A stretch of 64,000 nt of DNA. Source: Mycosarcoma maydis (Eukaryota > Basidiomycota > Ustilaginomycetes > Ustilaginales). The notes under the pieces are model-generated. The model saw only the letters and a list, made by a program, of their open reading frames with translations, was not told the origin of the DNA and did no database searches. Positions 1 to 64,000 of this stretch are shown in pieces. The DNA is taken from positions 1 to 64,000 of the forward strand of contig NC_026495.1 of NCBI RefSeq assembly GCF_000328475.2, in the 5' to 3' direction. The translations under genes were made by a program, and so were the position numbers. Position 1 is the stretch's first letter, and the number at the start of each line of letters is the position of its first letter.

Positions 1-379
1 AGCACATATGTCAGCCAAAGGCTGAAATGCGCAAAATACGCAAGCCAAGAGGACGTCGGCCCTTCCGCTCGTTCCATTTCCGTATGTGCACAGCCATAGC
101 AACACGAGCTGACTTTCCTCTACTCGTGACTGTCAAGTTGCCTTGTTTCCCTTGTTGATTACGCTGCGCAACAGTTGTGCGTAAAGTTAGTTCAATGAGG
201 CCCCCTTTCGTCTGTATAAGATCACTTGTGAGTGGCCATCGCGGCGCAGCCTTCGAGCAACTCCTTTCATTTCCTCGTTGGCGTCTTGCGTTTCCACCAC
301 CACCATCACCACCACCACCCTTCTCAGCCTCGAATTGGTTACACATTCCAGTCCTGTTCATCTTCACTCACCTTGCAGT
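1..379. other. Left-edge flank, no gene seen
   Basis: No convincing gene. The stretch is the 5' flank of the P-loop protein that begins at 380. A CAC-rich run (about 295-320) is the only simple sequence. Open frames upstream of 380 have no ATG start. Confidence 0.5.
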
Positions 380-1741
380 ATGACCAAGACGCGCGGCAAG
401 AAGAACGCCCACACCGGAAGCGTTCGAGGTAAAACACCTCCTGTTGAGCCTCAAGCCGTCTCAGCACCACCGCCCGTTGATCGCGAACAGCGGATCATTA
501 GCAATGAACCTTTTCATCCAGCGAACGATTCACCTCGCACCAAACAAGCCAAACAGTCGGTCAACAGGCTCAAGCAGCTTGACATATGGGATCCTCTAAC
601 ATCGGTCCACCGCAAGCTTTGCAGCCTGGACGATCCCGACTTTACCACAAACGCCACTACTTTTGTCGATCTCATTTTCAAAGCGCATGCAGAGTTGAAG
701 GACATCATACCTGAGTTCAAGAGTATCACAGACAAACCGCGCCTAGCCACGGTGGCTCGCAACGTTTACTCGAATCTTGCCGCGGAAATTGCCTCCTACA
801 GTGATGTGGACAAGGCACTGTCACTTGTGCTTGTTCACGTTGCACGTACCTTGCCGGCCCCTAAGCTAAGCCAAGAAGATATCGAAGACAACGCTCATAC
901 CTCAGCCCAATTTGGCTGTGCCTATTACGGTAATACGCCAGACCGCTTCCTCGAGTCTGTCACTGAACACGATCGGAAGTTCAACGAGCTTGATCCAAGC
1001 AAAGGTAAAATTTATCTTCGAGGCACTTCAATCGTCCAGTCAAGCGGCACCGGCAAGTCGCGCATGGTCTATGAATGTCGACATCGAACTCCTCTTCTCT
1101 ATGTCTGCGTCCGACCAACTACCGCCGATGGATTGGCCATGAAAGGCTATCCCCTCGCTGATCGTGGTGTCCGTGCCTTTTTCGAAGAGGCTCAGAAGAC
1201 CCACAAGGATCTGTGTAACCTTCAGATTGCCTGTTTCCTCGGTGCTTGGTTCTCGGAGCTTGCTCAACGCCTCGCCAAACTGCCTACTCAGCAGCAAAAA
1301 CACGACTATCTGATGCAGCTCAACCGTCTCGATAACAATGCTGGTGAGAATCCTCAACGCATCGACTTTTTCCTAACCGTTTCCGAGCTTGCTTCCGACA
1401 CACTCGCCGATGCCGACAGAAGTCTGAACGATCGGGATGATGACCTCTTCGGCCATTACATTCGATCGCCGCTCCGTCGCCTCGAAAGCGAGATGAAAGC
1501 CATTATCACTCACATGAACTCGCTCAGCCCCCACCACACAGCCTCTGCCACGCTTCCCGTCCTGGTAGCGTTCGACGATTACGTGGAGCTCAACGTCGAT
1601 GGAGTGGATGAGGTCAATAATCCAGTCAAGAGTCTCCGCCGCGCATGGAACTACATCACTCGACTCCAATCTTGCGCCGGAACGCCAAATTTTTTTCTTT
1701 TACTGATCGGCACCAGCTTCGAAGCATCTCGACTCTTCTAG
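380..1741 (+). CDS. P-loop NTPase-like hypothetical protein, probably C-terminally truncated
   Basis: Encodes 453 residues from the first in-frame ATG (MTKTRGKKN). A basic, proline-rich N-terminus is followed by a Walker A-like motif, IVQSSGTGKSRMVYE, near residue 220, and later hydrophobic strands (LPVLVAFDDYVEL and NFFLLLIGTSFEASRLF). The pattern 'SSGxGKSR, then a strand ending in LGTS' recalls a large family of basidiomycete P-loop proteins of unknown function; this is recollection, not a search. In those proteins I expect several hundred more residues after the GTS strand, but here the frame stops at once. The following kilobase does not visibly continue it in any frame. It may therefore be a broken copy or may hold an intron I cannot see. 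Function is unknown; ATP or GTP binding is inferred from the motif alone. Confidence 0.6.
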   Translation: MTKTRGKKNAHTGSVRGKTPPVEPQAVSAPPPVDREQRIISNEPFHPANDSPRTKQAKQSVNRLKQLDIWDPLTSVHRKLCSLDDPDFTTNATTFVDLIFKAHAELKDIIPEFKSITDKPRLATVARNVYSNLAAEIASYSDVDKALSLVLVHVARTLPAPKLSQEDIEDNAHTSAQFGCAYYGNTPDRFLESVTEHDRKFNELDPSKGKIYLRGTSIVQSSGTGKSRMVYECRHRTPLLYVCVRPTTADGLAMKGYPLADRGVRAFFEEAQKTHKDLCNLQIACFLGAWFSELAQRLAKLPTQQQKHDYLMQLNRLDNNAGENPQRIDFFLTVSELASDTLADADRSLNDRDDDLFGHYIRSPLRRLESEMKAIITHMNSLSPHHTASATLPVLVAFDDYVELNVDGVDEVNNPVKSLRRAWNYITRLQSCAGTPNFFLLLIGTSFEASRLF

Positions 1742-2903
1742 GTCTCTCACAGTTTCTAGCTTTAGAGACCATGACCTACCTTTGTCAGCATCGGGTAGGA
1801 CGAGCTGCTTGCAGAACAGCGCGCGCACTCTCGCGCCTCAGAGGCTTCTGTGGACTGTCACATCATCCAGTGCGGAGCGCTCGTTCCGAGCGCAAGCTTG
1901 GCTGAAGCAACAGAACACGTAGCTGCTCACAATTCGATAAGCGCGGGGATAACTTGGATCAAAGCTAGCCCAGCTTTGGCTCTTATTTCTCCTTACAAAC
2001 CATGACCTCACTCGCCGGTCGTCATCACGACTCGGTTTTTCTCGCCCTCCCGTCTCATGCGGTTCTTTGTTTTTTGTACGCCTAGTCATTACTTGCGGTC
2101 TCTTGCACGCTCGGCTCACATGCGACGCTCGACCAACGATGGTCCTAGGGCCTCGGCTGCGAGCGAGTCGCTCGCTCGCTCAAGTATGGCTATCAAATGT
2201 TGCGTTCTTGATCGTTTCGTCCGATTGTTTCTTCTTTCGAGTGAAAATGGCGTGTGCAGTGGGGTTTTCACGTTGGGCTGGACCGGCTGAGTTGCTTCTA
2301 CTAACATATGGATGCCCGAGTCGTGAGTGAAGCTCACCTCGCTGTGCCTTGGACCGTGTGCCTGAGCACACAGTCTCGGTTGACTGGCTGTAGATCGAAA
2401 GTATTCACAGGGCATGAGATTGACTTGCACGCCAGCCTGCTTCAGAACACGGATGGATTGTCATTGACACTGCTCCCATGTAACGCTATGCTTATGCTTG
2501 ATTCGTAGGCGAGTTGCAAGGCGACACGCAAGCGAGCTTGGCATATGACAAGTAACTTACCTATATTTTGCTTGTCTGCCAAATTGGTTCATTTTGCGTC
2601 CTGTAACGCTACGTTAAGGTCAGGCTCAGCATTAGAGTCTGTGTCAAGGCATGTCGGTTGGTGACTGGCTGCAAATCCGAAATCGGTCAACACCTTGTCT
2701 CGGTGCTCTTTCAAGACTTTTTTCATGCCTCCGGTCATGATCTACTCGCACGCATCAAAGGTGTCGGTCGGAACATGTTTGCTGTAATCCCGACTTCGGC
2801 TCGTTCTCAAGGCTGAGATCGTCGCAGTCGGCATTCTACCGAATCACACGAAATACCTTGGAGTAGAGTCACTGAGTATGTTGGATCAAGGTAGAACGTG
2901 GAT
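1742..2903. other. Intergenic, possible gene remnant
   Basis: About 1.16 kb with only short frames. It follows the abrupt stop of the P-loop gene and could hold its decayed 3' part, but I found no readable motif. Unlike most intergenic DNA here, it is poor in the TCACGATT word. Confidence 0.4.
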
Positions 2904-4781
2904 TCAATGCTCACAGAAATTGTATGTGTCTGTAGCGTTTGCAGTGGCTTGTTCTCTCTGTGTGCGTTCGTCCATGAGTTGCAGGCGGATCGCCTTGGCC
3001 TCGTCGAACGTCATGAGAGCTCTGTCGTTTAGTGCGGGGTGAACGTCTTGTGCCGACCTTTCGAGCCACCAACTCTCTTGCTGCGGTGGGACAATCGAGG
3101 TGCTTGGGAGCGGATAATTGGGATCGACGAGCCAAAGCACGAGAAAGCGGCGATGACCCGGTTTTGACTTGTCGATCAGCTCAAACGGTTCGACGCGGTG
3201 TTGCAAAGTGTTTGGGAAGGCAAGCAGCCGTCCACGCCGAGTAGCGATACTGCCGAGCTCCTGGAGCTTGATTTCTTCGCGAAGCGACGACGTGCCAAAG
3301 ATGACGCAGAGCGGAGCATGATCATCTTGCTCGTACGGCATGTCGACCTCGTCCAGATCGGCGTTCTGACGCAACGAGATGCGCGCTTCGCTCACATTCT
3401 CAACGTCGTAGTAGAGAATGCTCGTGGCAACAATGTGCTCATTCATCATGCCTTCCACGTGCCAGCTTCCGCCTGCATACTTGGGTTGCTCTGGTGTAAG
3501 TTCGATGCTGGCCAGCTTGACGATCACTTGCAGACCACGATCGCGATACTCGTGTTCGAGCCGGACGTGGCGCTCCGGATCGGGAGCGTTCCAGCGCTCG
3601 CCCAAGTCGAGCTGCTCAGAGCCATCCACTCGAGAGCGCCAGTGACGGTAGTCGTCCTCGTCTCCGGGCTCAGGATGCAAGATACGTCGCGTGCGGTTGA
3701 ATTTTTCGTGTGCGGACCAGACGAGGCTCGACGTTTCGTGCAAAGAATCTTGCAACGAGAATGGACCTTGGATCTCGACCAACTCTGGATTGTCGGGCTC
3801 GCCAAAGAATTCGTTCAGTCGGGCGACGAGCTCAGGGGCGAGATCTTCGTCATTGGTGTCGTACGGAATTTCTTCGATCCAAGACGGAGGCTCTGCAGGT
3901 TGCCAGTCCGCTCCACCTTCGCATTGGATGCGTAGAGGAGCCTGGTTCGTAGTGGCGCGAACGAGCACCTGATTCCAAGGTTCGATCGACAGAGATATCG
4001 CCTGTTCGATCAGTGCATAGAGCCGACGATTCTTGGTAGGCTCTAGATTGTTGATGTAGGAGCGAATCACTACATCGGTACCAGCATCGCCTTTAAAGCC
4101 AACGTCACACGGAAGCCACTGGAAACGAAAAGAGTACATCTCTGCTGGATCCGCATCGTACCTGTTCGGTGGTGGCTCGGGTCTAGTCTGATCGGGAAAG
4201 CAAATTCCTGTGTCGCTCTTGAACCAATTGTCAAGATCGACGCTGCCCTGTGCAAGGTAGCGTGTGCGACCATAGACAAGAGGGTAGAGAGACGGGTGGA
4301 CGAGGTTGAGCACTTGGTCGTTGGAGCGTGGATGCCAGTCTTTTGGCTCGCGTTCCAAGAGCGGCTTGACGGCGTCCTTCAAGTTGGTCAGCAGGTCGCT
4401 TGTCAAGACAAGGTCGGATTTCACGCAAGCACTGTGAGAGTCGAATGTGCGGATGAGCCCGGTGCGCTCAAACGCTTTGGCCTTATCACGCAGCTCGAAT
4501 ATGCACCAATCGAAAGCCTGAGAGGACATGACGGGTGTCTGCTCGAGCGCTTCGTTTCGCCATTTGGCTACAATGTGCGCATCGTTGACCTTGCGATGCC
4601 AGTCCGGCTTGTCGGTAAGCGCGTCCATGATTCTGAGCATCGCCACTTCGCGCATCGTAAGCCGAGGTGGATACCACGTTGGCTGCACAGCCGTGCGGAA
4701 ACAACTGTAGTCGCTGTTAAGCTGGTGCAGCTGAATGCCATTGCCGAGCACCTTGACCCTGGCCTCGTCCGTTGAAGCCAT
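2904..4781 (-). CDS. DUF4246 family protein, putative 2-oxoglutarate/Fe(II)-type oxygenase
   Basis: Encodes 625 residues. The start at 4781 (MASTDEARVKV) is the first in-frame ATG; the frame extends upstream only through a GTG. The N-terminal part has the DUF4246 look: a tryptophan and proline-rich entry (PTWYPPRLTMREVAMLRIMD), then LVHPSLYPLVYGRTRYL. The C-terminal third carries a possible iron triad: His and Glu in SWHVEGMMNEHIVATS, a distal His in FPNTLQHRVEPFEL, and an Arg in HRRFLVLWLVDPN for the co-substrate. These spacings resemble a double-stranded beta-helix dioxygenase. Substrate is unknown. The length fits fungal members. It is divergently oriented from the RRP17/NOP8 locus. Family assignment is fairly sure; catalytic role is inferred. 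Confidence 0.8.
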   Translation of the reverse strand: MASTDEARVKVLGNGIQLHQLNSDYSCFRTAVQPTWYPPRLTMREVAMLRIMDALTDKPDWHRKVNDAHIVAKWRNEALEQTPVMSSQAFDWCIFELRDKAKAFERTGLIRTFDSHSACVKSDLVLTSDLLTNLKDAVKPLLEREPKDWHPRSNDQVLNLVHPSLYPLVYGRTRYLAQGSVDLDNWFKSDTGICFPDQTRPEPPPNRYDADPAEMYSFRFQWLPCDVGFKGDAGTDVVIRSYINNLEPTKNRRLYALIEQAISLSIEPWNQVLVRATTNQAPLRIQCEGGADWQPAEPPSWIEEIPYDTNDEDLAPELVARLNEFFGEPDNPELVEIQGPFSLQDSLHETSSLVWSAHEKFNRTRRILHPEPGDEDDYRHWRSRVDGSEQLDLGERWNAPDPERHVRLEHEYRDRGLQVIVKLASIELTPEQPKYAGGSWHVEGMMNEHIVATSILYYDVENVSEARISLRQNADLDEVDMPYEQDDHAPLCVIFGTSSLREEIKLQELGSIATRRGRLLAFPNTLQHRVEPFELIDKSKPGHRRFLVLWLVDPNYPLPSTSIVPPQQESWWLERSAQDVHPALNDRALMTFDEAKAIRLQLMDERTQREQATANATDTYNFCEH

Positions 4782-4855
4782 TGTTGCGACAGAGACACTC
4801 GTGATGGATGAGTGATGAGCAAGTCGAGCGCTAGCAAACACCACCTTGCTGAGTA

Positions 4856-4863
4856 GTTATATG
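4856..4863 (-). promoter_or_regulatory. TATA-like element upstream of the DUF4246 gene
   Basis: Read on the minus strand the sequence is CATATAAC, about 75 bases before the ATG at 4781. It is the best AT-rich box close to the start in an otherwise GC-balanced flank. Assignment rests on position and composition only. Confidence 0.3.
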
Positions 4864-5287
4864 TGTTTCCTGCACGCCACCGTGTTTGGCAAGCAACAAG
4901 CGTCAAGGTGCACAAGCACCGAGGCTTTGTGGTTTCACGTGGCCCAACGTTGATCGTCGCAGAGCGTTGGTCAAGCTGAGCCTTTCCTGCACGCTCGCGT
5001 TTCGGCTTTGCGTTTCGTGCAAGCCGTACTTTGAAGCCTAACCGCTGTACCCAGAGGAGGTCCAGACAACCAATCCCGAATCGGACTTGGCTTGTAATCT
5101 TCAACTGCCGTGACTCTAACTCTTGCAACGAATCTGAAAGAAGCGAGAAACGCCAAGACCACTTTGCATGCACTGCTCACTGCAGCCACGAGTCTTGAGT
5201 TAGAATTGCGCCCACGTCGACCATCGTGCAGGTGCGACCGATGCGTGACGGTGCGTCGTGCTCGGAAACGTGAAAACGACGACCCCA

Positions 5288-5322
5288 CATTCACCATTCA
5301 CCATTCACCATTCACCATTCGT
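5288..5322. repeat. CATTCAC heptamer tandem repeat
   Basis: Four exact copies of CATTCAC and a fifth that turns into CATTCGTGAA. The unit is a relative of the dispersed TCACGATT word and lies about 370 bases before the RRP17 start. Confidence 0.9.
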
Positions 5323-5687
5323 GAACCGAAACTCGTGACTTGGGATGGGACGAACACTTCGGCCTGACATTTTCTTCCAAGAAACACTCGTGACTGAAAC
5401 TCGTGAAATCCAATCACAAATCCGGAAATCGGACAAGAGCCATTCACGATTCTTGATTCGTGATTATGATTGTGATTTCGTGACTGTCTTGAAAATTTTG
5501 GAAAAAAAAGAAAAAGAAAAAAAGAAAAAACCGAAAAAGCGTTCGTTCTGTCGTGCGTGTTCGTTCTGCCAAGAAAGAAGATTTGGTGATCTTCTGGCTT
5601 TGGTTCAGGACCACGACCACGACCACGACCAGCTCCTATCTCGCTCGGGCATCTTCTACCGCCAACACAGTATACCGCGTTTCGACC

Positions 5688-6417
5688 ATGGCGCAGAAAG
5701 GAAGAGGAAAGGGCAAGGGTCCCGAGCTTGTATTCGATGACAAGGCACGAGCCGAGTATCTGACTGGATTCCGTAAACGTAAGCAAGAACGAAAGCAGGC
5801 CGGCAGAGACTACCTCGCAAAAAAGGCCAAGGAAGAGCAACTGGCTACGCGCAAGGAGCTTCGCGAGGCTCGCAAGCAAAAGGCTGCCGAAAATGTGCGA
5901 GAGCAAAGAAAGGCTTTCGGTCTCGAGGCCGAGGGAGAGTCGGATCTTGACGGCGCCGCAGGTTTGGATGACGATCAAGAGATCGACGAGGACGACGAGG
6001 ATGCTGTTCCACCGATTCAACAGCAAGAGTACGATTCGGATCAACATCACACCCATGTTGTCGTCGAGTCCTTCGATCCAGAGCAAGAGGCGTTCGAAAA
6101 GGCAACTGCGGCCGCATCCACTCCAGCAAAACCAAAAGCAAATGGTGCGTCTGCCACTGCACCCTCCAAAGTAGAGGTTCTTCCACCTTCCTCCCGCCGC
6201 GTCAACAAAGCTAAGGCCAATGCGAGTCTCTCTCCCCTCCTCTCGCAACCTTGCACTCGTCCCATGATCAACACGCTGACAACGTCTTCTCCCCTTTTCA
6301 TTCGACCAACAACAGGCCAAGGCAAAGAAACGAGTGATCCACACCAAGAAGAAAATGTCGCGCAGAAAAGACTCCACATCTCGGGGCTCACAGCCTCGTT
6401 CTCGCAAGAGGATCTAG
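5688..6417 (+). CDS. RRP17: RRP17/NOL12-like rRNA-processing protein (spliced reading)
   Basis: Predicted join 5688..6221,6316..6417, 211 residues. The N-terminal 65 residues match the Nop25/Rrp17 family: ELVFDDKARAEYLTGFRKRK, then a long charged helix rich in RKE (residues about 25-80). Family members are nucleolar 5'-3' exonucleases or RNA-binding factors for 5.8S/25S rRNA 5' ends. The unspliced frame runs on into NOP8. Removing 6222-6315 instead joins to AKAKKRVIHTKKKMSRR and a stop at 6415-6417, a basic tail typical of nucleolar proteins. Acceptor support is good (CTGAC at about 6275, pyrimidine tract, CAG at 6313-6315). The donor is weak: GCGAGT (GC-AG) at 6222, or GTCAAC at 6201; both keep the same phase. 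The family call is firm; the splice is a hypothesis. Confidence 0.6.
6222..6315 (+). other. Candidate alternative intron, GC-AG type, in the RRP17/NOP8 locus
   Basis: Length 94, not a multiple of three. The donor AAT|GCGAGT is non-canonical, but positions +3 to +6 fit U1. The branch site is ACGCTGACAA near 6270-6280 and the acceptor is CAACAACAG. Retention keeps the NOP8 frame open; removal switches frame and stops at 6417. An alternative donor at 6201 (GTCAAC) would give a 115-base intron with the same phase. Confidence 0.45.
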
Positions 6418-8912
6418 TGCGTCGCTTTTCCACCTTTGGCACCGTAGTCGCTCTTGATGGTCTTGGCAAGCGTGATGCTGTGGGACAGTTGCAACCGTAC
6501 GCATACCTGACCTTGCGAGCACCAGCGCAACAGATCCACCGCTGCATCAACCTATTGTCCGGATCCGTATGGAAAGGTGCCACTCTGCGCATCGGAGAAG
6601 CCAAGCCCGACTACCAACAACGTATCCTGCTCGAAAATCAAAAGCGTCGGCAAGAACAGGAGGAAAACCGAAAAAACCCCAAGAAAACCAAACGCCTACC
6701 ACCAGGGATGGGCTTCGAGAGCTCGCATATGGATCCGGTCGATGAAAAACTTGTTGAGAACGGGCTGGCTTGGGGTTGGAAGCGTACGCCCGCAGGACAC
6801 CTCGTTCGTCCACTGCGTATGCGACCTACCCACCCACTACCTAAACCATCTCGCCTATCCACGCTGTCAAGAGCCAACGTCACCGACGCCACCGATGCCA
6901 CCCAAAGCGATCAGGATGAGCAACAACAAGCCGCGTCCAGCAGACGTGCGCGTGTCAATCCTCGCCCTCCGACCAAAGCACACCGAATCACGATCGACCC
7001 CACCCGATACGGCTCTATCCATCTTTCCGGTCCGCTGCTCGAATCGCTTGCCGCTGAGACGCGCTCGTCTTCCGACGCTTTCGACGCTTCTTCGCTCGGT
7101 CCAGGCGAATGGCACTGCGAAGAGATCCATTACGACGATGCAGCTCAAGCGAGCGACCAAGTTGATCATCGATTGGTCCGATGGCAATACACTGCAAAAA
7201 ATGGTAAAGTGTTGCACGAGGAATTCACCAAGATCCCAGTTCGAATTGTGCACAGGCAGTCGGCCATTTCAGCTACCCTTCAAGACGCAGAGGATGTCAT
7301 GGCGCAGCTCGATTTTGATAAATTCTCGGACGCTGCCAGCGACGATGATCTCTTTGCCGGGTTCGCTTCTTCGATCACCCCAGCGAAGCAGCACTTCGAG
7401 CCAGAGGCATCTTCGAGCACTGAAGCGAGAAAAGTCAACGACGCTGTCGACACGACCGATATCGACGATCTGTTCGCCGACCTTGCCTCGTCGATTGTCC
7501 CTGCAACCAACGTTAACGATCTGTTTTCAGACTTGCCCTCGATCGCCACATCTGTGCCGCCAACCAATCGCGTCAAGGTCGACACTGTGGCCGCTTCGAC
7601 ACGGACGTCGTCCGAGAAAATTCAAGGATCGTTCGTTCCTGGTTTGGACCCAGAAGAAGATGACCCTGCCAACTTTTCAGACGGGTACGACGAGGCGGCT
7701 GCAGGAGCACTTTCAAGCCACATCAAGCAGATCGACGCGCAAGAAGAGCGACAAAAGACGCTCGCGCTATTGGGCGAGATGTTTGGGTCCGGTTTCGATG
7801 ACGGCACGTACAACGCAAGTGTGGATCAAGTGGGGCAGGAAGAAGCACCCGAGTCGTCGTGCAAATCAGCGAAGTCCAGCTCCGATTCGGATAGCGATTC
7901 TGAAGATGCAGAGCAGAGCACTTCGCCTGGCTCGAGCTCGAGCTCGAGCTCAGCCAGCGAGGTGGGTGACGTAGAAATGGTTGTTGAAGCCGAGAATCCT
8001 GAGGCTGAAGCGGTCGAAGCAGAGGCAGATAGCGAGGACGAGCAAGAAAATTTCATGGCCGACGAGCCTAGCAGCGCGGTCGCGATCCAAGTCAGTAGCG
8101 CGCCTCTAGACGCAAAGTCTCGTCGTGCAGCTTTGCTTCTGTCACCTTCAAAGGTTACAAATGGCGAGTCGAGCGAGGCGACTGGGAGCTTTGTGCCCAT
8201 AGCGCGTTTCGACCCTGGCACGCGTAGCACTGTCGACCGCGACGTTGATGCCGGTATCGGCCCCGTAGCGCCGCAAGCAACACGAGCTCGATCGCTGTCT
8301 TTGCCGCAACCAAGCAACACCGTGTCAGCGGCGCCACACGTGGAGCAAGGAACGCACGTGTCCATGTCGACGTTGAAGGAAATGTTCAAGCCGCAAGATC
8401 GACCGTCTGCGTCTGCGGTCACCACTGGGTTTAGCGTGGGTCTCGGTGTAAATGCCAATGATGCGCGCGCTGATGGTGGGCAAGGCTTTTCGCTGATGGA
8501 CTCGCTCGGATTCGAGTTCGAGCTAGAAGAAGAGCAAGAGCAGGAGCCTCGGTCTGAGCTGTATGCTACTGCTTCTCTCTGGTCGAATTCCGGTTCCTCG
8601 CGATTCCAACCCACGGCAACAGCCACCGCATTGTCGGTCGAACAATCAGAGCAACCCAAGAAGCTTGCGCCGTTCTTCCCATCATCCTCCACCGCATCCT
8701 GGAACGGCACAGATGGCCAAGCATCCGTCCAGCGCTGGTTCAAGCCAAGATCGCACCACCAAAAGCAAGCCGACTGGACCAAGTACAAAGAATCCCTAAC
8801 GCGGGTCGTCAAGAAACGTCACAGAGAGGCCGCGCGAAAACACAAGCGCAACTTTACCACCATCTCGCACCAGCACAATGCTTCACTCACATCAAAGTTG
8901 ACCCCACCATGA
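6264..8912 (+). CDS. NOP8: NOP8/NOL8-like nucleolar RRM protein (the same frame is open from the RRP17 start at 5688)
   Basis: The frame is open from 5688 to 8912 (1,074 residues as a fusion with the RRP17 domain). If translated alone, the nearest ATG is 6264 (882 residues), inside the candidate intron. An RRM begins at about 6366 with KRLHISGLTASFSQEDLVRR, contains PYAYLTL, and ends in WKGATLRIGEAKPDY, which is diagnostic for NOP8/NOL8. Downstream are a lysine-rich helix, WGWKRTPAGHLVRPLRMRP, and long acidic, serine-rich regions (SSSSSSASEVGDVEMVVEAE). The C-terminus is basic (VVKKRHREAARKHKRNF). Yeast Nop8 acts in 60S subunit assembly with Nip7. NOP8 identity is firm; which start or isoform is used is unknown. 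Confidence 0.8.
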   Translation: MINTLTTSSPLFIRPTTGQGKETSDPHQEENVAQKRLHISGLTASFSQEDLVRRFSTFGTVVALDGLGKRDAVGQLQPYAYLTLRAPAQQIHRCINLLSGSVWKGATLRIGEAKPDYQQRILLENQKRRQEQEENRKNPKKTKRLPPGMGFESSHMDPVDEKLVENGLAWGWKRTPAGHLVRPLRMRPTHPLPKPSRLSTLSRANVTDATDATQSDQDEQQQAASSRRARVNPRPPTKAHRITIDPTRYGSIHLSGPLLESLAAETRSSSDAFDASSLGPGEWHCEEIHYDDAAQASDQVDHRLVRWQYTAKNGKVLHEEFTKIPVRIVHRQSAISATLQDAEDVMAQLDFDKFSDAASDDDLFAGFASSITPAKQHFEPEASSSTEARKVNDAVDTTDIDDLFADLASSIVPATNVNDLFSDLPSIATSVPPTNRVKVDTVAASTRTSSEKIQGSFVPGLDPEEDDPANFSDGYDEAAAGALSSHIKQIDAQEERQKTLALLGEMFGSGFDDGTYNASVDQVGQEEAPESSCKSAKSSSDSDSDSEDAEQSTSPGSSSSSSSASEVGDVEMVVEAENPEAEAVEAEADSEDEQENFMADEPSSAVAIQVSSAPLDAKSRRAALLLSPSKVTNGESSEATGSFVPIARFDPGTRSTVDRDVDAGIGPVAPQATRARSLSLPQPSNTVSAAPHVEQGTHVSMSTLKEMFKPQDRPSASAVTTGFSVGLGVNANDARADGGQGFSLMDSLGFEFELEEEQEQEPRSELYATASLWSNSGSSRFQPTATATALSVEQSEQPKKLAPFFPSSSTASWNGTDGQASVQRWFKPRSHHQKQADWTKYKESLTRVVKKRHREAARKHKRNFTTISHQHNASLTSKLTPP

Positions 8913-9379
8913 GCAGCGTCTGACCCGCACGCGCCTGCGCAATACACATGCCGTACACCAACACCGTCGTGTGAGCATCCTCGAGATCGTAATGCTCATA
9001 CCGTGATTGTCGTCCAGAGCGGTAAGCAATCCGAGGCTGACTGAGAGCGCAAGTGGAATAAGATTCAATGTGGGTTCGTGGAATTGTAAAGGACGAAGAT
9101 GAGGTTCGGAAGCATGCAGCCACAGAGTGGAGCAAAGTGGATTTTAACAATGTGAATGCATAGACTTTGAAAGAGAAGCGTGAAGAAGATTGAGAGATAT
9201 GAAAATGAAATGCTCGTTGCATGCAGAATGCTTGCGATAGCTTTCTTGAGACCGGCTCAGAAAGCTTTGAGGCAGACCAGCTGCATTCTAAGGGCCAAGC
9301 CGTTTTACCAGGTTCAAGCAGATCCAGTCTGCAAAGGTAAAAGGGCGACTGGGCGGCTGGGCGGATCTTTTGCGGACGA
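8913..9379. other. Convergent intergenic region
   Basis: Space between the 3' ends of NOP8 and the LPMO gene. Nothing beyond presumed 3' UTRs was seen. Confidence 0.5.
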
Positions 9380-10360
9380 TCAGCCCTGACGATCGCGGCG
9401 CATCTGCGACTTGTGTCGTCGGTAATCGCCGCGAGCTGCAAGGACGGAAGCATTGGGAGAACGTCGACGCTTCTTCATACGGCAAGCGCCGCTCTGAGCT
9501 ATTTGACTCTTGGGCATAGTTGTCGAGCCGCTTGAGCCTCCATTGTTGTCAGAAGATGATCCATTAGAGGAGTCGCCCGAAGAAGACGAGTCGTCGTCAG
9601 AACCAGAACCAGACGCGGTCGAAGCGGTTCCACTCTCGCTGACCGAAGACGAAGTGGTGGATGAAGTGGCAGCCGAAGCGGCAGACGATGAACCAGTTGT
9701 GCTCGTTGCACTACTGTTGCTGCTGCTACTGCTGCTGCTGCTGTTGCCGCCGCCGAAATCAAGGTCCAGACACTGGTAAAACGCATTGGCCGTGTTGTCA
9801 ACGGTCCAGACAGCATACACAACGTGGTAGCCCGAACGCGATGGCATGGCTTTGGATAGGTCGTGATTCATGGTTCTGGGAGGCGCCTTTCCGTTCATCG
9901 AGACCGTGAGGAATGGGTCAGACTCAAGGTCGCTGGCAGAAAGACCGCTGGTCTTGGACGAGTCCCAGTTAGCCTTGGTGATGAAGTACTTGAAGTCGGT
10001 GGTGGCGTGCTGCGCGGTAAAGGTCCATGAGAAAGAGTGAACACCGCTGGCCTTTGTGGTGGGCCAAGCGCTGGGTCCTTGGCGATCCAGCTGAGAGAAC
10101 TGACCGAGACCAGCTGAACAAAGTTGACCGTCGCCCTTGCGGGCGAAAGGGAGACCCTTTGGAGCCTCGACGGATTGCGGCTCGTACTGAATCTCACCGC
10201 AATTCTTGGCCTGACCTTGCTTGCACATGTAGGCACGCGATGCGGGAAAAGTGACGTAGCCGTGAGCATCGACAAAGGTGAAAACGAGGTGGGACAGAGT
10301 TGCGACCAGCGCGACGAGCCGGAATAGCGAGACAGACGCGTTCGAGTTGCTGAAAACCAT
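9380..10360 (-). CDS. Secreted AA10-type lytic polysaccharide monooxygenase (chitin-binding type 3 domain)
   Basis: Encodes 326 residues from ATG at 10360 (MVFSNSNASV). A signal peptide with core LFRLVALVATLSHLVF ends before HGYVTFPASRAYMCKQ. That makes His33 the mature N-terminus, the first ligand of the copper histidine brace; the second is His118 in WTFTAQHATTDFKYF. Cysteines, NCGEIQYEPQ and CLDLDFGG further fit the AA10 fold (PF03067). Such enzymes oxidatively cleave chitin or cellulose. After the catalytic domain (to about residue 225) comes a Ser/Thr-rich, probably O-glycosylated linker, then a strongly basic tail (MKKRRRSPNAS). No carbohydrate-binding module or GPI signal is seen. AA10 is mainly bacterial and viral; fungal members are few, with smuts among the known holders, so ancient transfer is plausible. 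Likely substrate is chitin, inferred. Confidence 0.88.
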   Translation of the reverse strand: MVFSNSNASVSLFRLVALVATLSHLVFTFVDAHGYVTFPASRAYMCKQGQAKNCGEIQYEPQSVEAPKGLPFARKGDGQLCSAGLGQFSQLDRQGPSAWPTTKASGVHSFSWTFTAQHATTDFKYFITKANWDSSKTSGLSASDLESDPFLTVSMNGKAPPRTMNHDLSKAMPSRSGYHVVYAVWTVDNTANAFYQCLDLDFGGGNSSSSSSSSNSSATSTTGSSSAASAATSSTTSSSVSESGTASTASGSGSDDDSSSSGDSSNGSSSDNNGGSSGSTTMPKSQIAQSGACRMKKRRRSPNASVLAARGDYRRHKSQMRRDRQG

Positions 10361-12557
10361 GGTTGCGAGGGAGAACAAGAGAGAAGACAAAAGGGACCAG
10401 CCCGAGATGGAAAAGGGTGTGCGGAAACGGGAGCGGGAAGGTGAAGAGGATGGATAGAGGAAGCGAAGATGAGATGATGGAAGAGAACAAGGGTGACGAC
10501 GAGCAAGCCTAGACAGCACCAGAAGAGAGACGACAATCACCAACTACAGAGGATGTGCGCTGGAAAAGTCTTGGCTGCGCGAGTAGTATCTAAATTGTTT
10601 CTAAGAGAGTGAGCTGAAAGTTCGGCTGTGTGGTGACTGAATTGGAATTGTCAGCCAGCCGAGAGCAAAGGGGGCGGCTATTTTAAATGCTTCAGTCTCA
10701 ACCGCATACACCTCACCTTGCTTGTTTGAGACTTACAAGACAAAGCCGAGTCCTTTCGCTCTCATCACAGTAATCGCAGCTTCTACAGCAGCATTGATCT
10801 CGGCCAGCAGCACTTCCTCGCTGTCAGTTCTGGGGTCTGAGCCGAAACAACCAATCGTAGCATCGCGGTTTGGGGGGTGTCTGCTGAAGCGTTCACTACT
10901 GAGCAAGCACGAATGGATCAGCGCAGCAGGCTTGAGGATGAGAGGTGACAAAGCAGCGCACCCACCGAGACAAGACAGAACAGCGGCCACATTGAGCGCA
11001 GAAAGCAACGGTAGTCGAATCACATGTTGAGCTTCGGAAGCGCCGTCTCCGACGATACGAGCCGTGACAGCGAAACTAAGTTCTCAACGATCGAAGCGCA
11101 GAAAAGCGGGACAGCGGGAAAGCAGCGCTGGCAACATTCGTCGTTCTTCAGAAGCCACTGCCAAAGCGAAGATGAGCCTGTGATGATCAGCAAAGTTGAA
11201 GGTGCTGGCGTTTCAAAACTTTCGGCTTCACCGTCTTCGATCGTCTCAGTTGTCAGTGTCTTGCAAATCACAAAATCTGCTGCGCTAAACTTTGAGCCCC
11301 GCTTTGATTTGTGTCATGTGCCCTATGTTCGATTGAGTTTCGGCTTCTGCGACAGCATCGTATAGACTTGGGCATAGCGCAGAGCGGCAGCGCAGCAGAC
11401 CAGCGCAACTCAATGACAAGCTCAATAATCTACCCGCTATGATCACAGCCCTCGAATTCGTGATCAACGATTCGTGATTGGACTCACGATTTGTATGCTG
11501 TCAGACGTGAGACAAGAAGCGAAGAAAAGGGGGGAATGCTGCCATGCTTGCTGGCCTCGGCAACGGAAAATGTGTGACAGCTGGAAAATGAACTCACAGG
11601 GTCCTATGACTTGGCGCTTCACGCTTGTTTCTCGTGACAGTCACGAGTCACAGTCGTGAGTCTCAGTCACGAGTATGAGTGTGCTTGACTTTTCTCCCTC
11701 TTGGCGCGCCGTGCTTTGACGTGTCGTGTCTGTATGCAGGAGGCACTTGACATTGGCAGTTGTGAGTGACTTGACTGGCGGATGATTCACGATTCGTGAT
11801 TTAATTCCACACGCGACTCTCGACTGCAGCTTTCATCTTCACACCGAGTCCCAATCGTGAATCACAAATCACAAATGTAATCACCATTCACGATTACTGC
11901 GTTGCGGTGCCTATCCCGCATTCTGGTGCCTGTCTCACATTCACGATTGCTCTCCACTCGCATGAAATCCTAGATTTCTTTTCGCTGCCTCCGTTGCGTT
12001 GAATTTTTCGACTTTCCACACTCACGACTCGTGACTTTCTCGAAAGCTTTGTCACCGTCTCGCTCGCTCCGCTTCTGCTTGTTTCCATTCATGCAGAGCG
12101 CATCTTGATCCGACCAAGCATCGGCAGTTGGCCGATCGATGGATACGGCTGAGTTTTCTTTCGCGACTGTGTGATCGAAAGCTGAGCAGCTGATGTCCAA
12201 TCACAAACGCCCAACAGAAGACAACATGCGATTGAACAGTATGGTACAGTACGTCAACTGAATGCGAAAATTGACTTGACACGCCAATTGGGGTTACACG
12301 TTACAGTATATATTCACGTTTAATATAAGATTTGATTGAACGTCCAGAGCTTCCGCTGCGAGACAGTCCAGCGTCGGGAGCCTGTGAGTCTCGATCTGGA
12401 TAGATGATCACGAATCTGGACCATGCATTCACGATTACAGCACCGTTCCGTACCTCTCTGACACATGGAGGGGAACAACTGCTACAATCACGAATGTTGA
12501 TTGGCTTTATATACATGTACTATCGCTTCACTGGACGACGCTCGGATTCATTAGAGT
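10361..12557. other. Large intergenic region with repeat words and one unresolved open frame
   Basis: About 2.2 kb between two minus-strand genes. It holds the LPMO upstream region, with a TTTAAAAT box read on the minus strand near 10680-10690. It also holds an unrecognised frame (10537-11023) and an 11.45-12.5 kb stretch rich in TCACGA/TCGTGA words (11460-11480, 11640-11680, 11780-11900). A plus-strand ATG frame at 11024-11365 has no recognisable motif and I do not call it. Confidence 0.5.
10537..11023 (-). CDS. Unrecognised open frame with a good intron signature, possible gene or remnant
   Basis: A minus-strand frame has no ATG; its open part in the listed interval begins at a GTG codon. 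It reads coding-like residues such as NAAVEAAITVMRAKGLGF. It runs into a perfect GTAAGT donor at 10736. This is followed by GGCTGACAATT (branch site) and a CAG acceptor ending at 10637, giving a 100-base intron like others in this window. The downstream exon would end at a TGA at 10537-10539. Weak points: there is no start codon, no family was recognised, and the 3' exon would overlap the presumed LPMO promoter. It could be a decayed gene or chance. Confidence 0.2.
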
Positions 12558-13070
12558 CTACTTCTGTTCGGGCTTTGAAGCAGCGACATGAGCGTTGGCG
12601 TTGGTAGACTTCCATTCTTGCACCGCCTTGTCTGCCGCTCGGAACGCCTCCATACCCGCTGGCATACCCACATACGTCGCCACCTGAAGCAAGCATTCTT
12701 GAACCTCGGTCTCGGTAACGCCATTGTTAAGTGCGCCTCGAACGTGGGTGGCCAGTTCAGTCGACTTTCCCAGCGCGGCGAGCATGCCAATGTTGAGGAT
12801 ACTGCGATCACGTCGTGCCAATCCGGGACGAGACCATATACCGCCCCACGCATATTCGGTTGCTAATTGCTGCATGGGCATGGTGAACTCGCTCGCGTTG
12901 GCCAAGCTGCGGTTGACATACTCTTCTCCCACCACTTGACGTCGAATCTCATCGCCAGTCGAGTGCAACGTTCGGTGCAGCTCAACCCAGTCAGCCGAGC
13001 GGGCCTGTGCAGGTGCAGGTGCAGGTGCAGGTGCAGCTCCACTATCTTGATCGGTTTTGGGGGCGGCCAT
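12558..13070 (-). CDS. Carboxymuconolactone decarboxylase-like (AhpD-fold) protein
   Basis: Encodes 170 residues from ATG at 13070 (MAAPKTDQD). After an N-terminal alanine/proline repeat encoded by a GCAGGT hexamer run (about 13007-13036), the rest is a full CMD domain: EFTMPMQQLATEYAWGGIW, RRDRSILNIGMLAALGK, then ELATHVRGALNNGVTETEVQ and the C-terminal helix ATYVGMPAGMEAFRAA. This matches gamma-carboxymuconolactone decarboxylases of the protocatechuate branch of aromatic degradation. It lacks the CxxC peroxidase pair of true AhpD; one Cys is present (VQECLLQ). It lies beside an O-methyltransferase and an MFS permease, consistent with, but not proof of, a role in aromatic acid catabolism. Confidence 0.88.
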   Translation of the reverse strand: MAAPKTDQDSGAAPAPAPAPAQARSADWVELHRTLHSTGDEIRRQVVGEEYVNRSLANASEFTMPMQQLATEYAWGGIWSRPGLARRDRSILNIGMLAALGKSTELATHVRGALNNGVTETEVQECLLQVATYVGMPAGMEAFRAADKAVQEWKSTNANAHVAASKPEQK

Positions 13071-13402
13071 GATTGCGTTCGTCCCTCTTCTAGAATCGTT
13101 TGTGCTTGCCGTTGGTAGTGGAGTCGATGGAGCAGATCAACCGACTTTCGTGAGAGGTAACGGCGTGAAGCACAGAGTGGACGCGGATATTCGGCCCCCT
13201 CACGACTTAACTGAATCCGGGTTCTCACGACGCGCGGAATTATACGGTCCAACATACATGATTCACGATCACGGACCACAGACTCAAGACTCGTGATTCA
13301 GGGTCCAACCTGTCTCTGCACAGCATGGTTTGCTAGGTTAGCTTTGCAAAACAAAACGTGAACCCATGTTCGTGTTTGGAATCACGAATTGTCTGCAGCA
13401 GC
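13071..13402. other. Short intergenic region
   Basis: Space between two minus-strand genes, so it is the upstream region of the decarboxylase gene. It has TCACGA/TCGTGA words at 13200-13300 and no gene. Confidence 0.5.
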
Positions 13403-14241
13403 CTACGAAATGGCACGCGTGGCCATACCGAGACCATTCTTGAAAGGCATGGCTACGACATACCATCCCTTCGATTCGAGGTAGTCGCGAAATTTGGCAT
13501 AGGTCCCGATCTGCACACCGGTGAGCCAGTTGTCGATGAAGAGCACTGCATCCGGCTTGAGCGATGCTTCGAGCAGCTTGAATGTCGGCAGCGCCACTGT
13601 GCCATGGCAAACAAAACAGAGAAGCAGAGGTTGAATATGCGTCAGTACAGCCTGCAATTCAAACGCAGCACAGATTCACCAAGCAACTCACTCTCTGCCC
13701 AGATATCGAACAGCACAGCATCTAGGCTATCGGTTTCGATGTTGGCCTTGCTCGTCAGTTCGAGAATGTCTCCTCTTAGCATGGTGAAACCGGGGATTGC
13801 CTTGGTTCCGTCCGGCAGCTTGGTGGCTCGTGCGAGGTTGGCTATCGCAGCATCCGCTTTGTGATCTTCCTTCTCTGTGCCCCACACCATGGCCGGTGCT
13901 CCACCAGCTCCGCTCTGCTTGCCTAGCTTGGCTTCTGCTGCCTGCGATGCGAGTAAGAGGTAGATAGTAGAGACGCCGTACGATGTACCAGCCTCAAAGA
14001 TACGGCGAGCGTTCTTGTTCCGAAGCACAGCATAGATAAGCTCGGACTTGTCTTGCTCTAGTGCAATCATCTTGTCCTTGTACATGCTAAAGTCGCGCTT
14101 CTGCACATTCTGGCCGTTGAGCGACGAGATGCCCGTGCCCTGTGCATCTTGCTGCTCCGAAAGCTCGTGCAGCTCAGTAACCAGCTGGGCCACCTCGGGG
14201 TGCTCTCTGTACAGGATGGTGTTCTTGAAGGAGGCGGACAT
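13403..14241 (-). CDS. Class I SAM-dependent O-methyltransferase, two exons
   Basis: complement(join(13403..13596,13692..14241)), 247 residues. The start at 14241 (MSASFKNTILYR) is the first in-frame ATG. The SAM-binding site is seen as RRIFEAGTSYGVSTIYLLLA, followed by VWGTEKEDHKADAA (acidic ribose-binding position) and SLDAVLFDIWAEMALPTFKL, which reads correctly only across the intron. The intron is 95 nt with donor GTGAGT, branch TACTGACGC and acceptor CAG. The C-terminus has PDAVLFIDNWLTG and KGWYVVAMPFKNGLGMATR. The layout resembles catechol or caffeoyl-CoA type (family 3/24) O-methyltransferases of fungi. Substrate unknown. It is divergent from the MFS gene with a 445-base shared upstream region, which may allow co-regulation. 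Confidence 0.85.
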
Positions 14242-14686
14242 GGTCAGGTCACAGTCGGACAAAGTTGCAAGGTGGTTGCTTATTCGATAGATGCTGTTCT
14301 GTAGTCTTGATCTTGATCGGATCAACTTGGCCCGCTGAGAAGAGATGGGGATCAGCGTGGGGAATGCAGGGCAAAGCTCAGCTCGATGCAAGAATCGTGA
14401 ATCACGAATGTGTGGGGTTGAACCGTGAATCGAAGCGGAACCACTTTCAACCGGTTTCAGGGTCGTTCCACGGCACAATCACGAATCACGAATCACGATC
14501 GTGAATAGTGACTAACTCTCAGACGAATTTCACGCTTTAAAGAATGCCCCGATTTGGTCGCCGCTACTTTCGCCGAAGTGTTTAAGCGTGAGCGACAATC
14601 TTCCACGTTGGTCGAGGATATCAACATCAAAGGCTGTTGTAACTTGAACACCGCTCCATCTTGAATGTTGCTGCAGCACCTCGGTC
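14242..14686. other. Divergent upstream region shared by the O-methyltransferase and MFS genes
   Basis: Holds a cluster of direct and inverted TCACGAAT / ATCGTGAAT words at about 14393-14510. It is the only obvious candidate for shared control of the two genes. Confidence 0.45.
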
Positions 14687-16420
14687 ATGTCGCTGCATCC
14701 TCAGGCTGGACTAGGCGCGAGAAGTGCAGCTCTTGCTGGAGACAATGCATCGTCGTCACGTCTCCAGCAGCGCCGTGCTTGCAGATCTTCCAAGACCGAC
14801 GCTTCTGAAGCAGATGACTTTCGAGCTCGCATGGGTTCGAAGACGGAACTAGCCTCTTCACAGGTCATTGATGGGAGCGGGGATGAAGACGATCAGGAAC
14901 AAGATCGTAGCAAGTACGACGACCGAAAAGCATCAAAAGACGACGAAACGCCGCTGTCGCCCCCGATCGTCACTGCAAGCTATCCACCACCGCCATCAGG
15001 ACGTCGCCGCCCTTCGACATCAGATGGTCGCATTGGCCCCTCCGCGCTACCGCCAGTAGACAGTGGAGCTGCTGCGTGGCGATTCGTCGTATGTGGATTC
15101 GTGATTTGGTCGATGGTCTGGGGCATCGCCTACTCGTACGGAAGCTTCCAAGATTACCACGAGCACAATCCTGAATCGCCTTTCTACGGCAACAGTGTCA
15201 CCAGCATTTCGGCTGTTGGCACGCTGGTGATTGGCTGCCAGCATTTCATTCCGTTGCTCCTCCGGGGTTTTACCAGCGCGTATGCGCATCTGCTCGGCAA
15301 GACGGTGATGGTCAGTCTGGGGCTGAGCGTGGTTTCGATCTTGGTCGCGTCGTTTTCCAAGTCAATCGCTATGCTGATCGCGTTTCAGGGCGTCTGTTTC
15401 GGCATGACTAGCGGGGTACTTCTGATGCCGGTGGTGCTCTACCTCGGTCAGTGGTTCGACAAGAGGAGGGGTTTGGCAACCAGTGTGATCTTTATGGGCT
15501 CGGGTGTGGGCGGTGTTGTGTTTCCGCTGGTTCTCAATGCGCTGCTCACGTCGATTGGGTTTGCTTGGACTATGCGTGTCTGGGCGCTCGCACAAGTGCT
15601 GCTCAACGGTACAGCGCTGTACCTTATCAAGCCGCGAATACGCAGTCCTGCGTCGACGACGAGGCCGCATGCCTCGATCAAGCAGCTCGTTCGGCTGCTC
15701 GTGCCTGGCGATCTGCGCCCTTTGCTGAATCGCATGGCTATGATTTACGTAAGTGTCAAGTGTCACTCGACCGTCTGTTGCGAGACTTGGGACGATTGTT
15801 GATGATGATCTCTTCTCGTTGCGATGATGCGTGTCTGGCAGTTGGTGGTGATCATGCTGCAGGCGTTCGGCTGGTACATTGTGTCTCTCTACATTGCAAC
15901 ATATGCGACGGCACTTGGGTTCAGCTCTACGGTCTCGACGGGTATCCTCTCTGCGTTCAATGCGTCTGCGATAGTCGGATATCTTATCACGGGTCCGACG
16001 ATCGACAGGGTTTGCTTTCCACTTGGCATGGCGGTCTCGTCTGGGCTCTGTGCGCTGACGGCGTTTGTTCTGTTTGGATTTGCCACGTCGCTGGCGACGG
16101 TTCTCGTGTTCGTTCTCGCCTTTGGCGCTGCAGGCGGGGGGTTTGGGTGCTTCCTCACTCCGATCGCCAGAGACGTTAGCGCAGTGACGCAGTCGGATAA
16201 CGCACTCCAGTTTCTCGCGTGGATGTTCATCCGTGGCATCGCTGCAGTTTCGGGCCCGCTCATTGGCTCCGCTCTCTATCGTCCACACGTCGATACGCAG
16301 CACGCACACCCGCAGTACGGCATCAACGGTTTTCGTGGTCTCATCATTTTCGTAGGTGCATCCATGTCGTGTGCGTCGCTTGCATCGTTCTTCGCCTTGT
16401 GGTGGCGCAAATCCTCCTGA
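14687..16420 (+). CDS. MFS permease, monocarboxylate-transporter-like, two exons
   Basis: join(14687..15748,15842..16420), 546 residues. The cytosolic N-terminus (about 120 residues, Ser/Asp-rich) leads to TM1, WRFVVCGFVIWSMVWGIAYS, followed by SFQDYHEHNP as in fungal monocarboxylate permeases. TM4/5 contain LLMPVVLYLGQWFDKRRGLA (conserved loop with RRGLA) and SVIFMGSGVGGVVFPLVL. The intron (15749-15841, GTAAGT to CAG, phase 0) falls after MIY, and exon 2 opens with LVVIMLQAFGWYIVSLY, supplying TM7-12. About 12 membrane segments are expected. Likely role is transport of a carboxylate or small organic acid across the plasma membrane; substrate unknown. Its neighbour genes suggest aromatic acid traffic, an inference only. 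Confidence 0.88.
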
Positions 16421-16926
16421 TGCCATCCACCCACCACGCTTTCAGGGCGCATAAGGGCTCGGCATACATGGCAGATGCCAAGTGCCACTTGGCTGATTGC
16501 AGCGCGACAACAACACCGGCGCCAAAGCAAACGTCTCAGTGACCCTCACAAGCGAGCTCAACGATGAACGAAAAGAGCCCCCCCCTGAAAAAGGCAACAG
16601 GCAACAGCTCGTAGCTGTTCGTGTGAACGAATCATCCGAGTCTCAGACCGAATCCTTGCGTCCGCATGCGCTGTTCCGTAGCGTCGCGTCCATGCCGGTG
16701 ACACTTGCTACGATACGACTGCGCGCTGAGGCGATCACCATGAACAAGATGCAGCCGATCGCAGACGCGCGCAGCGCACCAACCAAGTGATAGGTTATAT
16801 AACTGTTTGAAAGCCTGACTATTCCATGGAGCTAAAGCTGATGAACTGACGAACAAGGAGCACGAGAGGCTAAACGAGGCAAATAAGAGAGAACGAGAAA
16901 ACGTGAAGCGGAAACGAGAAAGGCGC
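16421..16926. other. Convergent intergenic region
   Basis: Space between the 3' ends of the MFS gene and the large NTPase-TPR gene. No gene seen. A TTATATAA box lies near 16794-16801. Confidence 0.5.
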
Positions 16927-19900
16927 TCAGACGACGACGAGCTCGGGAGCGAGCTGGCAGCCGCGCGAGCGACGCAGAGCGATGCGCGTGAGCGAGTCGC
17001 GGCCCTTGCGAGTGGCGGATCGGACAGGAAGCGATTTGGTGTGCGAGTGGTCCTGGTGGTGTTCGTGCGAGTGGCCGTGGACATCGGTTGGAGCGCTGGG
17101 AGCAATGTCGGGCGTACGGATGAGGTACCACTTTTCAGGAACGCTGTATCCGCCTGTAGCTGCTACGGGCTCTGCGTCGCTGTTCAGTTGCCACTCGTCG
17201 TGGTTGCATTCGAGGCCCCTACGCGAAAGAGAGTTGAACAGATCGCGGTAGGTAGCTCGGTTGTTGGCAAAGCCACCGTTGCGACCATACGAGCACCGCA
17301 ACATGTCCAACTGCGGGCTGGCCCACTTGGTGAACAAGTCGTCGGAACCATCCTCGTCGACCTCGCGTAGGACCTCCTCGTACACACCCATTGCGCGATC
17401 GTGACGACCCGCCTTGGTGTACAGTGTAGCTAGGAGCTGGCTCGCTTGGACCGCTTCGTCATCCAAGCCGTCGCCCGAGTGGCGCAAGTTGTAGCACATT
17501 GTGTCGCACAGTGCAATAGCATCCTCAAGGCGATCGGTAGCCACATGTGCATGCACGAGCGCATGTCCAATCGACAGCACCGTCTCGGGACGCCAGTTTC
17601 GCTGTACCTCTCGCGATCGCCATAGCCGCAGCAGCAGATGCTCCAGCTCGACATAGTTGGCCTGTGCACCTAGCAGATGCACGAGTCCGCGGATATCCTC
17701 GAAGCGTAGCGAGAGCAGCTCGATCTGCGACTCGCGCAGAGCTAGCAGCACCTCGTCTGTGATCGCGCGAGACGTCTGGCGCATCATCTTGCCGAGCTTC
17801 TTGCTGGTCGTAGAGAGCACGTCAATGCCTGCCATGTACTCTGCCAACTTGTATCCCAGCGAAACATGCACATGGTAGTATCGGTGGTGACGAGCCAGCG
17901 TCAGTCCGCACTTGGCCAGCTCGTGCGCCATCGAGAAGTCGCCCGCGTCGAGCAACTGTTTGACCTTGTGGTTGACCGTGTGACACATGAGCTTGGCAAC
18001 GTCGGTGATGCGCTTCTCGCTGTCGGTGTGCGTGAGAAGCGACTCGAGCAGCACGAGCAGCACCTCGTCCGAGACGTCTTCGCCGATGCAGCTGCCGAGG
18101 TCCGACGCACGGAAGTGAACGAGCACCTGTCCGAGGATGGTGCGGCACAGAGCGGTGCGACCCATAGCATGCCAGAAGCAGTGCAGACGTGCACCGGCTT
18201 GCAAGAGTACCACCATCTCGACCGTCTCGGAACTAGTGTAGTAGGCAAAGGAACGGTAGAGCTGCATCTCGAGCAGCACAGCCGCCATGACCTCCGAGTA
18301 GGAACGCTGTTCGTAGTGGCCGAGCCTGTGCAGACAGGCAACGATAAAGACAAGCGAGATCGTCTTGTAGTCGTCGCCGTGTGCGTGGGTCCACTCGATC
18401 TCAAAGTCGTGCTCGCACGGCAAGCCAGGAAGCACAATGAGGTGATGAAGCTTGCAGAGCAGCTGTTCGGCCCAAGTGTTGACCTTGATGCGGATGAGGA
18501 TCTGGGCGATGTGGATAGCAGCCTTGTAGAGGAGTAGAGACTCGGTGCATCGCTCGAGCACCTCGATAACGATGGTCTGCATCAGCACCAGGATTTGGGC
18601 GTGATGATGCTCACCACCGAGAGCAAAGTGGATCACGACCACCCTTTCGAGAGCGAAGAGCGTCAACTCGTGCCAGCATCCGTGTTCGGCCTTGAGCTGG
18701 AGGTAAATCTCCATGCAGACGCGCAAAGCGTTGTCGCCGAGGTGCGGCTGACCGTGGTGACCGCCTCTTTCGATGATCTGAACGTACACCTTGGTGAGAC
18801 GCTTCTTGACGACGGTGATCTCCTCTTCGGTGATGGTTTCGACGGTGACGGTGCGCGTGCGTGTAATGACCTCCTCGTACAGAGTGACGGCTTCGTGGTG
18901 ATGCTCCTCCTTGTATTCGCAAACCTTGGCCAAAGCGATGAGCGCCCTGATGAGCAGTGAGTGGTCGACTCCGAAGCGGAGCTTGACAACCTCTCGGAAC
19001 TCGAGCGTGATCTTGTAGTGTTCCTCAAAGTGGAAGCCAACATGAACTTCGAGACCCTTTGTGTAGCGCTCGTAGAGGACGAGGATGATGTCTGGCGAGA
19101 AAAACTCGTGGTGGTGATGTCCGTGATCGTGTCCTCCGTGAACAAAGACCTGCCAGAGCGAGGCACAGATCTCGATGAGCGACTCCCACTTGCAGTGCTC
19201 GTACCTCCAGCCACACACTTCCCAAGCAGCCTCCCAGGCGTCAGGGTGACAGTGACCGTGGTGGTCCTGCAAAACGGTAAAGATCTCCAAGTAGTAGTCG
19301 ATGTAGTCATGGCGACCCATCTTCTTGCAGAGCCTGGCGAGCTTGTAGAGCAGCTGGATGGTGAGTGTGTGCGTGGCACCGCAGTGCTTGCGGTAGCGCA
19401 CCAGCACGTCGAGGTAGAGCTCAATCACCTTGTCGTAACGATAGTGCTCCTCGTAGAATTCGATGAGCGTGCAGAAGGCATGGGTGACGTGTTCGTGGTG
19501 GATCTCGAATTTGTGCAGGCAAGCGTACCAGATGCGAAGGTAGTAGCACTCAGCCTTGTCAAAGTTGCCTCGCTTGTGGTGACAGTGAGCATACTTGCCA
19601 GCAAGCACGAGCAGCTCGACGAGGTGCTCGTCGGGGATCGAGATGTCGATGCTAACGTCGAAGAAGTCCGCCCATTCAATCTCGAGAGTGCGAGTGATGA
19701 CGAGCTCGACCTCGTGGTAGTTGTGCTGCGAGATCAAGAGGTTGATGAGCAACATGCAAGCCTTATACAGGTGCTTATCGCCCTTCTTGATGCGGATGCA
19801 GCGCTCGTAGTGTGTCTCAAAGACGTCGCGAGTGACAGTCTCGGTGACGGTGACCTTGGTGGTGGTCTTGGTCTTTCTCGTCACCTCCACGATTTCTTCA

Positions 19901-22900
19901 GTGACCTCGGTGACGATGACAGTGATTTCGTGGGCGTCATCGTCGTACGGTCGACCGCAGCCCTTGAACCAGCCAAAGAGCTTGATGAAGATCTCGTAGC
20001 AGATCGAGAGGAGGCCAAACTTGCGCAGGACCAGACCGAGCTGTTTGAGGCGGATGATGATGCTGTATTCCTTGCACTCGTCGTGTTGGAATTCGGCCCA
20101 GAGTACGACGAGGATGTCGTGCGCTTCTGTGATGTGGCCATGCGCGTGGAGGAGTTCGGCATACTCAATGCAAACGTCGATCTTGAGCAAAGTCATCTCG
20201 AGCGACCACTGACGACGGCAGATTTCGCCCAGACGACGCCAGATGGTGAGGTAGAGCCGGCAAGCGTGGTGCCAGTGGAGCGTGTGCTTGGAATAGCCAC
20301 GCGCAAGACGGAGTAGTACCATGATGTGCGCCTCATGCTCGTGCTCGTCTTCGTACTGGTCGACAGTCTCGAGGATCGAGGTAACGTAGGTGTCGATGAG
20401 CTGCGAGTCTTCGCCGTGGACAACGACTTCGAGGCCTGCCATCTCGTTGCAAATGTGCTTGGTGCGAGGGTGACGAGGACCGTGAACGTGCAGCAGAATG
20501 TGGTAGAGTTCGCGGTAGACGATGATGACGGCCGAGTGGTCCTTGATGCTGACAAGGAGCTGGATGAGGATGTGGTACCAGTGAATGACCTGCTCGCTGT
20601 GTTCACCATGCTGACGACGACAGATCTCGATGGTGAAGCGGATCATGTGCTCGCGCATGGTGCACATTTCGGTGCGCTTGGTAAACACGAGCGTCTCGGT
20701 ACACACGAGGAAGAGCGATGCGCAAGTGGTGACGATCAGCGAGTAGCGGTCAATGCAGCCGCCCTCCTGACCAAGCTTACAAGCCTTGTAGAAGTACTGT
20801 GCAGCGTCCGAGAACTGGTGGTGGTCGCGGTGAATGCACGCCAGCGCGAGGTAGATCTGCATGACCGAGAGGTGATTTTTGCCGAAACACGCCTTGCGCA
20901 CGTCGAGGCCGGCGATGTGGTGTCCGAGGTGGCGGTGGTGATTCCAGTAGGACCACTCGAGGAGAGCAAATTGGGTGGAGCGCGGGAACCAATCGGCGAG
21001 AGCCTTTGGCTCAAGACCGGAGCGCTCAAAGTGGTGATGCCAGAAGAGCACCGTGTACTCGACAGCCTTGCCCTGGTTGAGCGTAGCTTCGAGGTCCTTT
21101 CCGCTGAGCATGTCGAGACACGGTAGTGCGGCATCGGTAAACTCGGCGCTGACGGAGAGAAGCAGCTTGCGGAGGATGCGACGCTGAACCTCGTGCTCAT
21201 CCTTGACGAGGTGATCCCTAGCGAAGCTGCGGATGGTGGCATGGCGGAACTGGAGGTGACCGCGGACTTCCTGGAAAAAGACGGAAGCGTGGGGTGAAGA
21301 TCGTGCGGCCGCGAGCTGTTCGGGTCGCATGAGCGCTTCGAGCTCACTCCAGCAGAGCGCGCGCTTGGCGACGAGCATGAATTGCAGAAGACGCACACCG
21401 GCGTCGCCGAGGTGCTTAGCGTGCTCGTCAAGCAAACCATTAACGTCATGTGTGCAGTCGACGTTGTGTTGGCCGTGAAGTCGAAGCAGCTCGAGGTAGA
21501 GGTAAGACCAGAGGAACGAGCCGTTGGCGCGTTGGACAAGCGAATCGATGAGCCCGTCGGCGTGAGGCACGGATCGCTTGGCAAGACCGTGACGAAGGTA
21601 GATGGCCATATCGCGCGCATTGACGTCGCTTGTGATTTTGTAGTCTGGAAGGTCGTTGGCGAAGGCGCCTCCGAAAGTGACCATTCGAGCGCGTGGACTG
21701 CGTTGGATGGTTTGACGAAGGTGGTGGAAAGCCTGTTCGTGACGGGTGTTGAGACCGTCGACGAGAAGTACGATCTCATTGGGCGAATCGCTGCGAGCGA
21801 GGGTGCGCTCGAGCACATCCCACAGGCCGTTTGCGAGGTCGTCTTCGTCATTGTCCTTGACGAGAACGTCGGCGAGATCCGAGTGGAGCTGCACATCGCC
21901 GATGTTTTTGTTCCAGAGCTGCAAAAGGAGCGATCTAGCCAAGTCGAGCAGGGTATGCGAGTCGTATTGGTCGACGAGGAGTACGTCGTATGACTTGCGG
22001 CCGAGGGTCCTGCGGAGGCGTTCCTGCGTCCAAACGGCAAGAGTCGACTTTCCGCTTCCCTGCTTGCCCGTGATCTGGAGGACGTCGTCGCGGCTGCGGA
22101 GGAAGTTGAGCAAGGGAGATTGGAACCACTCGCAGGTCTCTGGCTGGACGGTAGCTTGTCGCTCAAGACTGGCAAAGAGGCGAGACTTGAGACTGGAGCC
22201 GGCGATACGCGAGAGTTGGGCGAGGATGTTGGCGGTGGGGACGAGCGCCGGCTTGCATGAGTGAAGAGACAAACGCCACACGTTGCGGTCGAGCTGAGCC
22301 AACTCGGCTTCGATCGAGTCGATGACGCCGGAAAAGAGCGCGCCCACGTCGATCGCCTCGAAGCTTGTGGGGGAGAGGCGGCTCATGCGGCTGCGGACGT
22401 GGCGCGTGAGCTCTGCAGTGAGCGACATGTAACGGTTGAAGAGAGAAAAGAGGAGAGATCGTACGGTCAAGTTGGAACGATACTGGTGGCTGTAGCCGAG
22501 AGATCGCATGAGGAGGTTAGCGATCTGGGAGAGGAGCTCAAAGAGTGGACGTAGCGCCTCTGCTTGGTGGTGACCGAGATCGAGCAGCAGACGAACCGCG
22601 ACGAGGGTGGTCTTGAGCGAGTGCTCGTTGGCGGCGAGCTGAGAGAAGTGATTGAGCTGAGCACCGAGCTCTTCTGCCTGTCGCAGCACCTTGTCCCACG
22701 CCGAGTTTTTGCGAGGCATGTGGACGAGACGCTCGTGGGAGAGGAACTCGAGGTAGCACTCGAGGTCGCATTCGGCAAAGTCTTGCTCGGAGAGATCATC
22801 GATGAGGGTTACGAAAACGCGGCGAATGTCGATCGAAGGCTGGTGAATAGTGAGGAAACTGGTCTGCTGGTCGGTAAGCGAAGGAGTGGTGAGAGGGGTG

Positions 22901-23043
22901 TCAAGGTTGGTGATTGCATCGGTGCTCTCTGTGAGGGCGGTCATGTGGCTCTCGGTGCGCTCAAAGGCAGGTTTGAAAGCGTCGGCGTCGGTGTCGACGT
23001 CGACTTGGACGTCAAAGACGGGCGAGTTGGCCTGGGCAGACAT
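16927..23043 (-). CDS. Giant NLR-like STAND NTPase with C-terminal tetratricopeptide array
   Basis: Encodes 2,038 residues in one exon from ATG at 23043 (MSAQANSPVF). The N-terminal 300 residues are helical and unrecognised. The NTPase has Walker A GKQGSGKST (326-334), preceded by a WFQSPLLNFLRSRDDVLQI lead as in fungal nephrocystin-3/NACHT-type domains, and Walker B IVLLVDGLN (424-432). A winged-helix-like part follows (CWSELEALMRPEQL). From about residue 730 to 1960 come many helical pairs of roughly 42 residues resembling kinesin-light-chain TPRs, e.g. TIQLLYKLARLCKKMGRHDY. Two Val/Thr-alternating segments interrupt them, and His-rich loops (HGGHDHGHHHHEFF) occur. Architecture matches fungal NLR-like receptors for non-self or stress sensing; the ligand and effector output are unknown. 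The class call is firm; an immune-type role is inference. Confidence 0.8.
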   Translation of the reverse strand: MSAQANSPVFDVQVDVDTDADAFKPAFERTESHMTALTESTDAITNLDTPLTTPSLTDQQTSFLTIHQPSIDIRRVFVTLIDDLSEQDFAECDLECYLEFLSHERLVHMPRKNSAWDKVLRQAEELGAQLNHFSQLAANEHSLKTTLVAVRLLLDLGHHQAEALRPLFELLSQIANLLMRSLGYSHQYRSNLTVRSLLFSLFNRYMSLTAELTRHVRSRMSRLSPTSFEAIDVGALFSGVIDSIEAELAQLDRNVWRLSLHSCKPALVPTANILAQLSRIAGSSLKSRLFASLERQATVQPETCEWFQSPLLNFLRSRDDVLQITGKQGSGKSTLAVWTQERLRRTLGRKSYDVLLVDQYDSHTLLDLARSLLLQLWNKNIGDVQLHSDLADVLVKDNDEDDLANGLWDVLERTLARSDSPNEIVLLVDGLNTRHEQAFHHLRQTIQRSPRARMVTFGGAFANDLPDYKITSDVNARDMAIYLRHGLAKRSVPHADGLIDSLVQRANGSFLWSYLYLELLRLHGQHNVDCTHDVNGLLDEHAKHLGDAGVRLLQFMLVAKRALCWSELEALMRPEQLAAARSSPHASVFFQEVRGHLQFRHATIRSFARDHLVKDEHEVQRRILRKLLLSVSAEFTDAALPCLDMLSGKDLEATLNQGKAVEYTVLFWHHHFERSGLEPKALADWFPRSTQFALLEWSYWNHHRHLGHHIAGLDVRKACFGKNHLSVMQIYLALACIHRDHHQFSDAAQYFYKACKLGQEGGCIDRYSLIVTTCASLFLVCTETLVFTKRTEMCTMREHMIRFTIEICRRQHGEHSEQVIHWYHILIQLLVSIKDHSAVIIVYRELYHILLHVHGPRHPRTKHICNEMAGLEVVVHGEDSQLIDTYVTSILETVDQYEDEHEHEAHIMVLLRLARGYSKHTLHWHHACRLYLTIWRRLGEICRRQWSLEMTLLKIDVCIEYAELLHAHGHITEAHDILVVLWAEFQHDECKEYSIIIRLKQLGLVLRKFGLLSICYEIFIKLFGWFKGCGRPYDDDAHEITVIVTEVTEEIVEVTRKTKTTTKVTVTETVTRDVFETHYERCIRIKKGDKHLYKACMLLINLLISQHNYHEVELVITRTLEIEWADFFDVSIDISIPDEHLVELLVLAGKYAHCHHKRGNFDKAECYYLRIWYACLHKFEIHHEHVTHAFCTLIEFYEEHYRYDKVIELYLDVLVRYRKHCGATHTLTIQLLYKLARLCKKMGRHDYIDYYLEIFTVLQDHHGHCHPDAWEAAWEVCGWRYEHCKWESLIEICASLWQVFVHGGHDHGHHHHEFFSPDIILVLYERYTKGLEVHVGFHFEEHYKITLEFREVVKLRFGVDHSLLIRALIALAKVCEYKEEHHHEAVTLYEEVITRTRTVTVETITEEEITVVKKRLTKVYVQIIERGGHHGQPHLGDNALRVCMEIYLQLKAEHGCWHELTLFALERVVVIHFALGGEHHHAQILVLMQTIVIEVLERCTESLLLYKAAIHIAQILIRIKVNTWAEQLLCKLHHLIVLPGLPCEHDFEIEWTHAHGDDYKTISLVFIVACLHRLGHYEQRSYSEVMAAVLLEMQLYRSFAYYTSSETVEMVVLLQAGARLHCFWHAMGRTALCRTILGQVLVHFRASDLGSCIGEDVSDEVLLVLLESLLTHTDSEKRITDVAKLMCHTVNHKVKQLLDAGDFSMAHELAKCGLTLARHHRYYHVHVSLGYKLAEYMAGIDVLSTTSKKLGKMMRQTSRAITDEVLLALRESQIELLSLRFEDIRGLVHLLGAQANYVELEHLLLRLWRSREVQRNWRPETVLSIGHALVHAHVATDRLEDAIALCDTMCYNLRHSGDGLDDEAVQASQLLATLYTKAGRHDRAMGVYEEVLREVDEDGSDDLFTKWASPQLDMLRCSYGRNGGFANNRATYRDLFNSLSRRGLECNHDEWQLNSDAEPVAATGGYSVPEKWYLIRTPDIAPSAPTDVHGHSHEHHQDHSHTKSLPVRSATRKGRDSLTRIALRRSRGCQLAPELVVV

Positions 23044-23713
23044 GTTGGCACCCGAAGTGGATCGACTCAGTTTTTCTGTTTCGGTAAAAGAAAGCGAGGA
23101 AAGGAATGGTTTTTAGCATCTTCAGCATCTGGACGCGAAAGTGGTGCGAAGCAAAGTTACATACGCAGGGTGTTTCGTCCAAGACCAAGGACGTTCATCT
23201 AGTCAATAGTCAACTGAGCAAGGAGGATGCTGTTGCTTGCGGTGTTGCTGAATAAGAGGGGAGTATCTGTGCTGGTGGGGGTATAGTCAGGTCAAGGATG
23301 GTCGGGTTGGGGAGGAGAAGAGCAACCTTGCAAGGAGGCAGGGACGATCGGAGCTGTTATATAACATCTCAGCCGCCGCAGCGTCGTCTTTGCACTGTGT
23401 TGGCATCGTGTCTGCGTGAGGCGTTCGCGCAGGGTGCACATCGCCCTTGTCGATGGGTATCACTGAATCGCCTGAACAAGGAGAGGCGCGAGTGTACAGT
23501 GGCGATGGTATGGACGGGAGACATTTTCGCATGCACGCCTTGGGAGTGGCGACGTTGCGGATGGAAGGACGGATAATCGTATGCCATGCAGGCGCGGGAG
23601 GGTGCGTTCCTGGACAAGTCGGTAGAGCGGGACGATCAGGCCAGGGTCGTGAATATGGCGCCGAGTTTCAAAAGTCAGGATGGCCGAGGCCAGCACCGAG
23701 TTGCTGGCTAGCA

Positions 23714-23738
23714 GGCTGGCTGGCTGGCTGGCTGGCTG
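23714..23738. repeat. GGCT/TGGC microsatellite
   Basis: About six consecutive tetranucleotide units in the upstream region of the NLR-like gene. Confidence 0.85.
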
Positions 23739-25416
23739 TCAGAATGCAGTGACAGTTAACTAGCGAGGCTGTCCAAATGCGCTTCGTTGCGTGGCCCAAC
23801 CCAGCTCGAAGCGGGGTAAAGTTGGTGATTCGTTTTCTGCCTGCTCTGATGCTGGTCGATGCGATGCGATGCGATGCGGAATGGAGTTGCAACTGTAAAC
23901 TTTCCCGTCCCGTGCCTATTTCGGGCTTTTCGCTTTCCATTTTAGACGAGACAGGCGTAATTAACTTTGACCGGTCACGAGTCGAGTCTTTGCTGTTGGT
24001 CGGATAAAAAATCGTGAATATGAAAACGGCAAACATTATTTTGGATTTCAATAATACCGAACGCGTTGCCGTCATGTCCCACGTGTGCTGCGCGTTGGTA
24101 GCGCGTTTCGATGCGGGTAGAGCCTGGAAAGTAATACAGAACATACTGTACAGTACGTGCTTGATGCACTTGCTTTACTCACTCATTCATCAAGCTGTAT
24201 GCCCGTGCCCATGCCAGCGTCTGTGCCTGGGCCTGTGCCGGTTCATGTTCCTGACAGAAGAAATTGCGCATTGCTCGCTCGCTTCCGCTGTCTCGTTCGC
24301 CCTTTGTCAAGCTCCCCGCCATCGTGCATGCATCATTGGCACGCCGATTGGCTCGGTGACAGCCCTGCTCTGGTGGTCGTCGATCTTGCGTTTCCCGCGT
24401 TTACGCTTGCTCGCCCAGCAGCCGCTTGTCGTGAAGTCGATCAACGCAGATTCCACGCAGAAATGTGCATCGTCAGTGCCATTCGTGATGGGCGATTGTG
24501 TCGATCAATAAAAGCGTCGGTACAGGTGAGCTTGCATCAATATTTTTATCCGGAATTCGATTCCATTCACGATTCGTTGAAGAGAGCATTTGCAGACGCA
24601 CTTTGGTCTTTCAAGCTCACTGCTTTGCCGTTTTGGCGACAAACTTGAATCCGTTGCCTTGCCATCATCATTGGCTGACGTGAGTCTTCTGGTTAGACTG
24701 GGAATGGGCTGCAAGGTCGTAATGACGCGCTTGTTCCAGATCCGTGACCGTAAGGTAAGCCGCGTTAAGATGTTGCGAGTCGCAGACCTTTAAAGGGTCT
24801 TTGGCACGTTCTCTGAGACGTTTTTGCCTCGTGAGCTGGTCCTGGCTCAGCCAAGCATACTCAAAGGCTGTGTGGCGCACGTCTCGGATCCACTTTCGCG
24901 CGCGATCGGTGCCAGAGTCCCGTTCGTAGTTGTCGCTCCCAAGTCTAGAAGCACGCGCCACTAGAAGCGCACGCGCCATGGGTGCTCGCTTACGTGCCTG
25001 GCAAACTTGTTTGATCTCACTTGGGTCGTATCGCAGCGGGCTTTGTTCTGGCTTGACCGCGTTACCACAGATGACTCTTCCTTTTCTTCGTTCTTGACCG
25101 ACCACACTGTGTTCATCATGCAGCGCGCACCGTGAATCCTCGCTGTCTTGGTTGCTAATTGGACAGATAGACGCCGTTCTTGCACCTCAGACATGCACGT
25201 GCCAGAAACAAAAACAACCATCCAAGCCGTCGCAACAGTCGCTTCCTCCAACCACACTTTTGATTGCCGCCGCTTTCAGCACTCACCTCAGACATCAGGC
25301 GCCGTACCGCGCGCATCCGACGCAGCATACATTGCTCAACAGATTACCATTATTCGTTCAAAGTTCGGGTATACTGTAACTGTGAGTTGCAGATCTGAAC
25401 ACCAAAAAAAAACACC

Positions 25417-25440
25417 AAAAAAAAAAAAAAAAAAAAAAAA
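25417..25440. repeat. Poly(A) homopolymer run
   Basis: Twenty-four consecutive A, preceded by shorter A runs split by CACC and followed by a G run. On the minus strand it is a T run just downstream of the stop of the gene ending at 25473, so it probably lies in or after that 3' UTR. Length may be unreliable in assembly. Confidence 0.85.
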
Positions 25441-25472
25441 GGAGGGGGGGTACAACCCGCCATCGTCCAGCT

Positions 25473-27410
25473 TCAACCTGAACCTTGAACGCTGAAAGTC
25501 GACATAGTTGTCTTCGGAATCCGCGTCTGTCTGACGACAGCTTCAACAATCAACCTCGCCTCGAGACCGACCGCTGCCTGCATATCGTCGTGTACATCGT
25601 ACAATGTGCGCGCGGCTCTCTCGGACAACACTCCGAACGCCGACATGACATTCTCGTAGCCTGTATACGCGTTCGTTGAACACAACGATCGAGGTGTGTT
25701 GACCGCGCTCGTTGCTGGCCAAGGCGTGCGAGATGCACCTTCGGGATATGTCGGTATCGACGCACTGGTGTCAGTAGCTTCGTCGACGAACGCCGATTTG
25801 CGAGCGCGAGCGCGTGCACGAGCCGTCTTTGGTTGAATTGAATCGGCGACGCGCGTCATCTTGGCCATCATCTTGCGTTCCTGTGCTTCGGTATGCAATA
25901 GTGCTCGGTCCGCTTGAGCTTCAGCTTTGGCTGCGTTGGCAGCTGCCATGGTAGCTTCGTGTTGGGCTTCTGCTGCAGCTTCGGCCGCTCGAAGAATACG
26001 CTTCTCCTCCTTGGAAGGCAAATAGACGATAGCGGATTGGTCTCGGCCCTGCAGGATATCTTTCTTGGGTCGAGTTGATGCTGATTCGTCGTTAGCACTT
26101 GCAAGCACGTCCAGGGTAGACTTGAGCAGTCGTGGTTTGGTTTGAGCCGACATGGCCATTTCGACATCACCGAGAGGAGCCGGCTCGGCCTGGTCGATCG
26201 CAGCTATTGAGCCAATGGCGGTGGCCGAAGCGTCTGCATCCAATTTGACAAGAGGTGGAGGGATGGGCAACTGCTGTTGAGCAATGTCGAAGCGGTACAT
26301 ACCAGCTGAACCGGCTTGCATGAGTTGCGTGCGGACGTCGTCGTCGAGATCTGTGGAGGCGAGAATGAACGGTTGCAATGCTTCTACAGCCTGAGACGCG
26401 GAAAGGGCTCGCAGGCTAAGATTCGACTCGGAAGCAGCACGACGCCAAGACGACGACGCAGTCATTGGTTCGGCAGCGGCATCATTGTTGGAAAGTTCCA
26501 TCTTTTCGAGCGCTAGCACACGCTGAACGTGGCAATTGGCTCCGACCTCGGCTGCCATCAAGGAAAGAAGCTTGAGCGAGTCCTTCATCGAGTCTGCGTC
26601 GAGACCTATGAGAGTGCCGTCATCGAGCACGCCGATCTCGTACATGGCCATTCCACCGCCTTCGAGCAGCCTCCACTTGAGCTGCGTGACGAGACGGTCA
26701 AAGCGCTCTCTACTGGGAGGTAGGATCTTGAGCTTGTACTCAAGGTTGCCTTTCTGATCGACTTCGGGAGCGATGGGTCCAAACGCGGCAGGTGACGACA
26801 CATTGCCAGCACCAGCACTAGCAGTGGCGTCGGCGGCAATGGCTGTGCTGTTTGTCGGAGCAACTGCATTAACAGCTCTTAGCGCAGGAGAGTTGCGTGA
26901 GCGGCAAGCCATGATGGGATCTAGTCCGACGCCCTGAAGCGGAGAAGACGAGTAGGCTGCGGTCTCGGATGCTCTTCGCACTGCAGGGTGAGCAAGCGGA
27001 GATGCCGACATCTCACGGGTGCTGCTCTGTAAGGATGCATCGATGCGCGCATTCCACAATGGTACTGACGGGGACGAGGACGGGGCTGAGTGCGTATGTG
27101 CAGTGGGAGGATGGTGCTGGAGCTGCTGATCGATGCTGACATCCATGTCGAGCGAAAAGAAGCCATCGGCCTCGTCGCTGATGTCGGAAAGCGTGTCGTC
27201 GCATGACATGTTGAGTAGGTGAAGTTGAGGCAGCGGATGGAGCTGGTTTTGGTGCTTGGCGTCGATTGGGCAGGTTCGCTCACCCAAGGGATGGTGTGAA
27301 GGCGGAGTGGGAGGCGCGGTGGTCGATGCGCTTGTGGATGCGGAGGTGGACAGACGCGCGGACCAAGCCGAGGCTATGCGGGGAGATGAAGCTAACTGCT
27401 CTCCGATCAT
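25473..27410 (-). CDS. GTPBP1/2 N-terminal-domain protein lacking the GTPase domain
   Basis: Encodes 645 residues from ATG at 27410 (MIGEQLASSP). A second ATG (MSCDDTLSDISDE) about 66 codons on could also serve. The N-terminus is long and Ser/Pro/Ala-rich. Residues of about 220-300 contain GNLEYKLKIL, RLVTQLKWRLLEGGGMAMYE, IGVLDDGTLIGLDADSM and a helix SLKLLSLMAAEVGA. These match the domain that precedes the GTPase in GTPBP1/GTPBP2. No G1, G3 or G4 GTP-binding motif follows. Instead there are disordered segments, a basic/acidic helix rich in Ala, Glu and Lys (residues about 470-540) and a tail with KTARARARARKSAF. It is either a fungal stand-alone form of this domain or a remodelled paralogue. 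Function unknown; RNA or ribosome surveillance would be the guess from GTPBP1/2. Confidence 0.72.
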   Translation of the reverse strand: MIGEQLASSPRIASAWSARLSTSASTSASTTAPPTPPSHHPLGERTCPIDAKHQNQLHPLPQLHLLNMSCDDTLSDISDEADGFFSLDMDVSIDQQLQHHPPTAHTHSAPSSSPSVPLWNARIDASLQSSTREMSASPLAHPAVRRASETAAYSSSPLQGVGLDPIMACRSRNSPALRAVNAVAPTNSTAIAADATASAGAGNVSSPAAFGPIAPEVDQKGNLEYKLKILPPSRERFDRLVTQLKWRLLEGGGMAMYEIGVLDDGTLIGLDADSMKDSLKLLSLMAAEVGANCHVQRVLALEKMELSNNDAAAEPMTASSSWRRAASESNLSLRALSASQAVEALQPFILASTDLDDDVRTQLMQAGSAGMYRFDIAQQQLPIPPPLVKLDADASATAIGSIAAIDQAEPAPLGDVEMAMSAQTKPRLLKSTLDVLASANDESASTRPKKDILQGRDQSAIVYLPSKEEKRILRAAEAAAEAQHEATMAAANAAKAEAQADRALLHTEAQERKMMAKMTRVADSIQPKTARARARARKSAFVDEATDTSASIPTYPEGASRTPWPATSAVNTPRSLCSTNAYTGYENVMSAFGVLSERAARTLYDVHDDMQAAVGLEARLIVEAVVRQTRIPKTTMSTFSVQGSG

Positions 27411-27432
27411 GATTAGATGTGGTGGCGATGAC

Positions 27433-27465
<33 letters not shown>

Positions 27466-28456
27466 CACGAGTTATTCTGAGGATCATGCTGCTATGCTAT
27501 GGACGACGATGACGGTGGCGTTGGCGTTGGCGATAGTCCGAATGGCCACACCGGAGAGCGTGGTGTGATGGCGACGAAGCAGGAAAAGCTGAGTCGCGAT
27601 GGAGCGTGGGTCAATGTCGGATGAAGCGATGGCGACGAATGGCTATCGGTGATGGTGACAATCACGAATCACCAATGATGAGTGAGCAAGCAGGGAGGAA
27701 TCACCACCCAATCTGAGTCGAGTCACTAGTCAGTCACAACTCTCACTCAATCACGAATCGACACGAGCAGGCACACTGTGAGTATAATATGTTGAATCCG
27801 TGAACCGTAAACCGTGAATCGTGAATGCGCAGCAGCTCGTCGGATGCAGCGCGCAGACTCGTGACTGTTCCAAGCCAAATCGAGCTGAAAATGTGAATCG
27901 GGGTGTCCGAATCACGATAAGTCAAAGCAAAGGGTGTATACGTCATGCTGTGCGCAAGGTGCTTCAAACACAAAATCGAAGACGAAACTTTGTGGCGTGT
28001 GACGCGCTCGGATCACTCTGACGCCTCAAGCGGTAAGAAAGAGAGTTTTTTCTTGGCTGCGCCTAACGCCCTCTGCGCTTGACTTAACTCTCAGGTCTGC
28101 TTGCCATTTACTTATCGGGCCAGCCCAAACGAGTGCCGCGTTGTTCCTCCACCTCACGGTGACTGTTTTCTCTGCCACGGACCAACCTGTATTCACGGTT
28201 CGTTATTCGTGATTGAATCGTGATTCTATTCGTGATTCGGGATTCTGTAAATTCACAATCGTGAATATCCACGCTTCGTCGGCGCATCTTGCATTTCCAC
28301 CGTCACTTCGATCACACCTTGTCACTCGGATCATCACCGACGCCGTCGTCTTGACCGTCGATCTCCAAACCACCATCTCAGTCACGCAAGACCATCCGCG
28401 CGTCGACTCGCCACCTAACCCGAGCAAAACAATCGCACGAGACACGCTCGCCCATC
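27411..28456. other. Divergent intergenic region with GAT microsatellite and TCACGATT words
   Basis: Upstream of both the GTPBP-domain gene (-) and POM33 (+). It contains a GAT trinucleotide run (27427-27466) and many direct and inverted AATCGTGAAT words (27660-27680, 27800-27825, 28195-28265). No gene seen. Confidence 0.5.
27427..27466. repeat. GAT trinucleotide microsatellite
   Basis: About 13 nearly perfect units, 17-56 bases before the ATG of the minus-strand gene, so probably within its 5' UTR or core promoter. Confidence 0.9.
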
Positions 28457-29470
28457 ATGGTAAGTACCGATCCACAATCCATCCATCTCTGACTTTCCTC
28501 GCCGAGACTGACTGACTGACGGATTGATTGACGGATGGATGGATGCGCTCTGTCTTCATCGGCTCGCATCACTTAGCCACGACCATCGGCGTCGACGCCC
28601 CACCTGATCTGGGCGGCGGGTCACTTCCTGTGCTTCTTTGCCGGTCTGCGCTATCTGGCGGGTACGGTGATGTTTGCAACCTCTTCGGGCGGTCTTTCGC
28701 GCTGGTATACGGCAACGTACTTTGGCGCCATCATCTCGTACTGTGTCGTTGTCTATAAATCCTTTGGCGTACCTCAGCTCAACAAGGCGTACGTGCAGCG
28801 CGCTCTGATGGACGAGAACGTACAATATCTGTTTCTGGCGATCTACTGGTTCATGTCGAAACCGATCTTTATCAGCTTGGTGCCGTTTGTCACGTTTTCG
28901 CTCTTCCACGTGCTGACGTTTTTGCGAACCACGCTGATTCCGATCGTGTTTCCGTCTGGATCACCTGCACCGGGAGCCAACCAGGCGGCCGCCGGAGGCG
29001 CACCTGCTGTCCAAGCCACTGCGCCGCCAGCCAAGATCGCCAAGTTCATCCAATCGTGGGTCAAGGCGAACTACGATCCAGCGATGCGCTTCGTCGCTTA
29101 TGCCGAAGTGGCCATCTTTGCGCGTGTGCTGTTGGGGGCGTTGCTGTTGCGCAACTCGTTGTTGGCTCCGCTGTTCTACGCACATTTTTTGCGTCTCAGG
29201 TTCTACATGAGCTCGTTCACGAGAGCCGCGTTCCAGCATGTTAAGAGCATACTGGACGGGTACACGCAGCATCAGAGTTGCCCGCCCGTGGTGAGAAAGG
29301 CATACTTGACCTTGACCGATCTGATCAGCCGGTATGCTAGCTCGGTGCTGTCTGTGCAGAGTGCAGGCGCTGCTCAGCCCGGCGCGGGTGCAGCGGGTGC
29401 AGCTGGCGGAGCTGGCGGAGCTGCGCCACCGCCGAATCCCGCCGCTGCAGCCGCACCACCAAGGAGGTAG
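28457..29470 (+). CDS. POM33: POM33/TMEM33 family nuclear-envelope/ER membrane protein, first exon is the ATG alone
   Basis: join(28457..28459,28577..29470), 298 residues. Exon 1 supplies only ATG, directly followed by GTAAGT; the 117-base intron ends CACTTAG, and exon 2 begins PRPSASTPHLIWAAGHFLCF. Hydrophobic segments follow: FLCFFAGLRYLAGTVMFA, WYTATYFGAIISYCVVVYKS, YLFLAIYWFMSKPIFISLVP and a fourth around FVAYAEVAIFARVLLGALL. These fit the Pom33/Tts1/Kr-h2 (UPF0121) family, which shapes ER tubules and helps nuclear pore distribution. The C-terminus is a Gly/Ala/Pro-rich tail ending PPRR. The splice is supported by the reading frame of exon 2, which has no ATG before residue MMFATSS yet is conserved in character upstream of it. 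Confidence 0.85.
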
Positions 29471-29864
29471 CTCAACACCCAATGCGACCTTCCAAGCATC
29501 CAAGCATATGTGCTGTAACGCCAGTACTGTTGCGCCACATGCGGCAATCGCCCAAGTCGCGTACGTGGTACTGACTTTCGCCGTCTCAAAACTCTCAACC
29601 AACCCCGATCCAGCCCCCCGTTTCACTGTCCGGTCGCTCCATGATCCCTATTATCGCAACGTCTGATTGCCTGTTGTGCCTCTGTCAATACATGCCGCGT
29701 CTGGCTGCTGACTTGGAGCTTGCGGTTTTGACACTCTGGGTATGTTTGTCAGACCACATGGTGCATGGCGCGTGTACACATTCGTGATTGTTAGGGCAGT
29801 TGTCAGTCTGGAATTTCGTACGGACAAGACAATCGTGACTGATACCAAGGATGCAATGCGAAAT
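29471..29864. other. Convergent intergenic region
   Basis: Space between POM33 and the auxilin gene 3' ends. Nothing recognised. Confidence 0.5.
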
Positions 29865-32720
29865 TTACTGTTGTGCGTTCCATGCATGGTTTAGTGCGTG
29901 GAAAGCGGAGGCGGCAATCATCTGGTGCTCAACCGTTGCGTTTCTAGCGACTTTGTCCGGGTGCAAGGTAGCGATGGCCTTTGTGTAGTTCTTCTTTAAT
30001 CCAGCGTGATCCAGGATTTGGTGTAGAGCAATGGGCTTCCATCCAAGATCGTCCCAAAGTACGGTCTCCAGTGACGAAAGGAGCGCTCGTAGATTCGTCT
30101 CTTTGCCGCGCTTCCATGCGTCTATCTTGGCATCTACCGAGTCTTTCAAAGCAAATCTTGCCTTCTCCTCAGCCGCCTGCGCGTGCTGTTGGTTTACAAA
30201 CGCCGTACTAGCCTTGTCCGCGATCGCATGTCGCACTACTTTCTTTCCACCCACTGTCGACACAGCCGAGCCAACCACTTTGTCACCCAACATCCTGCCA
30301 CACCGATACAGCCCTTCCCTGGCAAACTTGATGTTGCTCGCCGTAGTCCTGATTCCGGAGCCCTCGAGTTTTTCGTACTCCAACAACACTTGCCAATCCG
30401 CCTTGGCTAGCTTCCATCGCTCGTTAGCCTCGAGCGCCTGCGCTCGCCGCACCAGCGCTTTCGCGTACGATTCTCTCAGATTCACATCCGCCAGCTCGGC
30501 AGGTAGAGCCGCTTCTTCGCTTGGCTTGTATACGCCGATACGTCCGTCAGCATCGCGTTCAGAGCCGCCAAATGGAGAAAGCACAATCGCGAGGATCTGG
30601 TCGCAGTCCGAAATCGTGCCCGTAGCATCGCCATTCTTGAGTCTCACGTTGGCTCGGTTGCTCAGTAGAGGAACCAGACGAACCGACTCGCACGACGACG
30701 ACGACGACGAGAGTGCCGAGATACCTCGCGTGTAGCTCGCTTCAGCATCTGCGTATGCGCCACGCTTGAAATGCTCGTTTCCCTCTTCCTTGTTGCGCTT
30801 GGCTGAGCAGATCGAGTGCGACGCATCCGAGCCAATCGCGCGTCGCTTCACAGGTGGTTTGGGTGGCATCGGTGACGGTGCAGCAGATCGCGATGGCGTG
30901 GCGCGTCGGTTGGGCGACACGTAGCCCGTCTTTGGCACAGCAGTGCTGGAAGCTGCGTTGCTTCGACTGACCAAGCTGCTCCGGGATTGTGACGCCTTTT
31001 GCTCGACAGCTTGCGCTTTGCTGCCAACCGAGAGCACGCTTGCAACCGACGACACGGCAGTGGCAGCAGCAGCAGCAGCTCCGCGCGCAGCTCGTGCGAC
31101 AGATTCGGGAGCCACAGCTGCCTCGTCCTCGTTGTCGGAATCTCTAAAGCTACCAAGCTGCGCCGGCTCGTCGCTTGTGTTGAGCTGGCTGTCGTGACTA
31201 GCTGTGCCATTGGAGCTGGTATCCGCACGACGTTGTTGTGCTGGCGTAAGCTCAGCATCAATCATCCATTTGGGCTTGCCTGACCACTCTTTGTTTTTGG
31301 AAGTGCCCGAGGAGGCACCCCATCTGCGTGCTCGATGACGTTCACTGCCGGCTTCCGAGGGTGTGTTGCTACGCTCGTCCAACGCTTTTTGAGCCTGCGC
31401 TTTGGCGGATGACCAGAACGCGCTGGCTTTGTTCAAGACGGAAGAGCCAATCTCGGAGGCTTGGGCGTAGAGCTGATCGGCCTGCTGTTGCCAGTCGACC
31501 GTCGCTTCACTTGCAAAGCCATTCGATGCACCCGAGTCTACTGGAGCGCGGCGCGATGCTCGAGCGTCGCTGTTGGTGTGCTGGGGTGGGTTGCGGCGAT
31601 GTTGGCGTTCAAGCTGGAAAGCGTCTTCGTCATCCAAGTCGCGGAAGCGCGTGTCGGCGTGCCTCTGCTCGTCTGCTTGCAATTTGCGTGCGAGCCGTTC
31701 GTCATTGTCGTTCTGTTGAGGTGATGCACCACCGTTACCGACGAGCAGCTCGAGAGCGGCTTGGACGTTGACGCCCGTGTCGGTGCGAGCGAGCGCATGC
31801 TTGGCTTGCTGTGGCGAGAAGCCCATCTCGACAATCTGACCGACAATATGTGGTGGAGGAGAGCTGGCTCGCGCAGGCGCAGAGTGGTTGGCAGATGGAC
31901 GACTGCCGCTTGCAGGTGACGGGACCCTGGAGCTGGCCCTGGAGCTGGCTGTCGAAAGAGTTGCAGACGAACTCGAGAGACGAGCCATGCGAGGGTCGAG
32001 GGGTTTGGAAGCTTGCGAGACGGGCATAGCAAGTGCGCCAAGGATGTCGTCTTGGTGTTCGTCATTGGAAACAGCAAGCGTGGGAGCAGAGGAGAAAGGC
32101 TGATCGAAGGTGTCAAAGTCGAAGGGATCGTCGATGCGGCTCGAAGCAGGTTTGGTGGATGCAAGAGGCTGAGACGATGAACTTTGGTTGATCGCAGGAA
32201 CTGCAGAGGAGAAAGCGTCAAAGTCCCAAGGATCGGAAGCTTTGTTTGCCAAGGTGGTGGACGAAGGAGGCGAGGCGACACGCTGGAGAGCGGGGTTGAA
32301 AGTGGGATTGGTGGAGGTGGTTGTGGCACCAAAGCTGGTAGATTCGATGCCAGACCAGAGCGCATCATTGCGCTGTTTGTGCTCATCGAGCTGTTTCCGG
32401 GCTTGCTGTGTAGCTAGTCTCTGACGTTCTGCCAAGCTTAAATTGGCGTGCTGCTTGTTTGTGGAGGAGGAGGAGAAAAGGGAAGAGAAAGCATCGTCGG
32501 TGGCGGTGAGCTTGGTAGCGGTGGAAGATGGAGGGGGTTTGTCGATGGTCGATGAGACGCCGTAATAGTTGGGTCTGCTCGACGTGGAGCTCAAGTTGGA
32601 AAGCGTGTTGGAGTTGTTGCGAGTGATTGTGGAGGAGGAGGAGGAGGATACCGAGGTAGAATGATTCGACTGAGCATTTGGCCGAGTAGGCTGCCAGCTG
32701 AGGTCGAGCAGATCGTCCAT
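29865..32720 (-). CDS. SWA2: Auxilin / SWA2-like clathrin-uncoating J-protein (UBA-TPR-J)
   Basis: Encodes 951 residues in one exon from ATG at 32720 (MDDLLDLSWQP). The N-terminal third is Ser-rich with acidic/aromatic clathrin- or adaptor-type motifs (DLLDLSW, DPWDFDAF, DPFDFDTF). A UBA domain lies at about residues 285-330 (IVGQIVEMGFSPQQAKHALA). TPRs lie at about 640-780 (NKEEGNEHFKRGAYADAEAS). A C-terminal J domain at about 880-950 has ALHQILDHAGLKKNYTKAIA and the HPD signature in TLHPDKVARN. This UBA-TPR-J order is that of yeast Swa2 (auxilin), which recruits Hsp70 to strip clathrin from vesicles in the cytosol. Extension upstream of 32720 lacks a better ATG. The call is firm. Confidence 0.9.
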   Translation of the reverse strand: MDDLLDLSWQPTRPNAQSNHSTSVSSSSSSTITRNNSNTLSNLSSTSSRPNYYGVSSTIDKPPPSSTATKLTATDDAFSSLFSSSSTNKQHANLSLAERQRLATQQARKQLDEHKQRNDALWSGIESTSFGATTTSTNPTFNPALQRVASPPSSTTLANKASDPWDFDAFSSAVPAINQSSSSQPLASTKPASSRIDDPFDFDTFDQPFSSAPTLAVSNDEHQDDILGALAMPVSQASKPLDPRMARLSSSSATLSTASSRASSRVPSPASGSRPSANHSAPARASSPPPHIVGQIVEMGFSPQQAKHALARTDTGVNVQAALELLVGNGGASPQQNDNDERLARKLQADEQRHADTRFRDLDDEDAFQLERQHRRNPPQHTNSDARASRRAPVDSGASNGFASEATVDWQQQADQLYAQASEIGSSVLNKASAFWSSAKAQAQKALDERSNTPSEAGSERHRARRWGASSGTSKNKEWSGKPKWMIDAELTPAQQRRADTSSNGTASHDSQLNTSDEPAQLGSFRDSDNEDEAAVAPESVARAARGAAAAAATAVSSVASVLSVGSKAQAVEQKASQSRSSLVSRSNAASSTAVPKTGYVSPNRRATPSRSAAPSPMPPKPPVKRRAIGSDASHSICSAKRNKEEGNEHFKRGAYADAEASYTRGISALSSSSSSCESVRLVPLLSNRANVRLKNGDATGTISDCDQILAIVLSPFGGSERDADGRIGVYKPSEEAALPAELADVNLRESYAKALVRRAQALEANERWKLAKADWQVLLEYEKLEGSGIRTTASNIKFAREGLYRCGRMLGDKVVGSAVSTVGGKKVVRHAIADKASTAFVNQQHAQAAEEKARFALKDSVDAKIDAWKRGKETNLRALLSSLETVLWDDLGWKPIALHQILDHAGLKKNYTKAIATLHPDKVARNATVEHQMIAASAFHALNHAWNAQQ

Positions 32721-33648
32721 GTCGATCGGGTGTGGCGTTGGGATGATGAAGAGAAGCAAAGGCGATGTGTTTTGGAGGGCAAACCAGCTCGAGTTAAATA
32801 TGTGAGGCCACGGCGGTGTGTGTGTGTCTGTGCGTGTTGCTCGGCGTGCGGCGTTGCACACTCGTGACTGTTGTGAGTTTTGACGACTCGCAGACTGGCC
32901 GGCCGACACGAATAGTGGATCGACACTTTCTCGACCTTTTTTCCCGATTTCGATCCGATTTCGATCCAAGTTCGATCCAAGTTTGATCCAAAAAAGTCAA
33001 AATCGCGGCAATCGTGAACTGAATCTTGAAAGGGAGGGAAGCTGATGCTGCCTCTCGCGTCTCGGTAATACGATCAAGTTCAACTTCACCGTTGCCTGTC
33101 AGCAGGGTCGATGATGCTGGAGCGGTGGTGGCCAGTGAGTCGCTCGCCACCTGTCGGACTCCCACTAATCTGGTCATTCATCTGCGTGATGCGATTCACG
33201 ATTGTGGCGTTTTATCATCTGGAATCAGCCAACGAGGTTGGTGGTGTTGGTCAACATCAATAAGCGTTGGTGGCAAGCGACACTCGTAACTTGCGGCTGG
33301 AGCCAGGATGTCGTTGGTTATCAAACGCCAGCGTTCGTGATTCGTGATTGAAAGTCACAATTATACAGTAGCGGCTCAGTTACGTGGTGAGCTTAAGCGT
33401 CATCTGCCAGCTTGTTTCATAAGCGAACCTTGAATGCGCAGTCACTCGAATTTCACCAATTCACGATTCGCGATTACCAGTCTGGAATCCACCCGTCATG
33501 AGTGTGATCCTCGCCAACAGAAATCTACAGCACACACACGACACGACAGCACAGCTGTGAGCACAGGTCACTAATGCGGTTGAGTGGGTTTGCGTTGAGC
33601 TTACGTGTACTGTATGCTGACACAGTCTTGAGTCGTGAGTCGTGAGTT

Positions 33649-33678
33649 GAGCTGAGCTGAGCTGAGCTGAGCTGAGCA
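33649..33678. repeat. GAGCT pentamer tandem array
   Basis: Five exact GAGCT units plus a sixth ending in A, with further degenerate units to about 33700. Confidence 0.9.
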
Positions 33679-34573
33679 TTTGAGCCGAGTTGAGCTGAGC
33701 CCACCAGCTCGCGCGCGCCTTTGCTCACATGCTAACACACTTTACTTTTGGCTGTTTCGTGTTTAAAACTCACGCACGACTCGTGACTGCTTCACGCTTG
33801 TTGCTGCAGCCAACTCGTAACTTGCCGACATCCACGATCGGCAACGCCTTGCCAAGTAGGCAGACTACAGTACAGTACAATAGACACAGTCGGGAGTGGC
33901 TGGCTTCCGATGGAGGAAATGGACTCGGATTATCTCACCTGGATCACAGCAATTCAATTCAAAATTATCTCTCCGATCGTCGGAAGCATCACCGAAACGG
34001 CTGAGCAAGCGGCGCGGTGCGCTCGGAACGTCCGTAACGAGCGTGGTAAAAATCGTGAACAAGTCACAAGTTGGTGACAATCGTGAATCTGTGAATCTTG
34101 AATAAGCTATGATCACATTCGTGATTAACGTTAGAGCGCGCATAAGTTAAGCGAACATCTGTCACGAGTCGTGAGTGAGTCGTGAGTCTTTGTTTGCGCG
34201 GTTCCTTTTCATGTGTTTTATTATGTATTCTTTTTCTTATTTAGGTATTTGTTTTGGCGAAGGATCATGTTCCGAAACAAAAGCAACGGCACCAGAAAAA
34301 GAAAAAGAAAAAGAACAAAACGGCTCGGGGCTCTCTCACTTTTTGAGTGTTTGAGTGTCCGCTGTGCTGCACTGAGCTGCGCGCCTTCTGTATAGATTGA
34401 AAGCATGCAGAGAGGCAGAGAGGTATACGACCTGCGACCCTGATCAAGTGACGAGTGAGTCTGCTGCGTCCATCAGATCACATTCGAGATTCGTGATTGC
34501 TTTGTCGTCACACTTTGCTTTGCTCGACATCACTCTGCACACCGCCACCATCACCATCATCGTTACTACTGCC

Positions 34574-34620
34574 ATCTCGATCTCGATCTCGATCTTGATC
34601 TTGATCTCGAATTCGATCTC
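34574..34620. repeat. GATCTC/GATCTT hexamer array
   Basis: About seven units lying 185-230 bases before the ATG of the KDM4-like gene, likely in its 5' UTR or promoter. Confidence 0.85.
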
Positions 34621-34803
34621 TGCCGGCCAGCGCGCTTGCTCTGCTCAAAAGTCTGCACGTCTACTTTCGCATCGTATACCAAGCCTCGACGGCATCCACA
34701 TTCGTTTCTAACACCGATCTGGCGAATCCCTTTTCTTCATACCACGGCTTGACCACCTCTGGCCTGCGCTGCTAGCTGTCGTAGCGCAAACGAAAGGTCG
34801 ATC

Positions 34804-37800
34804 ATGGACGCCTCCGTCACCACCACTTCACCGTCGTCGGCTGTCTCGCAGATGCCGCCAAGCTTAAATGCGAGAGTAGACGACCTAGCACAAGCCTCTG
34901 CTTCCACTCCACCCCAGTCCCCCCTCAAACACCCCGCCTCTACATTCTCAGCGTCAACAAGCGCAATCGCAACTGCTGCCACTCCCTCGACCGCTGCCGC
35001 CGCTTCTGTCAGTTCTCCCTCTAACCACATGTCGCCTGCTCATCCACCAACCGAATCCAGCCGACATTCTACCCCAGCCACTTCGGCGGCTGGCTCCGAC
35101 CCTGTTCAGTCCACGCTGCCTTGCTCTGCACAGCTTGCCACCTCCCAACCTTCCATAGACGCTGCGCCAACACAGCCACCACAAGCATCATCACCTCGAC
35201 CACCATCTGAGCAGCTGCCGCACGCACCACCAGACGAGCATCCGCTCTCCTCTATCCAGCCCGCCTACTTCTATCCTTCCGATGCTTCCACCTCGTCCTC
35301 TCACGATGGCATTCCTGTATTTCAGCCCACCATGCACCAATTTCAAGACTTCTACGCATTCTGTCAAGCCATCGACAGCTGGGGAATGCAATACGGTATT
35401 CTCAAGGTCGTCCCACCACCCGAATGGCGTGACGCGCTCCCCGACCTTCGCCCCTCTCCTCCCACTGCCTCCAACAAGCTCGAACCTGACGAGCACGCCG
35501 ACATCTCCAAGGTTCGCATCCGCAACGCTATCATGCAGCACTTTACCCCTGCTGGCTCGGGGGTTTGGCGTCAGATCAACACCACTCGCTCCGCCAAAAT
35601 CTGGAATGCCAAGCAGTGGGCCGAATTGTGCATTTCGTCAGATCAAAAGGGTCCCGAAATGGATCGCATGAAGTGGAAAGTCGAGGTCGAAGGTGCCTCC
35701 AACGGCGGTTGGGGTCCCAAGAACATTGGCGCAAAGCACTGTGCTGCCCCCACCATTCTCGACGAAGACGGTGTCCGCACCAGAAGCGGCAAAGCTCGTC
35801 CATCCGCCACCCCAGCTGCTGCAGAAGCCAAAACCAATGCCAAACGCAAGCGAACCGACAACGATCACGGTCACGATCACGGTCACGATCACGACAAGCC
35901 CCCATCCGTACAGTCGCATGAGCAACCCACGATATCTGCATCGGTATCAGCACCCACCTCTCCTTCATCTCCCGAACGTCGCTCCCAACGAATCGTCCAA
36001 AATTTCGCCGTCGCCAAACCATTACCTCCCGTCACTTTTCAAGATGCTTCACCAATCAAGAAGAAAAACTGGGAGGCAGAGGCCACCACACCCGACGAGT
36101 GGCGCGCTTTCGATTACAAGAACTGTTGGCGCAAGGAAGCCCTTTCCCAACAGCAGCTCGCCCGGCTCGGCGCCACTCCCTGTGCCTCTGACGACGATGA
36201 TGATGATGCTGCTGCTGCTGCTGCTGCTGCTGCTACCACAGCAGAGACTTCCCAGTCATCCGCAGCTCCCCTCGCTCTTCCCAACCCTTCCGAATGGACG
36301 CCCGAAGTGTGTCGGGAGATCGAGAGCGAATACTGGCGCAACCTCAACTTTGGCAAGCCGCCCATGTACGGCGCCGATCTCAGCGGTACCCTCTTTGACC
36401 ACCGCACCAAGCATTGGAACGTCGGCAAGCTCGACAGCATCCTCACCCGTCTCCACCTTCGACGCAAGCTCCCAGGTGTCAATACTCCTTACCTCTACTG
36501 GGGAATGTGGCGAGCTACGTTTGCATGGCACGTTGAAGACATGGACCTCTACTCGATCAATTACATCCACTTTGGTGCTCCCAAACAGTGGTATGCCATT
36601 CGACAAGCCGATCGACAGCGCTTCGAGTCGGCCATGGCTGGCGCTTTCCCCGCCGATGCACGACGCTGTCCTCACTTTATGCGCCACAAGTCGTACCTCG
36701 CCTCTCCCTCCTTCCTTGCTTCCCACGGCATCCGCCCTCTCAAGCTCGTCCACAACGCCGGCGAATTTGTCATCACATACCCCTTCGGCTATCACTCTGG
36801 CTTCAACATGGGTTACAACTGCGCAGAGAGTGTCAACTTTGCGCTCGAATCCTGGCTCGACATTGGTCGCAAGGCCAACTACTGCCACTGCGACATGTCG
36901 CAAAATAGCGTGCGCATCGACGTCGATGCTTTGCTCGAAGAGAGCAGAGAAATGGAAGAGCTCGAACGCAAACGCGAACTGCGTCGCGCCAAAGAAGAAG
37001 CCGTACACGCTACCGAAGAAGAAGAACTCGAAAAGCGTCGCATCCGAAACGAACGCGCCAAGGAGCGTAGAAGGCTCAAAAAGGAGGCAGACGAAGCCGC
37101 AGCCGCCGCCAATCCAGCAGCGCCGCTACCCTTCCAAGGCGGTGCCGACTTTTATGTCGATCCCAAGCACGCTGCCATTAGCCCTTGCGTCTTCTGCCCT
37201 GCCAACGTCCACACCGATCTTGTCGCCACGCCTGCCGAGATCGACTCCACTAACCCCAAACTCAAGGCCATGTCGGGCCGTCACGCGCACCGTCTCTGCG
37301 CCAGCTTCGTACCTGAAACCTGGGTGGGCAAACACGGCAAGACCGACATTGTTGAGGGTATCGGCGGTATCGACAAGGCACGCTTCTCTCTCAAGTGTCA
37401 GATCTGTCCCCATCCGAGCCTGCAGAAGCTGTACCCCAAAATCCAGTGTACACGTGGCAAGTGTCCACGCTCAGCACATGTAAGCTGTGCCTTGGTGGAG
37501 AAACACGGCTGGTTCATCGATGTGTGTCCCGCGCAGACAGCAGATGAGCTCGAGGGGAAAAAGGCGTCCACTACCAACAGCAACGTCCAGCAAACCGACG
37601 GTCTCGAAGACGGCGACGAGCGGCTCGTGGTGCTCTGCAAGGCGCACAACCCGCTCTTCCGTGAAGCCGAGGAAGCACGCAAGGCGGAAGAGCTGCGTGA
37701 ACGCATCTATGCGCTCCCGATCCCGTCTATGGTCAAGATCAAGACGTCCGGAGGAATGTTCCAAGCTTTGATGGTCGAAATCCACGAGGAAGAAGACGAG

Positions 37801-39249
37801 ATTGTCATCGAGGACGAAGGTCGTCCAAGCACGGTCAAGTTTCAGCAGATCCTTCTGGACGATCCGGTCAAGCAAGAGCCGCAGTCGGTTGGCATCCCGG
37901 CAGCTGATGGCCAAGTTGCGCTCAACGGCGACGACGTTTCACATCCGACCAAACGGAGGAGAAAAGTGACCGAAAAGGCTAGTGAAGCCAAGGCGGCCAA
38001 GTCAGAGGCGGTGGACGCTGGCGGCACTGGTGTGTCGGAAGTAACGGCCAAGAAGCCTCGCAAGAATCGAGGTGCAGCAGCAGCAGCAGCAGCAACAGTA
38101 CCAACAACGCCCGCTTCAGCAGATACGGCAGCCACGGCAGCTCCACCACTTGGTGACAAGGCGGCGTCGACGCTATCAGGCAAGAAGAGCGCCAACGCTG
38201 CCGACGGCCAGACCAAGTCCAAGCGTCAGCGTCAGCCCAAGAAGAAGGCAGAAGCGACAAATGGAGACGCTGTAGCATCTATGCAGTGGTCAGACCACCC
38301 TATGCATGCAGGCGGTCAGCAGCAGCAACAGCAGCAACAACAGCAAGTAGTCCAGACAATACATGTGCCCTCCAAACGTGGTCCGCGAGCGACGTACGCT
38401 GCGCAACATCCAAGTGTGCCTCAGTCATCGCTGTCTCAGTATGGCGAGCATCATGCTTACCCGCCGCCGCTACCGCAGCCGCAGCAGCAGCAGCAGCAGC
38501 AGCAGCAATACGCTGGAGGAGACGGTGGACCGATGCACCGTACTCCTTTGGCAGGTGATGGTGGTACGTACGCACCTGCATACGCGCTGCAGCAGTATGC
38601 ACCTGGGTATGGTCGCAGTGAATACGGTGCGGGCGTCGCATCTGCTGGTTATGCACACTTGCTGCATCAGCAGCAGCAGCAACGGGCGGGTAACGGCGGT
38701 GGACATGCATATGGCTCGTCGTCGCCCTACGCACCGTATCAGGTGGGCGCACATGCTTCGTACGCACTCGCGCCCGGTGGTTCGGCTAGCAACCACAGCA
38801 GGCATTCGGGAGGTGGCGCTCAGGCGTTGGAGATGAAGGGAGCATCGTCGACGGGTGGCATGCATGCCGGCTCGCAGTACGGCTACCTGTCAGCGCCTGT
38901 AGGTGGGTACGAGCGAACGCCGCCGCTGCCGACGTATGCCAAGTCGGGAGCTCATGCAAATGCGGACCTCGCAGGTGGAGGGTTCCCAGACTACAGGCCG
39001 CCATATCACCACGCTGCGCCGGCGGCGTTGCAGGCAGGATACGCCTCGGGCGTGCAGTATCGTCAGCCCCCGGCGCGGTATGCGGGAGAGTATCCGGCAT
39101 GTTCGTATGGCCATGTGGGGCCGGCCGACGAGATGCACCAGCACATGCGTGCCGCACATGTCGCCAGTGTAGGCGGCAGTCACGTGAATGCGCCAACCGG
39201 CACACACGCATATTCAACACCGTATCAGTACGCCCATCGGATGCAGTAG
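34804..39249 (+). CDS. JmjN-JmjC-PHD histone lysine demethylase (KDM4/JHDM3 type)
   Basis: Encodes 1,481 residues, single exon, ATG at 34804 (MDASVTTTS). The N-terminus is Ser/Pro-rich. JmjN at about 168-200 reads IPVFQPTMHQFQDFYAFCQA. JmjC (about 517-700) has iron ligands His576 and Glu578 in FAWHVEDMDLYSINY and His664 in FGYHSGFNMGYNCAES, with GAPKQWYAI and CPHFMRHKSYLASP as in KDM4. A charged coiled coil follows, then a Cys/His zinc region (about 792-950; CVFCPANVHTD, HRLCASFVPETW, CQICPHPSLQ, HVSCALVEKHGWF) like the extended PHD of animal KDM4. The last 300 residues are Gln-, Gly-, Tyr- and His-rich with polyQ tracts. Expected role: nuclear, 2-oxoglutarate-dependent removal of H3K9/K36 methyl groups. 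No Tudor domain is seen. Confidence 0.9.
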   Translation: MDASVTTTSPSSAVSQMPPSLNARVDDLAQASASTPPQSPLKHPASTFSASTSAIATAATPSTAAAASVSSPSNHMSPAHPPTESSRHSTPATSAAGSDPVQSTLPCSAQLATSQPSIDAAPTQPPQASSPRPPSEQLPHAPPDEHPLSSIQPAYFYPSDASTSSSHDGIPVFQPTMHQFQDFYAFCQAIDSWGMQYGILKVVPPPEWRDALPDLRPSPPTASNKLEPDEHADISKVRIRNAIMQHFTPAGSGVWRQINTTRSAKIWNAKQWAELCISSDQKGPEMDRMKWKVEVEGASNGGWGPKNIGAKHCAAPTILDEDGVRTRSGKARPSATPAAAEAKTNAKRKRTDNDHGHDHGHDHDKPPSVQSHEQPTISASVSAPTSPSSPERRSQRIVQNFAVAKPLPPVTFQDASPIKKKNWEAEATTPDEWRAFDYKNCWRKEALSQQQLARLGATPCASDDDDDDAAAAAAAAATTAETSQSSAAPLALPNPSEWTPEVCREIESEYWRNLNFGKPPMYGADLSGTLFDHRTKHWNVGKLDSILTRLHLRRKLPGVNTPYLYWGMWRATFAWHVEDMDLYSINYIHFGAPKQWYAIRQADRQRFESAMAGAFPADARRCPHFMRHKSYLASPSFLASHGIRPLKLVHNAGEFVITYPFGYHSGFNMGYNCAESVNFALESWLDIGRKANYCHCDMSQNSVRIDVDALLEESREMEELERKRELRRAKEEAVHATEEEELEKRRIRNERAKERRRLKKEADEAAAAANPAAPLPFQGGADFYVDPKHAAISPCVFCPANVHTDLVATPAEIDSTNPKLKAMSGRHAHRLCASFVPETWVGKHGKTDIVEGIGGIDKARFSLKCQICPHPSLQKLYPKIQCTRGKCPRSAHVSCALVEKHGWFIDVCPAQTADELEGKKASTTNSNVQQTDGLEDGDERLVVLCKAHNPLFREAEEARKAEELRERIYALPIPSMVKIKTSGGMFQALMVEIHEEEDEIVIEDEGRPSTVKFQQILLDDPVKQEPQSVGIPAADGQVALNGDDVSHPTKRRRKVTEKASEAKAAKSEAVDAGGTGVSEVTAKKPRKNRGAAAAAAATVPTTPASADTAATAAPPLGDKAASTLSGKKSANAADGQTKSKRQRQPKKKAEATNGDAVASMQWSDHPMHAGGQQQQQQQQQQVVQTIHVPSKRGPRATYAAQHPSVPQSSLSQYGEHHAYPPPLPQPQQQQQQQQQYAGGDGGPMHRTPLAGDGGTYAPAYALQQYAPGYGRSEYGAGVASAGYAHLLHQQQQQRAGNGGGHAYGSSSPYAPYQVGAHASYALAPGGSASNHSRHSGGGAQALEMKGASSTGGMHAGSQYGYLSAPVGGYERTPPLPTYAKSGAHANADLAGGGFPDYRPPYHHAAPAALQAGYASGVQYRQPPARYAGEYPACSYGHVGPADEMHQHMRAAHVASVGGSHVNAPTGTHAYSTPYQYAHRMQ

Positions 39250-39555
39250 CACAGGTGCGCACAAGTCGGATTCACATTTGCGTCTAGACAATCATGAATG
39301 TGTGGCAGTCCACGCATAGCGAGCGGTGTAGCGCGATGTGAAAAAGAATCCAGACGAATCAGCGTACAATTGAGGGTGGAAAAAATAAGACGCAAATCAC
39401 AAGCGCACGTTGGCATCACCTCGTACGTTGGAAAACATTCACGATTCACATTTGTGATTCATGATCACCTTGGTGTTTGGTGTTTTGAGACGAATGTAGA
39501 GATTCTGATGCATTTCACAGACGCGACAGTAGGGGGCAACGATCGGAAGCGTGAA
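39250..39555. other. Convergent intergenic region
   Basis: Short space between the demethylase and acyl-CoA synthetase 3' ends. TCACGATT words occur near 39435-39465. No gene. Confidence 0.5.
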
Positions 39556-41643
39556 TTACAACTTGGGTCTTGTGCTCGATACGCTGACTGGACCTTTGGC
39601 GTAGAGTGCGTCGATCTGGTCTTTGAACACCTTGACAGCCTCGTGTCTCTTGACCTTGAATGTGGGAGTCAACAGACCGTTTTCGACGCTGAACGGCTCC
39701 ATAGTGAGGTATAGGCCCTTGATGTATTCGAAGCCCTTCAGGTTGTTGTTCCTCGCGATTTTGTGGTACTGGTCCAAATACGCGGCGACCACTTTGTCAT
39801 CCTTGCACGCGTCGCTGAGCGCGGTCAGGTCATCAGCCGAAATCGGGCGACCCAAAACCTTGCTTGCGAACGGCGCAAACGTAGTCGGCTCTGGCACACT
39901 GATGCCCACGAGATAGTCGCGGAACGAGTCGCCGTGCACGAGCAGCTGCGCAGCCAATGGATTCTGGCCGTAGAACTCCGAGAGGTTATCGATCGCCACG
40001 TACTCGCCCTGCGAGAGCTTGAGCAGCGACTTTACGCGATCCACGATGCGGACGCGGTTCAGATGGTCGATCGCGCCGATATCGCCTGTGCGCAAGAAGC
40101 CGTCGTCGGTAAGAGTCTCCTTGGTCTTGGCTTCGTCCTTGTAGTAGCCGGGGAAGGTGCACTGCGATTTCACCAGGATCTCGCCGCGCGGCAACGGCTG
40201 GTCGTCCGACGTGTAGCCCATATCCGGGACATCGCGCAGCTTGAGCTGCATTCCCGGGTAGACGGCACCTACGCTTCCGAGCGACGTGTCGTTCTCATAC
40301 ATGATTGTGCACAAGCCGTAGTTCTCCGTCTGGCCGTACCCCTCGCGCACGTCGCACGACAGCACGACGCGCAGCAGCTTGAGCACATCGCCCCGAATCG
40401 GTGCCGATCCCGAGGTGATGTACTGCACATTCCCGCCCAGCACCGCCTTGACCTTGCTGAAGATGAGTCGGTCGTACAACGCGTGCGTCAGCGTGCCGTC
40501 GCGGTCGTGGTTAGCAATCTTGGCCGCCAACGCCTTGCGCAGCAACGCGCCCTTCAAGCCCGGAGCAGCCGCTTGCGCCTGCACCAGCGCCGCCACACGG
40601 TTGAGCACACGCGGCACCGACGGAAACATTTCCGGTTTTAGGATCGCCATGTCTTCCATGAGACGTGTCGTGTCGCCGCAAAAGTAGCCGACGCGCCCGC
40701 CGGTGCGGATCACCACAATCTCGCACAGACGCGCGTAAATGTGCGCGGTGGGCAGGTAGGAGATCACCGTCACCCTGTCGCGCTTGTGGAACGCCATGGC
40801 GGTGGTCACGTATCCGCCCATACCGGCAGTGATGATGGCGGCCTTGGGGTTACCCGTGGTGCCCGACGTGTAGCAGAAGCTGTGGATCGAGTCGAGCTTG
40901 TGCGGCGTGTGAGCCGCCAAGTTACGCCGACCAAGATCGAGCATCTCGAACCAGTTGTAGATCTGCACTCCGCAGCTCTTGGCCCATTCCTTGGCGAGCA
41001 CGTCACGCTGAGCGTCGACGACGCCCGCCTTGATGGTCTGCTTGTCCGGACGGAATGCGTCGAGGATCACGATCGCCTTGAGCAGAGGCAGCTTACCCGC
41101 CTGAGCCGCGGCGAGTGTGACGCCGACGTGGTTGGGCGTGGTAAAGAGGATGCGCGTCTCGGCGTGATCGAGGATGTACTGCGCCGACGCCGCATCGTAC
41201 GTCTCGTAGAGCGAAACGGTGCGACGGTTGTACGCCATGTTGGCGAGATCGACAATCATGAATTCCGGACGGTTGAGCGTCCAGATGCCCGCGGTCCACT
41301 CTGAGGCGCCGAGGTTCTCACCGAGAACGCCTTGCTTGGCGAGGTGACCGAGAGCCGAACCGATCGCGGTTCGCTCCTCCTCGACTTCTTGGTACGAGTA
41401 CCATTCAAAGTGTTTTTCAAAATCCTTGGTGATCGGGTTCCAGGGTCTCCAACCGGCGAGGTCTTGGTTGAGGTTATCGTCCTTTGCACGCAGCAGCGTT
41501 TCGTAGACGGTGCAGTCCGTGGAGAAGTCGGGCAGAGCGGCGCTCTTGTAGATGTGCGAAAATCCAGGCTCTTTGGATCCAGCGACGGGAAGCATCTGCT
41601 TTTCCAAGGGGAAATGGATCTCGGCGGGCAAGTCGGTCACCAT
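39556..41643 (-). CDS. Long-chain acyl-CoA synthetase (AMP-binding enzyme)
   Basis: Encodes 695 residues from ATG at 41643 (MVTDLPAEIH). The AMP/ATP-binding motif is FCYTSGTTGNPKAAI (residues about 252-267). Further signatures are TAHIYARLCEIVVI, REGYGQTENYG and DDGFLRTGDIGAIDHLNRVR, the latter being the fatty-acyl-CoA synthetase signature region, followed by KLSQGEYVA. This is the FAA/LACS pattern; the enzyme activates long-chain fatty acids to CoA thioesters via acyl-adenylate. No membrane anchor is evident. The C-terminus is STRPKL; its last three residues, PKL, resemble but do not match the standard SKL-type peroxisomal signal, so peroxisomal import is possible but uncertain. Length is normal for the family. 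Confidence 0.9.
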   Translation of the reverse strand: MVTDLPAEIHFPLEKQMLPVAGSKEPGFSHIYKSAALPDFSTDCTVYETLLRAKDDNLNQDLAGWRPWNPITKDFEKHFEWYSYQEVEEERTAIGSALGHLAKQGVLGENLGASEWTAGIWTLNRPEFMIVDLANMAYNRRTVSLYETYDAASAQYILDHAETRILFTTPNHVGVTLAAAQAGKLPLLKAIVILDAFRPDKQTIKAGVVDAQRDVLAKEWAKSCGVQIYNWFEMLDLGRRNLAAHTPHKLDSIHSFCYTSGTTGNPKAAIITAGMGGYVTTAMAFHKRDRVTVISYLPTAHIYARLCEIVVIRTGGRVGYFCGDTTRLMEDMAILKPEMFPSVPRVLNRVAALVQAQAAAPGLKGALLRKALAAKIANHDRDGTLTHALYDRLIFSKVKAVLGGNVQYITSGSAPIRGDVLKLLRVVLSCDVREGYGQTENYGLCTIMYENDTSLGSVGAVYPGMQLKLRDVPDMGYTSDDQPLPRGEILVKSQCTFPGYYKDEAKTKETLTDDGFLRTGDIGAIDHLNRVRIVDRVKSLLKLSQGEYVAIDNLSEFYGQNPLAAQLLVHGDSFRDYLVGISVPEPTTFAPFASKVLGRPISADDLTALSDACKDDKVVAAYLDQYHKIARNNNLKGFEYIKGLYLTMEPFSVENGLLTPTFKVKRHEAVKVFKDQIDALYAKGPVSVSSTRPKL

Positions 41644-41882
41644 TGTGGTAATATCGCGCGAATGCGTGTGAGCAGGACGACAAGGCGGAAATGCGAGCGC
41701 GCGTGATCGGGGCGGATGGAGGGAGAGACAGAGAGAGACAGAGAGAAAGCGAGCGCGAAGCGGAGAAGATGGCAGTAGTTAGGCAAATCCGAGACGATTT
41801 CCAGAAGCGTGAGAGGTGATGGCGGAGAGGATGTGACAGCAAGCAGAAGGGGGAAGCGAAGGGCCATAGGAAAGCGAAGGAG

Positions 41883-41925
41883 ACAGGGACAGGGACAGGG
41901 AAAGCGAAAGCGAAAGCGAAAGCGA
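41883..41925. repeat. ACAGGG then AAAGCG hexamer arrays
   Basis: Three ACAGGG units run directly into four AAAGCG units, upstream of the acyl-CoA synthetase start. Confidence 0.85.
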
Positions 41926-42041
41926 GGTGCACAGAGCAAGCGTCTCTCTACCGGCAAGTCCGGCTGGAGCAAGTAAGCGGAAGACCACTGTACAGTGTGG
42001 GTGGGTCAGCCTTCTCACAATTTGTGACTGTATGCGTGATT

Positions 42042-42060
42042 GAGAGAGAGAGAGAGAGAG
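42042..42060. repeat. GA dinucleotide microsatellite
   Basis: About nine GA units followed by an A-rich purine tract. Confidence 0.85.
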
Positions 42061-42916
42061 AAAAGAAAGAAAACGAGAAATCACGAATGGGCAAAGCCGA
42101 CGCAACGCTTCGCTTCGTTTGCTCCGACTCACAAATCGTGGATCCGCGCCGAGAGCACAGAGGGAAAGTGAGAAAGCGAGTGACCAGTCAGAGTCGCACG
42201 GTGGTGAGTGGAATAGGCCATCCGCATTGTGCATCCTGTGATCCGTGCCTATGTTAACCTATCTGAGCTACGTTAGCTCATCGACTCAAGACTGCGTACA
42301 CGCTGCTTACAGAACCCACGCGGAAAGCTGGAGCCGACGACGACCCCGCTCTTGGCGATCCACGCTTCATGATTGGTGTTGCGCTCACAGACTCGGCCGT
42401 GCTCTGCTGTTGCCCAGTTGGCACGTTGTCTCGCCCAACGCTGTTCTCTGCATCTCGGTGCAATCCACAGTTCACAGCTGCTGAGCTACGTGATACGTGT
42501 GCGTGTGCGTGATGATATGGACAAGCCTCGTATTCGAGCATTTGTGATTCACATGTGTGACTCGCATGTCTCTTCTCTGCCTGTCAGCTTGTCAGCGCAA
42601 GCACCGAAAGCTTAAGTTTGAGCCTGTATGAACAGAGTTGCACCGTATCCCCGGTCAAGGGCATTCTTGATTGGATTCACGATTTGTGATTGCAGGCGCG
42701 GGGAACGCAGCCGCGCTCTCGCGGTACGCCCTCTCTCGGTATTCACATTCGTGCTTTTTTTTTTTTTGCTGGTTTTCACGATTGCTGTTGAAAAATGCGG
42801 TTGGCTCGACCGGCCAAGCCGCACTGCCGGACGAATCACCCATCGTGAATCACGAGTGACCCCGAGTCACAGAGTTCCGAGTTCAGTCTCGCAGCCGCGC
42901 ACCCCACACCCAATAC

Positions 42917-42965
42917 CGTGAATCGTGAATCGTGAATCGTGAATCGTGAATCGTGAATCGTGAAC
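42917..42965. repeat. CGTGAAT heptamer tandem array
   Basis: Six perfect CGTGAAT copies and a seventh CGTGAAC, then CGTG tetramers. This is the longest direct array of the word found dispersed through almost every intergenic region of the window. Confidence 0.95.
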
Positions 42966-44346
42966 CGTGCGTGCGTGCGTGATGCGTGATCCGTTCCGCG
43001 GTGAATTGGCTTATCTTTCATGTTTGGCTGTGGCCAAAGCGGTCGGCGCGATCTTTGTCGACAGTCGTGAGTGAGTCGTGAGTGTAGCTCCCATACTCGC
43101 CTGAGAAATGACCACCTAGGTCCCTTTCGTCGTCCGTACGAGTCACAGTAGCTGTTTGAGCCTGCTCGCTGCGCATAGGATTGACGATAGTACAGGGCGT
43201 TGCCCATTTCGTGTTTGGCTGGTTGCCTGCTGTGCCGATGCGGTGCCAATCACGAATGAGATCAACAAGCCAATGTCATCCATCCTTTGTGCTTCTGAGT
43301 TGTTTCCGGTGCCAAATTCGATAATTGTGACCAAACAAGGTCTCACAAACACAACTTTGCCGAAAAACACGAAAGCATCCGCATCTCTCATCTGGACCAT
43401 CGGGCATTCTCTTACTCTCTTGCTTTAGATGGGCGCTAATTGGCAACACTCTGCCCAAGTTAATCACGAATTGGTGCAGAGACTGCGACGCTGCATCACT
43501 CACAGTCACGAGTGTGACTGTTCTACAAGTAATCCGTGAATGTAGGTGCTGTAAAGATCAAGTAGCTGCCAACATCATAGGCAGTCGTGGGTCGACCCTC
43601 CCTCACTCATTCGACGCACCATCCGTCTTAATCCTTGATGAGCGTCTGGTGGTCGACTTTTACCCACACTTGCTCCCATGGCTCTGCGGCTTGGGCTCGT
43701 CGATCAAAAGGGGGGTCTTCATTTGTCGTCTCTCTCGAGCAAGCACATCTGCAATTACTCCCGACATCGAAACCGACATCCTGCTACTCAAACAGTCATC
43801 TACGATCGCTCTGCAGTGTATGCATCCGATACACAATTCCGCATCTGCTCGCAATAAGGGTGCTTCGGTATCAGTCATTTCATCATGCTAGAAGGAGAGA
43901 GCTGCTGTTTCCAAGAAATGGAGAACGCGATTGCTTGAGCCAAACTGAGTCTGCCGATATAGCTGCGCCACATTAGCATTTCGATTCGGCTCGACATGCT
44001 CGACGTAGACCCCGTGGGTCGAGCCGGTGTGTCTATCCAGGTCGCAGAGCAAGCGCTCTCCGAATCAACAAATCTCGGTCCTAGCGACAAATTTAGTGGT
44101 GGGCTGCCTTCAGCACCTTCTGGCCTGTAGTGTGTGGAAAAGCAATTATCAGGTACAGCAGCATGAAGAGGAACCATGAAAAGAGGCAAGCCTGTCAGCG
44201 ACTGTGGTTCCCAACGTTTTCCTTCCAGAGGAGCATCCTCGCAAACTCGATCCACGTGCATTGGTCCGTGTTCCGAGCGTTGAGTGTCATTGTCGAGTCG
44301 TAGCAGGTGCTCCGACGTAGGCTACCCTTGCTTTCGCCCTGACCGA

Positions 44347-44520
44347 CTATGGATGATACTGACCGTAAGGGTTACGAGGGTCCTTGGAAGCCTCCTCGGT
44401 CGAGACAGCCACATCCTGCAGCTTGTTGATACCGTAGAAAACCACACCGGCGGCGACGAAGAATGGCCACATGGGCTTGAGTACCGGGGTGGGATAAGCG
44501 CGGAAGCCAAAGAATGCCAT
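44347..44520 (-). CDS. ATP18: Mitochondrial ATP synthase subunit i/j (ATP18)
   Basis: Encodes 57 residues, single exon, ATG at 44520. The sequence opens MAFFGFRAYPTPVLKPMWPF, then a single membrane span (FFVAAGVVFYGINKLQDVAV), and ends with SKDPRNPYGQYHP. The PTPVLKPMWPF entry, one transmembrane helix and the KDPRNPY tail are the hallmarks of Atp18 (PF04911), a small subunit of the F0 sector in the inner mitochondrial membrane. Yeast Atp18 has a similar length. It is easily missed by gene finders because of its size. The start codon choice is clear, as the family begins at this Met. Confidence 0.92.
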   Translation of the reverse strand: MAFFGFRAYPTPVLKPMWPFFVAAGVVFYGINKLQDVAVSTEEASKDPRNPYGQYHP

Positions 44521-45256
44521 GTTTGCGAGTGAATGTGACGCGAGGACGACGGTGATGATGTGATGGACGAGACGCTCAAGATCCACATTGGCCAGATCCG
44601 ATATTCGTGATTGGTGTTGGCCGCTGCGCTGCGATGGCAATTACCAAGAATCGTTCCGATTCAATTTCTTCTCGCACTAGAGAAACTCGTGACTTTACCA
44701 CGGCTTCCGCGACTGAACGAGTTTGGAATCGAATTTCTTTTGTGATCGATTTGTACCTCAATAACCTCAATAACATTTATCAATATTATTAATATAGCAA
44801 CCATCACGAATTAGAGCGGCCAGCATCGGAAGCTGACGCTGGTCGATCGGACACTCAAAGAACTACATCGGGTGATGCGGAATGGAATCTTGCATGCAGG
44901 GTCCAACCACCGTCGTTGATCGATTGAGAGTCGTGAATATACAGAGTAAGTGATTCGTGATTGCGCCAAGCAGATCACAAAAGTCACGAGTTGCACGTTC
45001 TTTGGTCACTTTGGTGCTTGCATCATCGGTCAACTCTCTACCTGATCACTCATGCAAAAGAGGGCGCAAGTCAGTCACTCGGTCCATCCGACAAGATGAT
45101 CTGTGCTCAGGCTCAGTCGAATCGTGATGCTGTCTCGTTCATCATCACGCCCAGACGTGCAGGGTATATATCATAGCGTATGCTCGCCAGTCTTGGTGCT
45201 TGTCCACCACCTTTCGTCGTGCATGTCCGCAACGCCCTCGGTCCTGGCTTATCATC
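44521..45256. other. Divergent intergenic region between ATP18 and an MFS gene
   Basis: Contains an AT-rich TATTAATATA stretch near 44780-44800 and TCACGATT words at 44940-44995. No gene seen. Confidence 0.5.
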
Positions 45257-47250
45257 ATGTCTCTGGCAAAAGACGATCAAGCTTTGGGCACTGTTTCGCG
45301 CGATAACAGGCTCTCGTTGACAACAGTGGCTTTTTGTCAATGGCTCGAGCACCATCATGTGCCCCTTTCCCGTCCAGCGTCGTCTTCTGGTTCGAATACC
45401 ATCGATGCTGCTTCGACTCTGGCAACAACGCTGCTTCAAGATGCTACACACAACATCTCCACAGATGCAGACAGCGAGGGTACATCAACTAAGCCAAATG
45501 ACGAGCTCGCAGCTAATTGGCCGCCAACAATGTCGCACTTCCAAGCCTGCTTGACACCCATTGCTGGTCAAGCAGTCGCTCTCTGTGATGCCACCCGAAC
45601 CGGAGCTGACACATCGCGCGCCACACCAGTGCAGCTCAGCGAGACGATGCTCTTGAAGCCTCGCATTGAACCCAGCGATCCCATCACTTGGATGTCTCGT
45701 CGTAAATGGCTTCTCACTTTCCTCGTAGGTTTCACCATGTTCAACGGCTCGTTTGCCTCCACTGCACCTAACGGAGCTGGCATCGCTATCGTAAAGCGAT
45801 TCGGACTCTCGCCTGAAGAGCTCACCTTGATATCATCCTCGTTTGTCGGAGGTTGTGTCGCCGGTCCCATCCTTTGGGCTCCCCTATCAGAAACCTACGG
45901 GCGACGACCTGCGTTTTTGATCTCGAACTGGCTCTACTCGCTCACCAACATTGGTTGTGCGCTCGCCCCTACCAAAGCCGTCTTGTTCACCTTTCGATTC
46001 CTCGCCGGAGTCTCTGCCTCTTGCGCCTTTTCCAACGCTGTGGCGGTGGTCACCGATCTCTTTGCACCTCCCCATCGTACTTTGCCTATGATTGTCATGT
46101 CGCTGGCGCCGCTATTGGGGCCTTGCTTCGGTCCGCTTTTTGGCTCCCTGATCAGCTCGCTCCTTCATTGGCCTTTTGTCTTTTGGCTGATGGGCGCCTT
46201 GGGCTTGGCACTGCAAGCTGCACTTTGGTTACTTCCAGAGACGTACGCTCCCGCCATTTCTGCTGATATTGAACCCAAGGAGACGATTGCTTCGCCATTC
46301 ATGACACGACGACAGAGATTTCGTGCCTTTCTCGTGTCAAACCTGATAAGGCCTGTGAGCAGTCTACTCCAGCAATATGCCCAGTGTTTGAGATAGACAA
46401 CTAACTGACACTAGTCACGGATGACCTCAGATCAACATGATGTGCCGTGAACCCATCGTCATGTGCGCCACATTTTATCTGTCCTTCTTCTTTGCCTTTA
46501 TGTGCGTTTTGCACATATCAAATCTCACATGAACCGCGGCAGAGCACGGAAGCGCTGACCTATGATCGCCAATCCATAACAGGTACATGTTCTTCGCCTC
46601 CTGGCCGCTGATCTTTGGCCCCCCGGGCATCTATAAGCTCGACGCGGTGCATAGTGAGTCGCTCTTGCAGTGACATTTTGAAATGAGCGAGCTTGCTGAT
46701 GAGCTTTTGAGGCTCCTTGACTCCATTAGCTGGGATCACGTTTTTGCCCATAGGGTTCGGAGGGGTCTGTGCGTCTGTTTGGCTAGCCTACCGCGAGCGC
46801 TACTGCGGCAGAGCAAGCGCACCACCCGCACGAGCTAATCCGGAAGTCAAGCTGTTTCCGACGTTCTATGTTGCGCCTCTGGTGGCTGCCGGGCTGCTCT
46901 GGGCAGGTTGGCTCGCACGCACTAGCATTCCGTATCCGGTGACCATGTTGGGGGGTGTACCGATCGGTATGGCCATGGTGCTCGTCTTCCAGGGCTGGAT
47001 AGGTTACCTCGGCGATTGCTATCGGCTCTACGCTTCTTCTGCGATCGCATCTACCGTCATTGGGCGCGCGATCTCGGGTGCTACCATCCCTCTCTGCACT
47101 CATCGGCTGCACGAAAAGCTTGGTGGCATCGGCTGGCTCTACACGCTGGTAGCCGGTCTGGTGTTGCTGACCACGCCGATCCCGGTGCTCATCGATCGAT
47201 TTGGTGAGCGGCTACGTGCGCGATCCATGTACAAACCAGGCAGCGGCTGA
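45257..47250 (+). CDS. MFS transporter, DHA1 (drug/polyamine proton antiporter) type, four exons
   Basis: join(45257..46354,46431..46501,46583..46653,46730..47250), 586 residues. ATG at 45257 (MSLAKDDQALG). A cytosolic N-terminus of about 150 residues leads to TM1 (WLLTFLVGFTMFNGSFA). Motif A is WAPLSETYGRRPAFLISNWL, and TM4 contains TFRFLAGVSASCAFSNA, both typical of fungal DHA1 carriers. Exons 2 and 3 are just 71 bases each and encode INMMCREPIVMCATFYLSFF and MFFASWPLIFGPPGIYKLD. Introns are 76, 81 and 76 nt with donors GTGAGC, GTGCGT and GTGAGT and AG acceptors; all phases join. Exon 4 supplies TM8-12. Substrate unknown: such proteins export drugs, polyamines or secreted metabolites. A gene call without the two micro-exons would look truncated. 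Confidence 0.85.
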
Positions 47251-47708
47251 ACATGTGCGCCGTCAATTCACGATTCACGATTTTAATATCTTCTTTTTAT
47301 TGGTGACATTGTGGTCGATGATGCTCGTATGAGTCGGTGCAAGGCGTTGAACAGATTATCTTGGGGGAATGCGTGCCAAAGGTTGAAGAGTTTCTACAAG
47401 CAGGCCAAGGACGACACGCAAGGTCACGGCTGTTGAATTCACGATTCACGATTTACGATTTACGATTTTGAGCTGCATCTGCTGGTAAGCGTGCAGTGCA
47501 CAGATGGACGGAGAATTTGTGGCATGCTTTGCTCCGGCTTGCTTCTCTTGACGGCGTGCATCTCCACCATCGCATCACTCGTGACTCATTTGGCTTGCTC
47601 GGCGTGGATCGCGATACCTACGCTCAATGCCCGCCACCATGCTTTGAAGATTGCGGACAGTAGATAACGCTCTCAGATCGGTAACAAGTGGCAGAAGCAG
47701 CGAGCGCG
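47251..47708. other. Intergenic region upstream of YVH1
   Basis: Contains TTCACGATT words in direct series at 47265-47285 and 47438-47468. No gene. Confidence 0.5.
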
Positions 47709-49667
<1,959 letters not shown>

Positions 49668-49947
49668 TCTTACCATACACATCTCCCATTCTCTTGTCCA
49701 TCTCGTTGTCCAACTGTGCGCTGGACAGGCTGAGCCGAGGCACAGTCGTCAGTGTGTGTGGTCTCAAACAGGCACCATCGAACTTTGTGCTTGGATAATG
49801 GTGCTCGACGCTTGGCTCATGCGTCTGCGCGTGACATGACGCGGCTTGCTAGCAGTGTCATACGAGCTGGGCTTTTCAAGGTGGTAGGCGTGATGGATGC
49901 GCGACGATAGCGTTAGTGGTACAAGTACATGAGGAAGAAAAGGAGGA

Positions 49948-51912
49948 TCAGGAAGCAGGATTGTGGGGATTTGGACGAGAGTGATGGTCTGTAGATCTTT
50001 GTTTCTGGAGTTGATGGCGGAGGTGGGTGATGGCATGTTGGTCATCGGTATAGGCTGCAAAGCGCGATGCAGAGTGGTTGCGACGTTCTGCGTCGTATCT
50101 GGCGGCGAGATCTGATTCGGCATGCAGCTCTTCCGGGTCGATTGAGACGTGCACTGCGTCAGAATCACGTTTGGTGCCTCTACGATGCTCAGCGCCCAGC
50201 ACGCCAACTCTGGTCGTCGGCTGCTGTGCCGAAGACAGATCATAGACGCGCTCGGAAGCCATCAGTTGCCCCGCGCCCGCTCCAGCTACTGCGCTTCGCT
50301 CCGGTACAACTTGGTACAGTGTTGGTGGCGCCACACTCTGACCGTTGCTGTCCTTATCGTCGCGCGTATGCTTGCGCAGCTCAGTGAACATGGGCGTCTC
50401 GATCCCCGCTGCCGACGAAACCGACTGCAGACCGGATACGTCCAGCTGTGCGGATGGCGACGCGGCGCCTTGCGCTTGTTGCACGTCGTCATGGACCTGA
50501 TCGTCGTCGTCGTCGTCGTCGTCTTCGTGATCGGATTGTTCGGGCTGGAGCGCTCCCCATGGCTGCTTGTCGACTCGATCGATTAGATCGTCGTCGATGG
50601 TGTCCGAGGGGTTGGCGAGCACGTTGGCGTACAGTGGTTGGCCGTATTCGTCGACAGGCGGACGTCCCCAGCCTCCGGGATGAAATCCCCAAGTGGCACC
50701 CTGCGGGATGGGCGCGTTGAGACCGGGAATTTGGAGATGCGGATAACTGGGCGGGGGTCCGTATCGCTGCATGGCGATCAACCAAGGCGGAGGTGCGAGT
50801 GGTGGGATGGAGAGCGCCTCGATCAGCTCGGAGCTCAACTGGCCCGGTCGCTTATCCTTGTACTTTGTCTCGAAATCCTTGCCTTCGTAGTAAACGTCGC
50901 CGTACATGCTGAGCGATGGTTTGCTCTGAAACTTGAAAAACGCATCGTAGAGCTTCTGGTAGTCGATTTCGATCTTGCCCATCTTGGGCTGCACGCGATC
51001 GCGCGTTTTTTGTTTGAGTGTGTAGTCGGCTTCCTTTTCGTTGAGCGCGTCCTTGATGGTGGCTATGCCGGTTTCGGCGATGTACGAGGGTAGTTGGTAA
51101 GCAGGCTTTTCGATGCCTCGTTTGTTTTGGAGGTAGTCGCGCTTGTTGGCCCAGTGAGGCGGGATGGGCACCGAGTTGCGAACGCATTTGAGGTGGACCA
51201 GCAGACGCGGATCGTCCGAGGTGACGTCGGTCCATTCGACCACCTCGGGTTTGGATACGAGCTGTTTCAACTCGGCGACTGTGAGACGTTGTAGCTTCTT
51301 TTGCTTGCGTTTGGATAGGTGGAGCGAAGAGTGCGCCGCTGCTGCACTGTCGGCATGGCTATCGTCGCGAGTCGAGTCGTGCTCGTCAGACTCGATGTCG
51401 TCGTCCGAATAGATGATCTCGCCTTTGGACGCTGTTTGCTGCTGCAGAGTCACTGCGTGCGGTTGATAGCGTGAGAGGACGCTGGAAAAGGCCTTGTACG
51501 TTTCCGAGTCCGGATCAATGTGCAAGTGCGCAGCCTGGTCGATGATGGATGTGGTCTCGGTCGGTGCATCGTCATCGTCGTATGACACTTGTACTGTTTG
51601 CTTGAGAGTAGACGTCGAAGTGGACGATCGAGGTATCGAGTATGACGAGCCAGATGATTCCGGCTGTTGGTGTTGCTGCTTCTTCTTGAGTCGACGTTTG
51701 GCATTCTTGCTCAGCGGAGCACCGCCATTGGCACGCGCATTCGCATTTGTGTTGGAAATTGTATGGGCGTTGGAAGGGCCGGCGACCGAGTTGATTGTCA
51801 TCGTCTTTGTGTTGGCGATGAGGATCGAGTGATGGCGAGGAGGATCGAGTGCAAAGGGGTGTGCGCGAAGCCAAGTCACGAGTTGGCTGCTGAAATAGTG
51901 CTGAATAAGCAT
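49948..51912 (-). CDS. CUS1: CUS1/SF3B2, U2 snRNP SF3b subunit
   Basis: Encodes 654 residues from the first ATG at 51912. A second ATG at 51801 (MTINSVAGPS) may be the real start because the 37 residues before it look like translated leader. DUF382 occupies about residues 210-340 with LVSKPEVVEWTDVTSDDPRL, VPIPPHWANKRDYLQNKRGI and PAYQLPSYIAETGIATIKDA. The PSP domain follows at about 355-405 (LSIPPLAPPPWLIAMQRYG, then PIPQGATWGFHPGGWGRPPV). The C-terminal part has an acidic Asp run (encoded near 50500-50527) and a basic tail with SRFAAYTDDQHA. SF3b2 anchors SF3b in the nucleus and helps fix U2 snRNP at the branch point. Assignment is firm. Confidence 0.92.
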   Translation of the reverse strand: MLIQHYFSSQLVTWLRAHPFALDPPRHHSILIANTKTMTINSVAGPSNAHTISNTNANARANGGAPLSKNAKRRLKKKQQHQQPESSGSSYSIPRSSTSTSTLKQTVQVSYDDDDAPTETTSIIDQAAHLHIDPDSETYKAFSSVLSRYQPHAVTLQQQTASKGEIIYSDDDIESDEHDSTRDDSHADSAAAAHSSLHLSKRKQKKLQRLTVAELKQLVSKPEVVEWTDVTSDDPRLLVHLKCVRNSVPIPPHWANKRDYLQNKRGIEKPAYQLPSYIAETGIATIKDALNEKEADYTLKQKTRDRVQPKMGKIEIDYQKLYDAFFKFQSKPSLSMYGDVYYEGKDFETKYKDKRPGQLSSELIEALSIPPLAPPPWLIAMQRYGPPPSYPHLQIPGLNAPIPQGATWGFHPGGWGRPPVDEYGQPLYANVLANPSDTIDDDLIDRVDKQPWGALQPEQSDHEDDDDDDDDQVHDDVQQAQGAASPSAQLDVSGLQSVSSAAGIETPMFTELRKHTRDDKDSNGQSVAPPTLYQVVPERSAVAGAGAGQLMASERVYDLSSAQQPTTRVGVLGAEHRRGTKRDSDAVHVSIDPEELHAESDLAARYDAERRNHSASRFAAYTDDQHAITHLRHQLQKQRSTDHHSRPNPHNPAS

Positions 51913-52958
51913 GAGTAATCAACGTGATTTATGTGAAGAAGAAAGCCAGCAACGAGTTGCAGAGGCGCCTCTCGTGCCAGTGCGGTGTGACTGCGTGACT
52001 GTTGCTCACGACTGCGGAAAGATTCGTGATTGTTAACAAATCACGAATCACGAAGCACAACCGAATCACTCGTAAATGGATGGCTCTTTCGCCCATCACC
52101 AACCAAACCACATTACGATTCTCCCAATGTGACTCATGAATCGGTCACAAGTGCGAGAGTCTCTCTGGCTTGCTACAATCACACACGCTCGGGTGGACGC
52201 CGATCTGCGTTACAAAGCGTCCAACGTTAGATCAGTGACTGTCGTCGGTACGTGGTACAGAGCCGTGAGTGTGAGAGTCGTGAGTTCTGTCTGAATTAGC
52301 AATCACGAATACAAGTCTACGGTCACTAATCGCGAATAGTGCAAATCGCCTATTTGTATTCACGAATCACGCGGCTACAAAGACCAGCGAGAAGAAAAAC
52401 AAAAAGGAAAAGAAAAAAAATTGACACGATTCGCACGCACACACAATTTTGCATTCTTCCTGGTTTTGTGCTTCTTTTCTGGCTGGCCTCTGCTGTACCG
52501 CCTTGTGACAATCGGGAATGGTGGTGAGTGGTCAGTGGTGATGGGTGATTGGCAAAGCGTAGCGCGTCAGTAAAGTCACTCACTTGCTCAATCACAGTTG
52601 TTGGCTCAGCCTCGAATGGGGTATTGAATGTCGTCGTCGTCGTCGCCATCGTCGTCGTTATCATTATCCTTACTACCACCATCTCTCTTTCGACTTTTTC
52701 AAAGAAGAAAAGCTAAAAGCCTTCTCTGCTACTCCTTTTACCATCGCTCTCAAAGGCGGAATTCGTGTTCGACTTGCTTTCCCAAAGTCGTATCCAAAGT
52801 TTTCCCCCTTTGCTTCACCCCATCGGCTTCCTAGTGTGCGAAGTTTTTCGTATTTGCGAAAAACCGGCTAGTGAACTCCAGGGTGTTCCTCTTCCTTTCC
52901 ATCGTTTTAGCAGACGGCATCTTTTCATCTCTTGTTCTGATTCAGACATCATCCCAGA
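51913..52958. other. Divergent intergenic region between CUS1 and eIF3a
   Basis: Contains an inverted pair of the dispersed word (52021-52049), more copies to 52370, a purine-rich A/G run (52395-52425) and a TCG/CGT run at 52628-52665. A pyrimidine tract ending TTCAG at 52945 might mark a 5' UTR intron acceptor of eIF3a, not provable here. Confidence 0.5.
52021..52049. repeat. Inverted repeat of the dispersed GATTCGTGATT word
   Basis: Arms GATTCGTGATTGTT and AACAAATCACGAATC are complementary except for one bulged base, centred on TTAA. It can form a hairpin of about 14 bp. Confidence 0.85.
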
Positions 52959-55900
52959 ATGCCTCCGTTCGCCAAACCCGAGACCGTCCTGAAACGGTCC
53001 GAGGAACTCATCAATGTCGGTCAACACCAGGCCGCTTTGGCCGCGCTCAACGAGATTTTCACCTCTCGTCGTTTCAAGCAGACTCCTCTCCAGTCGCTTG
53101 AACCCATCATGCTCCGATTTGTCGATCTTTGCGTTGATCTCAAAAAGGGAAGGATGGCCAAGGAAGGTCTGATGCAATACAAGAACGTCTCGCAAAACAC
53201 AAACGCTCAATCCATCGAGCTCGTCATCAAGCACTTTATCAAGCTCGCCGATGCCAAAGTCGTAGAGGCTCAGTCCAAGGCCGATGCCGCCGTTGGTGAA
53301 ATTGACGTCGATGACCTCGAGGAGTCCGAGACCCCCGAGAGCATGCTCCTTGGCTCGGTCAGCGCTGACCAGAACAAGGACCGCACCGATCGTGTCCTCG
53401 TCACGCCTTGGCTCAAGTTTCTCTGGGAGGCCTACCGTACCGCGCTCGACATTCTCCGCAACAATGCTCGTCTCGAGGTGCCCTACCAGCAGATCGCCAA
53501 CCAGGCACTCAAGTTTTGTCTTCAGTACCAACGCAAAACCGAGTTCCGTCGTCTCTGCGAAGTCCTCCGTCAGCATCTCCAAAACGTTGCCCGCTACTCT
53601 CACCACGCCCACGCCATCAACCTCACCGACCAGGACACCCTCCAGCGTCACCTCGACACCCGCTTTGCGCAGCTCAACTCGGCCGTCGAACTCGAACTCT
53701 GGCAAGAGGCCTTCCGCTCCGTCGAGGACATCCACAACCTCCTCACCATGGCCAAAAAAGCTCCTCGTCCCGCCATGATGGCCAACTACTACGAGAAGCT
53801 CGCCCGTATCTTTATGGTCTCGGACAACAACCTCTTCCATGCCGCTGCCTGGAACCGCTACTACGCCCTTGCACGCTCCATCGCAAAGTCCGAGCAAGAA
53901 CACACCCAGATCGCCTCGTACGTTCTCATTAGCGCCCTCGCCGTCCCCGTCATCTCGTCCAACGCTCCCGGCACCGGCAACCTGCACAAGTCCAAGTCCG
54001 ACTTTCTCCAGGCCGACCACGAGGCTCGAAGCCGCACCGGTCGTCTCACCTCGCTTCTCGGCCTCAGTCGCACCCCCACTCGCGCCGGTCTGCTCAAGGA
54101 GGCTCTCAATCGCGACATTCTCAAAAAGGCGCGTCCCGAGCTTCGCGAACTCTACAACATCCTCGAGGTCGAATTCCATCCCCTCTCCATCTGCGCCAAG
54201 ATCGAGCCCATCCTCGCCTCGATCTCGCAGGATGCCGAGATGGCAAAGTACGTCAAGCCTCTTCACTCGGTCGTTCTCACTCGCCTCTTCCAGCAGCTCA
54301 GCCAGGTCTACGACGCCGTCAAGCTCTCCAAGGTGATGCAGCTCGTCTCTGCCTTCAAAGCTCCTCACAGCTACACGCCCGCCGAAATCGAAAAGTTCTG
54401 CCTCAACGCCTGCAAAAAGGGTCACCTCAACATCCGCATCGACCACGTTGCCCAGGCCATCACCTTCCAGGACGATGTCTTCTCCACCGACGTCCATCCC
54501 GCCGCTTCCGCCTCGTCCGAAGCTGACAACGTTGGTCTGCAGGCCTCCCCCTCTGAGCTCGTGCGCACCCAGCTCAGCCGACTCGCCACCTGTCTCGACA
54601 CCACGCTCAAGACCATCGATCCCACCATCCTTGCCGATGCGCAGGCTGCCAAGCGTCACGTTTTTGCGCGCGCCGTCGCTGCCGCCGAAGACGAGCACAA
54701 GGCTGCCATTGCCCGCAAGGCGCTCCTCGCGCGTCGCAAGGAGCTGCTCGAGGAAATGGCTACGCGCAAGGAGCGAGAAGAGGCGGCCGCGCGTGCCGAA
54801 CGCGCTCGTGCTGCCGCCGAGGCCGAACAGAAGCGCATCGCCGAAGAACAAAAGAAGCGCGAACAGGATCGCCTTAACAAGGAAGTCGAGGCGGTGCGCA
54901 TCGAGGAAGCCAAGAAAATGGCAAAGTCGTTGCAAGAGCGCGGAGGTCTCAAGCTTTCCGAGGAAGAACTTGCCAATCTGGACACGGACAAATTGGTCCA
55001 GATGCAGGTAGAGCAGATCGAAAAGGAAAAGAAGGAGCTTGCCGAGCGTCTGCGTCTCATCCACCGCCGAATGGACCACCTCGAGCGTGCCTACCGTCGC
55101 GAAGAGGCTCCCTTGCTTTCGGCTGACTACGAACGACAGAAGCAGGAAGACCTGCAATATCACAAGGCGGCTCGCATCACGCTGTTGCAGACTTCCAAGG
55201 ACAAACACGCCGCCGACCTCGAGATCAAGAAGCGTCTCACCCGAATCTTGCCCGACTACCAGCAGCTTCGTTCCATTATCGAGGATAAACGTCGCGGCGA
55301 ATTTGAAGAGCGAAGGAGAAAGGCTACCGAGCAGATTGAGCTCGAAAAGGAAAGGCGTCGTCAGCAAGTGCGCGACGAGAGGAGACGCGAGCGACAAGAG
55401 GCCGAAGAGGCCGAACGTCGCCGCGTCCAAGAGGAACAAGAGGCTCGTGCTCGTGCCGAGGAGGAGGAGCGCCTCGCCGAGCAGCGTCGTGTCGAAGAGG
55501 CTCAGCGCGCCGAGCTCGAGGCCAAGAAGCGCGCCGAAATCGAGGAGCGAAGGGCCAAGTTCCAGGCGACCGCCGACAAGCAACGACAGCGCGAGGAGGA
55601 GGCCGAGGCCAACCGTCGTTCTCGTGCCGCCGGTACTGGTGCTGCGCCTGCACAAGAGTTGGCCGCTGCTGATGCTACATGGCGCCGTGCTAGTGGCAGC
55701 CCTGCACCCACTCAAGCCGAGTCGCAACGTCCTCCCATCTTTGGCGCTGCTCGTACCGGTGGCGCTGGAGGCTGGCGTGAGCGCTTGGCTGCCAAGGAGG
55801 CCGCTGGTGGCAATGCTACTGCTGCTCCTTCTGCTCCTGCTGCCGCTCCTGCGCCTGCCTCTTCGGGAGCCTACCGACCTGGTATGTTCCGTGCCGCTGC

Positions 55901-56033
55901 CGGTGCTGGCGCTGGGGGACGGACGGATCGCGTGGCGGCCACTCCTCTCCCTCCCGCTGCCGCGGCTGCCGAGAGCGACGGCTTTACCGAGGTCAAGAAG
56001 AACGTCTACCGTCCTCCTGGTCGTCGTGCCTGA
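52959..56033 (+). CDS. TIF32: Translation initiation factor eIF3 subunit a (TIF32/RPG1)
   Basis: Encodes 1,024 residues, single exon, ATG at 52959. It opens MPPFAKPETVLKRSEELINV, followed by GQHQAALAALNEIFTSRRFK and KEGLMQYKNVSQNTN, which are conserved in eIF3a. A PCI domain spans about residues 320-510 (HPLSICAKIEPILASI, HSVVLTRLFQQLSQVYD). The second half is a long, highly charged Arg/Glu/Ala coiled coil (about 560-900) like the spectrin-type region that binds eIF3b, 18S rRNA and other factors. The C-terminus is Ala/Gly/Pro-rich and ends NVYRPPGRRA. It scaffolds the cytosolic eIF3 complex. Codon use is strongly biased to C-ending codons, which fits a highly expressed gene and leaves a long open frame on the opposite strand. 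Confidence 0.95.
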   Translation: MPPFAKPETVLKRSEELINVGQHQAALAALNEIFTSRRFKQTPLQSLEPIMLRFVDLCVDLKKGRMAKEGLMQYKNVSQNTNAQSIELVIKHFIKLADAKVVEAQSKADAAVGEIDVDDLEESETPESMLLGSVSADQNKDRTDRVLVTPWLKFLWEAYRTALDILRNNARLEVPYQQIANQALKFCLQYQRKTEFRRLCEVLRQHLQNVARYSHHAHAINLTDQDTLQRHLDTRFAQLNSAVELELWQEAFRSVEDIHNLLTMAKKAPRPAMMANYYEKLARIFMVSDNNLFHAAAWNRYYALARSIAKSEQEHTQIASYVLISALAVPVISSNAPGTGNLHKSKSDFLQADHEARSRTGRLTSLLGLSRTPTRAGLLKEALNRDILKKARPELRELYNILEVEFHPLSICAKIEPILASISQDAEMAKYVKPLHSVVLTRLFQQLSQVYDAVKLSKVMQLVSAFKAPHSYTPAEIEKFCLNACKKGHLNIRIDHVAQAITFQDDVFSTDVHPAASASSEADNVGLQASPSELVRTQLSRLATCLDTTLKTIDPTILADAQAAKRHVFARAVAAAEDEHKAAIARKALLARRKELLEEMATRKEREEAAARAERARAAAEAEQKRIAEEQKKREQDRLNKEVEAVRIEEAKKMAKSLQERGGLKLSEEELANLDTDKLVQMQVEQIEKEKKELAERLRLIHRRMDHLERAYRREEAPLLSADYERQKQEDLQYHKAARITLLQTSKDKHAADLEIKKRLTRILPDYQQLRSIIEDKRRGEFEERRRKATEQIELEKERRRQQVRDERRRERQEAEEAERRRVQEEQEARARAEEEERLAEQRRVEEAQRAELEAKKRAEIEERRAKFQATADKQRQREEEAEANRRSRAAGTGAAPAQELAAADATWRRASGSPAPTQAESQRPPIFGAARTGGAGGWRERLAAKEAAGGNATAAPSAPAAAPAPASSGAYRPGMFRAAAGAGAGGRTDRVAATPLPPAAAAAESDGFTEVKKNVYRPPGRRA

Positions 56034-56835
56034 TTGTTTCGCGTCTGGTCCCACAAACAAAAAAACAGCATCGCGTCTGTATGCGTATGCTTGTGTGTCC
56101 CCCTTGTACATTCTCCCTTGCATTCGCAAGACTCTTTCCGCTTATTCTGCTTGGATTCGAGTAGTGAATGTGCGAGACGGTATGAGTAGTTATATGCTAT
56201 CGAGCCGCCGTTTAGATTTGCGATTTGTGAATCAGTTGAAGAATACAATCTGTGAATCCAAATCCGATTCGTGATTGGTTGTCTAGACACCCTTTTGGTA
56301 TAAGTTAACGTTAGTTAGTCATGAGTGGTTAAGCTTCGAGTGAATCACGATTGGCTGGCCGGAAAGAACTGATCTAACAAATTTGACGAAGCACGCGTGA
56401 CGCGTTTAAATCGAAGATGTTAGATCGTGAAGTGGAAACCGTAGATCGTAGATTGGGCTTGGCATGCGCGCCTCGGTTTCGCGGTGATATGAATCGTGAT
56501 TAGGATGCACCTCGTAAGCGTGAATCGTCAAGACTGAGTTGGATGTCAGGATCCACGACTTGCCTCACCACTACGTACTGTCATCAGTATCGTCGAGCTG
56601 ACCAGATTGCATCTCGACAGACAGCTGAGAAGCACTTGGATCGGTGCTTTGTCCACAGCCTCAAGTGCTCAGCGCTGGACGCTGCCCTGCTTGCGACCAG
56701 CGCCTGCTGCTGTGTGGTGCATATACATTGGCGACTCGATTCGACTCGGTTCGGTTCGATGCGCAGCAGATCGACGTAGAAACGCAAGCCATCCACCATA
56801 CATTGCAGGTGGTCGTGGGCCGCTTTCTCGACACG
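56034..56835. other. Intergenic region
   Basis: eIF3a 3' region followed by the upstream region of the VTT gene, with AATCGTGA-type words at 56215-56280, 56340-56350 and 56485-56530. No gene. Confidence 0.5.
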
Positions 56836-58227
56836 ATGAGTAGGATTACGAATGCAACGGTGCAGCGCGAGGCCATTTCGGCACTGCAAGCTGCTCGAAC
56901 AACGAGCAGTGTTGGCGCATCCGGCAGCGACGCGGCACGGGATAGCGATACGATTTCGATCCAGTCGCGACATACGCTGCGCGTGTTTTCGGCAGAAGAC
57001 GAGGACGAGGAGCAAGATCCGTGGTCGGCGATACCACGACGGGTGTCGTCAACGCCAGCAGCCGAGCTACCGACGCTGAGTCGTGCGCAACGCAAGCAGC
57101 TGATCGTGCGTGCACTGCTGCAACTGCTCGTTCTGTTCGTGGTATGCCTCGTCGGTCTCGGAGGCACGCTTTGGCTGGCACTGCCTGTCATCTCGCCCGA
57201 GGACAAACCGTTGTTCAAGATCCCACGTTCCTTTGACGATCTGCGCGCGCTGAATACGGTTCTGCAGCATTACAAGTCGGAGCATTTCGCGAGGGTGCTG
57301 CTGTGCTGGACGATCGTGTATCTGTTTTTACAGGCATTTTCGATCCCGGGGAGCATGTACATGTCGATCCTGGCGGGAGCGCTGTTTGGTGTGCCGCTGG
57401 CGCTTCCGTTGGTGTGCGCGAGTGTTGCTACGGGAGCGAGCATCTGCTATCTGATCAGCAAGTTCCTAGGGACCATGCTGCTCGCGCTGCCCTCCTGGCA
57501 AGCACGCATCGACGACTGGAAGCACAAGCTGGCGCAGCACGACGACAATCTGCTCTCGTACCTGATCGTGCTGCGAATGATGCCACTACCTCCACACAAC
57601 ATTGTCAACATCCTCTCGCCTCATCTGGGCATTCGACTCGGCGTCTTCTGGCTCTCTACGTTTGGTGGCATCTTTGCGGTCAGCGTGATCCACGTGACGA
57701 TCGGAGAGAAGCTAGACCAGATGACTGGCGACGAGCGGTTCAGCATGTTGAGTTGGCGGAACGTGTTGCTGCTAGGCGGAGTGATGGTGGCAGTAATGCT
57801 GCCTGTTGCCGTACGACGATACAACCGCGATCCCACGCTCACGCATGCTGAGCACGGCGCCGTGTACCTGGACGAACAAGTGGACGACGATGCGCCGCAT
57901 CTGCCCGAGAGTTTTCGGCGAAACCTTGCTGCACTTGCAGCGAGCGGTGCTGCTGACGACGATGACGATGATGAATTGCCACCACATCGGAGCGTGGATA
58001 CGCACCACCTTGCGGCGGACGACAGCTTTCCGAACTGGACCGACGCGAGATCGAGTTGCGACGACCCGGACGAGCATATGTGGGAGACGCACAGTGCAGA
58101 GTACGCAAGAGGTGGTGTGTTCGCCGACCGCCATGCACGCGACGCAACGCCCAATGCGCACGCTCAGTCGTCGACACGTGCCAGACTCAAGAGCTGGATC
58201 CACACTCGCACCGGCGTCAAGCTGTGA
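56836..58227 (+). CDS. VTT-domain (TMEM41/TVP38/DedA-like) membrane protein
   Basis: Encodes 463 residues from ATG at 56836 (MSRITNATVQ), the first ATG in a frame that otherwise extends upstream via GTG. A cytosolic N-terminus of about 85 residues leads to TM1 (LLQLLVLFVVCLVGLGGTLW). The VTT core at about 160-260 has LQAFSIPGSMYMSILAGALF, then VLRMMPLPPHNIVNILSPHL, the conserved re-entrant region with an R-x-x-P-like turn. Further segments are LGVFWLSTFGGIFAVSVIHV and NVLLLGGVMVAVMLPVAV. The SIPGS...GALFG motif is closest to TMEM41-type scramblases of the ER, while TVP38 is Golgi-located. The C-terminal 130 residues are acidic with an Asp run. Role: probable ER lipid scramblase, inferred. Confidence 0.83.
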   Translation: MSRITNATVQREAISALQAARTTSSVGASGSDAARDSDTISIQSRHTLRVFSAEDEDEEQDPWSAIPRRVSSTPAAELPTLSRAQRKQLIVRALLQLLVLFVVCLVGLGGTLWLALPVISPEDKPLFKIPRSFDDLRALNTVLQHYKSEHFARVLLCWTIVYLFLQAFSIPGSMYMSILAGALFGVPLALPLVCASVATGASICYLISKFLGTMLLALPSWQARIDDWKHKLAQHDDNLLSYLIVLRMMPLPPHNIVNILSPHLGIRLGVFWLSTFGGIFAVSVIHVTIGEKLDQMTGDERFSMLSWRNVLLLGGVMVAVMLPVAVRRYNRDPTLTHAEHGAVYLDEQVDDDAPHLPESFRRNLAALAASGAADDDDDDELPPHRSVDTHHLAADDSFPNWTDARSSCDDPDEHMWETHSAEYARGGVFADRHARDATPNAHAQSSTRARLKSWIHTRTGVKL

Positions 58228-58954
58228 TGCGTCGAATCGCGAATTGCAACCATCTAGCCCGAAGTGAATGTGTGTGCTGCTGTGGCTGTAGCGTTCGACG
58301 CTGCATGTCTGGCGTGCTAGCGCTCGGGTCGCTTGATGCGCCCGGTGCATAGCACTGTGTTGAGATAGACGCTGAATACATAGCGTCGAGCCTCCTCGCC
58401 ACGCCGAGCGCAGCATGAAAGCTCCAGCTGCCAAGCTCGAGCCCTGTTGCGCTGCGATACAGATATGTGGATGCTAGACACGATCAATGTGCAGTGCGCG
58501 ACGGCGCACGATGCGTAGCGGTACGGGCGCGGTTTGTCGCGCGTGGTGCGCTAGCGCGAGCGCTTGTTTCGCGAGTGCACGCGCAATACGCTCGAACCGG
58601 GCCGAATGCAGTGATCACTCGGATGCGCTTCCAGAAGCGCTAACACTCGTCGCCATCCAGTACGACCAAAGAGCCACCAGTGAGAGCTACCAAGATGCAG
58701 TGCGCCTTGCTCTCCGGCTCGGTGGCAGCGCGCACCGGCGCACCTGGTGGCTAGCATGCTGCGTTGTGTACGCGCCTGACGAGTGAGCTGCTAAGCTGAG
58801 ACACATACATATCAACACAAGCGACCATCTCTAGTGCAGTTGCGGGCTGCCGAACAAGGGCATGCAGCCATGTAAACACACGCGCACAGCCTCGACTTGA
58901 CTTTGTACGACGCAATGAGCAGCCAGCAAGAAACATGTAACTATTGGATGCGCA
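58228..58954. other. Convergent intergenic region
   Basis: About 730 bases, GC-rich, between the VTT gene and PRE6 3' ends. Short frames on both strands, none convincing. Confidence 0.5.
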
Positions 58955-59827
58955 TCAAGACATGGAGGCCTGTGCACCTGCAGTGGCAGCTAGCCTGTTT
59001 CTCCTCCTCTCGGCATCGAGCTCCTTTTCAGCATTGATCTGGTCTACAAACTTTTCGATCTCGGCGAGCTCTACATTTGTGACGCTAGCGTGTGCGTCCA
59101 TGAGCGCGATTTCGATGTTCTTGGCACCGGTCTGAACCACCTCGAGCAGACTCTTGATGGCGAGTTTGATGGTTTGCTCTTTGGTGAGGTCGTCCTTGTA
59201 GTTCTTCTCGAGAAATTCGCGGACGGTTTTCGAGCTTCGACCGATCGCGTTGGCCTTCCAGGCGGAATACATGCCGCTCGGTTCGGTCTGGTACAGTTTC
59301 GGAGTCGAGTCGTTTGCATCGAATCCAATGATGAGCGTCGAGATGCCAAACGGACGTACACCACCGGACTGCGTATACTTTTGCTGGATGGCTGCGACGT
59401 GGCGCGTGATATAGTCGACAGTCACCGGATCTTCGACGGTGAGACGATGCGATTGGCATTCGGTGCGCGCCTTGTCGATCAAGATGCGTGCGTCGGCGGT
59501 GAGTCCGGCAAACGCCAGGCAGATGTGATCGTCGAGCATCGCTGTCTTGCGAATCGTACGTGCATCTTGAAGTTGCAACACCGACTTCTTCTCGACTCCA
59601 AGTACGACAACGTCCTTGCCTCGAACACCTACGGCGCACGTCCCTTTTCGAACCGCCTCAAGTGCGTATTCTACCTGGAACAGGTGTCCGTCCGGCGAAA
59701 ATACCGTCAGCGCTGTCCAGCCAACCAGCACAAGCACAACATTCAAGAACAACAAACTTCAGTACGTCGCCAGCCAGCATCCAAATCGTCGAGATCACGC
59801 CAGATACTCACCTCGATCATACGACAT
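58955..59827 (-). CDS. PRE6: 20S proteasome subunit alpha4 (PRE6/PSMA7), two exons
   Basis: complement(join(58955..59712,59812..59827)), 257 residues. Exon 1 is 16 bases (MSYDR plus one base), followed by GTGAGT. The 99-base intron ends GGACAG, and exon 2 continues [20 protein letters not shown], the proteasome alpha N-terminal signature. [20 protein letters not shown] and [20 protein letters not shown] with [13 protein letters not shown] are characteristic of alpha4 rather than other alpha subunits. The C-terminal helix ([20 protein letters not shown]) is longer than average. The protein forms part of the outer gate ring of the 20S core. Without the tiny first exon the protein would lack its H0 helix start. 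Confidence 0.95.
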
Positions 59828-60995
59828 GTTGCGTTGGTTGTGGTGTGTGAATGGTGGTGGTGGTGATGGGGCGTAGTAAATGAGTGCGAATTGGTTCGTG
59901 TTCCATGGCCCATGCTCGTTCACCGTTGCTTGCAAACAGTCGCAGTGACGAGTGCAGAAAGGAACGCGTCAGTCGGTTTCGATTTTGCTTTCTCGTCACT
60001 CAAATTCACACTCACCCCTCTCACAAGTCAGAGCGCAACGATCAGATCCGTGATTCGTGATTATCAAGTGTGAGTGCCACCTAAGCGTGTTAAACCCAAT
60101 CGTGAATTGGCAAATGTTAAAGCTCCGGCTCGCCGCTCCACACACTCACGACTGCATGTTCGTCAAAGCCAAGATTCTGAATCGTGAATCGTGAATTCAG
60201 ACACGGCAGCGTAGAGAGAGGCGGACCGAGGTGCCGAAGCTTGGTGCCACTTTCACAGCTCAGTCACAGCTCAGTCACAGCTCAGTCAGAGTGCGTGCAG
60301 GGAACCACGGATCTGCAATTCACCATGGTGGATTCACGATTTCGACCTCGCTTCACCTCTCGAACGATGTGAGTCACGAGTGTGGCGCCGTGCTTGATCG
60401 GATCGAACAGCAAACAGCACACTGCGCATGGCACTTGGCACTTGGCACTTGTGACGGATGAATCGAGATCACGGATGCACCGATAAGTGTCAACAACGGA
60501 AGGGCTTCTCGAATTTGGTTTTGCTTTTTTCCTTTTCTTACCCCTTTTTTTTGCGCCAATTTCAGGTGGAAGCAAGCTCTGGAAGGAGCATTGACGATTT
60601 CCAATCCGCACAAAATGTGCACGAGTCCGCGAGCCACGACTTGTGAGCCGTGAGTTGGAGTGACGTGTGACGTGTGGAACTACCCTGTGACTTGGGTGTA
60701 ATCAACACAGCTTTTCAAGTTTGGGTTGATCCGTGATTGACGATTGCTTTGCAGACGCTTTTCGGCAACCATTCACGATTTGTGATTCACGATCCACGCC
60801 TTGTGATTCGTGATTGTAGATGGCGAGGTGCCAAGTGTGACGGGACGAAACAGGTTTCGGTAGAGCCGAGTGGATTCGCTCGTCGGCATCGCCACTCGTT
60901 GCGCTACCACCATCTCTGTCTCGAGGTGCAAGGAGAATGGCTCAGCCGTTTGGCTCGTCGACGCTGCTTCCGCCGCCGCTGCTTGATATCCGATC
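59828..60995. other. Divergent intergenic region between PRE6 and CCH1
   Basis: Contains TCACGATT words (60050-60062, 60180-60195, 60770-60815), an 11-base tandem repeat (60254-60286) and a GGCACTTG repeat (60430-60453). No gene seen. Confidence 0.5.
60254..60286. repeat. CACAGCTCAGT 11-base tandem repeat
   Basis: Three exact copies in the CCH1 upstream region. Confidence 0.9.
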
Positions 60996-63900
60996 ATGAG
61001 CCAATCCAACGAGACCGACCCAGATCCGCACGCCCTACCACACCAACAGCTCAGCTTGCATCCTCCCTGGACAGACTCGACGCGTTCCCCCACATCTCCC
61101 CAACCCAGAGACTCGTACAGTGCGAGCAGCATCCCCGATCACAACTCGGACATCTACATCAACAGCTACTACTATGGCAACACCGACATGTCGGAGCTCG
61201 CTGCTGCCAGCCCCAACCCAACTCTCGCTCAGAGCCCTCTCAGCTCGGCCAACCCCACCAATTCCAACGACGATCGCCTCCTGAGACGACTCAGCTGGGA
61301 CCACTCTCACGACCCGCCCCATCACCAAGCCCATCCAGCTACACAGCCAGCTACACCGCCAGCCGCACCATCCAGCTCACATCGGCGCAGCATTTCTTCC
61401 ATCGATGCAGGCATCCTTACCGGCCCACTCGAGCTCTCGCCCCAGCAACCACACGCAAGCCAATCTATGCACTATGGCTACAGCGCCGAGTCGGATGTCA
61501 CCTACATCACCGAGGACAACGATAGAGCACTGCTCACTTTGCAAACCCATGCTCTTCCATCTCGCTCAGTCAAATACCATGAGCCAGATCACCATCACTT
61601 GCACCGCACTGCTTCGCCCGACGCCATCGAACAGGCTCACGAACCCACGCTCAAATCCAGCGCAGACGTCTACGCCACTTGCAATTACGACAGAGCCAGG
61701 TCCGGTCTCGACCGTTTCACCAAGTCGATCCGCAGAATGAGTCGCCGCGTCGTCCACCATCAGCAGCATCACGCTCACATCCCACTCACAGATCAGGATC
61801 CCGAAGAAAGCGATTCATCCGCCGTCGCCGCCGCCACCACCACCACCTTGACTCACCCCGATCGACAGCCATCTTCATCTCACCACGTCCGCCCAAGCAC
61901 CCACCAGTTGCAGCTATTACGAGGCAAAAGTCTAGGTCTCTTTGGCCCCGACAATCCTCTTCGCAAGTCGCTTGCCGCGCTGCTTTCCCAATGGTGGATG
62001 GAACCACTCATCTTGCTCCTCATCCTTGCCAACACCGTCACCCTCGTCGTACAGGCCGCTCCCAGCGTCTATGCACATCCAAGACCCGACAACTACTTTG
62101 GCGCCATCCCCGACTACATCCTACTCGCCATCTTTGGCATCTACACCCTTGAGATCCTCGCTCGCATCATCGTGTCTGGTTTGGTCATCAACCCGCCTCC
62201 GCTCTACGCTGCGCCCATCCCAACGGCCCACGACGATCACTCAGGTACGTCCGACGCCACCACAAAGCAATCCTTTTCCACCTCCCCCGAGCACAAGCGC
62301 CAAATGTCCAGATCCAACACGCTCGACACGCTCGGCCTCTTTGGCGGCAACCTCAAATCTACCGCCCAGAAGGTGCTTGCAGGCAACTCGGGCCTGACCG
62401 AGTCCTACTTTGAGTCACGCCGAGCTTCGGCAACAGCAACGCAAACGCAAACCATCACGCTTGCCTCCTCTGCCCCGCATACGCATGACCCTTTGTCGAC
62501 GCACCAACAGTCTCGACATCCTGCTCGACATGTCAATCAGAGCGAGACCAGCATGTTTCTTTCCGAATCCACCGCGCCCTCATTCTGGCAAAACACAAAG
62601 ACGCCCTTCGCCGAAGCTTTCGAGAAGCAACGCGTGCAGGCAGTCCATCACGCTTTCTTGCGCCATTCCTGGAATCGTGTCGATGTAGTCGCCGTCGTCG
62701 CTTTCTGGATCGCTTTCGCCTTGGCTCTCGGTGGTCAAGAATCCGCCAACCATCACCACATCTACATCTTTCGAGCGCTTAGCGTCCTCCGTTGTGCTCG
62801 TCTTCTCACCGCCACTAGCGGTACCACCACCATCTTGCACTCGCTCAAGGCCTCCGCCTTTATCCTGCTCAGCGTTACCTTCTTCACTGGCTATGCCATG
62901 CTTCTCTTTGGCATCATCGGCATTCAGAGTTTCGAGGGCTCCTACCGCAGAAACTGTGTCTGGGTCGGTGATCTCAACGGACAGCCGGGCAACAACAATA
63001 CTCTCTCACAACTCTGCGGAGGCTATCTTACCACCGCCGGTCAAACACTCGGTCACGTCCTCGTCGATGGCGCTCCCTCCGGCTCGTCTCCCAAAGGTTT
63101 CATCTGTCCGCGAGGTCAAGTATGCCAAGAGCAATCCACCAACCCCGAATCCAACACGCAGTCCTTCGATAACATTATCACCTCGCTTCTCCAAGTCGTC
63201 ATCGTCATCTCGTCCAACAACTGGTCGCAGACCATGTACGACATGATCGACGCCGACTACTATTCTTCCTGCATCTACTTTATCGTCGGAATCATCATTC
63301 TCAACTTTTGGCTCGCAAACTTGTTTGTCGCCGTTATCACAAATAGCTTTGCTACCCTCACCGCACGTACCCAGCGCAGTGCTTTTGCCGATCAAATCCT
63401 TCAGGACAACTCCAACAAAGACCAAACCCAACTCCAAAAAGGAAGGCTCAAGTCGCTCGCCCTCGGCTTCAAGCGTGTGTGGGGCTACACAAAATACCTC
63501 TGGATCCTCGCCATCATCTTTGACGTAGCTACCCAAGCGTCTCGCGCAACCTACCTGCAACCGGCAGAGATTCAAAAGCGCGCCAGAATCGAGCTCTACT
63601 TTACCCTTGCCTTTGATTTTGAGATCGCAATGCGCTTCCTTGCCTTTGTGCTCGATGGTGACTGGCGTGGCTTCCTCGCCTCCAAGCAGAATCGCGCCGA
63701 TTTCTTCTTGGCCTTGGTCACCAGCCTCATCCAGATTCCCGTCATCAAGTCGTCCCAAGTCTACCCTTGGCTCACCTTTTTCCAGCTCGCCCGTTTCTAT
63801 CGAGTCATCGCTGCCATTCCGCGCATGCGTGTGCTGCTGGTCCGAGCATTTGGCTCACTCAACAAGATGCTCAACATGGTGCTCTTTCTGCTCCTCATCG

Positions 63901-64000
63901 TTGGCCTCGCTTCCTTGATAGCTACCCAGCTCTTCCGCGGAGACATTCCGCAGCAAAGCGATGGCCAGTGGACAGAGATGACATTCAAGCATTCTTTCAA
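60996..64000 (+). CDS. CCH1: Voltage-gated calcium channel alpha subunit CCH1, N-terminal part (runs off the window)
   Basis: Open from ATG at 60996 to the window end, 1,001 codons with no stop. About 325 residues of disordered cytosolic N-terminus precede S1 of domain I (WWMEPLILLLILANTVTLVV). Other domain I segments are IPDYILLAIFGIYTLEILAR, an S4-like FRALSVLRCARLLTATSG and a P-loop/S6 pair (LLQVVIVISSNNWSQTMYD, then IIILNFWLANLFVAVITNSF). Domain II begins about LWILAIIFDVATQASRATYL, with LARFYRVIAAIPRMRVLLVR as its S4. This is the four-domain channel fold; fungal Cch1 works with Mid1 in the plasma membrane for high-affinity calcium uptake. Asn741 sits where animal domain I has the selectivity-filter Glu. 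A GGTACGTCC near 62244 might be a splice donor, but the frame stays open. Confidence 0.92.
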   Translation, partial: MSQSNETDPDPHALPHQQLSLHPPWTDSTRSPTSPQPRDSYSASSIPDHNSDIYINSYYYGNTDMSELAAASPNPTLAQSPLSSANPTNSNDDRLLRRLSWDHSHDPPHHQAHPATQPATPPAAPSSSHRRSISSIDAGILTGPLELSPQQPHASQSMHYGYSAESDVTYITEDNDRALLTLQTHALPSRSVKYHEPDHHHLHRTASPDAIEQAHEPTLKSSADVYATCNYDRARSGLDRFTKSIRRMSRRVVHHQQHHAHIPLTDQDPEESDSSAVAAATTTTLTHPDRQPSSSHHVRPSTHQLQLLRGKSLGLFGPDNPLRKSLAALLSQWWMEPLILLLILANTVTLVVQAAPSVYAHPRPDNYFGAIPDYILLAIFGIYTLEILARIIVSGLVINPPPLYAAPIPTAHDDHSGTSDATTKQSFSTSPEHKRQMSRSNTLDTLGLFGGNLKSTAQKVLAGNSGLTESYFESRRASATATQTQTITLASSAPHTHDPLSTHQQSRHPARHVNQSETSMFLSESTAPSFWQNTKTPFAEAFEKQRVQAVHHAFLRHSWNRVDVVAVVAFWIAFALALGGQESANHHHIYIFRALSVLRCARLLTATSGTTTILHSLKASAFILLSVTFFTGYAMLLFGIIGIQSFEGSYRRNCVWVGDLNGQPGNNNTLSQLCGGYLTTAGQTLGHVLVDGAPSGSSPKGFICPRGQVCQEQSTNPESNTQSFDNIITSLLQVVIVISSNNWSQTMYDMIDADYYSSCIYFIVGIIILNFWLANLFVAVITNSFATLTARTQRSAFADQILQDNSNKDQTQLQKGRLKSLALGFKRVWGYTKYLWILAIIFDVATQASRATYLQPAEIQKRARIELYFTLAFDFEIAMRFLAFVLDGDWRGFLASKQNRADFFLALVTSLIQIPVIKSSQVYPWLTFFQLARFYRVIAAIPRMRVLLVRAFGSLNKMLNMVLFLLLIVGLASLIATQLFRGDIPQQSDGQWTEMTFKHSF

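Follow-up and report, generated by a model that had tools for sequence, protein, structure and literature searches.

A smut locus that probably encodes RRP17 and a NOP8-type protein from one start codon by a frame-changing splice choice

In the CDKN2A (INK4a/ARF) gene a shared exon is read in two frames, giving two unrelated proteins that belong to one pathway area. For the isoforms by which Ustilago maydis directs proteins to peroxisomes, the reference is reportedly Freitag 2012. Such isoforms arise in U. maydis via alternative splicing or read-through, according to the accessible part of PMC7214817. In fungi, the SKI7/HBS1 gene gives rise by alternative splicing to two functionally distinct proteins in many species, as described in the portion of PMC3597508 at hand. 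Alternative 5' splice sites that lie close together form a further class: tandem sites of the GYNNGY type are mostly noise in human and mouse, and the regulated ones are mainly linked to NMD (PMC4267661, in the text accessible to us).

Here we report that a locus of U. maydis, lying in the window (the whole stretch of 64,000 nucleotides that was analysed), probably encodes RRP17 and a NOP8-type factor by splice choice from one transcription unit with one start codon (position 5688), a reading based on sequence comparison. Proteins of the RRP17 family have 5'-3' exonuclease activity in pre-60S maturation (PMC2806520, accessible part). In yeast, the early-acting Npa1 complex includes Nop8, and Rrp17 associates with late nucleolar particles, as far as the available text of PMC9196750 describes them. 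The open literature, outside which subscription papers mostly lie, yielded nothing on Ustilago together with Nop8 or with Rrp17; judging by titles, none of its papers on Rrp17 with Nop8 was about smuts and none of those on dual coding in fungi, among the matches listed, concerned this locus.

The stop-to-stop frame 5493-8912 (+) is open throughout. From the RRP17 Met1 at 5688 to position 8912 it passes through the Nop25/RRP17 domain, the RRM and the rest of the NOP8-type protein with no interruption, as the first-pass annotation of this DNA had described (Table 1). The same annotation held that removal of a 94-base intron shifts the frame towards a stop at 6417, and this proved correct: the stop falls 52 nt into the RRM, which begins at 6366. 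Joining the GC donor (6222) to the acceptor (6315) would leave the ribosome in a conserved basic-tail frame and yield RRP17 of 211 aa. The frame-0 outcomes, namely splicing from the GT at 6145 (6145-6315 removed, 1017 aa), splicing from the GT at 6226 (6226-6315 removed, 1044 aa) and, in most relatives, retention (1074 aa in U. maydis), would join the N-terminal part of RRP17 to NOP8, so that exon 2 would be read in two frames over 6316-6417. Exon 1 up to 6144 is predicted to be common to all isoforms, and its LPPSSRRVNKAKAN block is identical in 13 compared proteins. The isoforms presumably exist as mRNAs, and a dominant NOP8-making route and a regulated choice may be supposed. The unit lies on the + strand between two - strand genes, one for a DUF4246 protein and one for LPMO_10; the latter (lytic polysaccharide mono-oxygenase, 9380-10363) adjoins the locus and has a serine-rich tail. 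Directly upstream of RRP17, window positions 5288-5530 hold short tandem repeats (CATTCAC, GATTCGT) and an A-rich tract.

Table 1. Positions of observed and predicted features of the RRP17/NOP8 locus, in window coordinates
Feature	Position	Strand	Description
Exon 1	5688..6221	+	RRP17 start codon, Nop25 domain, conserved LPPSSRRVNKAKAN block
Nop25 (RRP17/NOL12) domain	5703..6077	+	Pfam match; single match in own genome
Donor C, GTGCGT	6145..6150	+	171-nt intron to 6315, NOP8 frame preserved, 1017 aa (predicted)
Donor A, GCGAGT (GC donor)	6222..6227	+	Splicing would lead into the RRP17 tail frame
Donor B, GTCTCT, GT at 6226		+	Overlaps donor A, 4-nt tandem; NOP8 frame preserved, 1044 aa (predicted)
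Candidate intron, GC...AG	6222..6315	+	94 nt
Intronic ATG, NOP8 frame	6264..6266	+	Not general among relatives
CTGAC branch-like motif	6276..6280	+	Branch A 36 nt before AG end
Stretch in two frames	6316..6417	+	RRP17 basic tail, stop 6415-6417; NOP8 linker and RRM start
NOP8-type RRM region	6366..6602, end approximate	+	KRLHISGL to WKGATLRIGEA
Exon 2, NOP8 frame	6316..8912	+	Stop 8910-8912
C-terminal LTxxxKKRHREA basic motif	8796..8849	+	Common to NOP8-type proteins of other basidiomycetes

The first protein is well identified by its Pfam Nop25 match (residues 6-130, E 4.5e-24, 86 bits against a curated cut-off of 22.5), and the best solved matches in PDB to its N-terminal part are NOL12/RRP17 chains. 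The RRM of the second is weak by itself in the U. maydis protein (Pfam, E 0.2); it exceeds the Pfam cut-off in the Violaceomyces relative P0016 (E 3.9e-7), and a profile of 21 such RRM sequences finds solved RRMs, the best at E 4.1e-7. None of the protein-search matches listed bore the name NOP8, all having other names or none. The name is our assumption from a resemblance of motifs, notably the WKG...L.I..AK pattern that we take the NOP8-type protein to have in common with human NOL8. Searches of the organism's own genome (an assembly of 19,664,356 bases in 27 contigs, the window being on contig 18) turned up a single match to the NOP8-type RRM and a single Nop25 domain; this locus must therefore supply both the RRP17 and the NOP8 functions, barring a diverged copy that escaped the searches.

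Protein searches, in which 7980, 620 and 7994 candidates were scored and for which all counts refer to the matches listed, showed P0001-P0014 and P0016, among 17 such matches, to combine the fusion frame with a Nop25 domain; these include proteins named as Pseudozyma, Ustilago, Sporisorium, Kalmanozyma, Moesziomyces, Testicularia and Violaceomyces. Their junctions are those of gene models or open frames and were read at the protein level. The segment from donor C to the acceptor is dropped in the models P0003, P0009, P0013 and P0014, and an [ND]G[AT]S peptide stands at the place of donor C in 12 of 13 proteins (P0006 being the exception); P0004 and P0010 have the donor B junction, and P0001, P0002, P0005, P0006, P0007, P0008, P0011 and P0012 read through the intron. 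The claim that RRP17 and NOP8 are interlocked in one locus with a frame switch finds support in the relatives. The fusion model of Violaceomyces palustris (P0016) seems to have its junction, near KKANAKEQ, where donor A lies, but stays in the NOP8 frame there; this suggests that RRP17 and NOP8 are in a different phase relative to each other in Violaceomyces. Two RRP17-type proteins are filed under plants, P0019 under Cichorium endivia and P0024 under Adiantum nelumboides; P0019 matches the Moesziomyces-type protein P0018 in 179 of its first 180 residues and is therefore probably fungal contamination. In models from Grifola frondosa and Lyophyllum shimeji (P0045 and P0056) NOP8-type sequence is joined to a peptidase domain, perhaps by the merging of neighbouring genes. 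A pattern search of the prokaryote collection gave 34 matches, none of them a relative.

The candidate intron 6222-6315 has a GCGAGT donor with a poor exon side (AAT), CTGAC at 6276-6280 and CAG at 6315. In an EST study of U. maydis, GC/AG counted among the accepted intron borders; of 193 alternative events, 114 were retentions and 23 involved alternative donors, and splice sites were more degenerate in retained introns (PMC2219887, in the part accessible). In all eight read-through proteins the intron starts with Ala-Ser-Leu after KAN and has the same acceptor end, and Leu-Thr, compatible with CTGAC, lies 11-19 residues before the acceptor in seven of them, with Thr-Asp in P0006; these marks are peptide-level ones, from which the donor dinucleotide is not readable. 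The inferred GC...AG lengths are 94, 106, 169, 124, 109, 124, 127 and 88 nt; each leaves a remainder of 1 on division by 3, a consequence of measuring open fusions only. Conserved ends and a conserved branch motif in eight proteins, despite lengths anywhere between 88 and 169 nt, give this segment the look of a real intron, in line with the first-pass proposal of a 94-base intron with a CTGAC branch, CAG acceptor and GC donor. Ribosomal frameshifting in place of splicing was set aside because the intron marks are conserved. In ~22% of draws, chance alone would leave an intron of this composition and of variable length open into the NOP8 frame; eight open lineages of 12 correspond to P 0.0013 under the composition model (p 0.22) and 0.019 at p 1/3, values that ignore ancestry and ascertainment and that count as closed U. 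trichophora, S. scitamineum and T. cyperi (intron not visible) and the Moesziomyces type. Two donors absent from the first-pass annotation, GTGCGT at 6145 and GTCTCT at 6226, reach the same acceptor in the NOP8 frame, and positions 6222-6227 fit the tandem motif GYNNGY, with two GY donors 4 nt apart. In the predicted fold, a 6-bp hairpin at window positions 6221-6247 pairs the GC/GT donor with downstream CTCGCA.

If the locus made a permanent RRP17-NOP8 protein only, with the GC donor unused, its alternative frame would be meaningless. Public gene models do show the fusion (P0002-P0004, P0006-P0010, P0013, P0014 and P0016), and the read-through protein scores best on a profile of outgroup RRP17s (146.7 bits, against 138.7 with the tail, 138.0 without it and 139.9 with the NOP8-frame linker; 100 shuffled tails averaged 136.8 and reached at most 144.6). 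These scores count against the splice-choice reading. Homology of the tail to outgroup RRP17 C-termini was set aside, the gain being a mere 0.7 bits. The tail and its stop are nevertheless conserved far beyond what random synonymous codons give, in the overlap and not in a control stretch. Between U. maydis and P0018, the one relative with a directly readable tail (the others were back-translated), 27 of 33 tail residues and the stop are identical; P0018 is itself identical to Moesziomyces aphidis P0013 over 154 residues, and against P0013 the NOP8 frame of the dual-frame stretch agrees at 22 of 35 residues, with a compatible DNA identity of 87-89/105. When P0013 was given random synonymous codons, with codon use taken from the window's own frame, the tail match had a mean of 10.8 (sd 2.4) and a maximum of 22 in 20,000 draws. 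In the control outside the overlap, a part of P0015 further downstream that is shifted into the same frame, the match was 24/76 against a null of 19.9 (P 0.13), at a NOP8-frame identity of 45/76; the frame breaks of P0015 look like sequence errors, and it served as control and not as tail evidence. P0019, which reads a third frame, was not counted for the tail. Across 12 relatives compared by back-translation, the overlap ranked 5 and 7 of 1011 windows for compatibility with the alternative frame and 529 and 288 of 1011 for the other shifted frame, neighbouring windows overlapping so that ranks are not independent; P0001 (own kind), P0003 (species of P0002), P0015 (broken) and P0016 and P0017 (distant) were left out of this ranking. 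Since 27 of 33 residues and the stop exceed a null maximum of 22, with no such excess in the control stretch, it is well supported by these comparisons that the alternative-frame tail is coding and that both frames are conserved beyond the demands of one. The permanent fusion is further opposed by the different stages at which the two factors act in yeast (PMC9196750, accessible part), and we consider it unlikely. Both-frame conservation in other smuts was thus borne out through their proteins; the dual coding first placed at 6355-6417 holds up in the relatives with too short an extent, the stretch read in two frames being 6316-6417.

The conserved alternative reading could instead be an RNA or splicing element, since the region adjoins a weak intron whose GC/GT donor the short hairpin (6221-6247) can cover. 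The reading consists, however, of 33 stop-free codons followed by a stop at the same place, and a clean tail with the stop in position occurs in 4.3% of random synonymous draws; the region as a whole folds unremarkably (z -0.70) and a comparison with Rfam at E 0.1 gave no match, so that a known RNA or a strong fold at the junction was rejected and an RNA element appears very improbable. As a protein tail, the stretch is rich in lysine and arginine. In yeast, Rrp17 lacking its C-terminal domain has lowered RNA binding and unaffected catalysis (PMC2806520), residues 209-235 contact Spb1 and rRNA helix 64, and C-terminal truncation does not slow growth (PMC10154028), as far as the accessible parts of both papers go; by analogy, an RNA-binding or contact role for the basic tail of U. 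maydis RRP17 is plausible.

Two overlapping genes might also account for the locus, the NOP8 transcript starting inside RRP17 at an intronic AUG or a non-AUG codon and RRP17 coming from a spliced upstream transcript. There is an in-frame ATG at 6264, and non-AUG starts are known in U. maydis (PMC7214817, accessible part). Against this, among the eight proteins with a readable intron, four have a Met inside it and the other four have no Met from Met1 to the RRM, so the internal start near 6264 suggested at first is not general; the frame is also open through the intron and upstream of it in eight proteins, which a separate gene would not need. Outside the intron, P0001-P0013 have no Met between Met1 and the RRM, and in P0014 and P0016 there is one, located in the Nop25 region. 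Among 59 other NOP8-type proteins in the matches listed, four were unscorable and 54 of the remaining 55 carry a Met at a distance of 3-25 residues ahead of the RRM. The sole exception, Thecaphora frezii P0032, starts 68 residues upstream of the RRM with MSAPTSAGLLAFTESAQK, and its RRP17-like N-terminus likewise speaks against overlapping genes. That N-terminus scores 88 when compared with the corresponding part of Violaceomyces P0016 (300 shuffles reached at most 55), and 50, 47 and 45 when compared with that of the RRP17s P0021, P0023 and P0024 (best shuffles 45, 41 and 39); scores were not above shuffles for P0020, P0022 and P0025, nor for the NOP8-type P0034, P0055, P0087 and P0017. P0032 is RRP17-like over residues 1-40 but lacks a Nop25 match; it looks as though the first RRP17 exon were all that it shared. 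As smuts lack the outgroup-type Met near the RRM, translation of the NOP8 frame seems to rely on the start codon of RRP17, and separate overlapping genes have in our judgement a low probability.

Splice choice from a single AUG therefore remains our preferred reading, in a form that departs from the simple alternative of splicing or retention put forward by the first-pass annotation. Retention keeps the NOP8 frame in eight proteins and fails to do so in P0018, where the intron is 102 nt and read-through still ends in the RRP17 tail; retention as a universal switch is thus rejected for the Moesziomyces-type lineage, which would need another donor to reach NOP8. Nor need retention be the only route, since donors 6145 and 6226 can also make the fusion. 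The suggested stoichiometric coupling of the two factors is weakened, in that early Nop8 and late Rrp17 in yeast (PMC9196750, accessible part) argue against simple coupling of this kind as well as against a permanent fusion. More tentatively, it is possible that the 4-nt tandem donor (GC|GA|GT) acts as a frame selector that divides the ribosomes starting at a single AUG between two unrelated large-subunit factors, the NOP8 start having been lost on capture by RRP17 in the ancestor of smuts and their near kin and the dual-coding exon locking the arrangement; neither factor would then be made without the other's transcript. If splice choice operates as proposed, the cell would have to splice alternatively to make two housekeeping proteins, using one exon in two frames, and the levels of RRP17 and the NOP8-type factor would be tied to one splice choice. 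It would also account for the odd fusion in smut annotations and offer a genetically tractable fungus for the study of frame-choosing 5' splice sites.

Compared with the systems described so far, the locus would share with SKI7/HBS1 the conserved production of two distinct proteins from one fungal gene by alternative splicing; there, in the accessible account, alternative 3' splice sites give rise to two related proteins, whereas here the 5' site would vary and the proteins are unrelated, with one exon in two frames. With the peroxisomal isoforms it shares the organism and the splicing that alters the C-terminal part of a housekeeping protein, but those isoforms, as far as the source at hand describes them, are versions of one enzyme that differ in whether they carry a targeting signal, and here a whole second protein would be gained or lost. 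GCGAGT fits the GYNNGY motif, and the 4-nt choice shifts the frame; unlike the human and mouse sites, mostly noise in the accessible text, both frames here are conserved coding sequence. As in CDKN2A, one exon in two frames would serve two unrelated proteins, the frames being set there by two promoters and first exons and here by one AUG and a splice choice.
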